DNA of 48,191 nt from IMG/VR virus record IMGVR_UViG_3300009431_000026, positions 1 to 48,191 of that record; one strand, 5' to 3'. Within the stretch, counting starts at the first letter, position 1; the number at the start of each line of letters is the position of its first letter. Shown in pieces: positions 1 to 48,191 of the stretch. The notes beneath the pieces are model-generated. The model did not search any database. It had not been told where the DNA came from and saw only the letters and a list, made by a program, of their open reading frames with translations. This DNA comes from a virus. The position numbers were made by a program, and so were the translations under genes.

Positions 1-629
1 AAGATGTCACACTCTGAGAGGTACGTTGGCATCATTCCAGGCTTTCCTGTGAGCATTACATAAGGCTCAGCCTTAACCTTCTTCAGAAGGTCATAGAACT
101 TAGGAGGAACCTTGCCTTTAGCCAGCTTGGTCTTACTCTGAATTCTTCCTACTCTGACAGGCCTATTAGGATCACGCTTAACAGAAGTGAAAGGAGGTGT
201 ATATATACAAGGGGGTAGTGTGAAAGCATTTCTCATCTTACATTTACGATAGGCCTTCCTGATATAGTCACTTACGAACCAATCTACATCAGCATCGATC
301 ATAGGCTTCGTAACGTTATGATGTACTGCTATCACTCTGTAAGAACTCAAGGAGCCGCGTATCTGGTCCCCCTTTGTATTATGCAAGAATATGGCAAATG
401 GGTCTATCTGCTTTACAACCTGCTCTGACAGTATTGGTGGGCCTGCACAGCACATGTATTTTATGCCTTGCTCCCGGAGATAGTCAATATACTCGTATTC
501 TTCTACACTCTTATTCAGAGTTAGCAATATGTGAAAGAACTGTGGGAAGGCCTTTTTAAGGTCCATTACGGTACACTCTATACCGCCCAACCTGCACCAG
601 TTGTTGACATGCAGGATTATGTTATTCAT
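1..629 (-). CDS. Glycosyltransferase, GT4-like (partial)
   Basis: The reading frame starts at the ATG at 629-627, overlapping the stop of the zinc-ribbon gene by 8 bases, and runs off the left edge; 209 residues are visible. The N-terminus has a hydrophobic strand followed by CRLGGIE, like the glycine-rich loop of GT4 (GT-B fold) enzymes. Later come HNTKGDQ, a VIAVHHN strand end, a VGRIQSK start of a second domain and YLSECDI, in the order expected for a GT-B protein. It probably transfers a sugar from a nucleotide donor. Residues carrying the usual C-terminal glutamate motif are not in view. If position 1 is joined to 48191 the frame would stop after about 18 more codons, giving a short 227-residue protein, so either it is truncated or bases are missing at the edge. 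Family call is moderate; the substrate is unknown. Confidence 0.6.
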   Translation of the reverse strand, partial: MNNIILHVNNWCRLGGIECTVMDLKKAFPQFFHILLTLNKSVEEYEYIDYLREQGIKYMCCAGPPILSEQVVKQIDPFAIFLHNTKGDQIRGSLSSYRVIAVHHNVTKPMIDADVDWFVSDYIRKAYRKCKMRNAFTLPPCIYTPPFTSVKRDPNRPVRVGRIQSKTKLAKGKVPPKFYDLLKKVKAEPYVMLTGKPGMMPTYLSECDI

Positions 630-939
630 GGTATAGGTAGGTTCCGCAGAACGGACAACCACTACCTACATCAAAGTCACTACGATGGCCATCGAACGAT
701 ACGGTGTCATCCCAATCATCATCCGTACCGTCATAAGTCACACCAGAGCCATCATAAGCTACAATGCCAGGATGCGATATACCGTCACCCGCTTTGCTGC
801 CTCTTGGGAACTTAGCATCCCTATCAAGATTACAGATAAACCTGCAATTCTTACAACGAACGTGTCTATCATCCTTGTAGGTACCCTTATCAGCATTTAA
901 ACCACTATGAACAGCATCAGAAGGAACGTCTCTACTCAT
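622..939 (-). CDS. Zinc-ribbon protein, function unknown
   Basis: This 105-residue protein has two Cys pairs, CKNC near residue 29 and CPFC near the C-terminus, which together could bind one zinc ion. The stretch between them is rich in Asp and Gly. It lies in the late operon and overlaps both neighbours by a few bases (4 with the upstream gene, 8 with the glycosyltransferase), a sign of translational coupling. Small zinc-ribbon proteins are common in phage late operons without an assigned role. No enzymatic motif is visible. Confidence 0.6.
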   Translation of the reverse strand: MSRDVPSDAVHSGLNADKGTYKDDRHVRCKNCRFICNLDRDAKFPRGSKAGDGISHPGIVAYDGSGVTYDGTDDDWDDTVSFDGHRSDFDVGSGCPFCGTYLYHE

Positions 940-1367
940 TGTTTTCTCCTCAATGCTTCAAGATTAACAGGGGCTTCTGGTTCAAGATGTCTCATTATCT
1001 CTTTATATTCACGGATATTGTCCTTATTCCTCTTATCCCAATTCATATGCTTCCGTACTGAGCCTGGATTCCTACCAGGATGATCCATTTCAGCCCTGGT
1101 TGGCATACCTTCCTTGATCCTACCTTCAAGCTCCTTAGCCTTCTTGTGAAGATTATCTTTCCTTGCACCGGAAACCTTCGGAGCCCTTCCATCATGAAGC
1201 TCTTTATCAAGGTGCTTAATCTCAGCATCCACAGCACCAAGATTGATTTCTCTTGTCCTGCCTGGAGATTCAGCTTCTCTCTTCAGAGCTTCTGCATCCC
1301 TCTTCTGGTCTTCCAACCCTTGCCTCTCACTATAACTCAGTATCTTCTTCTTTTTGCCCCTAGTCAT
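936..1367 (-). CDS. Charged helical protein, function unknown
   Basis: The frame is open from 1448, but the start chosen is the ATG at 1367, which follows an AAGGAGGAAGAG ribosome site and overlaps the stop of the HNH gene as ATGA. The 143-residue product is very basic at the N-terminus (RGKKKK) and rich in Lys, Arg and Glu throughout, predicted mostly helical, ending in a Pro/Glu-rich tail. The helices are interrupted by a PGRNPGS turn. No known domain was recognised. Position among virion genes suggests a minor head or decoration-associated protein, but this is only inference. Confidence 0.55.
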   Translation of the reverse strand: MTRGKKKKILSYSERQGLEDQKRDAEALKREAESPGRTREINLGAVDAEIKHLDKELHDGRAPKVSGARKDNLHKKAKELEGRIKEGMPTRAEMDHPGRNPGSVRKHMNWDKRNKDNIREYKEIMRHLEPEAPVNLEALRRKQ

Positions 1368-1744
1368 CTCTTCCTCCTTATGTTGGGGCGTGAAAGAGAA
1401 TAACCAAGCCCGCCCCTGTTTGGACCTTTCAGTCCTGTTTTTGTCCAATGCTCTAATCTATGGCAGTTAGGACACAAGACTTTTACATTTCCCTTAGAAT
1501 AAGAACCTTCAGCAATTCTATGCCTATCACAAGGTCCTTCCCATCCACACTTGCTACATTTCCGAGCAGGGATGATCCGGTAGTAAGAAGATACATACCC
1601 ACTACCGGTTTTCATCCCATGTTTTTTCTTATGATGCGTAGAGCAGAGCTTCCACCAAATCCGACTTCCATTCTTAGTACGCTTACCCCAGCTTACTAAG
1701 CTAGCACAGCCTTTTACACTGCAAGTCGTTCTTGGCTTTTCCAC
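1364..1744 (-). CDS. HNH endonuclease, free-standing
   Basis: The 126-residue protein has an N-terminal Cys/His cluster followed by CSKCGWEG, CDRHRI and VLCPNCHRLEH. The His-rich stretch and the final NCH..H are the metal-binding and catalytic pattern of HNH nucleases (beta-beta-alpha-metal fold). Unlike the two HNH genes at 2981 and 4279, no group I intron core was found around it, so it looks like a free-standing mobile endonuclease inserted between two virion genes. Its stop overlaps the next start (ATGA), and its tail supplies that gene's ribosome site, so the insertion is well integrated in the operon. The function is probably double-strand cutting or nicking of intron-less or gene-less DNA of related phages. 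Confidence 0.75.
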   Translation of the reverse strand: MEKPRTTCSVKGCASLVSWGKRTKNGSRIWWKLCSTHHKKKHGMKTGSGYVSSYYRIIPARKCSKCGWEGPCDRHRIAEGSYSKGNVKVLCPNCHRLEHWTKTGLKGPNRGGLGYSLSRPNIRRKR

Positions 1745-1770
1745 AAGCCCTCCTCCCCAAGCTTTGTTAG

Positions 1771-2706
1771 TTACGTGTTATCATCAACAGCAGGCAACAA
1801 CAGACCTGACTTATCAGCAACAGATATCTGATAATTCTCTACACAACCAGCACCAGAAACATCAAACGGTGTAGCTGCATCTGCATCAGCAGCGAATATG
1901 GCGTTATAAGCCACCATACCGGAGTTATCTGACTGGTCACTATCTATAAATGTAATGCCTGATGTATTGGCATTACAGATATAGTTATGAGTGACAAGAC
2001 AGTTGGTCAAGCTCTTGCCAGTAATCTCAAGCACAGGTTCATTAGCAGCTTCAGTAGTCCTATTGATATGGCAATTCTGCATTACCAAACCATCAATATC
2101 ACCACCAGTAGCGTTTAAGAACCCATCGTTTGCAGCGTCACCCTGAAATGTCTTACAGTTTATAATCTTCAGGTCGTCACAGGTGTTATCCCCACCTGAA
2201 ACTATGACATCCACAAAACACAACGCAGAACCCTCTCTCCATATAACCCCATCCAAACACACACCCAGTGCATCAAGATCAATACTCGCTGTAACATCAG
2301 CAGTGTTTGACTGAATCTCTATGTTGCGGATAGTCACGTCAGCACCAGTAATGTTAATGTCAGCAGCATCAGCTGTGTGTATGAGAGTAGGTATATTCTG
2401 CCCCTGCCCTATACCAACGATTGTAATCCCAGCTATGTCTATCGTCAAAGCACCCGCAGTTGCCAGGTTCTCTGAGTGATTAGGCATAACTACAATCACA
2501 TCGCCTTTGTTCGCAGTACACTTACCTACAGCATAGTCAACGGTAGCAAACGGGTCTGATGGATCTGTACCCGTAACACCGCCAGTATCACTACCAGTCG
2601 CGGAATCCACAAAGAAATAAGAACCTGTAGACGCGGGTATAGCCCCACTGCCCAGTTGTGGTACACCGAAACTGCTTATGCCATTCGGAAACTTTGTTAA
2701 ACCCAT
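1771..2706 (-). CDS. Beta-helix virion protein
   Basis: 311 residues. The start is an ATG behind an AAAAGGAGGATGTA ribosome site. The N-terminus (MGLTKFPNGI..FGVPQLG) is a short linker. It is followed by YFFVDSATGSD..G.DPSDPFATVDYA, the typical opening of phage pectate-lyase-like right-handed beta-helix proteins, then by repeated coils (VTIRNIEIQ, DDLKIINC, DGLVMQNC, LTNCLVTHNYI). No catalytic residues could be assigned. It follows the capsid gene in the same operon, so a head fibre or decoration role is likely; a glycan-binding or depolymerase role is possible. The fold call is fairly firm, the role inferred. Confidence 0.65.
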   Translation of the reverse strand: MGLTKFPNGISSFGVPQLGSGAIPASTGSYFFVDSATGSDTGGVTGTDPSDPFATVDYAVGKCTANKGDVIVVMPNHSENLATAGALTIDIAGITIVGIGQGQNIPTLIHTADAADINITGADVTIRNIEIQSNTADVTASIDLDALGVCLDGVIWREGSALCFVDVIVSGGDNTCDDLKIINCKTFQGDAANDGFLNATGGDIDGLVMQNCHINRTTEAANEPVLEITGKSLTNCLVTHNYICNANTSGITFIDSDQSDNSGMVAYNAIFAADADAATPFDVSGAGCVENYQISVADKSGLLLPAVDDNT

Positions 2707-2746
2707 TACATCCTCCTTTTCGGAACACTTGCGTGCCCGGAGGTCA

Positions 2747-2764
2747 GGGAGCCCGAAGGCCCCC
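2747..2764 (-). other. UUCG-tetraloop RNA hairpin after capsid gene
   Basis: Read on the minus strand, GGGGGCC-TTCG-GGCTCCC forms a 7-bp stem (one G-U pair) closed by a C(UUCG)G tetraloop. It lies 17 bases after the capsid stop and before the next ribosome site. There is no U-tract, so it is more likely an mRNA 3'-end stabiliser or processing element than a terminator. Confidence 0.6.
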
Positions 2765-2780
2765 TTCTCCGCTTACCCGT

Positions 2781-4974
2781 TTACGCTACCTCGTGACCGT
2801 AGCACCATTTAAAATCAGAGAAGCCGTAGCTATATCTGACATAAGTGGACCACTTCGCCAGGTAGGTGTCAAAATCCTTGTCCTTGTTGAACTCCACAGG
2901 AATACGATTGAACCATTTAAGGAACATCTTCGCCATCCTTGAGTCAATCAAGCAGTTATGTTATCGTATAAGTATTTAGCTTATACTTCTTCTTCTTTCG
3001 AAGAAGCTCGGACTATCTCATCCCTTTCGGGGGCGGCACTCGTGTCGGGCTTATTGGTAGCGTCCTCACCCATTAGTCTCTGAGCCTTGCAGCCTACATA
3101 AACCACGCATTCAGCTGCCTTGGTTGCGGATTGCCATATGCTTAACGCACTTAGACGTTTCCGCAGTTCACCACCTTTTCTACTATTACTATGAAACTCA
3201 TCGTGACAACTTGCACAAACAGGAACCACATTCTTCTCTTCTCTAATCAGGTCTGGTCTTACAACCTTAGAGATAACATGATGGAGCTCGACCCCCTTGC
3301 CTCCACAAAAGAAACAAGCAGCCTTCTCCAGTATCCCTTTTCTCCAAGTTCTATACGATGAGTGAGCTAAAAACTGAACACGGTTATTCCAAGTACCACC
3401 CTTCCAGTTAGGCCCTGCATTTACCCAGTTCCTCGATTGCCATTTCCCTTTACACTTAAGATTACAGAAATGAACAGGAAACTGCCTAAGCTGATAAGGC
3501 CACTTAGCTATTGCCTTTCCGCATTCACTACACACTGCATTAACCTTTTTAGCTCTGCTTCTCATAACAATACAGGGTCCTTAATTTAAGTTGAACCAGT
3601 TATTACTGTCAGACAGATAATCCCAAACGATTATCTTGTAGCTATTGTAAGACACATTGATATCGTTCTGTGCTGACCCAACATCTTTCTGCGTACCTAC
3701 AATAATCTTTGCCGTCTCTTCAAGAGCAGGCGGCACCAACAGCGTATCGCCACGAGAAACAACGAGGTTATCCGTCTCATCCGTAAACTGCCTCATAAGA
3801 AGCCTTGTAGCTTCTACAGCAGTCTGAGAAAGAGCCGTGGTTCCCTTGTTATCTATCGTGGTGGATGTCCCTTCATACGTATGGGCATCCGCACAGAGAG
3901 CATATGTGTCACCACCGGTGAACACAGATGTGTTGAAAGCATTGTTAAATACGGTCGCACCATGCTTCTCTCTGCTTCTTTTGGCAATCATCGCCAACTG
4001 AGCAGGCCTCTTGTTGATGATAGAATACAGGTCATCATCCACAAGCTTACGCTCAATTTTAATACCTTTGACCCACTCCCTATGTGTATAGGAAGTTCTG
4101 TACTGTTGCCTGAAGTCACCGTAAGGTATTGTTCCGGTAAATTCCTCCAGGTCGCCTAACCCGCCAATGCCAAGATCATATTCTGTGGCCTTGTTTGATT
4201 TCTCAATGCCGAACAGACTATCAACCTGACCTTCCGGGAGGGCATATTCGTCCATGAAAATCTTACGTAATCCCGGATCTAAGCTTCTTTACTCACCGCA
4301 TTACTGCGGGTTTGGACTATATCATCCCTTTCGGGTGCAGTACATAGTCTCTGAACCTTCCCTTTCGGGCTCGGCTGCTGATTGCCCTCGTCGTTTACCG
4401 GTAGGGTTTCCAGCAATTCTCTGCAAGTGGACTTAGCTCCTCTGTGTAGCTTTGTATGACAGCCCTTGCACAATGTAATGCCATTCTCTATGGAAGTCCT
4501 CAAATGAGGATGTGTAGCAAAAGGAAGAATATGGTGAGCGTGGAGTTTCTTCCTATCCCCACAGCTCTTACAATATCCATCCCTTTCTTTCACAGCCTTC
4601 TTCCATAACATCTGGTCAGCATTATGCCTAATTTTCTCATGTTCAGGGCTTACTCCACCACGCCAGTTAGGATTCAATGAACCTTTAGCCACACCTTTAG
4701 CTCTACGCACCTCAGAAACAGATTTCCGGTGTTCCTGAGACTTAGGGCGTCCAACCATAGACTCACTGATAGAACGAGTCTCAACACCATTCAGATCAAG
4801 ACGATAATATACACCGCGTGGCTTAATACCAAGAGCTTTAGCTATAGCATAAACTCCCTTGCCAGTATTGTATAACCTTATTATCTCTACATCTAAATGT
4901 CTGTTTTTTGACTTATTCATCCAAGTACTCCCTTAGTTGAGATACGCAAAATTTTCGCTAGCAATTATACTCAT
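2781..4974 (-). CDS. Major capsid protein, three exons (two group I introns)
   Basis: The proposed coding join on the minus strand is 4974-4940, 4283-3594 and 2952-2781, giving 298 residues. Joined, the junctions read FAYL|LDPGLRKIF and NNWF|LIDSRMAK, which restore motifs typical of the HK97-fold, Mu gpT-like capsid family (N-terminal FAxLLxPGLRKxF; C-terminal NNWFLxD). Both introns fall in phase 2, after codon positions 12 and 242. Exon 1 starts at an ATG behind AAGGAGGGTTTCA. The unspliced message would stop after 13 codons (MSIIASENFAYLN), so splicing is required for capsid production. The gene follows the scaffold/decoration genes and precedes the beta-helix gene. Product identity is strong; exact splice sites rest on P1/P10 pairing and family fit, not on RNA data. 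Confidence 0.85.
2953..3593 (-). ncRNA. Group I intron 2 in capsid gene
   Basis: This 641-nt intron has a core on the minus strand of GGCTCAGAGACTAATGGG (R) with GAGATAGTCC (S), forming P7, then a CTTCTTCGAAAGAAG hairpin (P9) and a second AT-rich hairpin. The end of exon 2, GGUU|C, pairs with GGACC in the intron with the conserved U-G at the cut site. The intron's UUAAG pairs with exon 3 CUUGA (P10, one G-U). The intron ends in G. It contains the HNH ORF at 2981-3565. Confidence 0.9.
2981..3565 (-). CDS. Intron-encoded HNH homing endonuclease 2
   Basis: 194 residues, inside capsid intron 2. An N-terminal treble-clef-like Cys cluster (CSECGKAI, FCNLKCKGKW) is followed by an NWKGGTW segment often seen before HNH domains in phages. 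The nuclease core is CFFCGGKGVELHHVISK and VVPVCASCHDEFH. Like its sister, its C-terminal codons run through the ribozyme core and encode APERDEIV. Its stop is upstream of the 3' splice site, so the whole ORF is removed by splicing. Presumed role is intron homing. It differs from the first in its N-terminal DNA-binding part, which fits a different target site. Confidence 0.88.
   Translation of the reverse strand: MRSRAKKVNAVCSECGKAIAKWPYQLRQFPVHFCNLKCKGKWQSRNWVNAGPNWKGGTWNNRVQFLAHSSYRTWRKGILEKAACFFCGGKGVELHHVISKVVRPDLIREEKNVVPVCASCHDEFHSNSRKGGELRKRLSALSIWQSATKAAECVVYVGCKAQRLMGEDATNKPDTSAAPERDEIVRASSKEEEV
4279..4920 (-). CDS. Intron-encoded HNH homing endonuclease 1
   Basis: 213 residues, inside capsid intron 1. 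The N-terminus resembles a resolvase-like HTH (DVEIIRLYNTGKGVYAIAKAL), which may give DNA specificity. The middle has a NUMOD-like GRPKSQEHRKS segment, and the nuclease core follows: YCKSCGDRKKLHAHHILPF, then NGITLCKGCHTKLH, with the paired Cys and HH..H..H expected of HNH enzymes. The last ~40 codons are also ribozyme core sequence, and the stop codon lies 5 bases into exon 2. It should cut intronless capsid alleles so the intron is copied in by repair. The C-terminal TAPERDDIV is shared with the second intron ORF, showing that the two introns are related. Confidence 0.88.
   Translation of the reverse strand: MNKSKNRHLDVEIIRLYNTGKGVYAIAKALGIKPRGVYYRLDLNGVETRSISESMVGRPKSQEHRKSVSEVRRAKGVAKGSLNPNWRGGVSPEHEKIRHNADQMLWKKAVKERDGYCKSCGDRKKLHAHHILPFATHPHLRTSIENGITLCKGCHTKLHRGAKSTCRELLETLPVNDEGNQQPSPKGKVQRLCTAPERDDIVQTRSNAVSKEA
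4284..4939 (-). ncRNA. Group I intron 1 in capsid gene
   Basis: This 656-nt intron has an unmistakable group I core near its 3' end on the minus strand: GGTTCAGAGACTA (R segment) and GATATAGTCC (S segment) pair as P7, preceded by the AATCAGCAGCC P/Q region. The last exon base is U, and UCU|C pairs with GGGA a few bases into the intron, placing a U-G wobble at the 5' site. Intron bases CUAAG are exactly complementary to the first five bases of exon 2 (CUUAG), giving P10. The intron ends in G. An HNH gene occupies nearly all of it. Confidence 0.9.
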
Positions 4975-4992
4975 TGAAACCCTCCTTACTTA

Positions 4993-5787
4993 CTAGGTAA
5001 TCACACGATCACAAACATGACCGCCAAGCAGCAGATGCTCAGGGAACATTATATCTGCGAAGAACTTAGGATCCTCGCTCTTATAGTTGTACCCTGAATG
5101 CTTTGCACAAACCAACGGCTCCATCGGACGGTACTTGCTCTCAATGTAGTTTTCAAGGACTGTTATAGCTCCAGCCCCAGTACCAGCATAACCCGAAAGG
5201 TCGATTATGTTTGTCGCTAAGTCGACACCACCACCAGCAACGTCCGCACTATAAGGTGCAGGCATTACGATAAAGGTATCACCGTTAGCAGTCGCGTTCA
5301 TGTTATCATCGTATGACGTAGCAGCCACAATGGCAGTCGTACCTGTAGCAGCACCAGCCTGGAATAAGTTCCCCGCACCATTGCTTGACCCGCCAACATC
5401 CGTAACATAACACCACGCACGCTCATGGTCCGTGACCATAGTAGCTGTTAATGTTTTCTGCGTAGTGGTTGAAGTTGGGGAATCATCAGCTGCAAGCTGT
5501 GAATACTCAGCAAGCCACACAGCAAGCGGGTTAATGATAATCTTACCATACTTATCCACACCAGTTGCAACCACAGACAGACAATCAGCTGCTGCTAAAG
5601 ACTCGTTCAACACACCTATGATGTTTGAACAAACAATAGGATCAGCCTTAATTGCAGCACCGCAATTCTCTGCTGTAGCAACTGCACCGTGAGCCATAGC
5701 TGTACCTATTGTCAAAGCACCCACGTTATACACACGAGTATCTCTTATAATAGGTTCAGCTGCACTTACATCATAATGAAACTTCAT
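4993..5787 (-). CDS. Probable head decoration/structural protein
   Basis: 264 residues, between the scaffold block and the capsid gene, with good ribosome site GAGGTTAAC. The N-terminal part (IIRDTRVYNVGALTIGTAMAHGAV) is beta-rich and resembles the small N-terminal barrel seen in several phage decoration proteins. The middle (AATSYDDNMNATANGDTFIVMP) and a VLENYIES segment resemble modules found in phage structural proteins. The C-terminus is YKSEDPKFFADIMFPEHLLLGGHVCDRV. Immediate adjacency to the capsid gene supports a capsid-surface role. Confidence in virion role is moderate; no exact family is claimed. Confidence 0.5.
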   Translation of the reverse strand: MKFHYDVSAAEPIIRDTRVYNVGALTIGTAMAHGAVATAENCGAAIKADPIVCSNIIGVLNESLAAADCLSVVATGVDKYGKIIINPLAVWLAEYSQLAADDSPTSTTTQKTLTATMVTDHERAWCYVTDVGGSSNGAGNLFQAGAATGTTAIVAATSYDDNMNATANGDTFIVMPAPYSADVAGGGVDLATNIIDLSGYAGTGAGAITVLENYIESKYRPMEPLVCAKHSGYNYKSEDPKFFADIMFPEHLLLGGHVCDRVIT

Positions 5788-5797
5788 GTTAACCTCC

Positions 5798-6058
5798 TCA
5801 TTTTGTCCTCCCCTTGGCAGACTCTACAATGTTCCGCCACTTGTTCCTCTTAAAAGGTGCGTACGGATGAATGCTATGGTCTCTGCCAGTCTCATACTGA
5901 AACGGCATCCCACACTTCCTACAACGATAACGCAGTCTGTATGGACCTATCGTCTCAATAAAACGAATGGCTTGACTAGAGCATACAGGACAATATAGGT
6001 TGCCCCTAAACGCAGCTTTGCTCATACCTTTTCTCATCTGTCTAACGAAGAGTCCCAT
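5798..6058 (-). CDS. Zinc-ribbon protein in head operon
   Basis: 86 residues with CPVC (about residue 23) and CRKC (about residue 46), a classic four-Cys zinc ribbon, on a very basic background (MRKGMSKAAF, KRNKWRN, AKGRTK). It probably binds nucleic acid or helps assembly. It lies between scaffold and the decoration-like gene, 3 bases after the scaffold gene's other boundary. The first Met has no strong ribosome site; internal Mets at residues 8 and 12 are alternatives. Function unknown. Confidence 0.55.
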   Translation of the reverse strand: MGLFVRQMRKGMSKAAFRGNLYCPVCSSQAIRFIETIGPYRLRYRCRKCGMPFQYETGRDHSIHPYAPFKRNKWRNIVESAKGRTK

Positions 6059-6061
6059 AGG

Positions 6062-6820
6062 TCACCTCTTTAAGTGTTTTAGGTAATCTTCGACAGACAT
6101 GCCCATCGCTTCTGCTGCCTTCGCCTGATCATCAGTAGGCTTTAATACTGGCGTGGGCGTTTGCGTACCTGAAGTGGTACCTGATATACCCTGGATTTGC
6201 TCTCCTGCCTGGATACGCTTTATCACATCATCAATAGCAGACTGACGAACTGCATCAGTATTCTGCCCCTTGGCAAGGTAATAAGCGGTCTCCACAGTGC
6301 CAGGATTACGCCTCTGTTCAGGTTTTACCATCCGGATATACTGCTTTATCTTGGTACGATACTGAGGATAGTCAGTATACTTACCCGCCACTTCCTCTTC
6401 CTGACGGTCAAGCTCTGCCTGTACTCCATCATACCAGTGAAGCATCATACCCATCTCCGTTTGCATTGCCGCACGAGGGTTTTCCTCCCATAACTGATCT
6501 AACTCACGAGCGTTGGATTGCACCGTGGGGTTAGCCGGTTGTGGGCTGAAACCCGTGTTAAAGGCAGGATTAACGTTGGCAACTCCGGGATCATTATTGC
6601 CACCGACCAATGCTGCTAATCGCGACAACTGCTCCTTGACTTGCTTCGTTTCTTCCCTTGCCTCATGCAATGCCGTTAGAGGTACCATCTTGGGGTCCTG
6701 TTCCCCTGTTTTTCCCTTTTCCTCGGGTTTAGGAGTGGCATTCGCTCCACTAGGCGTAGGTTGACCTTTATTTGCGGCTGGGTCAGCAGCCGGATTTGGA
6801 TTGGCCTTTATAGGGTCCAT
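6062..6820 (-). CDS. Capsid scaffolding protein
   Basis: 252 residues. A Pro/Ala/Lys-rich disordered N-terminus (about 1-45) is followed by VPLTALHEAREETKQVKEQL, a coiled-coil signature very common in phage scaffolds, then a flexible Asn/Pro-rich linker and helical segments. It ends in AMGMSVEDYLKHLKR, the kind of short basic C-terminal helix that docks on capsid subunits. Lack of structured hydrophobic core and position between portal and capsid genes agree. The scaffold would be lost or digested after procapsid assembly; no protease gene was recognised nearby. Confidence 0.75.
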   Translation of the reverse strand: MDPIKANPNPAADPAANKGQPTPSGANATPKPEEKGKTGEQDPKMVPLTALHEAREETKQVKEQLSRLAALVGGNNDPGVANVNPAFNTGFSPQPANPTVQSNARELDQLWEENPRAAMQTEMGMMLHWYDGVQAELDRQEEEVAGKYTDYPQYRTKIKQYIRMVKPEQRRNPGTVETAYYLAKGQNTDAVRQSAIDDVIKRIQAGEQIQGISGTTSGTQTPTPVLKPTDDQAKAAEAMGMSVEDYLKHLKR

Positions 6821-6871
6821 ACATCCTCCTTTGTTTTACGAACCTGTATACGGTCGGTCCGGTACCGAGCA

Positions 6872-7078
6872 CTACTCGCCTTCCCTTTCCTTGACATCTT
6901 CAGGAAGACGCTTTATCTCTTCATAAACCTGTAATTTGAGCTGTGTTGCACCCAAATCATCCATAGAGCAGGTCTTGAGCTGACTAAGCAATCCAGCTAT
7001 CCTGTAATCCAGCTCTTTCTGCACTATCTGCCACTCCTCTGACAAACCGACACGCTGAGCCTGTTCAAAGTTTATCAT
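6872..7078 (-). CDS. Small helical protein downstream of portal
   Basis: 68 residues, acidic and helical (EEWQIVQKELDYRIAGLLSQL). The start overlaps the portal stop as ATGA, so translation is probably coupled. No domain recognised. Similar-sized proteins between portal and scaffold genes are common in podophages; a portal-assembly or head-completion helper is possible but unproven. Confidence 0.5.
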   Translation of the reverse strand: MINFEQAQRVGLSEEWQIVQKELDYRIAGLLSQLKTCSMDDLGATQLKLQVYEEIKRLPEDVKEREGE

Positions 7079-8829
7079 TTTGCTCCTTGTGGTTGGGGCG
7101 GAGCATTAGCCCCTGCCCGTGGTCCAAGCATCTCTGCCTTTATTTGCTCAGGAGAAGCCCCTTCAGCCAGTCTCTGCTGTATAGACATCATATCGTTGGT
7201 TCCAAGCTGTTCTGTACCACGAGTCTGCTGGATAGGCGTGAGAAGCTTTTCTATGTCCTTAAAGCCCATAAGTTCGGCTATACGCCTATTTATCTCCTGC
7301 CTGTTTATAGTAGGATCTTGTACAGTTATCTCTTTGAACCTTAACAGCTGACCCACCATAGTCTCTTTGTTTATAGTCTCAGATACACCAGTAGGTATAA
7401 ACAGTACCTTAGCCTGTATCTGCTCAGGTGTTATCTTTATAGGCATTACCTTCCCGTTCTTACCGGTTATCTGCACCCACTCTCCCTCAGTCATAAATTG
7501 CTTCAGATTAGAGAAGAAGAACATAGCAAGCTCAGCAATAAGGTCAGTCTCAAGCCTTCTCAGCACAGGCCTGAACCTCATACCTGCAGCACCCTGTAAC
7601 AGCTGGATACCCATAGCCGTACGATGCTCACTACCCACTTCAGGCATCAGGTTAGCTATAGCTCCTGTCGACTCCCTAAAGTCGTTCTTCGCTGTCTCTT
7701 CTTCTTTATAGCTTGATTGAGTCACATCAGGTATATCCATCCATCTCAAAGAAGTAACCGTGTCAGATACTCTATGCCACTTACCAGGCTCTGACATCTG
7801 GAGTTTCTTCGTGTTGATAAGAGGATCGTTACCGTTATAGCAACCCTGCCTGTTAAGTACAAGGTCAACATTATCAAGACGTGTATTCACTATCTTGTTA
7901 ATACGCTCCTGCGTGGGCATACCGGTTTGGCCTATACCAACACCAAACCAGTTAGGCTTGGGATCTTCGAAGAGCTTGAACTTGCAGAAAGGAGGAGATT
8001 GGTGGTTGTAGGGGTTTGGTATGCCACGCAGCTTTATATCTCTGTTTATCACGATAATCCAATAAGGGACAGCTATCCTGACCTTATCCTCTTCACCGTC
8101 TTTATACGACTCATCCCACGGTCCCCAGTAATCTAACACTTCGTATTCTTTAGCCTTAGTCTGGTTATACTTGCTATCAGCGTTGGGTGACTGTGTCTTG
8201 AGAGCTTCTTTAAGATTCTCTGAATCAAACCTGGAATCAGCCGCTAATTTCTTCAATGACTCTTCATCTATGTATCTACGCCTTATAAGAGGCAGAGGAT
8301 CCCTCACTCTGAGTTTAGCTGGATGCGGGAACATCTCAAAGAAGTCAGCAAACTTACAATCAGGCCTACCTTCTATAGGAACAAAATACCTGTTTCCCTG
8401 ATCATCAGATTGCCATCCCTTTCTAACATACCAGGAACCACCCTCAGCATAACCCGTACCAAGCAAAGTACATTGCGTAAGACTGGGATAAGTCTCACCC
8501 TGAACGTTAGAAACCCTGAAATGATGTTGAATAATCCCCTTTATGATTATACCTTGCTCTTGAGGAGCATCTCCTTCAACATGAACATCCATAGGTGCAT
8601 CAGTAGGAAAGAGTGCTGTAAAGAGCCTAGGTGTGATAGTTTGCTCCCCTTCAACCATCAAAGGCACATTTATATTGTTCTGCCAGCTATAACCCTTCTT
8701 AGGAATCTTATTATGCCAGTAGTCAATAATCTTCTCAGCTTTCTGAAACCTCTCGCTATGATAGCTCTCATAACGCAGAAACTCAGTCACTACATGATCG
8801 ACCATAGAGTCTTTTAATTTGTCAGCCAT
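7075..8829 (-). CDS. Portal protein
   Basis: 584 residues, typical length for podovirus-type portals. The N-terminal region contains WQNNINVPLMVEGEQTITPRLFTALFP, a motif recurring in large phage portals, followed by the wing and stem regions with RINKIVNTRLDNVDLVLN and the helical KNDFRESTGAIANLMPE. The C-terminus is Gln/Pro/Ala-rich. It forms the dodecameric ring through which DNA enters and leaves and to which the adaptors at 46.6-48.2 kb should bind. It sits downstream of terminase and the fibre genes and directly upstream of scaffold, the usual order. Start ATG at 8829 is preceded by AGGAGGATCT. Confidence 0.85.
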   Translation of the reverse strand: MADKLKDSMVDHVVTEFLRYESYHSERFQKAEKIIDYWHNKIPKKGYSWQNNINVPLMVEGEQTITPRLFTALFPTDAPMDVHVEGDAPQEQGIIIKGIIQHHFRVSNVQGETYPSLTQCTLLGTGYAEGGSWYVRKGWQSDDQGNRYFVPIEGRPDCKFADFFEMFPHPAKLRVRDPLPLIRRRYIDEESLKKLAADSRFDSENLKEALKTQSPNADSKYNQTKAKEYEVLDYWGPWDESYKDGEEDKVRIAVPYWIIVINRDIKLRGIPNPYNHQSPPFCKFKLFEDPKPNWFGVGIGQTGMPTQERINKIVNTRLDNVDLVLNRQGCYNGNDPLINTKKLQMSEPGKWHRVSDTVTSLRWMDIPDVTQSSYKEEETAKNDFRESTGAIANLMPEVGSEHRTAMGIQLLQGAAGMRFRPVLRRLETDLIAELAMFFFSNLKQFMTEGEWVQITGKNGKVMPIKITPEQIQAKVLFIPTGVSETINKETMVGQLLRFKEITVQDPTINRQEINRRIAELMGFKDIEKLLTPIQQTRGTEQLGTNDMMSIQQRLAEGASPEQIKAEMLGPRAGANAPPQPQGAK

Positions 8830-8837
8830 AGATCCTC

Positions 8838-9185
8838 CTATGCCAGGTAGATAAGTACTCTATCCCCAGCACCCAGCCCTGAGTTAACCTCCGATGTGTC
8901 AAACACAAGACCCTTCTGGAAAGTATGTCCTAACGGACCAAAATACTTAGATGTATTCCCACCGTTAACATTCATAGCCATTTGCACTACAACAGTCCCG
9001 GTTGTACCGAGATCTTCCTGTAAAGCAAAGACATCTCCAGCAGCGGCAGAATGAAAATCTATCATCCGGATTTTTAATGGAGTACCCGCTTTCCCCATTA
9101 TCTCATTACTGAGATCAATATCCGCATTGAAGACCTCAATAATCACAGGGTTTGTCTTATACGTGTTCGCAGCAGTATGAGCCAT
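8838..9185 (-). CDS. Small beta-rich virion protein, unassigned
   Basis: 115 residues beginning MAHTAANTYKTNPVIIEVF, behind AGGAGGATAAG. The sequence alternates hydrophobic and polar residues (GTPLKIRMIDFHSAAAGDVFALQED; GTTGTVVVQMAMN) and ends in VLIYLA, which suggests a compact all-beta fold. It lies between a glycosyltransferase and the portal gene. No family was recognised; small proteins of this style in head operons are often decoration or fibre-base proteins. Confidence 0.5.
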   Translation of the reverse strand: MAHTAANTYKTNPVIIEVFNADIDLSNEIMGKAGTPLKIRMIDFHSAAAGDVFALQEDLGTTGTVVVQMAMNVNGGNTSKYFGPLGHTFQKGLVFDTSEVNSGLGAGDRVLIYLA

Positions 9186-9194
9186 CTTATCCTC

Positions 9195-9986
9195 CTATTT
9201 TATTTTAATATCATCCTGGGCATCAAGCTCCCAGTGTTCACACTTAATCGACCAATCTGCCAGATATCTCAAATTCAACTCATGCGTCACATGCCAACCC
9301 AAGTTAACATCCTGGCCTGTAAACATATTACTTTCACCCTTGAAGATATAATCCTTAAGAGCTGCTTCATTTATATAAGTACAAACAGTACCTGAAGCAT
9401 GGATATCTTCCACTCCCTCACCATCAGGCATGCGGACTATCTGGTAATCATAAAAGTCGAAGTTACCAACCTCTTCTTTTATCAACGCTATGTTCTCCCT
9501 TGAAATAACAGGCTTCTTTATAAATATCCAAGCTGAGTAGGTATCTGGTGACTTTAAAGCCTTAAATGAACGGGCAACACCTGTAGCAACACCTGTATTC
9601 GGGATACGAACCAAGGTAGAAAGCTTCGAATAAGCATCAGGTGGCGGGAATATATCATCCTCCACCACAAACAAATCCCCCTTCCGATATTGGTTCACAA
9701 GGTTCATATTAAATGCTACGCCCCACCTCTTCTTGGAAAACCCTTCTGGGCTGGTAGATTCCTCCCTATGAGAGTAAAACCTAAAAGGACTCACAAGAAG
9801 CTCGCTCTCTTTAAACCCAACCTTAAACTCATCAAAACACATCCTGACCTGATCTTCCACGTGTCTACCCACAACCCATAGCAGCTTCATATCACCCTTC
9901 GGAACTTCAATCCTCCGTAAGTTCTCATACCACTCCTTAAGGCAAAAATCCTTCCCGATGATAGAAACAAACGTACAGGTTATCAT
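9195..9986 (-). CDS. Glycosyltransferase-like protein, GT-A type
   Basis: 263 residues. Strand-helix start MITCTFVSIIGKDFCLKEWYENL, then FVVEDDIFPPPDAY at about 106-119, the acidic D-x-D-like donor/metal site of GT-A enzymes. Later come DIHASGTVCTYI and TGQDVNLGWHV (acceptor-side acidic motif), in the order seen in family-2-like transferases. It probably adds a sugar from a nucleotide sugar. The start overlaps the stop of the 55-codon gene (ATGA), two genes downstream of a collagen-like fibre rich in Gly-X-Thr. That fibre is a candidate target. Enzyme class is fairly secure, substrate inferred. Confidence 0.65.
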   Translation of the reverse strand: MITCTFVSIIGKDFCLKEWYENLRRIEVPKGDMKLLWVVGRHVEDQVRMCFDEFKVGFKESELLVSPFRFYSHREESTSPEGFSKKRWGVAFNMNLVNQYRKGDLFVVEDDIFPPPDAYSKLSTLVRIPNTGVATGVARSFKALKSPDTYSAWIFIKKPVISRENIALIKEEVGNFDFYDYQIVRMPDGEGVEDIHASGTVCTYINEAALKDYIFKGESNMFTGQDVNLGWHVTHELNLRYLADWSIKCEHWELDAQDDIKIK

Positions 9987-10150
9987 CTCGTCAGAACCTT
10001 TCCATCTACAATCATATTCTTTCTTATCGTGACCGGAATTCTCTTCACTGCGATTCTCTTCTTGGCGTAAGCTATCTTATCACCCCGTAAAACCATCATA
10101 GTCTGATATTGCTTATCTTCCCCATAAGGTCCATCAATCCATGTAGGCAT
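9983..10150 (-). CDS. Small basic protein, function unknown
   Basis: 55 residues, MPTWIDGPYGEDKQYQTMMV at the start and a Lys/Arg-rich remainder (AYAKKRIAVKRIPVTIRK). It begins just after the fibre gene stop behind GGAGGGGTAAC and ends overlapping the glycosyltransferase start (ATGA). Tight packing on both sides and a good ribosome site support a real gene. Possibly a fibre-assembly or attachment helper; no family recognised. Confidence 0.55.
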   Translation of the reverse strand: MPTWIDGPYGEDKQYQTMMVLRGDKIAYAKKRIAVKRIPVTIRKNMIVDGKVLTR

Positions 10151-10151
10151 G

Positions 10152-12990
<2,839 letters not shown>

Positions 12991-12991
<1 letters not shown>

Positions 12992-13224
12992 TATTGCCTC
13001 TGCAGTTTGTTATATTCGCTCTCGTAGTACTCTCTGTCCTTACCTTGTGGGTTCATAGACCTTATCTCCCATAAGTCACATACGTTATCAGGAGAAATAT
13101 TACCATCCACCCTCTCACAAGTACTCATAGGCCTAAAGTGATCGCAGGACTTACAACGCTGATGTTGCCTATAATTGACATCTGTCTTCTGATTATGTGG
13201 GTGGTGGTCATTAGGTAGTGCCAT
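12991..13224 (-). CDS. Cys-rich protein, HiPIP-like pattern
   Basis: 77 residues with CKSC at 24-27, TCERVDGNISP and VCDLWE. The spacing C-x2-C-x(8)-C-x(n)-CDLW resembles high-potential iron-sulfur-like or zinc-binding small proteins frequently encoded beside phage terminase genes. The N-terminus has a His cluster (NDHHPHN). It lies 2 bases after the terminase large subunit. It could bind metal or a cluster; function unknown. Confidence 0.5.
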
Positions 13225-13226
13225 AG

Positions 13227-14759
13227 CTATCTCCTCTCCTCAACAAGGCTATGATAAGAACCCTTACTGGGACTCTTTACCGGATACTTAGCGTAATCTC
13301 CCGCATATGAGACTTCTGACTCATCCTCTTCCGGCTGGACATATGTAGGCCCCGCATTGTAGATATACCGCAAACAGTCCATAAAGTGATCATCCTTCTT
13401 TCTAGCCGTGTTTCTTTCATCAAACTGGTCCGTATTGTGCTTTCTCTCGCTATATATGTAATGCTGGAACTCATAGATGGTTTTCTGGCAGAAACGTGAG
13501 ATATTAAGCTGAGGCTGACTTGTACCGTAGAGATGTACGTACTTAGGCTTCAAAGCCGCTTTAATACGACTTTTGCCCAAATCAGGATCATTGTTAGCCC
13601 TTTCGCAGAAAATCCCATATTTCATCAGTTCCTTGCGGATATTAAATCCTCCGGCTAGCTGGTTCTCCTTGTCCATAGCAGGGTCTATGAACCGCCTGGA
13701 GGGAGGGAGATCGCCCTCCTGGGCGTGTATAGCGTGGGCTACCTGCTCTATATCCATGTCCTTCAACCACAATTCATCGTACAGATAGTGGTTCTCATTA
13801 GGATCAACAGCTAGCCAGAGGCATGCAGTAGGCGTTCTTGGGTGAGGATCTATGCAAAAGTACCTCGTCCAGTGCTTTTCCACCTTCGGAGGCTCACAAA
13901 TATGGAGATTTTGGTCAAATTCCTTGTAAATCAGGCCCGTAAGGTGCAGGAAACGTCCATGAAGACGTGCTTCCTGCTCCTCATCGGTCAATTTCTCCTC
14001 AAATTCCTTGATCGCCCGCTCTCCACCGGGTAATTTGGTATTATCTCGTATATCCACGACTTCTACGAACACCTTTTTACCATCTGCTTTAAGAAATATC
14101 TCATCATAAATCCATGGCTGGGTCAAAGGGGTGAGAGTGAGCCAGTCTCTCCCTCTGAAGTCTACTAGTCCACGCAATGTGGCTATATACTTGTCTCTCG
14201 GAGGTGGTTCATCAAACCAAGCACAATGACCCCGCCAACCTTCAAAGCTCTCTGTGTTCATTTCATACGACAGTATGTCGAACTGAGAGCCGTTTTTAAG
14301 CATCCACTTGATAGGAACGCCCATAGGATTGCGTTTCTTGCCGTTTTTAGCTAAAAGTGAGGAATCAAGGTTTTCATCGAGGAAGGGGATAATAACCTCA
14401 CCTACCCCCTTTTGGAAGTCCTTTGCTACTATACGCCCCATTACAGGGCCCTTATACCGCTGAGCAGCAGGATACCACCCAGGATAGATACCCGTCATAT
14501 GGAAAAGGAACTCCATTCCCCCCGCATATGTCTTACCAGAGCGATTTCCACCGAAGATAGCCCTGGTCTGAGCAGAGGCTTTGTGAAAGGAAAGCTGCTT
14601 AGGATGAGGTTCGTAGTACAGAAGTCGCTTAGACTTACGATACTGTATCTCCTCATTCAGCAGATCAAGATACTTCTCCTGATCCTTCCTGCCCAAGGCT
14701 TCGAATTCCTCTTGGGTTAAGTGCCCTTTGAGCGATCGCTGAGAGCTTTTTGAACTCAT
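13227..14759 (-). CDS. terL: Terminase large subunit
   Basis: 510 residues, normal length. The ATPase domain has PHPKQLSFHK, a Walker A-like GGNRSGKT at 70-77, and Walker B CAWFDEPP with D183/E184. The nuclease domain begins YFCIDPHPRTPTACLWL (first catalytic Asp near 304) and has further acidic residues in RFIDPAMDKEN and KKDDHFMDCLRYI. It powers DNA packaging and cuts the concatemer. It overlaps the small-subunit gene by 95 bases, longer than usual; a later start cannot be excluded, but the whole N-terminus fits the family. Confidence 0.92.
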   Translation of the reverse strand: MSSKSSQRSLKGHLTQEEFEALGRKDQEKYLDLLNEEIQYRKSKRLLYYEPHPKQLSFHKASAQTRAIFGGNRSGKTYAGGMEFLFHMTGIYPGWYPAAQRYKGPVMGRIVAKDFQKGVGEVIIPFLDENLDSSLLAKNGKKRNPMGVPIKWMLKNGSQFDILSYEMNTESFEGWRGHCAWFDEPPPRDKYIATLRGLVDFRGRDWLTLTPLTQPWIYDEIFLKADGKKVFVEVVDIRDNTKLPGGERAIKEFEEKLTDEEQEARLHGRFLHLTGLIYKEFDQNLHICEPPKVEKHWTRYFCIDPHPRTPTACLWLAVDPNENHYLYDELWLKDMDIEQVAHAIHAQEGDLPPSRRFIDPAMDKENQLAGGFNIRKELMKYGIFCERANNDPDLGKSRIKAALKPKYVHLYGTSQPQLNISRFCQKTIYEFQHYIYSERKHNTDQFDERNTARKKDDHFMDCLRYIYNAGPTYVQPEEDESEVSYAGDYAKYPVKSPSKGSYHSLVEERR

Positions 14760-15171
14760 TCTGAAGCTCCTCTTTGGTTAAACCCTTATAATACGAGAAA
14801 GACATCTCCACATTAGGTGTGGATTTGGCAAGAGTGTTCAATATGCGAGATATCTCGTAGGACTTCTTTTCCGTGATAGGACCCTTTTGTAGGTCTTTGA
14901 GGCGGTTATTGAGCAGAAGCTGGCTTCTCTTCTTATTATCCTTGTTAAGCTGTTTCTCCTGAGCGGAGAACCTAGCCTGCATTTTAGCCAGTTCTGCCTG
15001 AAAGAGGTGAACTATGGAACCAGCAGTACGCTCATCCCCTTCTATTAGAGCATATAAATAAGAGGGCTTCCACCCGCAAGCCGCTGCAATCTCCTTATAC
15101 TTGAGGATACCCTCTTCTATAAGCTCTAATGCTTTATAATGCTTTATGGTAAGGACTGGTTCTCTAGCCAT
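14665..15171 (-). CDS. terS: Terminase small subunit
   Basis: 168 residues. An N-terminal HTH (YKALELIEEGILKYKEIAAACGWKPSYLYALIEGD) should recognise the packaging site, followed by a long charged oligomerisation helix (AELAKMQARFSAQEKQLNKDNKK) and a C-terminal tail that may contact the large subunit. It is the first gene of the late operon, 129 bases below the inferred transcription start. The ATG is preceded by AGGAGATATAT. Identity rests on HTH-plus-coil architecture and adjacency to the large subunit. Confidence 0.8.
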   Translation of the reverse strand: MAREPVLTIKHYKALELIEEGILKYKEIAAACGWKPSYLYALIEGDERTAGSIVHLFQAELAKMQARFSAQEKQLNKDNKKRSQLLLNNRLKDLQKGPITEKKSYEISRILNTLAKSTPNVEMSFSYYKGLTKEELQNEFKKLSAIAQRALNPRGIRSLGQEGSGEVS

Positions 15172-15189
15172 ATATATCTCCTAAAAGAG

Positions 15190-15223
15190 GGAGCGTTGGG
15201 ATGAGGTGGCCACCCAACGCTCC
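15190..15223 (-). promoter_or_regulatory. Leader hairpin 3, perfect 11-bp arms
   Basis: GGAGCGTTGGG and CCCAACGCTCC are perfect inverted repeats around a 12-base loop containing GGCCACC. On the minus-strand transcript the stem is followed by CTCTTTT and then the ribosome site of the terminase small subunit. It could be a second, weaker terminator, a protein-binding hairpin, or part of the packaging site beside terS. Its arms contain the CCCAACG word enriched elsewhere in the window. Confidence 0.65.
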
Positions 15224-15229
15224 TCGAGG

Positions 15230-15252
15230 CTGTGAGGGGATCCAGCTCACAG
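15230..15252 (-). promoter_or_regulatory. Leader hairpin 2
   Basis: CTGTGAG and CTCACAG form a 7-bp stem with a 9-base loop in the late-operon leader, between the promoter-proximal terminator and hairpin 3. There is no U-tract. Together with hairpin 3 it forms a paired-stem arrangement reminiscent of RNA antitermination elements. Confidence 0.5.
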
Positions 15253-15261
15253 GTAGAAAAC

Positions 15262-15297
15262 AAAAAGAGACAGGGAAACTATAGGTTTCGCTGTCTC
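15262..15297 (-). terminator. Promoter-proximal intrinsic terminator (late leader)
   Basis: The minus-strand RNA has 13-base arms (GAGACAGCGAAAC and GTTTCCCTGTCTC, one mismatch) around a 5-base loop, followed by TTTTTGTTTT. It starts only a few bases after the expected start of late transcription (about 15300). It would stop most late transcripts unless antiterminated. The near-perfect dyad could also act as an operator. Confidence 0.75.
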
Positions 15298-15306
15298 GAT
15301 GTTGCA

Positions 15307-15335
15307 AGTATATACCATAAAGGCGGTTTTGTCAA
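15307..15335 (-). promoter_or_regulatory. Late sigma70 promoter for packaging/structural operon
   Basis: On the minus strand, TTGACA (15335-15330), a 17-base spacer and TATACT (15312-15307) match the sigma70 consensus at all but one base. It points toward the terminase genes. Expected start near 15300. Confidence 0.88.
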
Positions 15336-15343
15336 GTTTTTCC

Positions 15344-15372
15344 TTGAAATAATTTACCAGACCTCGTATATG
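15344..15372 (+). promoter_or_regulatory. Probable early promoter for plus-strand operon
   Basis: TTGAAA (15344-15349), 17 bases, TATATG (15367-15372). It is weaker than the minus promoter but correctly placed and oriented for the plus-strand operon; its -35 is 8 bases from the -35 of the divergent late promoter, so binding may be mutually exclusive. Confidence 0.55.
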
Positions 15373-15440
15373 GAAGGGGGTCACACCATACCCGTAAGGG
15401 CAATAAATTACCACATACCTCCCCCACCAAGCACTCAATG

Positions 15441-15471
15441 GAAAATCACTTCGCAAAGCGAAGTAATTTTC
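15441..15471 (+). promoter_or_regulatory. Hairpin in early 5' leader
   Basis: GAAAAT-c-ACTTCGC, AAA loop, GCGAAGT-a-ATTTTC: a 13-bp stem with one mismatch. It is followed by only a short U-rich part of its own arm and lies 25 bases before the first early gene and its AAAGGAGGTG site. It may be an attenuator, a stability element or a bidirectional terminator. Confidence 0.55.
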
Positions 15472-15496
15472 TATAGAGAGAAAGGAGGTGGAGTAA

Positions 15497-15598
15497 ATGA
15501 AGTGGTTACCGAGATGTGATGGCTGTCCCTGGAGTGGAACAGTGTGCTTGACTGACAAAGATGTAGAACAATGCATAAACGATAATGGAGGTGAGTAA
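15497..15598 (+). CDS. Early mini-protein, Cys-rich, 33 residues
   Basis: MKWLPRCDGCPWSGTVC begins behind AAAGGAGGTGGAGTAA, the strongest class of ribosome site in this genome. Four cysteines (CDGC, VC, QC) could bind a metal. First gene of the plus-strand operon. No family recognised; first-expressed mini-proteins of phages often target host functions, but nothing here shows that directly. Confidence 0.6.
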   Translation: MKWLPRCDGCPWSGTVCLTDKDVEQCINDNGGE

Positions 15599-15603
15599 AG
15601 GAG

Positions 15604-15693
15604 ATGGAGGGGATGATACGAGGTTATGAGGTAGATAGTCTCAAGCTAACCGTTATAAATGATGAGACTAAATTTTTCCTCCGTAAAACGTAG
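15604..15693 (+). CDS. Possible early mini-protein, 29 residues
   Basis: The frame MEGMIRGYEVDSLKLTVIND continues to a stop at 15691-15693. The preceding gene's end GGAGGTGAGTAAAGGAG supplies a ribosome site; the second ATG at 15613 is also well placed behind GGAGGGG. Short, so coding status is uncertain. Its stop lies in the loop of an AT-rich inverted repeat. Confidence 0.4.
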   Translation: MEGMIRGYEVDSLKLTVINDETKFFLRKT

Positions 15694-15703
15694 AAAAAAT
15701 TTA
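15669..15703 (+). promoter_or_regulatory. AT-rich inverted repeat before 72-residue gene
   Basis: TAAATTTTT and AAAAATTTA form perfect 9-base arms around a 17-base loop. It lies immediately upstream of the AAAGGAGGTG ribosome site of the gene at 15724, so it could control access to that site or bind a dimeric regulator. Confidence 0.45.
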
Positions 15704-15723
15704 TTTGAAAGGAGGTGATTGCG

Positions 15724-15942
15724 ATGGCAGTCCGCGTAGACCAGTATATCGGAGTACACAAGAACAAGAATGATGAAGTGTCATATAGGGTGTCGCTCTC
15801 CCCTGCCCAGCTTACTAACTTGACGAAGCTTGGTGAAGGAGTACAGTTGTGGATTAACACAGATAGGAAAGTGCTGACGGATAAGAACGGTAAATCGTTC
15901 ATTATGTCAAGCTTCAAAACTTGGCAGAAACAGTCAGCGTAG
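15724..15942 (+). CDS. Early small protein, function unknown
   Basis: 72 residues from the ATG at 15724, which has AAAGGAGGTGATTGCG in front; an upstream in-frame start at 15715 would overlap that site and is disfavoured. The sequence (MAVRVDQYIGVHKNKNDEVS..) looks like a small beta-rich domain with basic patches (KNKN, DRKVLTDKNGK) and a C-terminal FKTWQKQ helix, compatible with nucleic-acid binding. It lies just before an intrinsic terminator, so it is expressed even when the rest of the operon is attenuated. A regulatory role would fit but is inference. Confidence 0.6.
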   Translation: MAVRVDQYIGVHKNKNDEVSYRVSLSPAQLTNLTKLGEGVQLWINTDRKVLTDKNGKSFIMSSFKTWQKQSA

Positions 15943-15950
15943 TCACATCA

Positions 15951-15993
15951 TTGGGGGCAGGCAGCTATCATCGCCTGTCCTCAATATTTTTTT
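15951..15993 (+). terminator. Intrinsic terminator inside early operon
   Basis: TTGGGGGCAGGC and GCCTGTCCTCAA form a continuous 12-bp stem (with G-U pairs) around a 10-base loop, followed within two bases by seven T. It separates the first three early mini-genes from all later plus-strand genes. No new promoter was seen between it and the next gene at 16031. Confidence 0.8.
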
Positions 15994-16030
15994 ATTATTC
16001 ACGAGCAACAACCAAAGATGAAGGGAGGCT

Positions 16031-16330
16031 ATGATGAAATGGTATCAGCTGAACTTTGCAGATAACAGTAAGTCACAGAAGTTTGCAGAGAGGTTTGAGG
16101 TGGATAACCGAATAGATGGCACAGGCTCATTTGTACTGACATCAGTAGGTTGCACAAAGAGATATCAACAAGATAGAAAAGAAGCAGAGAGAACGCCTGC
16201 CGAAGAGATGAGAGTAGCGACAGGCCAACGCTATACTAACCCTTATCGTAGAGATAACTGGCGTTGGGCACCGAAGTATGAAGTGAAGAGGATGATTAAG
16301 AGTATCAGAATAATAAAGGCAGGTGCGTGA
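16031..16330 (+). CDS. Hypothetical early protein, 99 residues
   Basis: MMKWYQLNFADNSKSQKFAE.. with a basic C-terminal half (RYTNPYRRDNWRWAPKYEVKRMIKSIRIIKAGA). Two tandem ATGs follow AGGGAGGCT; the second is better spaced. It contains an aromatic/Arg-rich region consistent with nucleic-acid contact. The stop overlaps the next ATG. First gene beyond the early terminator. No known domain. Confidence 0.55.
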   Translation: MMKWYQLNFADNSKSQKFAERFEVDNRIDGTGSFVLTSVGCTKRYQQDRKEAERTPAEEMRVATGQRYTNPYRRDNWRWAPKYEVKRMIKSIRIIKAGA

Positions 16331-16563
16331 TGAGTAAAGAAGCCAGAAGGAAGATACTCACGAGAGTAACAACGCCATATTGTGGTGCTAAGCTACCAGT
16401 CCAGTGCAAGAGCTATGATAAGACAGTGTGTTATTACACCTGTCCACAGATAGAGGCTGACAAGCCAACGCAGTTAGAGTTTGACTTCAGCAATGACGAG
16501 CTTGAAGATATGTGTCAACAGCAGATAACGAAGGATCTGAACGGTAACGCAGAGAGGAGGTGA
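16330..16563 (+). CDS. Hypothetical Cys-containing early protein
   Basis: 77 residues from the ATG at 16330 (a GTG one codon upstream is possible), overlapping the preceding stop as ATGA. Four Cys in the first half (YCGAKLPVQC, VCYYTC) suggest a metal site, then an acidic helix (FDFSNDELEDMCQQQ). No family recognised. Confidence 0.5.
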   Translation: MSKEARRKILTRVTTPYCGAKLPVQCKSYDKTVCYYTCPQIEADKPTQLEFDFSNDELEDMCQQQITKDLNGNAERR

Positions 16564-16570
16564 TATAACT

Positions 16571-16804
16571 ATGTACGAGGTGAGAGCGTGGGTACAGTTT
16601 GATATTAATAGTGTGCAAGACCCTAATCCTGTAAGGTGGAACAGGGATAGCATCCCAACGTTTGAGGATGCAGTCAAGGCTCTTGACAACCTGAACAAAA
16701 CAAACACAGTATATGAAGCTCACATATACCCTCAGATCAAGGAGGTGGGCTATGCTGAAGAAGCTAAGGGACAGGCTGACTCAGTGGAGAATGTGCCATC
16801 GTAG
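16571..16804 (+). CDS. Hypothetical early protein, 77 residues
   Basis: MYEVRAWVQFDINSVQD.. behind GAGGAGGTGATATAACT. A short alpha/beta-like sequence with FEDAVKALDNLNK helix and YEAHIYPQI strand, the look of a small ferredoxin-like domain. Its 3' end overlaps the 34-codon frame at 16752 in another frame. Function unknown. Confidence 0.5.
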   Translation: MYEVRAWVQFDINSVQDPNPVRWNRDSIPTFEDAVKALDNLNKTNTVYEAHIYPQIKEVGYAEEAKGQADSVENVPS

Positions 16805-16856
16805 AGGATGGGCTACGGTTATTGAGATACCAAAATACCTAAAAGGGAGGAGATGA
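16752..16856 (+). CDS. Possible overlapping mini-protein, 34 residues
   Basis: MLKKLRDRLTQWRMCHRRGW.. is a highly basic frame that starts inside the previous gene behind AAGGAGGTGGGCT and ends at the start of the SWIM-like gene. The ribosome site and the fact that it fills the gap between two genes support it; length keeps confidence modest. Confidence 0.4.
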   Translation: MLKKLRDRLTQWRMCHRRGWATVIEIPKYLKGRR

Positions 16857-17110
16857 TGAGTAAAGTACTAGCCGAGTATCCCAGTAGCAGTAACCCAGGT
16901 AAGAAGTATCAAATCATACGACCAAATGCACCAAGTAAGCCTATCTACTGTACTTGTTACCAGTGGAAACTCAAGCGTACTTGTAAACATCTTGAAAGAT
17001 GGGCTCACGAAGAATGTGAAGCAAGCGAAGCCTCAATGCCACTAACATCTCCTCTTGAAGATATAATCAAGAAGGAGGTAGAAAGGCTGAGCAATGGAAG
17101 AGCACGATAA
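16856..17110 (+). CDS. SWIM-type zinc-finger protein
   Basis: 84 residues from the ATG at 16856 (another ATG is one codon earlier), behind GGGAGGAG. YQIIRPN leads into IYCTCYQWKLKRTCKHLE, matching the SWIM pattern C-x-C-x(n)-C-x-H. SWIM fingers bind DNA or proteins and occur in SWI2/SNF2, MuDR and Sws1/recombination proteins. The C-terminal part is an acidic helix (EDIIKKEVERL). It could be an adaptor in the early DNA-transaction module. Overlaps the next gene by 17 bases. Confidence 0.6.
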   Translation: MSKVLAEYPSSSNPGKKYQIIRPNAPSKPIYCTCYQWKLKRTCKHLERWAHEECEASEASMPLTSPLEDIIKKEVERLSNGRAR

Positions 17111-17657
17111 AGTCTATCTCAATGTCTATCGTTACGATGTGTATGATAACGAAGACGAAAACATAGTGACATGGGACTATCCTCAAAGCGATATTCCCGT
17201 CATTGACCTTGAAAGATATGAAACTATAGGCATAACATCTGATAGCCTGCATCCCCGTGAGCTTCATCACATCTTTCTTGAGTGGGACGATGGTGCTAAG
17301 CTACCACCAGCTATACTTGGACGAGCTGAAGCTGCAGGAATACTATCTAAAACTAAGCACGGTTACCATTATATTCAAGATGCTACCTTACACCTAAGTG
17401 ACTTAGTAAAACTACAACAGTTAGCTGGATGTTGTCCTGGATTTATCAAAGCAACAAAAGAAAGAGGATGGGCTTGCTTGCGTGTAGCTGACAAGAATGG
17501 AGAAGGTATTAAGCAACTCACTAAGGATTGGAACCACTCATCACATCTATACAACACCTACAACAAGCTAGTCAACCACTTTAACCCTCAACAGACAGTA
17601 GTATCCTTAACTGAAGTGATTAACGATGAAGTAACAAGACTAACGGGAAGGAGGTGA
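17094..17657 (+). CDS. Unknown protein, weak AEP primase-like pattern
   Basis: 187 residues. After an acidic N-terminus, HHIFLEWDDG looks like a hydrophobic strand ending in paired acids. This is followed ~25 residues later by LSKTKHGYHYI, like the (S/T)-x-x-G-x-H element of archaeo-eukaryotic primases, and later by FIKATKERGWACLRVADK. The order acid pair, Gly-x-His, strand is that of AEP/PrimPol enzymes, but the third acidic motif is not clear and the protein is short, so this is a hypothesis only. It lies three genes before the DNA ligase. Start ATG at 17094 follows AAGGAGGTAGAAAGGCTGAGCA. Confidence 0.5.
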   Translation: MEEHDKVYLNVYRYDVYDNEDENIVTWDYPQSDIPVIDLERYETIGITSDSLHPRELHHIFLEWDDGAKLPPAILGRAEAAGILSKTKHGYHYIQDATLHLSDLVKLQQLAGCCPGFIKATKERGWACLRVADKNGEGIKQLTKDWNHSSHLYNTYNKLVNHFNPQQTVVSLTEVINDEVTRLTGRR

Positions 17658-17660
17658 CAT

Positions 17661-17924
17661 ATGACACAGAAGAAGATGTTTAATCCTGACTTCAAGGATC
17701 TGCCCAATGCCTTTCTCACAACCACAGGTAAAGGGAGAAAGGTATTCCGTATCAACCTGAACAGTGATGAGATACTGGCAAGGCTGGAAGAAGGGAAGAA
17801 GAGAATGGCTATTGATATCCCAACCAACAACGGTAGCATCAGGTTCAAGAATGGCAGTCATAAGGGCAAGCGATGGACTGCATTCTCGTATTATGCGTGG
17901 GCCGTAGAGGAGGTGAAGAAGTAA
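17661..17924 (+). CDS. Hypothetical protein, 87 residues
   Basis: MTQKKMFNPDFKDLPNAFLT.. behind GGAAGGAGGTGACAT. It contains RINLNSDEILARLEEGKKRMAI followed by a beta-hairpin-like GSIRFKNGSHKGKRWTAFS. Similar basic small proteins accompany phage DNA-processing genes. Its stop shares a base with the next start (TAATG). No family recognised. Confidence 0.5.
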   Translation: MTQKKMFNPDFKDLPNAFLTTTGKGRKVFRINLNSDEILARLEEGKKRMAIDIPTNNGSIRFKNGSHKGKRWTAFSYYAWAVEEVKK

Positions 17925-18172
17925 TGGACTGTCCAAGGTGCGGTAGCACAGAGTTAATGAATGATTACTTTGAAGACGAATGGTTTTACTGGTGTTCTTT
18001 CTGCGGCACTGATTTAACAGCAGAAGTAAACGGGTGCTTGACAGATGAATACAGGTGTGAATACACAAGTGAGGTGAACAGTGAGAATAACCAAGACATC
18101 GAAGCGGATGCCTTTCCCAGAATTGAGGGGGAACCTGAGTGCCATCCACTTCCCAGCGATAGCGGAGCTTAA
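17924..18172 (+). CDS. Zinc-ribbon protein overlapping ligase gene
   Basis: 82 residues, MDCPRCGST.. then WCSFCGTDL: CPRC and CSFC form a zinc ribbon, followed by an acidic tail. The start is fixed by the TAATG junction and an upstream GGAGGTG. The last 92 bases overlap the ligase gene in a different frame, an unusually long same-strand overlap. Function unknown; a ribosome-coupled partner of the ligase is possible. Confidence 0.55.
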   Translation: MDCPRCGSTELMNDYFEDEWFYWCSFCGTDLTAEVNGCLTDEYRCEYTSEVNSENNQDIEADAFPRIEGEPECHPLPSDSGA

Positions 18173-18863
18173 GCTAGACGGTGAGTTCAACTGGCTCATC
18201 AAGGAGAAGGGTGACTGCTATCTCATTAACAAGAGAGGGAAAGAAAGGAGAGGATTCCCTGCTCTTCACGGAGCCAGTGCTGTTCTTCCCGATGGTAAAT
18301 ATATCTGTGAGCTGTATTGGAGAGAAGGCAAAGCAGGTATGCTGTATGAATTTCTCAAGCATCAGGATGATGATACTCTCAGGTTTTCTGTCATTGATGT
18401 CGTAGAAATAGAAGGAGTAGATGTAACACAGAAGCCATACATTGACAGGCTTGAACTCCTATGTGAAACAGTCAAGCCTAATGGCCCTCTCGGTGGGTAT
18501 AAGACAGTGAACAGCCCAGTAGAAGTGGAAGCCTTCTTCCAGATGATAGTAGCAATGGGATACGAGGGCATCGTAGTCAAGGATCTCAACAGCCCACTCA
18601 TCTTCGGACCGTGTAGCTGGGTCAAGATAAAGAAGAAAGATGAGAGTGAGTTCAGTATAGCAAGCATAGACCCAGTCAAAGAAAGGATAGAAGTCAATGT
18701 CTTTACTCCATCTAAGACAGGACACAAGACAAGACAAGTAGGTGTCAAGGTATGCAACAAGGACAAGGCCGGGTTAAAGGTGGGAGATATGGTAAGAATA
18801 GAACATCAGGGTATTCTCAGTGAAGGAGGGCTGAGACACCCAGTATACAAGGGAAGGAGGTGA
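18081..18863 (+). CDS. ATP-dependent DNA ligase
   Basis: 260 residues from a GTG behind GAGGTGAACA; an ATG at 18108 is the alternative. Nucleotidyltransferase motifs are in order: motif I AELKLDGE with Lys31 as the AMP-accepting residue, motif III region KYICELYW, IIIa FSVIDVV, motif IV YEGIVVKD (E162) and motif V WVKIKK. The C-terminal part with VGDMVRIEHQG and SEGGLRHPVYKG is an OB-fold end as in minimal and LigD-type ligases. It seals nicks with ATP. With no phage polymerase visible, it may serve repair or end-joining rather than lagging-strand synthesis. Confidence 0.88.
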   Translation: MRITKTSKRMPFPELRGNLSAIHFPAIAELKLDGEFNWLIKEKGDCYLINKRGKERRGFPALHGASAVLPDGKYICELYWREGKAGMLYEFLKHQDDDTLRFSVIDVVEIEGVDVTQKPYIDRLELLCETVKPNGPLGGYKTVNSPVEVEAFFQMIVAMGYEGIVVKDLNSPLIFGPCSWVKIKKKDESEFSIASIDPVKERIEVNVFTPSKTGHKTRQVGVKVCNKDKAGLKVGDMVRIEHQGILSEGGLRHPVYKGRR

Positions 18864-18865
18864 GT

Positions 18866-19984
18866 ATGGCATTCAGTCAAGTAACCAATGAACAACTTGC
18901 CGAGATAAGGCAAGAGATAGAAGCAGGAAACAAGAGAGTAAGAGCATGGATGATTAAGCAAAAAGTAAAAGAGAAGTATGACTATGATATGGATGAGTCT
19001 ACGATAAGAGGTAGGTTCATTGAGATGGGTAATCCATTAAGCGGGGGGAGTGCTGGGACTCCACCACCCAAGCAAGAGAATACAGCACAAACTCCGCGTA
19101 ACCATATCAATGAAACAGTCCAGATGAAAGAGGTCAACATCCCCGATGAACTCAAGGCATATATACCGAGAGCTAATGAGTTCAGTAACTATGTAGAAAG
19201 GGATGTTGATAAGAGGCTGGCTTGTCACTATAACTTAGGCAAGTATCCCATCACGCAGGGTAAGCAGGGAACAGGCAAGACTTATGGTCATATGTATTAT
19301 GCCTTCAAATATGGCCTTCCATTCTTCCTGTTCTCCTGTTACGAGGACTTCAAGTTACCAAAGTTATTCGGAGATAAAACCATCGAAGATGGGACAATCA
19401 AGTACAGAGAAAGCTTGTTTGTCAGGGCACTGCAGAATCCAAGCGTGAATCTGTTTGATGAGATCAATGCGATAAGCAATAAGAATACCTTTGACTTCCA
19501 CGCTCTACTTCAGAACAGAGAGCTGTTCATCAAGGATGCAGATGATGGGAGAGGTAAGGTATACAAGATGCACCCTGATTGCAGGATAGGGTTCGCACAG
19601 AATCCCAAGAGTGCCAAGTATATCGGTGGTAACATCAAGCCAAGTAACTTCTTAGGTAGGTGTACCTACATCACCTATCCTGAGTTCAAGAAAGAGGAGA
19701 TAAAGAAAGCAATCACCATCAGGTATCCTAAGATGGCTCCCGATGATATGAACAAGTTTGTTGAGTATTACTTTGCTATCATCGAGACCATAGATAGAAG
19801 CCAGTTGCCTGTTGATATCAGTATCAGACAGCTAAACAATGTCATTGACCTATGGATGGCAGGTATGAACATCAAAGACTCAATAGAGGATGGACTAAGC
19901 AGTATCCTTGATGCAGTCAGCCAGCCCAAGGCAAAGGAGAGCTTCTTCAGGATAGCACAGATGGTATGGAAGGGGCTGATGTAA
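18866..19984 (+). CDS. MoxR/CobS-type AAA+ ATPase
   Basis: 372 residues from the ATG behind GGAAGGAGGTGAGT. N-terminal helical segment (about 1-50), a Pro/Ser linker (55-80), then the AAA+ core: Walker A GKQGTGKT at 132-139, Walker B NLFDEI with D198/E199, sensor-like FAQNPKS, and FLGRCTYI for a candidate arginine finger. The order and the pairing with a VWA gene directly downstream (TAATG junction) identify a MoxR/CbbQ/CobS-style remodelling pair. Such ATPases act with VWA partners as chaperones or metal-insertion machines. The target in this phage is unknown. Confidence 0.82.
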   Translation: MAFSQVTNEQLAEIRQEIEAGNKRVRAWMIKQKVKEKYDYDMDESTIRGRFIEMGNPLSGGSAGTPPPKQENTAQTPRNHINETVQMKEVNIPDELKAYIPRANEFSNYVERDVDKRLACHYNLGKYPITQGKQGTGKTYGHMYYAFKYGLPFFLFSCYEDFKLPKLFGDKTIEDGTIKYRESLFVRALQNPSVNLFDEINAISNKNTFDFHALLQNRELFIKDADDGRGKVYKMHPDCRIGFAQNPKSAKYIGGNIKPSNFLGRCTYITYPEFKKEEIKKAITIRYPKMAPDDMNKFVEYYFAIIETIDRSQLPVDISIRQLNNVIDLWMAGMNIKDSIEDGLSSILDAVSQPKAKESFFRIAQMVWKGLM

Positions 19985-21573
19985 TGAACACAAGGACATT
20001 CGAGATAATAGGCAAGTGGATAGCAAAGAAGCATAAGATATCCATTGAGTATAAGACAGGGTGCGTGCCGACAGCGAATATGGAAAACAACCATATTGTA
20101 ATGCCGAGCGACATACCTAAAGTACATCAGTATAATGCACTCACCACACTGATGCACGAGGCTGCTCATCTAAACCACAGTAAGAAAGACCTACCAAAAG
20201 ACTTGGTTAAGGATAGCCTAGCCCACGATATACTCAATGTGATAGAAGATGTAAGAGTAGACAGGAAGAATATGGGTATCCTCTACAATGTAGGTGAGTT
20301 CTATAAGAGAAGCGTGGCGTATGATATAGAGAAAAGAAAACCAATGCTGGATAAGATACCACTGCATAAGAAGGTGTTAATCAATGCCATCTATAATCTG
20401 GAGTGGTTGCCTGAGGGCATTATCCAAGACAAAGACGCTCAAGAACTAGAACAGAAAGGAGATATAGAGAACAAGATAGAACAAGCTATCAATCAGATAG
20501 AAAGGAAGGATTGGACAGGCGTACAGAAAAGCATAGAAAACATCATTAAAGCGTTAGGAATCCAAGGCTTCCCTCGTATGCCTATTACTCAAGTATGTAT
20601 AGGCGGTATGGGTGAAGGGCAAGGAGATGGTAAAGGTAAATGTCCAGCGTGTAACGGAACAGGAAAGATAGGAGGAACAAATGAAAGACAAGGTACTAAA
20701 GAAAAGGGAGGAACTGCTCAAGGCGTTCAAGGAGATAAAAAAGGCGAACCTTGCCCAGTGTGCGGTGGTAGTGGCACAGCCGACTGTGACATTAGAGGAA
20801 TTAAAGAAGCATATGATGGCAGCGGGAGTGGACAAGGTAGTGGTAGTGGGTGTGGTAACTCTGCGATAGGTGAAGTAGCAATGCGTGAGGTAACAAGGCA
20901 GAAGTTCAAGGAACTGCTGTGTATCAAGGAGATACACAAGACAGAAGACAATGCCAAGCTGAACACAGGTAGCCTCACATCATTTATGACAGGAGATATT
21001 GATGAGCTATTCCACGATGAAGAGGAGTTCAAGGTAAGGAAGTCAAAGATACTCCTGTTATTAGATGCTTCAGGCTCAATGGGTAGTATGCTACCAATGG
21101 GGGGAGAAAGGAGAGCGGTAGTAGGTGGATGCTGTAAGGAGCTAGTCAATATCCTAACAGAACTACAAGAGCTGGAAGGATTGGGTGTTGACTATGATGT
21201 CCACGCATTCACTGGCTCCTACCACGAGCTGAAGAAAGAGAACTGGGAAAAGAGATACTGTCAGCTATCAGGAGGCACAGATTTAATCAATGCCTTCGCT
21301 AAAGGACAAGAGTTCTTACTCAAGGACGCAGAGCTGGACGGACAGAAGCTTATCGTAGTATTCACAGATGGGGAGGTGGATGATGATGAGATAGCAGAGA
21401 TGCGTAAGAGAATACTAAGACACGGAGCAGAGGTAAGATGTATGGTGATAGGTGTGGGTGCTGAACTCACTAGCTATTTCGTAGACCATATCGTAGGTGA
21501 TCTGAATATCATAGCTAAAGAGAGTGCCGACCAGATACTAATGGACGCTATCACCGTAATGATGAGCGAGTAG
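19984..21573 (+). CDS. Zincin-VWA partner of the AAA+ ATPase
   Basis: 529 residues. Residues 55-65 hold LMHEAAHLNH, an HExxH zinc site (58-62), with NVIEDVRVDRK at 85-95, as in DUF2201-like/CobT-like proteins. Residues 220-223 (CPAC-x-GTG) and 257-260 (CPVC-x-GSG) are DnaJ-type CxxCxGxG zinc-finger repeats embedded in a Gly-rich linker. The C-terminal VWA domain has MIDAS DASGS (361-365), a GGTD threonine (432) and TDGE (461-464). It should bind the ATPase and metal-dependently hold a client. The start is fixed by overlap with the ATPase stop. The zincin + DnaJ-finger + VWA combination is notable. Confidence 0.82.
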   Translation: MNTRTFEIIGKWIAKKHKISIEYKTGCVPTANMENNHIVMPSDIPKVHQYNALTTLMHEAAHLNHSKKDLPKDLVKDSLAHDILNVIEDVRVDRKNMGILYNVGEFYKRSVAYDIEKRKPMLDKIPLHKKVLINAIYNLEWLPEGIIQDKDAQELEQKGDIENKIEQAINQIERKDWTGVQKSIENIIKALGIQGFPRMPITQVCIGGMGEGQGDGKGKCPACNGTGKIGGTNERQGTKEKGGTAQGVQGDKKGEPCPVCGGSGTADCDIRGIKEAYDGSGSGQGSGSGCGNSAIGEVAMREVTRQKFKELLCIKEIHKTEDNAKLNTGSLTSFMTGDIDELFHDEEEFKVRKSKILLLLDASGSMGSMLPMGGERRAVVGGCCKELVNILTELQELEGLGVDYDVHAFTGSYHELKKENWEKRYCQLSGGTDLINAFAKGQEFLLKDAELDGQKLIVVFTDGEVDDDEIAEMRKRILRHGAEVRCMVIGVGAELTSYFVDHIVGDLNIIAKESADQILMDAITVMMSE

Positions 21574-21593
21574 ACACGGGGGGCTGTGTCTAC
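21570..21593 (+). other. RNA hairpin after VWA gene
   Basis: GTAGACAC and GTGTCTAC pair as a perfect 8-bp stem around GGGGGGCT, beginning at the VWA stop codon. No U-tract follows, so it more likely separates or stabilises mRNA segments than terminates. The next gene starts 24 bases later. Confidence 0.55.
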
Positions 21594-21616
21594 GAGCGAA
21601 GAAAGGAGGTGAGACA

Positions 21617-21769
21617 ATGCTGATAGTCAAATCAGAGGTAAAGAAATTAGCAGGTAAGCAGGTATCTAAAGAGTTCTTAGAGGAACTTCACACTCACGTG
21701 AGGTTACTCATCGAAAATGCAGTAGCTAAATCAGGCTCCCGTAAAAGACTAATGAGCCGAGACCTATAA
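21617..21769 (+). CDS. Histone-fold-like small protein
   Basis: 50 residues starting behind AAAGGAGGTGAGACA. MLIVKSEVKKLAGKQVSKEF followed by a long amphipathic helix (LEELHTHVRLLIENAV) and SRKRLMSRDL. This matches the helix-long helix-loop R-K-x(2-3)-x-x-DL layout of archaeal histones (GRKTIKAEDI) and of the short bacterial histone-fold proteins that begin ML(I/V)VKS. The Lys/Arg and RDL end is the L2 loop that contacts DNA. It may compact or protect phage DNA, or act on host chromatin. Assigned by eye only. Confidence 0.6.
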   Translation: MLIVKSEVKKLAGKQVSKEFLEELHTHVRLLIENAVAKSGSRKRLMSRDL

Positions 21770-21783
21770 GAAAGGAGGATAAG

Positions 21784-22191
21784 GTGAGAGAGAGAACTAA
21801 GAATTACATAGATGTCTATCTCTACCAAAGAGATTTCAAGAGACTGAAGAAAGGATACGCTATCACTAAACACTATGGCGATGTCCACCTGTCCATTAAG
21901 AATATGTTACGAGACAGGAAAGCACAAAGAGAAATAGAAAAGCTGAAAGCTAAGTTACGAAAGCTTGAAACACAGCAGAAGAAAAGACAAATCCCCAGGG
22001 TCGAGGCTAAACAGCCAGAGTACTTGTCTGTGACGCAATTTGCTAATTCGTGTATGATTACGCCCCAGGCAGTAAGAAAAATGATAACTGAGAATAGATT
22101 AGAGGCTGTTAAGATGGGCGAGCAGTATATGATTCCTTATCAAGAATTGACGAGGTATCTGAGTATAAAGGAGGGTAAAGATGGCGTATAA
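21784..22191 (+). CDS. Helix-turn-helix (excisionase/MerR-like) protein
   Basis: 135 residues from a GTG behind AAAGGAGGATAAG. The N-terminal half is a long basic coiled coil (KAQREIEKLKAKLRKLE). The C-terminal half, about 78-125, is a winged HTH of the excisionase/HTH_17 kind: YLSVTQFANSCMITPQAVRK, then VKMGEQYMIPYQEL. A likely DNA-binding regulator or architectural protein for this phage; no integrase is present, so an excision role is unlikely. Late in the early operon, it could control the early/late switch region at 15.3 kb. Confidence 0.7.
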   Translation: MRERTKNYIDVYLYQRDFKRLKKGYAITKHYGDVHLSIKNMLRDRKAQREIEKLKAKLRKLETQQKKRQIPRVEAKQPEYLSVTQFANSCMITPQAVRKMITENRLEAVKMGEQYMIPYQELTRYLSIKEGKDGV

Positions 22192-22840
22192 GTTAAGCAT
22201 CACTGAACCTGCCCAAGGTATCAGCTTCAATGTCAGGTATGAAAATATGAGCAGAGCCAAGAGACCTGAGATTGTAGCCAAGAATCCAAAGGGTGATGAG
22301 GTGAAGCTAAGCACGGTGTATCAAGGCAAGCCGTTAGCTAGAGGCAGCACACAGAAGAAGTGGCTGGATGCCAACGGTAATGAATGGAGCAAACAAGACC
22401 TGACATTCTGGAATGGAGACCAGCAGGTTGATGAGCTTGAACAGACTAAGGTGTTTGAGATCGAGGGGTATCAGCCCACCAAGAACTACACTGATACCTA
22501 TGTCATAGCCACATACTATGAGATATATCCTGATGATAACAGTATGAAGAAGGATATAGACAGGCAGCGTGCAATGCAGAGCAATGCTGTCGGTATGCGT
22601 AAGCTATGGGAACACCTTAAGAACACAGGGCAGGTAGCAAGAGGCGAGTTCTGTCCTGCCAGTCGTGGGTTCGTAGCATCTGATGGGTATATCAGAGCCA
22701 TAGATATAGATGGCAACAAGTGGGGATTAGAGATAGGAGTATTTAAAGAAGAAAAGATATTCCATCATCTCCAAGAGGGTGTACCCACAGCAGAGCCTAT
22801 CGCTGAAAAGAAGAAAGGGAAACGAGTTAAGATGATTTAA
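22181..22840 (+). CDS. Unknown protein, possible divergent Ku-like core
   Basis: 219 residues, start behind AAGGAGGGTAAAG, overlapping the HTH gene by 11 bases. The order WLDANGNEWSKQDL (61-74), KVFEIEGYQP (90-99), TYVIATYYEIYPDD (104-119), RKLWEHLKNTGQVARGEF (140-157), then WGLEIGVFKEE, parallels the bacterial Ku core (gxEvxxxDi, I-E-I-x-x-F-V-P, xYYLxPd, LLRxALxxTGxxAxaxF, l-x-L-E-x-L). The Lys-rich C-terminus (KKKGKRVKM) is also Ku-like. Similarity is by pattern only and could be chance. With a ligase in the same operon, an end-joining role is plausible. It runs convergently into the membrane-protein gene (14-base overlap). Confidence 0.5.
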   Translation: MAYKLSITEPAQGISFNVRYENMSRAKRPEIVAKNPKGDEVKLSTVYQGKPLARGSTQKKWLDANGNEWSKQDLTFWNGDQQVDELEQTKVFEIEGYQPTKNYTDTYVIATYYEIYPDDNSMKKDIDRQRAMQSNAVGMRKLWEHLKNTGQVARGEFCPASRGFVASDGYIRAIDIDGNKWGLEIGVFKEEKIFHHLQEGVPTAEPIAEKKKGKRVKMI

Positions 22841-23348
22841 AGACCATCCAATAATATAGCGGGATTAGTGCTAACAACATTAGTCCCGCTATCCATCCAA
22901 GCACGTTAATCCAAGCCAACGATACCATAGATAATCCTATTAAAGCTGCAATGGTACCCCTCACCATTACATCTGTTCCTTTCATATCAACTGGAGTAAC
23001 CATAGACCACGGTGGCCGACAGTCAGTAACCTTCGTCATCCAGAACCTACCCAACCATGACCCGTCATCTCCTGCTCCATCGGGAACACCGTATCCCAAC
23101 GTCAATACTCCATAAAATGGAAGAACACCCACTAGCGGCAGAAGACTCCGGCTTCCCAGCCAGGCAAACAACCCAACGGTAAGCGGTACTCCGATCCGCC
23201 TCCAGTTCTTGCTCGTACCAGCAGCTCCACCCAACGCCCACAAGAACCCCGATAGCAACCCCGCGGGTACACAACCCCACTTCATAAAGCTGAACCAAGC
23301 TACTCCAACCACACATCCTGTAAGAAACTCCTCTTTACTTAGCTTCAT
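22827..23348 (-). CDS. Multi-pass membrane protein
   Basis: 173 residues from the ATG at 23348, which has AAGGAGGAGAAG in front; the earlier in-frame ATG at 23366 has no such site. At least four hydrophobic segments are seen (FLTGCVVGVAWFSF; GLLSGFLWALGG; LTVGLFAWLGSRSLLPLVGVLPFYGVL; two more near the C-terminus ending LLALIPLYYWMVF), with a soluble loop of about 40 residues between. Last gene of the minus middle operon. Could be a second holin, an exclusion or antireceptor protein; no family recognised. Confidence 0.55.
   Translation of the reverse strand: MKLSKEEFLTGCVVGVAWFSFMKWGCVPAGLLSGFLWALGGAAGTSKNWRRIGVPLTVGLFAWLGSRSLLPLVGVLPFYGVLTLGYGVPDGAGDDGSWLGRFWMTKVTDCRPPWSMVTPVDMKGTDVMVRGTIAALIGLSMVSLAWINVLGWIAGLMLLALIPLYYWMVFKSS
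22856..22892 (+). terminator. Candidate hairpin terminator after early operon
   Basis: ATAGCGGGATTAGTG and CATTAGTCCCGCTAT can pair in about 15 positions (with G-U pairs in RNA) around a 7-base loop, 15 bases beyond the stop of the last plus-strand gene and inside the convergent membrane-protein gene. No U-tract, so it may act only by stabilising the 3' end or with Rho. Confidence 0.4.
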
Positions 23349-23373
23349 CTTCTCCTCCTTAGCCATCCTAACT

Positions 23374-23886
23374 CTAGCACCTTATCCACCAGTCTGAACC
23401 CTTTACGTTTAGCACATATCTGTTCTGCCCAGTCCACTCATCAACCGCTCTTGTTACGCCCTCCCATGCACCATAGTCATGCCCTCCAAGATAACCACCA
23501 CGCTTCACCTTTGCAAACCACATACGTATATCAGTAATGACATGCTCATAGTTGTGGTTAGCATCTATATAAACAAAGTCAAAGTAAGCCTTGGGGAATT
23601 CCAGTGCGGCTTCTAATGAACTCTTCTTTAACACCCTGACACAACCATTACCTGCCGCCATGCCACACACCCTCTCATAATCACGAGACTTATTCACTAT
23701 CTTCGGCTTACCCTGTATTAATATATACGGACCCCACAAATCTATAAGCCAGAGCTCTTTCAGAGGCAAACCCAACACAATAGCGTTGGCATGTTCACCC
23801 CGCTCCACTCCGATCTCAGCCCCAACCAACGGAACGTTGGGTACACGCTCACGCCTGATATCCTCAACCATTCCTCTATATTTCAT
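23374..23886 (-). CDS. Class I SAM-dependent methyltransferase
   Basis: 170 residues. GAEIGVERGEHAN (22-34) is the glycine-rich SAM-binding motif I, LWLIDLWGPY matches motif II, and FDFVYIDANHNYEH (102-115) followed by VKRGGYLGGHDY is characteristic of the Methyltransf_24-like family often associated with cell-surface sugar modification. It overlaps the upstream zinc gene by 4 bases. Located with a radical SAM enzyme and a glycosyltransferase, it probably modifies a glycan or small molecule rather than DNA, but the substrate is unknown. Confidence 0.75.
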   Translation of the reverse strand: MKYRGMVEDIRRERVPNVPLVGAEIGVERGEHANAIVLGLPLKELWLIDLWGPYILIQGKPKIVNKSRDYERVCGMAAGNGCVRVLKKSSLEAALEFPKAYFDFVYIDANHNYEHVITDIRMWFAKVKRGGYLGGHDYGAWEGVTRAVDEWTGQNRYVLNVKGSDWWIRC

Positions 23887-24161
23887 ACTATCCCCTTAAG
23901 TTTGCTTACTTCTTCTTCCACCACATTACCCAATTCCACTATTTCTGCCCTTGGCTCTACCTTTGGTCGCCTTGGTTTAAGTGCCATATCCAACGCCTTA
24001 ATCATACAGCTTATACATATATGCCGCTCTTGCTTTGGGTTTTCATCAGTCAGAACTATATCGTTTCCCCTCTTACTCCCACAGTAATCACACAAAGCAT
24101 CACTTGCTTGTATAGTTAGATTTGGCGTTGATGTTGCCGTTGGCTTAGAGAACCATGTCAT
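23883..24161 (-). CDS. Zinc-finger protein
   Basis: 92 residues from the ATG at 24161 (AGAGGTGGGT in front; a GTG two codons earlier is possible). DALCDYCGSKRG and HICISCMIKALD give a CxxC...CxxC pair resembling the ClpX-type zinc finger of short phage proteins. A basic/Pro linker and an acidic helix follow. Function unknown. Confidence 0.55.
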   Translation of the reverse strand: MTWFSKPTATSTPNLTIQASDALCDYCGSKRGNDIVLTDENPKQERHICISCMIKALDMALKPRRPKVEPRAEIVELGNVVEEEVSKLKGIV

Positions 24162-24490
24162 ACCCACCTCTTTCTTGCCGATTTACTCAGCTTTTCTTTA
24201 TGTTTTCTTGAAAAAACTCGCCCCCTAAAACGTTTGCTTAAATTAGCACCATGCTCCATAAATCTACAATTCTCAAAAACATAACCTTGCTTGTCATCAA
24301 TTCTATCCACAGTAGGCTTCTGCATTTCATACGCCTTATCACGAAACCACATAATCTTCAACTGAGAGCAAGTCAACGTGGACTTCCTACCCCTGTAATA
24401 CTTACTATAACGCAACCTATTCGCAATATAATCTTGATGCTTTACCCAAGGGTTACTATCCCTATACCGCTTCTTAATTTTATATCGCAT
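24158..24490 (-). CDS. HNH-type/NUMOD phage nuclease-like protein
   Basis: 110 residues, very basic. LTCSQLKIMWFRD, KPTVDRIDDKQGYVFENCRF and MEHGANLSKRFRGR match small phage proteins of the HNH-related group in which VDRIDxxxGY..NCR is the conserved core; the C-terminal FSRKHKEKLSKSARKRW is a NUMOD3-like DNA-binding repeat. It is the first gene after its own consensus promoter (24511-24539), with GGAGGGTATT as ribosome site. Probably a free-standing mobile endonuclease. Confidence 0.65.
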   Translation of the reverse strand: MRYKIKKRYRDSNPWVKHQDYIANRLRYSKYYRGRKSTLTCSQLKIMWFRDKAYEMQKPTVDRIDDKQGYVFENCRFMEHGANLSKRFRGRVFSRKHKEKLSKSARKRWV

Positions 24491-24510
24491 AATACCCTCC
24501 TATAATCTAA

Positions 24511-24539
24511 AGTATACACTATAAGTGGGTATATGTCAA
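24511..24539 (-). promoter_or_regulatory. Internal sigma70 promoter
   Basis: TTGACA (24539-24534), 17 bases, TATACT (24516-24511): the same hexamers and spacing as the promoters at 15.3 and 32.5 kb. It starts in the radical SAM gene's stop codon and would give a leader of about 15 bases to the HNH gene. No terminator follows it. Confidence 0.85.
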
Positions 24540-25486
24540 ACCCATTCTTTATGTTTGACCTCATCCATCAGTAAACCCAACATCTCATTATAGTTATCAT
24601 AATAACACCTATCACAGACAGAACCATCAAAGTATATCTGCTTACTTATCACATCAACCAAGTCCCTATCCATAGTACCCATACTCATCAGCTCATGGAA
24701 GTCATGCTTCCTGTCCTTAATGGCATACTGTGCCCCGCAACAGGGATAGATCAAACCATCCGCAGCTATCGTTGGCTTGAGAAGAGATATGAAGCACTTC
24801 TGTCTTCCCTTAGTAGGCTTGGTGCGTGCCTGATACACTACCTTGTAGTCTTTCCCTCTCAACTTCATCTTCGCCATAGCTATAGCTACATCACTCGGAT
24901 TCAGTATATCAGATACCACCCGCACGTGCGTGAACCTATTAGCGTTGGCGTAATTCACCACCTTGCTCAACTCACCCAGCCTATCCAACGCTACGAAGCT
25001 GAACGCCCAGTCCACATTTGGCAGTCTTATCAGAGCTCTGCCAAGAATCGTACCCAACGATTTGAACTTACGCTGGCTGTCGAAGGATACCCGTATCCAA
25101 TCCGGCTTCTCCTTCAGGTTATCCAACGCTAGACCGTTGGTTACGAGCCCGACACGGATCCCAATCTCGTTGCAATGCTTAATAACCTCGTTTATATGAG
25201 GATAAAGCAACGGCTCTCCGCCCCCTGTAATAGTAATAGCTCGACAACCCAATGACGAAACACGATTAAGCAGCTTCGAAACGTTGGGTAACGGCATCTC
25301 TATACTCCGGTCTCGGTCCCCACAAGAACAGTAAGAACAACTAAGATTACATCGGTTCGTAAGACATAACTGTAAGTGCCTGCATAATACTTTCTTATCG
25401 TTTATCAAACTCTCCATTAACACCGTATCATGTAATATCTTAACTGGTATATCTACATCCGCTGCTGAATATGACCTCTTTATCAT
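24536..25486 (-). CDS. Radical SAM protein with SPASM-like C-terminus
   Basis: 316 residues. CLTNRCNLSCSYC places the CxxxCxxC [4Fe-4S]/SAM site at C46, C50 and C53; ITITGGGEPLLYP (86-96) is the SAM-binding GGE motif. The C-terminal region has CFISLLKPTIAADGLIYPCC and CDRCYYDN, cysteine groups of an auxiliary-cluster (SPASM/Twitch-like) domain. Such enzymes modify peptides, sugars or nucleotides by radical chemistry. No precursor peptide was identified next to it. It overlaps the next small gene as ATGA and lies beside a methyltransferase and a glycosyltransferase. The substrate is not predictable. Confidence 0.82.
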   Translation of the reverse strand: MIKRSYSAADVDIPVKILHDTVLMESLINDKKVLCRHLQLCLTNRCNLSCSYCSCGDRDRSIEMPLPNVSKLLNRVSSLGCRAITITGGGEPLLYPHINEVIKHCNEIGIRVGLVTNGLALDNLKEKPDWIRVSFDSQRKFKSLGTILGRALIRLPNVDWAFSFVALDRLGELSKVVNYANANRFTHVRVVSDILNPSDVAIAMAKMKLRGKDYKVVYQARTKPTKGRQKCFISLLKPTIAADGLIYPCCGAQYAIKDRKHDFHELMSMGTMDRDLVDVISKQIYFDGSVCDRCYYDNYNEMLGLLMDEVKHKEWV

Positions 25487-25674
25487 CGCTTACTCCTCGT
25501 TAAAGGGGCATCAAACAACGTCCCACTTGGAGTAGGACTAGAGAACGCCATCCTATGCAATATCTTCCTTAACCCCTTAACCTTTATCTTCCTAAACTCC
25601 TCTGCATCTACGGTCCATGTAACAATATTAGCCTTATATTTAACCCTTATGCTGACCTGTCCTCCGTCTTCCAT
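25483..25674 (-). CDS. Small protein, function unknown
   Basis: 63 residues from the ATG at 25674, chosen because GGAGGAATT lies just upstream; the frame is open 5 codons further. QVSIRVKYKANIVTWTVDAEEFRKIKVKGL forms a predicted beta-hairpin plus helix. It overlaps the glycosyltransferase end and the radical SAM start. A similar sequence style appears in the 56-residue protein at 26283 (VWKARNVSEFTIDAMARTLKR), suggesting they are related. Confidence 0.5.
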   Translation of the reverse strand: MEDGGQVSIRVKYKANIVTWTVDAEEFRKIKVKGLRKILHRMAFSSPTPSGTLFDAPLTRSKR

Positions 25675-26290
25675 AATTCCTCCATACATACACAGCTCTG
25701 TTCTTCTCCCTCAACGTTGCCTGCTCTTGGTACTCCCTGGTGTGCGGTAAGTGTATCCCAACGATATCAGGATTGTATGACACGACTAACTTCTCTTCAG
25801 CTCTCTCACCAAAGTCCCTGTCTTCCCAAGCTATACCGTTGGCAAACCTCTCATCCATCCCTCCGATATCCCAGTAATCAGATTTATGTAACACACCTAT
25901 GAAGTACTTCCAAGACGCCCAACTGTCCTCAGTACACCGAGCTACCAACCCTCTTGTCTTACCGTTGACACTCAAACCAGGCCTATCCCAAGCAAACGGC
26001 AAGTTCTCTATCTCCTCTTCAACGCACCGGCCTAACCAGTAGCAACCCAACGGCAACTTCTTCATTTCCTTCACATTGCTGTGGGCATGGATAACCTCTG
26101 GGCTGGTCAGGCATATGATATCACCGTTGGCTTGTTCAACACCCCAGTTCAGAGCAATGGCAGGATTAGTATCATTATGATCCACACATATAATCTCCCA
26201 ATCCTTATCCGTTTGCTTCTCTATGCTAGCCAAACCCAAACGGAACTGCACCACCCTGTCACCTATGTATGGGATTATGAAGCTAACCAT
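25640..26290 (-). CDS. Glycosyltransferase family 2-like protein
   Basis: 216 residues. MVSFIIPYIGDR and LGLASIEKQTDKDWEIICVDHND are the hallmark start of GT2 (GT-A fold): first strand, helix and second strand ending in Asp. IALNWGVEQANGDIICLTSPEVI follows, with WDIGGMDERFANGIAWEDRDFGERA as the acceptor-binding ED motif. It probably transfers a hexose using a nucleotide-sugar donor. The C-terminus is short, without membrane segments, so soluble. It overlaps the upstream 56-residue gene by 8 bases. Confidence 0.78.
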   Translation of the reverse strand: MVSFIIPYIGDRVVQFRLGLASIEKQTDKDWEIICVDHNDTNPAIALNWGVEQANGDIICLTSPEVIHAHSNVKEMKKLPLGCYWLGRCVEEEIENLPFAWDRPGLSVNGKTRGLVARCTEDSWASWKYFIGVLHKSDYWDIGGMDERFANGIAWEDRDFGERAEEKLVVSYNPDIVGIHLPHTREYQEQATLREKNRAVYVWRNYGRRRTGQHKG

Positions 26291-26453
26291 TAGCTATCCT
26301 TTCAGCCTCATCTATAACTCTGTTCCTCTGATACTTGTTTAACGCCCGCTTAAGGGTACGTGCCATAGCATCTATAGTAAACTCTGATACATTCCTAGCT
26401 TTCCATACAAACTTCCTACCGTTCAAGGTCATAACAACTTCTAGTCTATTCAT
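26283..26453 (-). CDS. Small protein, function unknown
   Basis: 56 residues, MNRLEVVMTLNGRKFVWKAR.. then FTIDAMARTLKRALNKYQRN. The start at 26453 has GTGGAG about 8 bases upstream. It fills the space between the resolvase-like and glycosyltransferase genes. A strand-strand-helix pattern and basic helix may mean nucleic-acid binding; no family recognised. Confidence 0.5.
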   Translation of the reverse strand: MNRLEVVMTLNGRKFVWKARNVSEFTIDAMARTLKRALNKYQRNRVIDEAERIANG

Positions 26454-26491
26454 TTGAGTATCTCCACTTCCATATCAATAACATCCTATAC

Positions 26492-26908
26492 TTACATTTC
26501 CCAGACACAAACAAACCCCCGTCTTCTCTTCGGTTTCACACATACAAGCGGCCTTAACGTTGGGTTATATCTCCTGGCCTGCTCCACAGCTTTGGTCAAG
26601 AACTCCGCTTTCTTCAACTTCCGGCACATCCAATACACATTCGTTGTCGCCAATCTCTTCTTATCCAACCTGAGATACTCGGATGGCACCACTTTATATG
26701 GCTTGCTACCAACCGTCAGTATGATAGGCCTCTTAACAGCAAGATACTTAGGTATCTGCTTACCCCATTTCACCTCTATGGTGTAATAACTATGGATGAT
26801 ATCCCCTATACTCTCACTATAGTTGATACGCACTCGTCTAAGTCCACCAAAGAACTTTGCTACTTCTTTCTCGGCTCGCTTCCAAGCTTTACCCATTCTC
26901 TCTCCCAT
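26492..26908 (-). CDS. PD-(D/E)XK nuclease, Holliday-resolvase-like
   Basis: 138 residues. KAWKRAEKEVAKFFGG, then SIGDIIHSYYTIEVKWGKQIPKY: E15 in the first helix, D36, and the E-x-K pair E45/K47 on the next strand match the PD-(D/E)XK core, and the helix-GD-EVK spacing resembles small archaeal/phage junction resolvases. A basic C-terminus (VKPKRRRGF) would contact DNA. Expected to cut branched recombination or replication intermediates before packaging. Its 5' end overlaps a zinc-ribbon gene in another frame by 49 bases. Confidence 0.68.
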   Translation of the reverse strand: MGERMGKAWKRAEKEVAKFFGGLRRVRINYSESIGDIIHSYYTIEVKWGKQIPKYLAVKRPIILTVGSKPYKVVPSEYLRLDKKRLATTNVYWMCRKLKKAEFLTKAVEQARRYNPTLRPLVCVKPKRRRGFVCVWEM

Positions 26909-27015
26909 ATTTTACACTCGTCACATGTCCGTTTATACCGATTCCGTATTACCTTACCGCATGTCCTGCAGAAGCTTATCTTAACTGCATAATTCCCTCT
27001 GCTCTTACAACCCAT
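26860..27015 (-). CDS. Small zinc-ribbon protein
   Basis: 51 residues, MGCKSRGNYAVKISFCRTCG then RTCDECKIWERE. CRTC and CDEC form a four-Cys zinc knuckle on a basic background. It fills the 97-base space between two genes but extends 49 bases into the resolvase-like gene and 11 into the HNH gene. The Cys pattern argues it is real. Confidence 0.5.
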   Translation of the reverse strand: MGCKSRGNYAVKISFCRTCGKVIRNRYKRTCDECKIWEREWVKLGSEPRKK

Positions 27016-27271
27016 GCAGGTACTCCTCGTATACTAAAGCCAACGCCATCGGTATGTATAGCTCACCCTTCTTCTTCTCGTGGCATTCCCGACACAACCC
27101 AACGCAGTTAAACGGGCTTATCAGGAACAATGGGAGGAGTTTCCTGTTGCACTTTGTGTTGGGTACCTTGTGGTGAAAATCCACGATCTCGTTTAAGCAC
27201 AGGTAACACTTGCCGTTCTGTGCGTTGTGGACCGCTATCCTTATTGCTTGAGGAAACCAACCTTTCTCCAT
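27005..27271 (-). CDS. HNH endonuclease, small
   Basis: 88 residues behind GAGGAGGAGAG. NGKCYLCLNEIVDFHHKVP, then NCVGLCRECHEKK, give the two Cys pairs and HH...H arrangement of HNH enzymes. Whether it is a mobile endonuclease or a recombination nuclease is open. Its first 164 bases overlap the end of the upstream gene in another frame, which suggests insertion into, or remodelling of, that gene. Confidence 0.72.
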   Translation of the reverse strand: MEKGWFPQAIRIAVHNAQNGKCYLCLNEIVDFHHKVPNTKCNRKLLPLFLISPFNCVGLCRECHEKKKGELYIPMALALVYEEYLHGL

Positions 27272-27533
27272 CTCTCCTCCTCATCTCCTCTGACGTCATC
27301 CAGTAATCACGCCAGCTTGTAAACTCACCGTCATCCCAACGGTCAAGGAACTCCGTCCAATCCTTGGATCTGGACCGCATGACTGGAGATAAAGTAAAAG
27401 GATCTCGTTTATAATACATATCTCTAACCGTACGTTCCTGTTCCTTAGCAGACTTCATGTCACTGGTACCCCACTTCCTCTGCATCTCTATGTATGCGTC
27501 CTCACCTCTCTTTTGAAATGGTCTTAGCATCAT
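27108..27533 (-). CDS. Hypothetical protein with unusually long 3' overlap
   Basis: 141 residues. The first ~90 (MMLRPFQKRGEDAYIEMQRK, KDWTEFLDRWDDGEFTSWRDYW) have normal, aromatic and charged protein character. After about residue 88 the frame coincides with the 5' part of the HNH gene and becomes low-information Ser/Gln/Pro-rich, suggesting that the original C-terminus was replaced when the HNH gene arrived. Upstream it overlaps the next gene by 32 bases. Function unknown; position in the replication block. Confidence 0.45.
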   Translation of the reverse strand: MMLRPFQKRGEDAYIEMQRKWGTSDMKSAKEQERTVRDMYYKRDPFTLSPVMRSRSKDWTEFLDRWDDGEFTSWRDYWMTSEEMRRRDGERLVSSSNKDSGPQRTERQVLPVLKRDRGFSPQGTQHKVQQETPPIVPDKPV

Positions 27534-27891
27534 CCCTCCTCATCCTATCAAGCCCATCACTCACATCCTGTGCTACTTGAGCACCCATAGTAGTCTTGCC
27601 GGCCCTGGAGCCACCGAAAAGCTGCTTAAGGGGCTTATTCGAATAAGCATTGCCAGGAGATACACCAATCATTAAATTCTCAAGCCTATCAAGTCTTGCA
27701 TCTAACTTAGTCAATAGCTTAGGCATCATACCCATAGAAGCATAAATATCTAAACTTGCTTGCATAAGAACAAGAGTATCATAGCTGACATTAAGCATAT
27801 CAACTTCCTTCTCACCCTTATTGTTCATTTCTACAAGCTTAGACATAAGCATAGAAATACTAAATGCTTGTTCATCTACGTCCCATATCAT
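27502..27891 (-). CDS. Hypothetical protein with P-loop-like motif
   Basis: 129 residues. The first part is helical (ISMLMSKLVEMNNKGEKEVD; LTKLDARLDRLENLMIG). Near residues 92-99 GGSRAGKT matches a Walker A loop of the same form as the terminase's GGNRSGKT, yet only about 30 residues follow and no Walker B is seen. Either the motif is coincidental or this is a remnant. It overlaps the DUF4373-like gene by 4 bases. Confidence 0.5.
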   Translation of the reverse strand: MIWDVDEQAFSISMLMSKLVEMNNKGEKEVDMLNVSYDTLVLMQASLDIYASMGMMPKLLTKLDARLDRLENLMIGVSPGNAYSNKPLKQLFGGSRAGKTTMGAQVAQDVSDGLDRMRRDDAKTISKER

Positions 27892-28544
27892 TTCGCCTTC
27901 TTTCTAAGGCTACCTATAAGATTGGATATAGATGTCTTGAACACACCAACAGTACACTTATCAGCGTGCCAGCATTTTTCATCCATCGCCATTTCAAAGA
28001 ACTCATCTATAAACATCTTTATCTGATCGCCTTCATACATCTTTAATAAATCTTTTACTATCTTTCCGTCCTTACCCCAGTTAATAGGATACTCTACCCC
28101 TATAAACTCTTTATGTTTTAGAATAAAGTAATATAGTATATTAGTGACCCCATTTGGAGTAACTTCGGAGTTACTTCGGAGTGTCTCCGTCATACCTGCC
28201 TTTTTTTCCACTTCACGTTTCGTTCTCCTACTCCAATCATCACCCCTTTCAGGTAGTTTAAGGTTCATAAGACCATGTTTATTATCCCATGTCACCTTAT
28301 CTATTAACCCCACCTCAGCCATAAAGTTAAGCATATCAGTAAGTTGCGTATCATCAAGTCTTAACTCCAGAGCAAGTTCGGAGAGAGGGTACTTACTAAA
28401 CGATAAGTACCCCAATTCTCCTTCTCTGCATATGGTTTCCCATATAGCCCACACTATACCATATCCAAGCATGCCATAGCGAGCCCGTAGGCGTTTCATC
28501 TTTATATCATACATCGCATCAGTATGATGCTGAAACCACTTCAT
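27888..28544 (-). CDS. Replication initiator/helicase-loader-like protein (DUF4373 type)
   Basis: 218 residues. MKWFQHHTDAMYDIKMKRLR with YGMLGYGIVWAIWETI is the typical start of the DUF4373/Lin1244-like winged-helix domain found in phage replication proteins, including LSELALELRLDDTQLTDMLNFM as the recognition helices. The C-terminal half (GKDGKIVKDLLKMYEGDQIKMFIDEFF..WHADKCTVGVFKTSISNL) resembles a DnaD-like domain that binds ssDNA and helps load the host helicase. It is the best candidate for origin recognition in this genome. Confidence 0.72.
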   Translation of the reverse strand: MKWFQHHTDAMYDIKMKRLRARYGMLGYGIVWAIWETICREGELGYLSFSKYPLSELALELRLDDTQLTDMLNFMAEVGLIDKVTWDNKHGLMNLKLPERGDDWSRRTKREVEKKAGMTETLRSNSEVTPNGVTNILYYFILKHKEFIGVEYPINWGKDGKIVKDLLKMYEGDQIKMFIDEFFEMAMDEKCWHADKCTVGVFKTSISNLIGSLRKKAK

Positions 28545-28556
28545 TACGAGCCCCCC

Positions 28557-29024
28557 TTACTCCTTCACCCACTGAGGCGTATCATCTCCTCCTTCATCAG
28601 CTCCTAAAGCCAACGTTGGCTGCTCAGAGACGGCCACCGGTACGTTATCAGTAACTTTCTTCCCATACTGAGGGTCGTTAGTCACCGTCCACCAGCTCAT
28701 CCTATGACAGCACTTATCCAACACCCTCTTGAAAGCATCACTCATTATCTCCATAGTAGGAGCGTTGCTAATATCTATACCACAAGCATTTACGAACTTC
28801 GCTAGCCTCCACAACGCAGCACTACTAAGTGCGGTATGATCCACTAGTGACTGCCCCTTATACTCATCAGGGTCTACTATCTTCCCAAACCAACGTATCT
28901 GAGGTGTGCCTGTCCTTGCTTCACAAGCCTGCCACCCATCTATCTCCACCTTATACGTACCTTCTGGACCATCGAATAACCTTGTTCCACCCTGTGACTC
29001 TTTCTTCCAATCTATACTACTCAT
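28557..29024 (-). CDS. DUF669-like ssDNA-binding candidate
   Basis: 155 residues behind GGGGAGGGAGAGC. EGTYKVEIDGWQACEARTGTPQIRWFGKIVDPDEYKGQSL gives the strand pattern of DUF669 proteins, which in phages stand next to Sak4-type recombinases, and WRLAKFVNACGID follows. The tail is acidic (GADEGGDD), like SSB tails that recruit partners. It lies two small genes below the Sak4-like gene. A single-strand-binding role is inferred from family and neighbours. Confidence 0.68.
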   Translation of the reverse strand: MSSIDWKKESQGGTRLFDGPEGTYKVEIDGWQACEARTGTPQIRWFGKIVDPDEYKGQSLVDHTALSSAALWRLAKFVNACGIDISNAPTMEIMSDAFKRVLDKCCHRMSWWTVTNDPQYGKKVTDNVPVAVSEQPTLALGADEGGDDTPQWVKE

Positions 29025-29036
29025 GCTCTCCCTCCC

Positions 29037-29216
29037 CTATTTTAGTTTCCTCACCTCTTCATCTATCCTCTCCTGCAGTGTCTTAGGTACCACCTCCCTT
29101 CGTTCTATCCCCCCGCTTTGGTTGATATATAAAGCATTCCCAGTCCCATCCTGATACTCCTCCTTAAACATATCCTTTAAGGTAGGTTCTAAGAGCTCTC
29201 CAAAACCACTAGGCAC
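29037..29216 (-). CDS. Small acidic protein, function unknown
   Basis: 59 residues from a GTG at 29216, whose context AGAGAGGTAGAGAAGATAC supplies a ribosome site and overlaps the upstream stop. Sequence runs (M)PSGFGELLEPTLKDMFKEE and ends in a charged helix ERIDEEVRKLK. The same type of C-terminal helix (ITREVEKIRA) ends the neighbouring upstream protein and, as VSKLKG or KKEVERLS, other phage proteins here; it may be a shared interaction tag. Confidence 0.5.
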   Translation of the reverse strand: MPSGFGELLEPTLKDMFKEEYQDGTGNALYINQSGGIERREVVPKTLQERIDEEVRKLK

Positions 29217-29487
29217 GTATCTTCTCTACCTCTCTAGTTATAACATCTTGCAACGTTTCTACCTTCTTCGCTTCTTCCTTCTTTCCCAGCCCCATCTGTC
29301 TTTGCTGCTCCTGCATCCACGCTTCATAAGCCCTCCTATTATCCGTCCCATCTACCTGCGCCCATCCTCCCGCACTAGTACTAGTAGTAGCCGTACCTAA
29401 TTGATCATAATTAGGCATCTGCCCTGGATACATCTGTGCATACATCTGTCTCGGATGATCTCCATAATAACTGCTACTTGTTGCCAT
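29209..29487 (-). CDS. Hypothetical protein, 92 residues
   Basis: Start at 29487 is chosen because AAGAAAGGAGAGAAGA precedes MATSSSYYGD; the frame is open much further upstream but that part only shadows the ATPase gene. The N-terminal half is Tyr/Met/Pro/Ser-rich and probably disordered; the C-terminal half is helical (RRAYEAWMQEQQRQMGLGKK..). Overlaps the ATPase end by 14 bases. Possibly an accessory factor of the recombinase. Confidence 0.5.
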   Translation of the reverse strand: MATSSSYYGDHPRQMYAQMYPGQMPNYDQLGTATTSTSAGGWAQVDGTDNRRAYEAWMQEQQRQMGLGKKEEAKKVETLQDVITREVEKIRA

Positions 29488-30238
29488 TCTTCTCTCCTTT
29501 CTTCTTGTCTCCGTAATCCCACTCATACAACTTCTGAAGTATGCCCGGTAGGTCAGGAGTTTCCCCATCATCCAACCCCTTGAACTGTGACTTCGTGATA
29601 TACTGGTCGCTTGGACCCAGCCTAACCCAACGCTTCTTGCTCTTCTCATGCACCTCGAGATGTCCCACTACATCCACTATCCCACATATAGCAGGGGCTA
29701 TCTTCCTACCCATCTTAGGGTACGTCTTGGTTATCACCATACCGTCATTCTTCTTTATCTCTAATGGGAACTCCCAAGCGTTGAACACAACGTTGATACC
29801 CTTATAAACGAGATCTCTATAAAGGTGCATCGTCTCCTTCATCTTGAAGCTAGTCTCCCCATGCTCCCTTAGTTCAGGAAACTCCTTCTGATGCTTACCT
29901 GTAAAGTGAAGCGTAAGCCACTGCTCATACTCGCTTATGTTATCGAACACCACGTTCTTAAAGGGGTGTTTCTCTGTCTGCAGGTACGTGTGGAGCCCCT
30001 TGTAGACCACATCCACATTCTCAGCATTGACATTGAACACCACGTGCTTTGTCCCCAACAGCGGTCCTAACCCTGCTTCTGTGTTAATAATGAGGGTTTC
30101 CCCAACAGGTAACGTAGCACCCAACGTTGTCTTACCTATACCTGGATCAGCATAGATAAGAAGGGCGATACCCCTGTTTATCTTACTTCCTATAGCTTTG
30201 AAGTCCTCTTTATCCACAGTATACACTCCCTTCCCCAT
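29474..30238 (-). CDS. Sak4-like RecA-fold ATPase (recombinase)
   Basis: 254 residues from the ATG at 30238 (frame open 6 codons further). ALLIYADPGIGKTTLGATLP carries Walker A (DPGIGKT, about 31-37), FKNVVFDNISEYEQW is the Walker B strand, and the overall small RecA-core length is that of phage Sak4/AAA_24 proteins. These promote single-strand annealing together with an SSB-like partner, here perhaps the DUF669 protein. The C-terminus is Lys-rich. With the Cas4-like nuclease it would form a recombination-dependent replication set. Confidence 0.75.
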   Translation of the reverse strand: MGKGVYTVDKEDFKAIGSKINRGIALLIYADPGIGKTTLGATLPVGETLIINTEAGLGPLLGTKHVVFNVNAENVDVVYKGLHTYLQTEKHPFKNVVFDNISEYEQWLTLHFTGKHQKEFPELREHGETSFKMKETMHLYRDLVYKGINVVFNAWEFPLEIKKNDGMVITKTYPKMGRKIAPAICGIVDVVGHLEVHEKSKKRWVRLGPSDQYITKSQFKGLDDGETPDLPGILQKLYEWDYGDKKKGEKNGNK

Positions 30239-30362
30239 CAAACAGTATATCTGCAAGCAGGCTATCTAAGAGCATCTTAAGGGCCTTAGTCTCCCCTACA
30301 GTCATGTTCAACCCATATCTCTTTATCACTACCCTTATCTCATCTCCCTTTACCTTAGTCAT
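30210..30362 (-). CDS. Small protein upstream of Sak4-like gene
   Basis: 50 residues, MTKVKGDEIRVVIKRYGLNM then a helix ETKALKMLLDSLLADILFDG. It abuts the coiled-coil gene at 30363 and overlaps the ATPase start by 29 bases in another frame. Its continuity and lack of other content in the gap favour a real gene; function unknown. Confidence 0.45.
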   Translation of the reverse strand: MTKVKGDEIRVVIKRYGLNMTVGETKALKMLLDSLLADILFDGEGSVYCG

Positions 30363-30578
30363 TTAAAACCTCCCCGCTCTTTTCTTCTTCTCCATCAGCT
30401 CAAGCACACCCTGTATCTTCTTGAGTATCTCGGTCTGTCCTTTAATCCCTATCAGGATAGCCTCGATCTTCTCCATAATAACAGCGTCCTGAGCCACTTC
30501 CTTTCTCTCTTCCTTCTTAACTTCCTCAACTCTTTCCTTCTTAATCTTCGTTTCTCCGCTACTTTTACTTTCGTCCAC
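30363..30578 (-). CDS. Coiled-coil protein, 71 residues
   Basis: The N-terminal half is a Lys/Glu-rich charged helix (KIKKERVEEVKKEERKE), followed by a hydrophobic heptad region (IMEKIEAILIGIKGQTEILKKI) and a basic tail. No membrane segment. Overlaps the small membrane protein gene upstream by 14 bases. Function unknown. Confidence 0.5.
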   Translation of the reverse strand: MDESKSSGETKIKKERVEEVKKEERKEVAQDAVIMEKIEAILIGIKGQTEILKKIQGVLELMEKKKRAGRF

Positions 30579-30747
30579 AACTACCCCCTTTCAGATACAT
30601 AACGAAGTGTATAAGAACAGGAAGGTATAACCCTATCCCTATCACATCACTACCTACATCCTGACTTGTTCCTGCTACTACCCCACCCAACAACACCAGA
30701 TTACCAAACCCAACCACTATCAGCGAGTATATCGCTAATCCCTTCAT
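30565..30747 (-). CDS. Small two-segment membrane protein
   Basis: 60 residues with two hydrophobic stretches (LAIYSLIVVGFGNLVLLGGVVAG and VIGIGLYLPVLIHFVMYL) separated by TSQDVGSD, ending KGGSCGRK. Starts behind CAAAGGAGGGCTTT. Holin-like in size, but it lies in the replication block rather than with the lysis genes, so another membrane role (superinfection exclusion, replication anchoring) is as likely. Confidence 0.5.
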   Translation of the reverse strand: MKGLAIYSLIVVGFGNLVLLGGVVAGTSQDVGSDVIGIGLYLPVLIHFVMYLKGGSCGRK

Positions 30748-30796
30748 AAAGCCCTCCTTTGGTTTTTTCCATTACAGCTGTTTTTGTCTTAAACAT
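30701..30796 (-). CDS. Possible mini-protein, 31 residues
   Basis: MFKTKTAVMEKTKGGLYEGI.. starts behind AAGGAGGAGAAA, one of the better ribosome sites in the block, and overlaps the small membrane-protein gene in another frame. It may be a leader peptide coupling translation to that gene. Coding status uncertain. Confidence 0.38.
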   Translation of the reverse strand: MFKTKTAVMEKTKGGLYEGISDILADSGWVW

Positions 30797-30812
30797 TTTC
30801 TCCTCCTTCAAG

Positions 30813-30959
30813 TTATGGGGGCGAAGGAACAGCCGAGCCATTTGCTGTCCATAGGGACCCAAAGGTAACCTTGAGTGGCTTTATCACCTCATCGTTGGTT
30901 ACAGCTATGCTCGCCTTCCATTGGTATGTCCCACTCCTGTATAGGCAGTCGCCCCCCAT
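30813..30959 (-). CDS. Small protein, 48 residues
   Basis: MGGDCLYRSGTYQWKASIAV then VIKPLKVTFGSLW. The start overlaps the nuclease stop (TAATG), and the frame fills a space otherwise empty. The hydrophobic/strand pattern suggests a small beta structure. No family recognised. Confidence 0.42.
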   Translation of the reverse strand: MGGDCLYRSGTYQWKASIAVTNDEVIKPLKVTFGSLWTANGSAVPSPP

Positions 30960-31834
30960 TATTCTCTATCATAATACACATCTACCGTGTTCTTATCAAT
31001 CGGGTTCATAAAGCATATACGTTCATAAGGACAGAGTGAGTTGAAGTTCCAGCACTGGTCTTGATTCCTATTCCATCCATTAGTCCTATACTTCAAGCGG
31101 ATATCCTGAACCAGCTTCTTCATATCTTCTTCATACATAGCTATCTGGTCAGGATTCCTATAAATGTAGCCCTGCATATAAGCCTTATCAGGGTTAAGCC
31201 TATAGTCCTCCATTATCCTCTGAGAGAAGTCAGTACAGTTCTCATGCACCCCTTTCCTAAGCCTTGGTTTCTTGATCATATCGAACACCACCCCTTCAAC
31301 AGGGTACCCTGCCCTACGCATGGCATACACATACCCTGTTACCTGCGGTGAGGTGTTCATCCTGCCCCTGAACTGCTTGGGTGTAAGTCCCGTAGTCTTT
31401 ACTTCCCTTATCCACCACCTACCCTTGCTATCCATAATGAGTCCATCCACCCTACCCACGAAGCGTACCCCACGCATCCCATCGAAGCGTACACTAAACG
31501 TCTTCTCTGGTTCGATAGACTGGAAAGCAGTAAGGTTCTTATTAGGGTAGTTCATCCACATACCCAACGCTGTCCACTTGTTTATCTCCACATTCTCTAC
31601 TTCATCCATCGAAGCATTAGCTATATCATCATCGAACTTCACCATGAGTGCAGACACTACATCAGCATCAGACACCCCTGAGTAATACATCTCAAAGGCT
31701 GCGTGTATGGCAGTCCCTAAAGTGAGAGCTTGAGCCTTCTTCTTAGGCTTCAGCCCCTTGATATAGTTCCAGTAATACTTCTTTGGGCACCCCCTAAACA
31801 TACTGGTAGAGTTGTGACTGATTTCGAGCTTCAT
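30959..31834 (-). CDS. Cas4/AddB-like PD-(D/E)XK nuclease
   Basis: 291 residues. H44 in GTAIHAAFE, D130 in GRVDGLI, E144/K146 in REVKT and the TGYVYA helix follow the RecB-family nuclease order. Four cysteines, C16 near the N-terminus and C261, C268 and C274 near the C-terminus, match the 1+3 layout that holds the [4Fe-4S] cluster in Cas4 and AddB. Expected activity is 5'-end resection making single strands for the Sak4-like annealing protein. No CRISPR array or other cas genes are present, so this is a phage recombination nuclease, not adaptation machinery. Confidence 0.8.
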   Translation of the reverse strand: MKLEISHNSTSMFRGCPKKYYWNYIKGLKPKKKAQALTLGTAIHAAFEMYYSGVSDADVVSALMVKFDDDIANASMDEVENVEINKWTALGMWMNYPNKNLTAFQSIEPEKTFSVRFDGMRGVRFVGRVDGLIMDSKGRWWIREVKTTGLTPKQFRGRMNTSPQVTGYVYAMRRAGYPVEGVVFDMIKKPRLRKGVHENCTDFSQRIMEDYRLNPDKAYMQGYIYRNPDQIAMYEEDMKKLVQDIRLKYRTNGWNRNQDQCWNFNSLCPYERICFMNPIDKNTVDVYYDRE

Positions 31835-32136
31835 AAACTCCCTCCCTGATGCCCTTTTTTAGCCACTTTTTGCGTTTTGCTCAGCCTCCTACGGATTTCT
31901 CCTTGTTGGTGAGGGTCCATCCCTTCCCACCGTTTCATGCCATTCCATTCTTTGTGTGTAAGCCCTTTGAACTTAAGGAGTTCTGGATATTTTCCTCCTA
32001 TTTTAACCCTTGTTGTCTTATAAGCCCTGCATTTCTCCTCTCCCGTTATCTTTTTTCTTAGCTTTATATCAGGATCTAGCGGGCATACATTAGCACTACA
32101 CACATTAAAACTAGGACATTCATAATACGGCTTCAT
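31831..32136 (-). CDS. Cys-rich small protein
   Basis: 101 residues. The N-terminal CPSFNVCSANVCPLDPDI and EEKC hold four to five Cys in a metal-binding pattern; the C-terminal half is basic and helical (RRRLSKTQKVAKKGHQGG). It overlaps both neighbours as ATGA-type junctions. Similar Cys-N-term/basic-C-term proteins occur in many uncultured phages with no assigned function. Confidence 0.5.
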   Translation of the reverse strand: MKPYYECPSFNVCSANVCPLDPDIKLRKKITGEEKCRAYKTTRVKIGGKYPELLKFKGLTHKEWNGMKRWEGMDPHQQGEIRRRLSKTQKVAKKGHQGGSL

Positions 32137-32405
32137 CCTCTCCCTTTCTTCTTATTGTGCCTCATCTTCCTGCACGCCTTAGAACAGAAACGTACTACTT
32201 GGTTAGATGAGTCCTGATGCAGCATACGCCCACATACTTCACATGAATGTCTGATTCGCCTCACCTCCTTCACTTTCTTCTTTTCTTTATGTTTCATTTT
32301 TTCTTCTTCCTTCTCTTTCTCTCTCTGCTCTTCTCTTCTCACCTCTCTTAAAGCAATCAAAATATAGGCTACGAAACATAGCGTCAGAACGACAAACAGC
32401 TTCAT
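32133..32405 (-). CDS. Membrane-anchored zinc-finger protein
   Basis: 90 residues: one N-terminal transmembrane helix (LFVVLTLCFVAYILIAL), a strongly charged coiled coil (about 23-50), then CEVCGRML..FCSKACRKMRHNKK, a CxxC...CxxxC/H treble-clef-like finger with a basic tail. It would expose a nucleic-acid-binding finger at the membrane. First gene of the middle operon, behind GGAGGGTTTCGC. Function unknown. Confidence 0.55.
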   Translation of the reverse strand: MKLFVVLTLCFVAYILIALREVRREEQREKEKEEEKMKHKEKKKVKEVRRIRHSCEVCGRMLHQDSSNQVVRFCSKACRKMRHNKKKGRG

Positions 32406-32420
32406 GCGAAACCCTCCAAT

Positions 32421-32446
32421 AAAAAAAGCACAGCTGTTTGCTGTGC
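32421..32446 (-). terminator. Intrinsic terminator between late operon end and middle operon
   Basis: On the minus strand GCACAGC-AAACA-GCTGTGC is followed by TTTTTTTATT, a canonical terminator. It ends late transcripts from the LysM gene but also lies downstream of the promoter at 32507-32535, so it would stop that promoter's transcripts too. Confidence 0.85.
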
Positions 32447-32506
32447 CTGTTTTCTCGCCTGGGTTTTAGGTTTTATCCTCATGCTCCATCTATCTCGATT
32501 GATAGA

Positions 32507-32535
32507 AGTATACCACAAGGTTTTAGGTTTGTCAA
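32507..32535 (-). promoter_or_regulatory. Middle-operon sigma70 promoter
   Basis: TTGACA (32535-32530), 17 bases, TATACT (32512-32507), identical hexamers to the late promoter. It begins 3 bases after the LysM stop. Just downstream, CTATC..GATAG can pair, and the sequence ATCGAGA(T/C)AG occurs at nearly the same distance from the -10 in both promoters. Confidence 0.88.
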
Positions 32536-32537
32536 GG

Positions 32538-32951
32538 TCAACGTTGAAAATTCTGCATTTCATCTATCATGGACGTACCCTTATTGAGCCGATTCACCCT
32601 TCGGAGAATATCCCCAACAGTATTGTAGCGTCCCCAACGGTCTATCATTAAGTCAGCCTGTTTTCTCGAGCCTCTAGGATCATCATACATAGCCTGACGC
32701 ATGGCATCAAGAACTTCCGGAGTCAGCTTGGTATCAAGGGACTGCTTTGTAATAGGTATTTTCCCTTCACCTATCATGTCCATAAAGTTAGGACTTATCT
32801 TCTTCTTTTTAGGCAAGCGTAGCTTCATCCCCGCATAGATTGTATCAGGATCCTCTATGTTATTCTCCGTCTGCAACGCCTGCCATGTAGTTCCATAGCG
32901 TTGGGCTATCGCACCCAACGTATCACCCTTCTGTACCGTATAATCAGCCAT
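32538..32951 (-). CDS. LysM-domain protein
   Basis: 137 residues. MADYTVQKGDTLGAIAQRYG...LQTENNIEDPDTIYAGMKLRLP is a full LysM module (1-46) that binds peptidoglycan or chitin-like glycans. The remainder (KLTPEVLDAMRQAMYDDPRG; RWGRYNTVGDILRRVNRLNK) is helical with no recognised lytic residues. Being last in the late operon beside the holin, it may be an endolysin with an unrecognised catalytic part, or a virion cell-wall-binding protein. Confidence 0.78.
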   Translation of the reverse strand: MADYTVQKGDTLGAIAQRYGTTWQALQTENNIEDPDTIYAGMKLRLPKKKKISPNFMDMIGEGKIPITKQSLDTKLTPEVLDAMRQAMYDDPRGSRKQADLMIDRWGRYNTVGDILRRVNRLNKGTSMIDEMQNFQR

Positions 32952-33208
32952 TAGAATAACCCCAGTTTGAAAGGGCCGAGCTTAAGGTCAATAAGATAAC
33001 CTTCCTCAACCTGTGTTATGTTAGTAATAGTCTCTGCCTGCTGAGTACTCTGGTCCACGGGGGCGTCCTGCTTTAAGAACGCCCGCCAGAATATAGCCAA
33101 ACATACCGCTATAACAAGGACCATGAATACCAGCTTACCTAATGCTTCCCCTTTCCATACAGCAAACCCGCTCAGAAGCTTAGCTAAGCTAAATCCAGAG
33201 AAAATCAT
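32951..33208 (-). CDS. Single-pass membrane protein in lysis cassette
   Basis: 85 residues from the ATG at 33208, overlapping the holin stop as ATGA (the longer upstream frame is the holin's shadow). One strong membrane segment (LVFMVLVIAVCLAIFWRAFL) and a soluble tail (DQSTQQAETITNITQVEEGY). It may be an antiholin, spanin-like or second holin. No lipobox. Confidence 0.55.
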   Translation of the reverse strand: MIFSGFSLAKLLSGFAVWKGEALGKLVFMVLVIAVCLAIFWRAFLKQDAPVDQSTQQAETITNITQVEEGYLIDLKLGPFKLGLF

Positions 33209-33393
33209 TTCTGCAACTTCTGTAAAGCACTCCTTACAGCTCCTAACCCAGCAGCAGCTAATGCCATCAGTATCCAATCGGGTATTACATAACCCAACGC
33301 TATGGCAGCAGCACCCAACGCGGTAAGCAGAGCAACAACATACGTCTTCTTACCTTGCAGCAGCTTTCCTATTCTCTCCAGTAATCCAGTCAT
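33205..33393 (-). CDS. Holin
   Basis: 62 residues with two membrane segments, KTYVVALLTALGAAAIALGYVI and WILMALAAAGLGAVRSAL, separated by a short turn (PD), a charged N-terminus (ERIGKLLQGKK) and a basic C-terminus. The GKK-Y-V-V-A start is common in class II holins of phages with modest genomes. It should pore the inner membrane at lysis onset. Neighbours are a single-pass membrane protein and the LysM protein. Confidence 0.72.
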   Translation of the reverse strand: MTGLLERIGKLLQGKKTYVVALLTALGAAAIALGYVIPDWILMALAAAGLGAVRSALQKLQK

Positions 33394-33411
33394 AATGATA
33401 CCCTCCTTGTT

Positions 33412-33678
33412 TTACGAGCCACTCGATAATTGGTCCGCTGACTCGTTTCCTTCGTCTTCTCCGTTTTCGCTTACGCACCCTTGTAGTTTCCATTTGAATA
33501 GTTCCAATGCCTTACGCACTGCCCTTGCTTCCCTCACAGCTTCTTCCAGCATCGCTATACCACGATGAATGAAGATCTCTCCCTGCTCCACCTTGTGGTT
33601 ATACTTGTCTATCTCCTGTATGATAGGATAAAGCTCATGTACTGTCAGATCGAACTTGGGCCCGTTTACCTGTGTCAT
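33412..33678 (-). CDS. Hypothetical helical protein, 88 residues
   Basis: LHDLTVHELYPI-like opening (KFDLTVHELYPIIQEIDKYN), helical centre (MLEEAVREARAVRKALELFK) and an acidic disordered tail. It overlaps the giant protein's stop as ATGA. A virion-assembly or lysis accessory role is possible; no family recognised. Confidence 0.5.
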   Translation of the reverse strand: MTQVNGPKFDLTVHELYPIIQEIDKYNHKVEQGEIFIHRGIAMLEEAVREARAVRKALELFKWKLQGCVSENGEDEGNESADQLSSGS

Positions 33679-36600
33679 GGGTATCGCTCTTTAAGCTCTT
33701 CAAACCGCTTTTGATACCTGAGAAGCTTGTCAGTATAGTGGATCTCCTCACTCTTCAGTATCCTTTCCCGTTCCTCCAAGGTCAGCTCTCCCTTCTCAAA
33801 CAGCTTGTCAACCTCTTTAGGGTGAGCCGAAAGATACTTGTTCCTCCTCCGCTTCCTGTCTTCCTCAAGCCTCAGCAGGCGGCCCAACTCATCTGACCTC
33901 TTCATCATCTCAACGGTAGCCCCTGCCTCATAAGGCTCTCCTATTTTCATAGGAAGACCAAGAAAGAGAGAGAAGTAATCTCCGGGTATCTTTCTCACAT
34001 CACCTACGAAAGGCGTTGGAATACCGCTCTCAGCGTGATGCTTAGCCCAGTCCTTTATAATCTGGCTTGCAGGTAAGTCAGGTGCGGATATAGGATTACC
34101 CCACATATCATCACCTGTAGCATAGGACATAACCATATTAGCCCCGTAATTAAGCTTGCTTCTCATAAACTTCATAAACCCTCTACCACCCATAAGACCT
34201 GTCATATCAGCAAGCTGGTTAGCTTCCCTCATGTTCAAGATATCAACATAGATATACTTATTAGGATAAGCACCCTTGGTCAGCTTGCTACTCCAAGCAT
34301 GGGGTAACCTTATAGAAAACCACTTACCGTTGGCATTCTGGAACGCGAATAACCTCTGCTTATCATCATCATCCCCGAATAACCCTAGCATACCAGCCTG
34401 CAATCCGTTGACTATCATAAACTTCGCACCTAATATCCTTGCAAGATGAGCTACGTAGTAAGGAGCCAACGCTTCCATATCCGCCCTTGTTGTAGTACCA
34501 TGAACAAGAGGATTAAGGAATGAGAAAAGCCCTTTATGATACTTATGGAAAGCCTTACGAAACGCTGGTACAGCGAACATCGCACCTGTAGTTTGCCTGA
34601 AGAAGGTCGTAACAAAGTTACGAGCAAACAAGATTGCTCTAAGCCACTGACCTTCAAGACCAAACGTAGAGGCTTTAGCCATACCGGTAAGATCCCCTGT
34701 GAGGATAGCAGCCCTGCGAGCTGCCGTCTCATCCGATAAGCCCTTCTTCTTGAACCTCTCAAAGTTAAATTTAGTAAACTCATACAAGACCTTCGGTATG
34801 TAGGCATCAAAGGTATACTGGTCTATGCCCCACTTACTTGATAACGCCTCCCAGATATTCTTCAGCTTAGAACGCTCAGCTGGATGCATATTACTCATAG
34901 TCTTCTCAAACATCATAGCCATTGATTGCTCAAAATCAAACCCAGGCATACCGTTTTGTACAAGCAAGGACAGTAGTGCAAGATCGTATCCGTCTTGTAA
35001 ATGAGCCGTAGGAGAATACTCACCCTTAACAATCTCACCTCCTATAGCGAAACCATTCCTCATCAAGCGAGGTATTATGCTCTTCAACCCCACAGTCTTA
35101 AAATCACCAAAAGGTACTATAGGCTGAAGGAACTCTCCTATCTTGGAAGGCATATGAGCCATCGGTGTAGAAGCTATCTGAACCATAAACATATAAGGCG
35201 TTGGCATAACCACACGTTTGACAAGTGAGTTCATGCCCAGCCAGCCCTTCATAAGCTGACCTGTCTCACGCATCTTGAGCATCTCAGTCACTAAGTTAAA
35301 CGCATCAATATGAATCCAAGGAACCTGGAAGCTACCACCTATCCATTCAGAGAAACCAGGAGCTTCGTTGATAAGCCTAAAGTGGTTCTTGGTAAGTAAA
35401 TTAGTCGCCTGCTGCTCATCTATACCAAGCTTCTTCGCTACGCTAGGCAGATGCTCTACCAGATTCAACCCAGACATAGGAGAGGGTAGCTTCTTAAAGT
35501 AGTTTATAGCCTTCTGGTAGTCTATACGTGTCATTGACTCCTTGATATACTCACCAAGCATCATCCCATAGTTGTCTATAGGAATTAGACCATATGACCC
35601 ACCAGGTTTCCGAAGCGGATGACCAACCTGATCAAAGTAAAACTCTTCAGGAGTCTCATAGCGTTGGCTTGGAGTAGTCTGTGTCCTCAACGGTGTCTGC
35701 TTCACACCTCCTACAAGCTTCTGAGCTTCTACCTTCTGGACTGTCCTGTGCATCCATCCAGTACGCTCCTTCTTGGCTATATTCGAAGCATCCCATATGT
35801 TTAAAGCTATCTGATCATTACCCAGTCTGGTCATAACATTCTTAGAATATACAAGATGAGCCTGTAGCTTAGCAGGAAGCATACTGAAATAAGCCATTGG
35901 TTCACGAGCCTTAGCCCACTGAGGACTCTGAGCTATAACAGCCTCTATCATCTTCCACATCTCAGGCTTAATGGACTTATCTGCTTTCCACGGATTTCTG
36001 CCTTGACCCATCAAATACATAGCAGCTCTCATAATCAGGTAATCTTGCATAACCTCGTTATTAGCGTGGGGTAAGTTCTTACCAACATCAGACGGCTTAT
36101 AAGATGACATATTCTTACCATCGGTATATATCTCATGGGCTGCCAGCTGCATCACCTTTTCATAGAAAGCCTGCCTCAGTTTAAAAGCAGGTGTCGGACC
36201 AGTCTTGCTTACCTTGTACCCTTCGGCTTTAACAATCCTGTATATAGGCTCAACAACACATTCATTCTGTATCTTAGCAGCAACCATAGCATTAAAAGGT
36301 GCTTTATCTTTAAGGCTTACCAGTTTACCCACTAACGTATCCTGTATATCCTTCTCAAATATCTTCGTACCCTTCCTCATCCGAGCCCGCTCTTCCCACC
36401 TTGAAACCCTCTCCTCGCCAACCCAAGCCGCCATGGTATCAAAGGCCCCTGACTTTAAGGCATTACGAGCATCAAAGAACTTTGTGAAAGCAAGAGCCAT
36501 CCGCAATCTGAAGCTGGCTAACTGAGCTCCCTCAGTAGGGGCATTATCAAGATGTATACGTGGCATCCCTTTGAACTTAGGAAGCCCACCAAGAAAATCT

Positions 36601-39600
36601 ATCAGCTCCTCATCAGTCTTGATCTTCCGTATATTATGCAATACCTGATCTAACGTTTCCTTGACTTCAGCAGGAGCGTTCTTAAGATACGCTGCTTTCT
36701 CCCTCGCAAACCAGCTTTCAACAACCTCAGCGTGAGCTGCGAATTTCTTTTGTGCGTTCTCTAACTCCAGAGCCTTCCTAGCCTTAATCCTTATCTTCGC
36801 ATTTAACCTCTTTGAAGTGTTCGCTACATCAGTCTTTGTGTTCCCTAGGTTCTCCTGTATTTCCAGCCTAGCATCAGGAGGGAGGTTAGCATCCGTAAGA
36901 CGGTGCATTGCCCTCTCTGTCAGCTGCTGCAGGGACTCCTGTAATGCCTTTATCTCCGCTGACAAAGCTGTTATTTCCTGCTTTAACTTACCTTGTAACC
37001 ATAGAATCTTCTTATTCTGGATACCAAGTAAGTGCTTAGCAGAGACATATGTTTCTGCCAAAGCCCTAGCCTTCAATGTCCACTTAGCTGACTCTGTCTT
37101 AGAGGCTTCTGTTACATCCGTTGGGTTGTCATCCCCTATACCCATATCCCCAGCGATAGTATCCCACTCACTACGTTCATTAAACCCTGTTGAAGGACGG
37201 TTTTCCTTATCCTTATCAGTCAGTTCCCATATATTCTTCTTAACAACCATCCCTTCTCCACCGGGTAACCAAATAGCTATATCAGGACTCTCACGCAGTT
37301 CTTTTACCACAGGATGGTTAGGACCCAGCTCTGTTACTACATCAGCAAGGTTCTTACCTGTAATATCAATCCCACGATCAGTAAGGAACTTACCAACACG
37401 ATCCAGTAAGCCCTCTTGCATATCTACTGCTTCCCCTTCAGGAGGCAGATCATTCTCATCTCCTATCTCAGCCTTCTTCTCCTCTACTTCCGCATCGAGC
37501 TTCATTTCTGTAACAGCCTGCTCATTGCTTACCGTTGGATCGTCCACCTTCTCCATTGTTTCATCAACGATATCAATGCCAGTATCACGCTTTTCTTCTG
37601 TAAGCCGTTCAACCTCCTCTTCTACCACTTCTTCTACTAACCTCGGCTTCATTGGGATATGTATCTGGTCAGCCAAGTCCTTCCTACCTATACGCTCAAG
37701 AGCCAGCTTGTTTATAATGTTCTCATCCAACACTCCAGCATCTAACCCCGTAGAGAGGTGAACCCTCTCATGCTCCATGGCAAACTTAAAGAACTCCCGT
37801 TGGGATAACCCTTCAGGTATAGCTTGGATTTCCTGATTAGCAAAGAAGCTCTTACCTGCCTTATACAACTTATAATATCTATCCAATGTTCTCTTATGTA
37901 TATATATCTTATCTCTGCTTCTAGCTATGCCAGATGCCATAAAATGCTTCTTACCATCCCTCTGGACATACATCCTGACACCCTCACCAGCATACTCTAT
38001 GCCAGTAAACACCCTTACAGGTATCTTACTTATAGCTTCAGCAGCAGCCTTCACACGTGTACGAAGGTTATTAAGCCGTCTTGTAGTTATATCCTTGAGA
38101 GGGCTTCTACGCTTTGCAACACCCTCTGGATACTTCTTATCCGCTTGAATGGTTTGAGATAACGCCTCTATCCTTTCCTCAAGTACCAATCTATCATGTA
38201 TTACACTCGCATCCCCTGTAATCTGTCCTTGCTGCTCTCGGTTCGCTTCTATCGTTTCTAACTCTGCTAGTGCTGCCTCTGCCTCAGCAAGTGTCATCTT
38301 GGAAGCTTCCTTGGTAGAATTAAATAAGTCACGACCCTCTGGCAACTTCTCCCTAACAGCTCCCCTAATATTCTCTATCTTCTTCTGTCTCGTAGTTAAA
38401 GTACTTACCTCCTCAAATCTAATCCCTTCCTTCTCCGCTACCTTGTAAGCAGCGTTAAACATCTCCCCAGCTTGGGTAGACTCATCTTCTCTCCTGAGAG
38501 CCATGTAAGTCATATCTTTAGGAGTCTTACCCTGCTTCTCCAGCTCATGCACAAGCGTACTAAGCTTACTCCATGTATGGGTAAGGCCACTCCATACTTC
38601 AATCTCACCCGGAGATTCCTTGGAGTTCTTATTGAACGAACCACCCTCCCATACCACCAAATCCTCTATTTCAGCAGACGTCATAAACTTACCCAACGCT
38701 ACCTGAATGTCCGTATCACCAACTCCCTGCTCTACAAGGTCATTCACAAAACGCTGAACCTTGTCCTGTACGATTTCAGGTAAGTCAGGATACAAGAGCT
38801 TTCGGGTCTGCTCTGTAACCTTGCCATGAACCTTAATAGGGAAAAGGGTTTTCTGTAAGAACTCTTGTGCTTTGGATACCGCTACAACCTTCTTCTCTTC
38901 AGGTAGTTCTCGCCACTGGTATGATGTTGGACGTTCTTCACTATCCTCTACCCCTGGCCTATACTCCTCCATCCTATAGGTAGGATCAATATCCTGTTTA
39001 ACTGCTACATCCTCTATATTAGATACATCTTCTGTTAAGCTTGTTTCTACAGGCTTACCATCCTCAGTAAAGCCCTTCCCTGGCTCATAATCAACCGTAG
39101 GCCGCTTATCAAACTCAATCTTCTCATCCGCTACTGTCTCCTCAGCCTTCTTACTCCATTTATCAACAGCCATACTGGTTGCATCTAAAGGAAGTCCCAA
39201 TATCCCTAACCCTGCCATACCAGCAGCAGAACCCTTACCTGTTTCAATAAGACGATTCTTCCAGACTTCTCTGGTTGGAACAATACTAGGGTCATCCTCC
39301 CACATGCCACCCAACGTTTGCATACCTATCTGTATTGCTTCCTGAATCATCTCCTCACTCCACTCACCGCCTACCTGCTTACCATAGTTCTTTAAGAGAG
39401 AAACAAGGATACCTTGAGCTTTAGGATTGGTGAGTACCTTACGAGCAAACAACCTCTTAAATGGCTTAGATAGCATATTCAGCTGCATACCTTCAACAAC
39501 ACCTATCCCAAGACCACCAGCAGTAGCTAGAATCTGAGCCTTATCCTTTGCTATACCTGCTTTACGCAGGTCCATATACACGTTACCACCTTCAACCTGT

Positions 39601-40160
39601 AGGGAATACTCTAGAATGCCCCATCGAGCTCCTACCGCTAGCCCCTGCATACCAGCTGAAGGGACAGTTATTAAATCAGTAGGATCAGGGCCAGGTATAC
39701 CAAGTACAGATGCCAGCACCCCAGTACCTATGCCTACCTGTAGACCTCTCTTTGCTGCGTGCATACCAGCCTGTATGACAAACGGTAACAACTTCGCAGT
39801 CTCACCTGCCAGCTTAGGGATAGGAGATTTCCAAGTTACATCCTCTATCTCTCCTATATCCTCTATCTTCTTGCTTACAGCCTCAGAAGCCTGCTTAAAA
39901 CCTTCCTCATCTGACATGGTTCCCATTCTCATAGCATTACCATAAGAACCCCTTACGATGGGAAGATACCCAGTCTGATACATCTGAGATAAATATTTCA
40001 TATCCACAGGCCAGCCAAGAATACCTATATACCTCTTAGGCTCTTCAGGCTTTGTTCCCGGTGGAAAGCTAGAAGGTGGAGCTGGGGGAAGGGTACTTAC
40101 TCCCCCCTTCTTCTCAGGCATAGATGGTCTAATGTCATCTTCACCTAGTAAATAAGCCAT
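33675..40160 (-). CDS. Giant internal virion/ejection protein with HExxH
   Basis: 2161 residues. Pro-rich N-terminus (1-45), then Gly/Ala-rich hydrophobic stretches (about 140-180, 300-330) that could insert into membrane, then very long helical regions. MEHERVH at 795-801 is an HExxH zinc-peptidase site, followed by a Glu-rich linker (about 840-930). Helical segments fill the rest, with HGTTTRADMEALAPYY and a Lys/Arg/Glu-rich C-terminus. This layout resembles T7 gp16-like and 'polyvalent' proteins injected with DNA. No tail tape measure was found elsewhere, supporting a podovirus. A transglycosylase site was not identified. Start follows the 219-residue gene by 1 base. Confidence 0.7.
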   Translation of the reverse strand: MAYLLGEDDIRPSMPEKKGGVSTLPPAPPSSFPPGTKPEEPKRYIGILGWPVDMKYLSQMYQTGYLPIVRGSYGNAMRMGTMSDEEGFKQASEAVSKKIEDIGEIEDVTWKSPIPKLAGETAKLLPFVIQAGMHAAKRGLQVGIGTGVLASVLGIPGPDPTDLITVPSAGMQGLAVGARWGILEYSLQVEGGNVYMDLRKAGIAKDKAQILATAGGLGIGVVEGMQLNMLSKPFKRLFARKVLTNPKAQGILVSLLKNYGKQVGGEWSEEMIQEAIQIGMQTLGGMWEDDPSIVPTREVWKNRLIETGKGSAAGMAGLGILGLPLDATSMAVDKWSKKAEETVADEKIEFDKRPTVDYEPGKGFTEDGKPVETSLTEDVSNIEDVAVKQDIDPTYRMEEYRPGVEDSEERPTSYQWRELPEEKKVVAVSKAQEFLQKTLFPIKVHGKVTEQTRKLLYPDLPEIVQDKVQRFVNDLVEQGVGDTDIQVALGKFMTSAEIEDLVVWEGGSFNKNSKESPGEIEVWSGLTHTWSKLSTLVHELEKQGKTPKDMTYMALRREDESTQAGEMFNAAYKVAEKEGIRFEEVSTLTTRQKKIENIRGAVREKLPEGRDLFNSTKEASKMTLAEAEAALAELETIEANREQQGQITGDASVIHDRLVLEERIEALSQTIQADKKYPEGVAKRRSPLKDITTRRLNNLRTRVKAAAEAISKIPVRVFTGIEYAGEGVRMYVQRDGKKHFMASGIARSRDKIYIHKRTLDRYYKLYKAGKSFFANQEIQAIPEGLSQREFFKFAMEHERVHLSTGLDAGVLDENIINKLALERIGRKDLADQIHIPMKPRLVEEVVEEEVERLTEEKRDTGIDIVDETMEKVDDPTVSNEQAVTEMKLDAEVEEKKAEIGDENDLPPEGEAVDMQEGLLDRVGKFLTDRGIDITGKNLADVVTELGPNHPVVKELRESPDIAIWLPGGEGMVVKKNIWELTDKDKENRPSTGFNERSEWDTIAGDMGIGDDNPTDVTEASKTESAKWTLKARALAETYVSAKHLLGIQNKKILWLQGKLKQEITALSAEIKALQESLQQLTERAMHRLTDANLPPDARLEIQENLGNTKTDVANTSKRLNAKIRIKARKALELENAQKKFAAHAEVVESWFAREKAAYLKNAPAEVKETLDQVLHNIRKIKTDEELIDFLGGLPKFKGMPRIHLDNAPTEGAQLASFRLRMALAFTKFFDARNALKSGAFDTMAAWVGEERVSRWEERARMRKGTKIFEKDIQDTLVGKLVSLKDKAPFNAMVAAKIQNECVVEPIYRIVKAEGYKVSKTGPTPAFKLRQAFYEKVMQLAAHEIYTDGKNMSSYKPSDVGKNLPHANNEVMQDYLIMRAAMYLMGQGRNPWKADKSIKPEMWKMIEAVIAQSPQWAKAREPMAYFSMLPAKLQAHLVYSKNVMTRLGNDQIALNIWDASNIAKKERTGWMHRTVQKVEAQKLVGGVKQTPLRTQTTPSQRYETPEEFYFDQVGHPLRKPGGSYGLIPIDNYGMMLGEYIKESMTRIDYQKAINYFKKLPSPMSGLNLVEHLPSVAKKLGIDEQQATNLLTKNHFRLINEAPGFSEWIGGSFQVPWIHIDAFNLVTEMLKMRETGQLMKGWLGMNSLVKRVVMPTPYMFMVQIASTPMAHMPSKIGEFLQPIVPFGDFKTVGLKSIIPRLMRNGFAIGGEIVKGEYSPTAHLQDGYDLALLSLLVQNGMPGFDFEQSMAMMFEKTMSNMHPAERSKLKNIWEALSSKWGIDQYTFDAYIPKVLYEFTKFNFERFKKKGLSDETAARRAAILTGDLTGMAKASTFGLEGQWLRAILFARNFVTTFFRQTTGAMFAVPAFRKAFHKYHKGLFSFLNPLVHGTTTRADMEALAPYYVAHLARILGAKFMIVNGLQAGMLGLFGDDDDKQRLFAFQNANGKWFSIRLPHAWSSKLTKGAYPNKYIYVDILNMREANQLADMTGLMGGRGFMKFMRSKLNYGANMVMSYATGDDMWGNPISAPDLPASQIIKDWAKHHAESGIPTPFVGDVRKIPGDYFSLFLGLPMKIGEPYEAGATVEMMKRSDELGRLLRLEEDRKRRRNKYLSAHPKEVDKLFEKGELTLEERERILKSEEIHYTDKLLRYQKRFEELKERYP

Positions 40161-40161
40161 A

Positions 40162-40821
40162 TCATTCTCCTAAAGCAGCTACAATCTGTTCAGTAGAGTA
40201 CTTATCAACATACTCATTTATAATGTCGTTCACTTCTTTATCCGTACCAGCTTTACCCTTCTCCTTAAGAAGAGCTCTAATTACCTCTCTCTTACTTCGT
40301 AAGTAATCATATCGCTGCACTCTATCTAACCTATCTGTCTCTGTTATTAAGAACTTCGTAGGATCAAACCTTTCATCTTTGCCCCCCTTAATAGCAGACA
40401 TCTCTACCATCCTACGATAAGCAGCACCCTCTCTTACATCAGTATACAGCTGGCTACGGGACTTAGGCCTCTCTCCTACAGCCATTCTACCTTTCTTGAT
40501 AGCAATCCTACTCTTCTCAGCAGTCGTTTCTCTCTCCTTCTGCTTATATCCTGTAGCACCACTACTGAAAGCCCAAGATGTTCCCGCTGCTTCAATCGAG
40601 CCAGGGGTATCTGGAGCAACTGGAGACAGCAACCCTTCAGAGATCATAGTCGGCATAATTTGCATTGTCAGGTTCTGTTTCCTTTTCTCCTTCTCAGCCA
40701 GATAGTTAGCATAACCCTTCATACCAGCTGCTATCCCCATCATTGCACCCTCAGCTGGACTCGGACTAATATCATATTCCCTACCTGGTATTTCTTGTAT
40801 TACTGCTGGATTTATAGGCAT
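40162..40821 (-). CDS. Internal virion protein candidate
   Basis: 219 residues. The N-terminal EGAMMGIAAGMKGYANYLAEKEKRKQ and charged helices later (KYSTEQIVAAL, REVIRALLKEKGKAG) resemble T7 gp14/gp15-like ejection proteins. No membrane segment. Located between the giant protein and the Gly-rich protein. Start behind AGGAGGATATA. Confidence 0.5.
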   Translation of the reverse strand: MPINPAVIQEIPGREYDISPSPAEGAMMGIAAGMKGYANYLAEKEKRKQNLTMQIMPTMISEGLLSPVAPDTPGSIEAAGTSWAFSSGATGYKQKERETTAEKSRIAIKKGRMAVGERPKSRSQLYTDVREGAAYRRMVEMSAIKGGKDERFDPTKFLITETDRLDRVQRYDYLRSKREVIRALLKEKGKAGTDKEVNDIINEYVDKYSTEQIVAALGE

Positions 40822-40833
40822 TATATCCTCCTT

Positions 40834-41775
40834 TTATTGTCCCCACGATCCCCATACATTCGGTCCATATTGTCTTATATAACTCGGTACCTGTTCAGTC
40901 GCAAACCCCCAAGCATCCCGCACTGCATCCGCAGCTCCACTAAACTGATTATCCCACGCTGAAGTCACTCCCCTTCCAACCTTAGACATCCATGGTGCAG
41001 GAGTATAACCAGGTGTTATTTCAGAACTATAAGGAGCAGTTGCAGCTGTACCAGGCATATAGTGTTGACCATAAGGAGGCGTATAACTAGGAGTTTCCTG
41101 CATATAAGACTGAGCAGCTACAGGTTGAGCTGGGTATGTTGCCGTTGGTGTCGTTGGTCGCCTGTAAGCACTAACCATACTCGGCAACGCTTGCCCTATA
41201 GCAGAAGCCGCTTGCATACCGTAGTTTGGACGTTGTGGTACAGTTCCCCCACCCATAACAACAGCATCAGGACCTTTAGGCATGCCCGCAGATGCCTGAA
41301 GCATTTGTCCCTGAGTCTGCATAGACACATCAACACCGAGCTTAGTAAGATATTCATCTATCTCTCGTTCTTTCATTGAATAATCGTAGAGTGCCTTGTT
41401 GGTCTGTGCTATAGTAGCTTTAGGACCAACACCCAACGCTGCTCCTGTTCCCCGTATAGTACTTAAGATACCAGGCCCTCTCATACCCTTAGACCCATAA
41501 TAAGCCTCCCTAACCCCACGCTGCATACCTGCTCTAACTTTGGGTAATGCTGATTCATAATACGCAGGATACTTACCCATCTGGAGTCGTCTCAGGTTAT
41601 CTGATATAAAATCAGAAGTCAGGCGTAGCCTAGGTTCGGTAAAGGAATATTGAGGTAAAGTAATAACCTGACCACCTCCTGACATGCCTTTACGAGCTTG
41701 GCGTGCACTGTACATTCCAGCTCCAGCACTTATACCAGCACCTATTATTGCAGAACCAAGAACTAGACCTGACAT
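40834..41775 (-). CDS. Gly-rich internal virion protein candidate
   Basis: 313 residues. The N-terminus LVLGSAIIGAGISAGAGMYSA is a glycine-zipper-like membrane-active segment followed by QARKGMSGGGQ, a hallmark of podophage ejection proteins. Then come a helical body and a low-complexity Pro/Thr/Tyr/Gln C-terminal third (TPTATYPAQPVAAQSY..). Probably forms part of the trans-envelope channel during DNA entry. Start overlaps the upstream gene by 13 bases. Confidence 0.6.
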   Translation of the reverse strand: MSGLVLGSAIIGAGISAGAGMYSARQARKGMSGGGQVITLPQYSFTEPRLRLTSDFISDNLRRLQMGKYPAYYESALPKVRAGMQRGVREAYYGSKGMRGPGILSTIRGTGAALGVGPKATIAQTNKALYDYSMKEREIDEYLTKLGVDVSMQTQGQMLQASAGMPKGPDAVVMGGGTVPQRPNYGMQAASAIGQALPSMVSAYRRPTTPTATYPAQPVAAQSYMQETPSYTPPYGQHYMPGTAATAPYSSEITPGYTPAPWMSKVGRGVTSAWDNQFSGAADAVRDAWGFATEQVPSYIRQYGPNVWGSWGQ

Positions 41776-42368
41776 AATTTCCTCCTATTCTCACTCATAT
41801 CCATCAAGCTCCTAAACCTTTTTTCTTCACTCATCTCAATCAGCCTCATAAAAGTATTGTACACCTTGTCCACCTTTTCTTTATCAAAAACACCAAACTC
41901 TTTAACATAGTCTCTCTCATATTTCTCTGCATGAATCTGCTTATCTAGCACATCTATATCCATAGTGTTAACATGGTTAGGATGCACAGTAAGCCATATA
42001 GCATCCTCATGCACATATACAAACCTCTTCGTCCATGCCGGAGAAAGCATTGGTGCAGGTGCCCTGAACCCTCTTAAGCCCTCCTCCACCAGCATTGTTA
42101 TCATTCCCTGCGTTAAATAGCTTACATAAGAGTCCCTATGCAACTCTGTAATGAACACTATGCCTCTGGGTACATAGAGTTCTCTCATATAAACCCCTTC
42201 AACAAAGGAATGCCTAAGAGGAAAATCCTCAGCATACTTAACATTAGGCAAGGTGGCCATCTTTTCCTCAAGAGCATATATCAATCTCCGATAATCCACG
42301 TTCTCCGGAAGTTCTTTCGGAAAAGGAACTATCGTGTGTAAGTCAGACTTTAAGGCTACTTTTTGCAT
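41763..42368 (-). CDS. Cupin-like late protein
   Basis: 201 residues from the ATG at 42368 (the longer frame upstream shadows the YkgJ-like gene). YVPRGIVFITELHRDSYVSYLTQGMITMLVEEG and the later IWLTVHPNHVNTMDIDVL give the two strand groups with His residues of a cupin-type beta-barrel. A metal site (H and E residues) is plausible. In phages such proteins are sometimes linked to fibre maturation; here it lies between nozzle and internal proteins. Fold moderate, role unknown. Confidence 0.5.
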   Translation of the reverse strand: MQKVALKSDLHTIVPFPKELPENVDYRRLIYALEEKMATLPNVKYAEDFPLRHSFVEGVYMRELYVPRGIVFITELHRDSYVSYLTQGMITMLVEEGLRGFRAPAPMLSPAWTKRFVYVHEDAIWLTVHPNHVNTMDIDVLDKQIHAEKYERDYVKEFGVFDKEKVDKVYNTFMRLIEMSEEKRFRSLMDMSENRRKLCQV

Positions 42369-42693
42369 ATTCAACCTGTTCCTCTGATGCACCAAAATAC
42401 GCAGGTACAAGGACAGCAATAATCCTCTTAACCCTCTCACTGTCTACACGTGTACCCCACTTTCTTATCGCACGTAACAACCTACAAGTATCTATCTGAT
42501 ACTGATCCCCAAAAAATATCTGTGAACCACAACAAAGAGGCCTGTTCTCATATATATTACACAACCTCTTCCCTCTATCATATTCGGGGCATACATCGCT
42601 ATCCACCTTCAAGAAATGCCGTGCTACCATCTCACCTAGCAACTCACAACAAGCCCCGCACTTCTGGCATACAAACTCATTTGGTATGTCCAT
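42343..42693 (-). CDS. YkgJ-like Cys-cluster protein
   Basis: 116 residues: FVCQKCGACCELLG, SDVCPEYDRGKRLCNIYENRPLCC. CxxCxxCC plus C..(x)..LCxIYexRPxxC is the zinc/iron-chelating YkgJ family pattern. The C-terminal half is helical (RVKRIIAVLVPAYFGASEEQVEYAKSSL). Role in a phage is unknown; possible metal or cluster handling for the adjacent cupin-like protein. Start overlaps the upstream gene. Confidence 0.68.
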   Translation of the reverse strand: MDIPNEFVCQKCGACCELLGEMVARHFLKVDSDVCPEYDRGKRLCNIYENRPLCCGSQIFFGDQYQIDTCRLLRAIRKWGTRVDSERVKRIIAVLVPAYFGASEEQVEYAKSSLKV

Positions 42694-42913
42694 TGATTCT
42701 CCCCAGTGTCTCTATCATCTGGCGATGCTCGTCCCTTGCATACTTCGCTCTTACATCAGCTTCGTTCTCATGCTTCTCAATCTTGCCGGACAGCTTATCC
42801 AGCGTTGTTGCTAACTTCTTGACAATGAACATAACCATCCAAGCACATAAAGCAAATATACCAATGCTAAGACCAAGTTCTTTGACTATCTGAATCAACG
42901 AAATAACCTCCAT
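42677..42913 (-). CDS. Small membrane/coiled-coil protein
   Basis: 78 residues from the ATG at 42913 (AAGGAGGTGTGT in front). One membrane helix (LGLSIGIFALCAWMVMFIV) followed by a heptad-rich helix (LDKLSGKIEKHENEADVRAK). This resembles small holin-like or spanin-like proteins of the phage-holin-with-coil type. It is far from the main lysis cassette, so the role is open. Confidence 0.55.
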   Translation of the reverse strand: MEVISLIQIVKELGLSIGIFALCAWMVMFIVKKLATTLDKLSGKIEKHENEADVRAKYARDEHRQMIETLGRINGHTK

Positions 42914-42927
42914 ACACACCTCCTTAC

Positions 42928-43263
42928 TTACGATGATATAACTCCTGCCGCTCTTAGCGAAGCCAGTAAAGCATTCAACTGTGCCACCACATCACCAGCA
43001 CCGGTAGCATCTGCAACAGCAGAGCCAGCTACACCCGGTATTGTTACAAGGTTATCTTTCCCTGTCTTATAATATACACGCCTGACTCCCGCATCATCAT
43101 CATAAATAACCTTCTTACCCAATGGTACGGTAGAAGCTGTAGGCTCCGTAGAAGTATAGACAACACCCTCTGCTTGTTCTGAAATATCATCCAATATCTG
43201 CTGCATAATAGGAATGCTAGCATCATCAAACTTGGTTATAGTATTATTCTTAATTAAGGTCAT
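42928..43263 (-). CDS. Small virion protein downstream of nozzle
   Basis: 111 residues. A helical N-terminus, then GKKVIYDDDAGVRRVYYKTGKDNLVTIPGVA, the GxKVIYDDxxxRRxYxKTGxxxL hairpin often seen in phage appendage proteins, and an Ala-rich helix (VVAQLNALLASLRAAGVI). It overlaps the nozzle gene stop as ATGA. Probably a tail-tip or fibre adaptor. Confidence 0.55.
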   Translation of the reverse strand: MTLIKNNTITKFDDASIPIMQQILDDISEQAEGVVYTSTEPTASTVPLGKKVIYDDDAGVRRVYYKTGKDNLVTIPGVAGSAVADATGAGDVVAQLNALLASLRAAGVISS

Positions 43264-46200
43264 ATTAGTATAGGCTCCGCTGTGTATGCTCCCTGGATTT
43301 CTTTCAGTTTAAAGCTATACGCATCATTCTTATACACCGTTATGTCTATCTCCCTACCCATCGCATCATCAGGAAAGAACGAATCCCAGTACTTAGGCAA
43401 GCTTTGAAGGTCAACAAGGAAGCTACCGCTTGAATTCTCAGTTTCCCAATCAACAGTAAAAGAACCTTGAGTACCTTCATGGCGTGTAGCTATCTTCTTG
43501 AATATCTTATCAGCCATAGGCAAATCGAAGTTCCTCACTCCTATCTGATATATGAACTCAACGGTATCCTCCGCATTAACAGCAGCTTGGGTATAAGAAA
43601 GCTTAACCACATATCCATCAGTAAAGTATATGCGGGGTATAGCATTGGTCGTATCAGCTGCTGTCAAGTCCACTTTATACTGAATCCATACATCAGCCGT
43701 GGATGTAATAGCAGTACCGTTGGGATCAGTCAACGATGCACTCCAAGCCGCAGCTTCACAAGCAGCCTGCGTAGCACCTACCCTTGTATAAAACAAAGCA
43801 TTATCCGTACCAGTCAAGGTTTCATTCCAATACAGCTTATTAAGACTTTCAGCGTTGACTTCAGCAGAGAGAGATGTCCAAGTCCCAGTACCCTGGTGAG
43901 CAAGGATAGCAGCATTGAAATCCTGCATCTTACCGAGTATCTTCTTGGCTATATGCAGAGTACCATAATCAGACTGGTCACCTGTTGCTTTTATTTCGTA
44001 GAAATAGAGGTGAGCAAACTGTTGACGATCTCCTTCGTAACTATAAGCATCAGCTTTACAGTAAGCACGAACCCCAGTACAGTTCGCATACCCAGCAGAG
44101 TAAGTAAGAGTCTCGGTCGTATCTGTTTGAGTCGAGGTTGTCGTGTCATGTATTGCTGTCCAGTTACCATCATCATCCCTCCACTCTATTTTAAACTCTA
44201 TACTCCCTGTAGCGTAGTTGCCCATCGGTTGAGCATGAGCTCTCATCTTAACATATATGCTATCCACTGTGCGTGGGGTATCCCATGTATGAGTACTTGT
44301 ACCCTCTACTGTAGCATTACCATCATGGCTATGATGACACTTAGCATAGTAGTATGTAGCTATATCATTATCTATAACTTCATCCTCGGTATTAAAATAA
44401 GTGTTACTACCAGAAGTAGCAGCAAAGCTAGTCTGGTTAGAAGATGAATCGAATCTAACGAAATTTGACTGTGCACTTGTATCACCCCCAGCCTGTGTTG
44501 TGGGTCCATTAGATGCAGTCTTCAAGAAGTAATTGTCATATGTAGAGGATACATCTGTCCAGTCATTACCAGGTGCAGCTGTGTTATAATACAAGCAGTA
44601 AACATACTGATCCTGCCCATCCCACGTATTCTGCTCCCCAACCTTCTTAATAAATCTAAACTCCACCCAGTTATCCAATGCTTCTCCGACACCCGCCTCT
44701 TCCTCCGGAAAATACGACACAGTACCAGTAATACCAGTATAATCAGTATCGGAGTTAATCCTCACATGATACCCATCAGAAACATTCGTATATCCTGCAG
44801 GGTTAGAGGATTGATCCCACATTACAATAGCACCATCAGGAAACGTATATTCCGTTGTAGTATTATTCTTTTTAAAGAGACGGTAGTCTATATAATTCAA
44901 CGCAGTCTCAGAACCACCGCACACGTTAATCCCAGCAGTGGCGGCTATCGCCCCATCATCTATCTTCACAAACATCTCATCAAGTGTAGTAACCTCAGTC
45001 CACCCGGTACCTGGTGTAGTAACAGCATCATCCCACAAGACACATATATCATCCGGTATAGCACTAGCCGAAGACACAGAGCCTATCTCTATATATGGAG
45101 AAGATTCAGTTCCTCCAACAAAGATATCAGTCTTTGTACCAGCATTACACTCTGTCTTAGTCCTAAGCTGATGAGTAATCTCTGAATGCACAGTCTTATA
45201 TATATAACCGTTGGCACTATCCCCATAGTACAACTCGCCGTTCTCATCATCGCCTGCTTTAGAAGCAAAACACTCAACGCCAACACTGTCAAAGCTCATA
45301 GCCTTACGCTTGAAGTTATATCGCATTACCCTATCATGCTGCTGTGCACCTGCAGTAGCATCAGTATAAGCCGCCATGAAGATACCCTTTGGATCATAGT
45401 ACCCAACAGTACCCAGAAAATCACCACTCAGGATATCATTGGTATCAAACTCATCTATGATAGGAAGAGAAGTAGCCCCGTTGAAGACATACCAGTGATC
45501 CCACCCAAGGTATATAATCCCATAAGGAGACTGCTGTATAGTCCATTCAGCAGGACACCCTGCATGAACTATAGGATCATCAGCATACCATGTAGTAGGG
45601 TCAGTACCAGATACAGGAGATGTGATATGAAGCTTGCGTATAGAATTCTTCTTTATACAACACATCATACCAAGCTGTAATGGTATCCCCATTATCTCAT
45701 CATTATCATCAGGTTCTATATCCATATAATCAAGATTAGTAGTCTGTTGTATATAATGGGGAAGATAAGGGTTACTATAATATATTCTATTAGGATTAGA
45801 TGGATCTCTTGTGATAAAAAGCCTCTCACGATGGGTCTTAAGTTCCGTACCCAGCGGTACATCATCAGTTACTCCACCCATAGTCGCACCCAAAGAAGCA
45901 TCTGCCGTACTATCTGTATATACAGTCGTTGTATTATCAGCTATGGTAGTCAGCAACTTATAAGTAGAGCCATCACCTTCAGTACGGTATATCTTCCTAT
46001 TAGCAGTACCAGCAGGGCCAAGAGGTATCTCGGTAAGTTCTATCTTCTTATTCACAGCTGTGGTTGCTATCGTATTGCTTACAGCCCCACATATATACGC
46101 ATCAGCATCTATGGTAACCTGGTATTTATAATCGGCACTGGCATCAAGAGAACCACCTGAAGCAGCTAAGCCCTTACAGCTACCCATTTCCCATGTCACA

Positions 46201-46616
46201 TTATCACTAGCCCCATCATATATCCATATGTTATCATATCCATTACTGACATATAATAAGTCTTTATAAGTAACAAACGTACACTTCTTGCCGGATGTAA
46301 GACCTGTCCGTATTGATGTAAACGTACCGGCAGAGTCATCACCCACATACGCAGTAGTATCATGTATGACTATCCACTTCTTAACACCACCTGACGTATA
46401 GTATCTATACGCTGATAACGCAGCACCACTCCCAAGAGTAGTACTGTTAAAATAAGACAAGCGTTCCCTCTTAGTCACGCTTCCCGGTTCCTCATCAAAG
46501 CGTACGTTCTGAGCCTTCTTAACATACTTCTGTCCCATCTCAAGAGGGTCTATCTTATTGTTCATGCCCGGAAGAGGCTTATAGTAAAATTGTTTTATCT
46601 CGCTTGTTAGACTCAT
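43260..46616 (-). CDS. Tail nozzle/hub-like protein with inserted repeats
   Basis: 1118 residues. The N-terminal YKPLPGMNNKIDPLEMGQKYVKKAQNVRF and TFVTYKDLLYVSNGYDNIWIYDG blades mark a beta-propeller hub of the T7 gp12/P22 gp10 type. From about residue 520 to 740, three copies of a ~75-residue module (vlWd...P.GwT.vs..y..fvki.) occur. After that a discoidin-like segment (YFNTEDEVIDNDIATYYYAK, SIEFKIEWRDDDGNW) runs to about 890. The C-terminus returns to propeller/stabilising strands. It probably seals the tail tube and contacts the host surface through the inserts. Confidence 0.68.
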   Translation of the reverse strand: MSLTSEIKQFYYKPLPGMNNKIDPLEMGQKYVKKAQNVRFDEEPGSVTKRERLSYFNSTTLGSGAALSAYRYYTSGGVKKWIVIHDTTAYVGDDSAGTFTSIRTGLTSGKKCTFVTYKDLLYVSNGYDNIWIYDGASDNVTWEMGSCKGLAASGGSLDASADYKYQVTIDADAYICGAVSNTIATTAVNKKIELTEIPLGPAGTANRKIYRTEGDGSTYKLLTTIADNTTTVYTDSTADASLGATMGGVTDDVPLGTELKTHRERLFITRDPSNPNRIYYSNPYLPHYIQQTTNLDYMDIEPDDNDEIMGIPLQLGMMCCIKKNSIRKLHITSPVSGTDPTTWYADDPIVHAGCPAEWTIQQSPYGIIYLGWDHWYVFNGATSLPIIDEFDTNDILSGDFLGTVGYYDPKGIFMAAYTDATAGAQQHDRVMRYNFKRKAMSFDSVGVECFASKAGDDENGELYYGDSANGYIYKTVHSEITHQLRTKTECNAGTKTDIFVGGTESSPYIEIGSVSSASAIPDDICVLWDDAVTTPGTGWTEVTTLDEMFVKIDDGAIAATAGINVCGGSETALNYIDYRLFKKNNTTTEYTFPDGAIVMWDQSSNPAGYTNVSDGYHVRINSDTDYTGITGTVSYFPEEEAGVGEALDNWVEFRFIKKVGEQNTWDGQDQYVYCLYYNTAAPGNDWTDVSSTYDNYFLKTASNGPTTQAGGDTSAQSNFVRFDSSSNQTSFAATSGSNTYFNTEDEVIDNDIATYYYAKCHHSHDGNATVEGTSTHTWDTPRTVDSIYVKMRAHAQPMGNYATGSIEFKIEWRDDDGNWTAIHDTTTSTQTDTTETLTYSAGYANCTGVRAYCKADAYSYEGDRQQFAHLYFYEIKATGDQSDYGTLHIAKKILGKMQDFNAAILAHQGTGTWTSLSAEVNAESLNKLYWNETLTGTDNALFYTRVGATQAACEAAAWSASLTDPNGTAITSTADVWIQYKVDLTAADTTNAIPRIYFTDGYVVKLSYTQAAVNAEDTVEFIYQIGVRNFDLPMADKIFKKIATRHEGTQGSFTVDWETENSSGSFLVDLQSLPKYWDSFFPDDAMGREIDITVYKNDAYSFKLKEIQGAYTAEPILI

Positions 46617-47287
46617 ACGTTTCTATACCCTTTCATTATGATATCTTCATCTTCCTTCTCACGCTTGCTTTCAGAAAGATAGCTAGTTATCTTTCTGTAA
46701 TAAGTTTGCCAAGCATTGTTAGCTCTCACTATAGAAGATTTATCCCCACTGCTCATTGATTCCAACGCCACAGCAGTAACATAATCCACCATAGCAAAGT
46801 GCAAAGTCGTAGGCAATGTAGGAGTAGACGTATCAGCAGTAAGAGCTGTGAAGGTCTGAGCATAGTAAACCTTCAAATAATCAGCACCCTGGTTATCAGA
46901 GTTGGCTTTGGGATACAGGCCAAGAAGATCCAGCTGTATATCATACCAATATTCATCAGGTACAGCTGCATCGGTACTCATCCAACCATCATGCAACACA
47001 TCAAGCTCTGTTCTTGTAGTAGGTGTGAGTTTCTTCCACGTGGAACCATCCATATAGAGATATACTTCTGTAATAGCAAGAACATCATCCGCTATATCTG
47101 TAGATATAGTATACTCTGCGTTAGCAGTAGTAGTAGCTGTGGTGGATGTACGCAAGCACTTAGTCTTATATGCCAGGTCATCCCCCGCATCATTGATCCA
47201 GCTATCCAAGTCAGTGTTCTGGATACGCCTGCTTGCCAGGTCCTGTATCTTACTACGCACTAAGTTTCTTATTTCCCGCCTAGTCAT
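46613..47287 (-). CDS. Head-tail adaptor (T7 gp11-like), copy B
   Basis: 224 residues. MTRREIRNLVRSKIQDLASR with DSWINDAGDDLAYKTKCL is the helix-bundle core of gp11-type adaptors; the later YWYDIQLDLLGLYPKA and LHFAMVDYVTAVALESMSSG helices complete it. It is a clear paralogue of the next gene upstream (same MTRxEIR, WINDAG, ANNAWQ.Y). It should form the ring between portal and nozzle. Overlaps both neighbours by 4 bases. Confidence 0.72.
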   Translation of the reverse strand: MTRREIRNLVRSKIQDLASRRIQNTDLDSWINDAGDDLAYKTKCLRTSTTATTTANAEYTISTDIADDVLAITEVYLYMDGSTWKKLTPTTRTELDVLHDGWMSTDAAVPDEYWYDIQLDLLGLYPKANSDNQGADYLKVYYAQTFTALTADTSTPTLPTTLHFAMVDYVTAVALESMSSGDKSSIVRANNAWQTYYRKITSYLSESKREKEDEDIIMKGYRNV

Positions 47288-48183
47288 CGCCTGGCTCCTT
47301 TCCCAATATCAATCTCGGTAGCTTCTCTGTGGTCCTTATCAAGTATACGAGCACCAAGATAACGCTTAATGTTAGCTTCATACTGCTGCCAAGCGTTGTT
47401 AGCCTTGTCCCCATAACCTCTTGATTCGTAACCCAACGCTACCACATAATGAACCATACCAAGATGGAGATACTCAGCAAGAGCAGGAGTAGCACTGTCA
47501 GCAGAAAGATCGGTAAACTCCTTAGCATAATACACTTTAGACTGGAGGATAGAAGCTATGGTAAACTGACTACCTGCTGCCTCTGCTGTAAGAGTATCCG
47601 CGGCTATAAGTGTAATAGTCCCCGCTGTAACACTGGCTATGGTATATGTACCGTTGTTATTCACCGTACCTGTCACCGTAATAGTCTGTCCAGCCACAAA
47701 CTCCTCTGTAACAAACCCATTCCCACTGTCAGTAATAGTATCAGGGTCACTATCCACAAAGGCTATGGTTGCTGCAGTAATACTTGGAGAAGCTCCGGGA
47801 GGTACATACAACCCAACAGTATCTTCCTCTAAATCGTAGAACCCAATGCTAGGAGTACCAGAATCCTCGCTTTGCCAATCAGGATAACGGGTGCTTAACT
47901 CCTGCTTAGACATAAGATCCATTTTAGTCCATGTCGCAGCATCCACCTTGAACCATATCTCAAGGATACTTAAGACATTAGTCGCTACGCTTGTAGATAA
48001 GACATACTCTATCTGATCCTCTACCGTATTAAACGTAACATCATCCCTAAGACTAAGTGTCCTAAACGCTATCTGATACCCTGCATCGTTTATCCAGGTA
48101 TTAAGCTGTGCATCAGTCCAGAAGGACGCTGTGGTTTCACCCAGTCTTTTTCTCGCTAGGTCCCTTATCTCCTGCCTTGTCAT
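47284..48183 (-). CDS. Head-tail adaptor (T7 gp11-like), copy A with beta insert
   Basis: 299 residues, paralogous to copy B over both ends (MTRQEIRDLARKRL..WINDAGYQ; LAEYLHLGMVHYVVALGYES; ANNAWQQYEANIKRYL). Between them, residues about 133-208 form an insert (DTITDSGNGFVTEEF, ITVTGTVNNNGTYTIASVTA, TLTAEAAG) with the style of an Ig-like or beta-sandwich surface domain, absent from copy B. Copy A may be the portal-facing or externally decorated adaptor. No ribosome site of note precedes the ATG in view, since the edge is 8 bases away. Confidence 0.7.
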   Translation of the reverse strand: MTRQEIRDLARKRLGETTASFWTDAQLNTWINDAGYQIAFRTLSLRDDVTFNTVEDQIEYVLSTSVATNVLSILEIWFKVDAATWTKMDLMSKQELSTRYPDWQSEDSGTPSIGFYDLEEDTVGLYVPPGASPSITAATIAFVDSDPDTITDSGNGFVTEEFVAGQTITVTGTVNNNGTYTIASVTAGTITLIAADTLTAEAAGSQFTIASILQSKVYYAKEFTDLSADSATPALAEYLHLGMVHYVVALGYESRGYGDKANNAWQQYEANIKRYLGARILDKDHREATEIDIGKGARR

Positions 48184-48191
48184 TAGGTGCC

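Follow-up and report, generated by a model that had tools for sequence, protein, structure and literature searches.

The capsid gene of the virus recorded as IMGVR_UViG_3300009431_000026 in IMG/VR—the 48,191 nucleotides of which record constitute the window analyzed here—raises the question of how a reading frame that closes shortly after opening can encode a head protein. The capsid frame opens at position 4974 on the minus strand, to which strand all the features of the gene and its inserts belong, and when left unspliced reads MSIIASENFAYLN before a stop; that is, it ends after 13 codons, as the earlier note had claimed. When exon 1 (4974–4940; codons 1–11 plus 2 nt, with the 3' end ...UAUCU, as aligned to intronless alleles), exon 2 (4283–3594; 690 nt), and exon 3 (2952–2781, including the stop codon) are joined, the resulting gene of 897 nt encodes 298 amino acids plus the stop, with no internal stop. 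This three-exon join, already proposed in that note, was borne out both by the stop-free frame and by a spliced protein-to-DNA alignment from which the junctions were withheld, and which located the three exons. The two queries—the window protein and the family consensus—gave exactly the same junction coordinates as the join; the spliced aligner favors a U before the intron and a G at the intron end, so that these two bases are partly built in, while most of the sites are fixed within a base or two by the protein alignment alone. The joined protein matched the Pfam family Phage_capsid_4 (PF25209) from residue 6 to residue 286 with 56.4 bits (cut-off 27; 7e-15), which match bridges both exon junctions above the curated cut-off and agrees with the family conservation that had been described across them. 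The Pfam search also matched the Mu-like gpT, and PHROGs assigned the protein as a major head protein. Among the neighboring genes, Pfam and PHROGs identified the portal (7075–8829) and the large terminase subunit (13227–14759). Another gene of the window (10152–12752, minus strand) encodes an 866-aa protein with long collagen-like GDTG-type repeats at the N-terminus, which product is probably a tail fibre.

The two gaps between the exons were matched by the Rfam model RF00028 over its full length and above the gathering score of 50 bits, where covariance-model matches had been expected: intron 1 (4939–4284; 656 nt, beginning CAACUAAGGGA and ending ...AAG) with 53.4 bits at 4487–4294, and intron 2 (3593–2953; 641 nt, beginning CAACUUAAAUUAAGGACC and ending ...CUG) with 50.2 bits at 3226–2989. 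The same search over the whole window gave no further group I intron at E<1. The core helices P3, P4, and P7 occur in order in both introns—at 4425–4421/4340–4336, 4416–4411/4380–4375, and 4349–4345/4319–4315 in intron 1; and at 3175–3171/3036–3032, 3166–3161/3129–3124, and 3078–3074/3015–3011 in intron 2, whose P4 holds one C–A mismatch—and both introns have a U–G pair in P1 at the 5' splice site and a terminal G. Minimum-energy folding of the cores alone gave weak support (z of −2.9 and −1.8). The P1 pairings previously pointed out are indeed present in the sequence: the internal guide GGGA of intron 1 (4932–4929) pairs with UCUC, the splice site lying before the final C (U–G pair 4940/4931), and the guide GGACC of intron 2 (3580–3576) pairs with GGUUC, likewise split before its final C (U–G pair 3594/3579). 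As to P10, the strand CUAAG of intron 1 (4936–4932) pairs with the start of exon 2 (CUUAG, 4283–4279) just as had been described; the pairing proposed for intron 2 is also real, but longer than was thought, with AAUUAAG (3586–3580) and the start of exon 3 (CUUGAUU, 2952–2946) forming 7 pairs, including one G–U. In intron 1, P1 has only 4 pairs and P10 has 5. By sequence, then, both inserts are group I introns, whose self-splicing is predicted, and the original observation of a capsid gene interrupted by two such introns proved right in substance.

Each intron contains an HNH endonuclease ORF, as had been inferred. That of intron 1 (HNH 1; 4920–4279, 213 aa) matched PF01844 (4.1e-08) and phrog_8446 (3e-15), and that of intron 2 (HNH 2; 3565–2981, 194 aa) matched phrog_1271 (9.1e-12), being clear in the PHROGs HNH families and below the Pfam curated cut-off for PF01844 (0.00085); an HH...N...H motif is readable in both. 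The supposition that the two introns were related holds, but only as a distant relationship: the HNH proteins are 26% identical over 140 positions, and the nucleotide likeness between the introns is confined to 25 nt of the core, which figures rule out that either intron was recently copied into the site of the other. Outside the introns, the window also contains a free-standing endonuclease gene (24158–24490, minus strand), which matched endonuclease and HNH families in PHROGs at 2.7e-06 at best, and a small protein (1364–1744, minus strand) with an HNH-like CPNCHRLEH pattern, for which protein Pfam and PHROGs gave no match.

When IMG/VR was searched for the joined protein, 51 loci were returned, most of them with a one-piece capsid 62–82% identical over residues 1–298, and after further scans the distinct uninterrupted alleles came to about 40. 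These related genes read straight through both junctions, so that the intronless alleles at codons 12 and 242 that the earlier note had suggested seeking do exist. Named phages gave only remote capsid matches, of at most 33% identity, and the genome contigs searched gave no cellular relatives. One otherwise uninterrupted gene (L120:3501–4396) presented apparent frame breaks from about codon 147 with no Rfam group I match, which breaks are likely a frameshift, an assembly error, or an aligner error. Two other candidates were discarded: a C-terminal interruption in L027, suspected from the spliced alignment, where the DNA is intact; and an "intron" at codon 102 of L050, an aligner artefact or contig error.

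In this one uncultured phage lineage, 17 distinct capsid alleles together contained 28 mapped introns, distributed over eight sites; this lineage-wide hotspot is the notable and surprising part of the finding. Designating each site by the number of full codons before the junction plus the extra bases (11.2 thus being the codon-12 site and 241.2 the codon-242 site), the commonest was 11.2, occupied in eight alleles (window intron 1, L033, L034, L036, L045, L077, L106, and L112), along with 15.0 (L039, L044, L114, L212), 16.2 (L045, L112, L113), 94.0 (L044, L046, L212), 233.0 (L043), 271.1 (L034, L039, L042, L114, L212), 291.2 (L036, L042, L076/L124), and 241.2, occupied by window intron 2 only in this virus. 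The Rfam scores were above the cut-off at 11.2, 15.0, 16.2, 241.2, and 291.2, and below it, though still in support of the sites, at 233.0 (44.4 bits), 271.1 (35.2), and 94.0 (26.6). The view that two introns in one capsid gene are unusual must accordingly be tempered within this lineage, since at least two are present in 10 of the 17 intron-bearing alleles and three in one of them (L212:666–3772; sites 15.0, 94.0, and 271.1), in which allele 2210 nt of intron lie within the 897-nt gene. In two alleles (L045:2842–5630 and L112:2512–4346) the introns at codons 12 and 17 leave a 15-nt exon between them, and both alleles splice in silico to the conserved lineage motif YLLDPGLRKIF; the skipping of that exon would keep the frame and drop five residues. 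The codon-292 introns (L124:1146–1714, representing L076; L036:5150–5774; and L042:1316–1907) extend the capsid frame through their own 5' ends to the capsid-like termini FGSEVA, FGSQVS, and MGHEVS, each followed by a stop, and splicing gives YGHEVA, YGQNVS, and YGHQVS, again before a stop; a capsid with this intron would consequently be complete either spliced or unspliced. In L046:4299–5000, at site 94.0, an A takes the place of the usual terminal G, which intron is possibly a dying one, or else contains a sequence error.

The pairings at the splice sites recur throughout the set. In 25 introns the mean score of P1 with its U–G pair was 13.5, versus 7.2 ± 0.96 at random U-ending exon sites, the maximum in 200 random sets being 10.0; while the mean P10 score was 10.1, versus 5.06 ± 0.46 at random exon positions, with none of 1000 controls reaching it. 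P10 moreover tracks the exon: three alleles at 271.1 pair through AAACGU/ACGUUU, AGAUGU/ACAUCU, and UAUAU/AUAUA, and at 11.2 the CUAAG/CUUAG of the window becomes CUAAU/AUUAG in L034. P3, which always stands 4 nt before P4, paired in 70 of the 70 cells—14 introns and ten different strands, the strands having been chosen by eye—where random dealing of the partners gave 40 on average and never more than 58, so that this helix is supported by compensatory changes across the 14 introns.

The rival explanation that survives best, though we consider it very improbable, is that of a broken gene, in which the introns would no longer splice and the genome would be defective or would use another capsid gene. 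The shortness of P1 in intron 1 might be so interpreted, and the terminal G lost from the codon-94 intron of L046 indicates that some copies in the lineage may be dead; but in the window the ribozyme helices and splice pairings are intact, the same virus was recovered in three assemblies, and the three exons are under the same purifying selection, with a pN/pS of about 0.17–0.25 in each of them against the nearest relatives without introns (L001 and L002). Exon 3, lying behind both introns with a pN/pS of about 0.2, is therefore still selected as protein. That the inserts would be removed otherwise than at the RNA level, as inteins or by translational bypass, has a negligible probability: the endonuclease frames are long and reach close to the 3' junctions, but the capsid frame meets a stop at most 13 nt from each 5' junction—which in-frame stops rule out an intein—and each insert scores as a group I intron in the covariance model, with the U–G pair and terminal G in place. 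Equally negligible is the probability that the inserts arose in assembly or through the merging of several viruses into one chimera, for, though the record is derived from a metagenome and some related contigs end within the capsid gene, the splice pairings fit the flanking exons, and two IMG/VR contigs from other datasets represent the same virus, with 99.98% identity over 4.6 and 9.3 kb and both introns present; these contigs, along with the uninterrupted alleles, remove both an assembly error and the reading of the inserts as coding sequence.

We therefore hold it highly probable that the capsid gene is split by two mobile group I introns, that the transcript is spliced to give a normal 298-aa protein, and that the introns spread through homing driven by the HNH endonucleases. 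In such a mechanism the internal guide would pair with the last bases of the exon to form P1, with the U–G pair at the cut, where an external guanosine would attack; the freed exon would then attack after the last G of the intron, with the assistance of P10, thus joining the exons that encode the capsid protein. The HNH endonucleases, for their part, would most likely cleave, at a conserved codon, those capsid alleles of co-infecting relatives that lack the intron, and repair of the cut allele would copy the intron in.

The distribution of the endonucleases is consistent with this mobility. At sites 11.2, 15.0, 16.2, and 241.2 the introns encode HNH proteins or have no ORF (L112 and L113 at 16.2), while those at 94.0, 233.0, 271.1, and 291.2 encode LAGLIDADG proteins, which were below the Pfam cut-off at 94.0 and 233.0; in addition, a 1410-nt intron (L045:3590–4999) contains a single 446-aa frame fusing an HNH domain with a LAGLIDADG_2 domain. 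HNH 1 shares 40–62% identity with the endonucleases of the other codon-12 introns, and every close relative of it in IMG/VR is located in a capsid intron at that site; the more distant relatives L141–L144 had no group I match nearby. HNH 2 has no close relative outside this virus, and the 3' core of its intron is 83–90% identical over 42–58 nt to the introns at 15.0 and 16.2. Introns occupying the same site thus group into lineages, while intron 2 may be related to those at the neighboring sites 15.0 and 16.2 as a cousin that was transposed. As the codon-242 site yielded no second intron to compare with intron 2, the one item of comparative support that points to its mobility is the HNH ORF. 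The codon-12 site is occupied in the eight scattered alleles and empty in about 40; the codon-242 site is represented by empty alleles and by this virus alone. The well-supported branches of the capsid tree force at least 10 changes between some introns and none. The DNA in which the intron sites lie is, moreover, better conserved than that at random positions (p=0.006, in a test where three of the eight sites are neighbors and hence not fully independent), which conservation, together with the scatter of the introns, fits homing into conserved codons; we infer that the eight sites would have been filled through repeated homing and transposition.

How the endonucleases are expressed from introns that would excise themselves is suggested by the arrangement of the frames. 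In all 15 introns at 11.2, 15.0, 16.2, and 241.2 the capsid frame stops no more than 21 nt past the 5' junction, usually with a stop touching the internal guide; in the two window introns the stop is a UAA within 13 nt of the junction, immediately ahead of the guide or a single base away from it. Among the LAGLIDADG introns measured, the capsid-frame stop falls at nt 40–162. The HNH 1 frame starts 7 nt downstream from a Shine–Dalgarno-like AAGGGAG around the guide of intron 1, traverses the whole ribozyme core, and finds its first stop (4281–4279) in exon 2, past the 3' splice site; a closed HNH 1 frame therefore exists only in unspliced RNA. The HNH 2 frame likewise traverses the core of its intron. 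Both are stop-free through the core, the other two frames having 2 and 2, and 9 and 5, stops, and the two introns that lack an ORF are interrupted by stops in every frame. The simplest reading would be that a given RNA either folds and splices or is translated for the endonuclease. A more far-reaching reading, which we consider less likely than not, would make the capsid gene of this lineage a permanent multi-site home for group I introns, whose endonucleases are HNH, LAGLIDADG, and in one case a fusion of the two, with up to three introns per gene and exons down to 15 nt. Splicing would then exclude translation of the endonuclease, and the reverse: in HNH introns of the window type the exon frame would stop at the guide, which guide would double as the ribosome-binding site for the core-overlapping frame.

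Capsid introns, multi-intron structural genes, and small exons between introns are each known already. The mycobacteriophage LittleE has a probable group I intron in the major capsid gene, with splicing demonstrated by RT-PCR, intronless alleles in relatives, and an endonuclease ORF (PMC3706429), and a further probable one is cited there for the lactococcal phage Tuc2009. The capsid intron, endonuclease ORF, and intronless relatives of LittleE have their counterparts here, where splicing is predicted from sequence; but those phages have one intron each, whereas the window has two HNH introns and the lineage eight sites, and in LittleE the ORF resembles LAGLIDADG proteins and runs on the opposite strand. 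The staphylococcal phage Twort, as cited in PMC11878797 and PMC3073962 from Landthaler and Shub (1999), has three group I introns in orf142, likewise a single virion structural gene, though for the tail tube; the exon skipping attributed to that gene in those citations would be a real risk in the present one. The tape measure gene of the Vibrio phage ICP1 has three introns with exchangeable HNH genes (PMC10448857), thus resembling the present lineage as a multi-intron structural gene with HNH turnover between alleles; but the ICP1 introns have the same splice junctions in all isolates, whereas in the present lineage it is the positions of insertion that vary. An example of a small exon flanked by introns is known from phiNIT1 (PMC11878797), and in core creep, as in I-TevI, the endonuclease frame extends into the ribozyme core with a 20-nt overlap (PMC3073962); the window frames similarly enter the core, there covering it from P3 through P7' in both introns. 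In the open literature, to which our search extended, we found no report of one capsid gene with this many intron sites. In the Bastillevirinae, by contrast, group I introns are found in genes of DNA and nucleotide metabolism and in the terminase, and the paper asks why colonization is limited to such genes (PMC11878797), on which question the crowding of introns into a structural gene in the present lineage bears.

Because each virion requires hundreds of copies of the capsid protein, efficient splicing is necessary for all the introns in the gene. Gene callers would report such intron-split capsid genes as fragments. The 15-nt exons provide a sharp test of the minimum exon length that a group I intron requires, and the core-crossing endonuclease frames an equally sharp one of how translation and splicing are kept apart; while the eight occupied sites in one 897-nt gene, beside the approximately 40 empty alleles, constitute a natural experiment in the gain, loss, and homing of introns.
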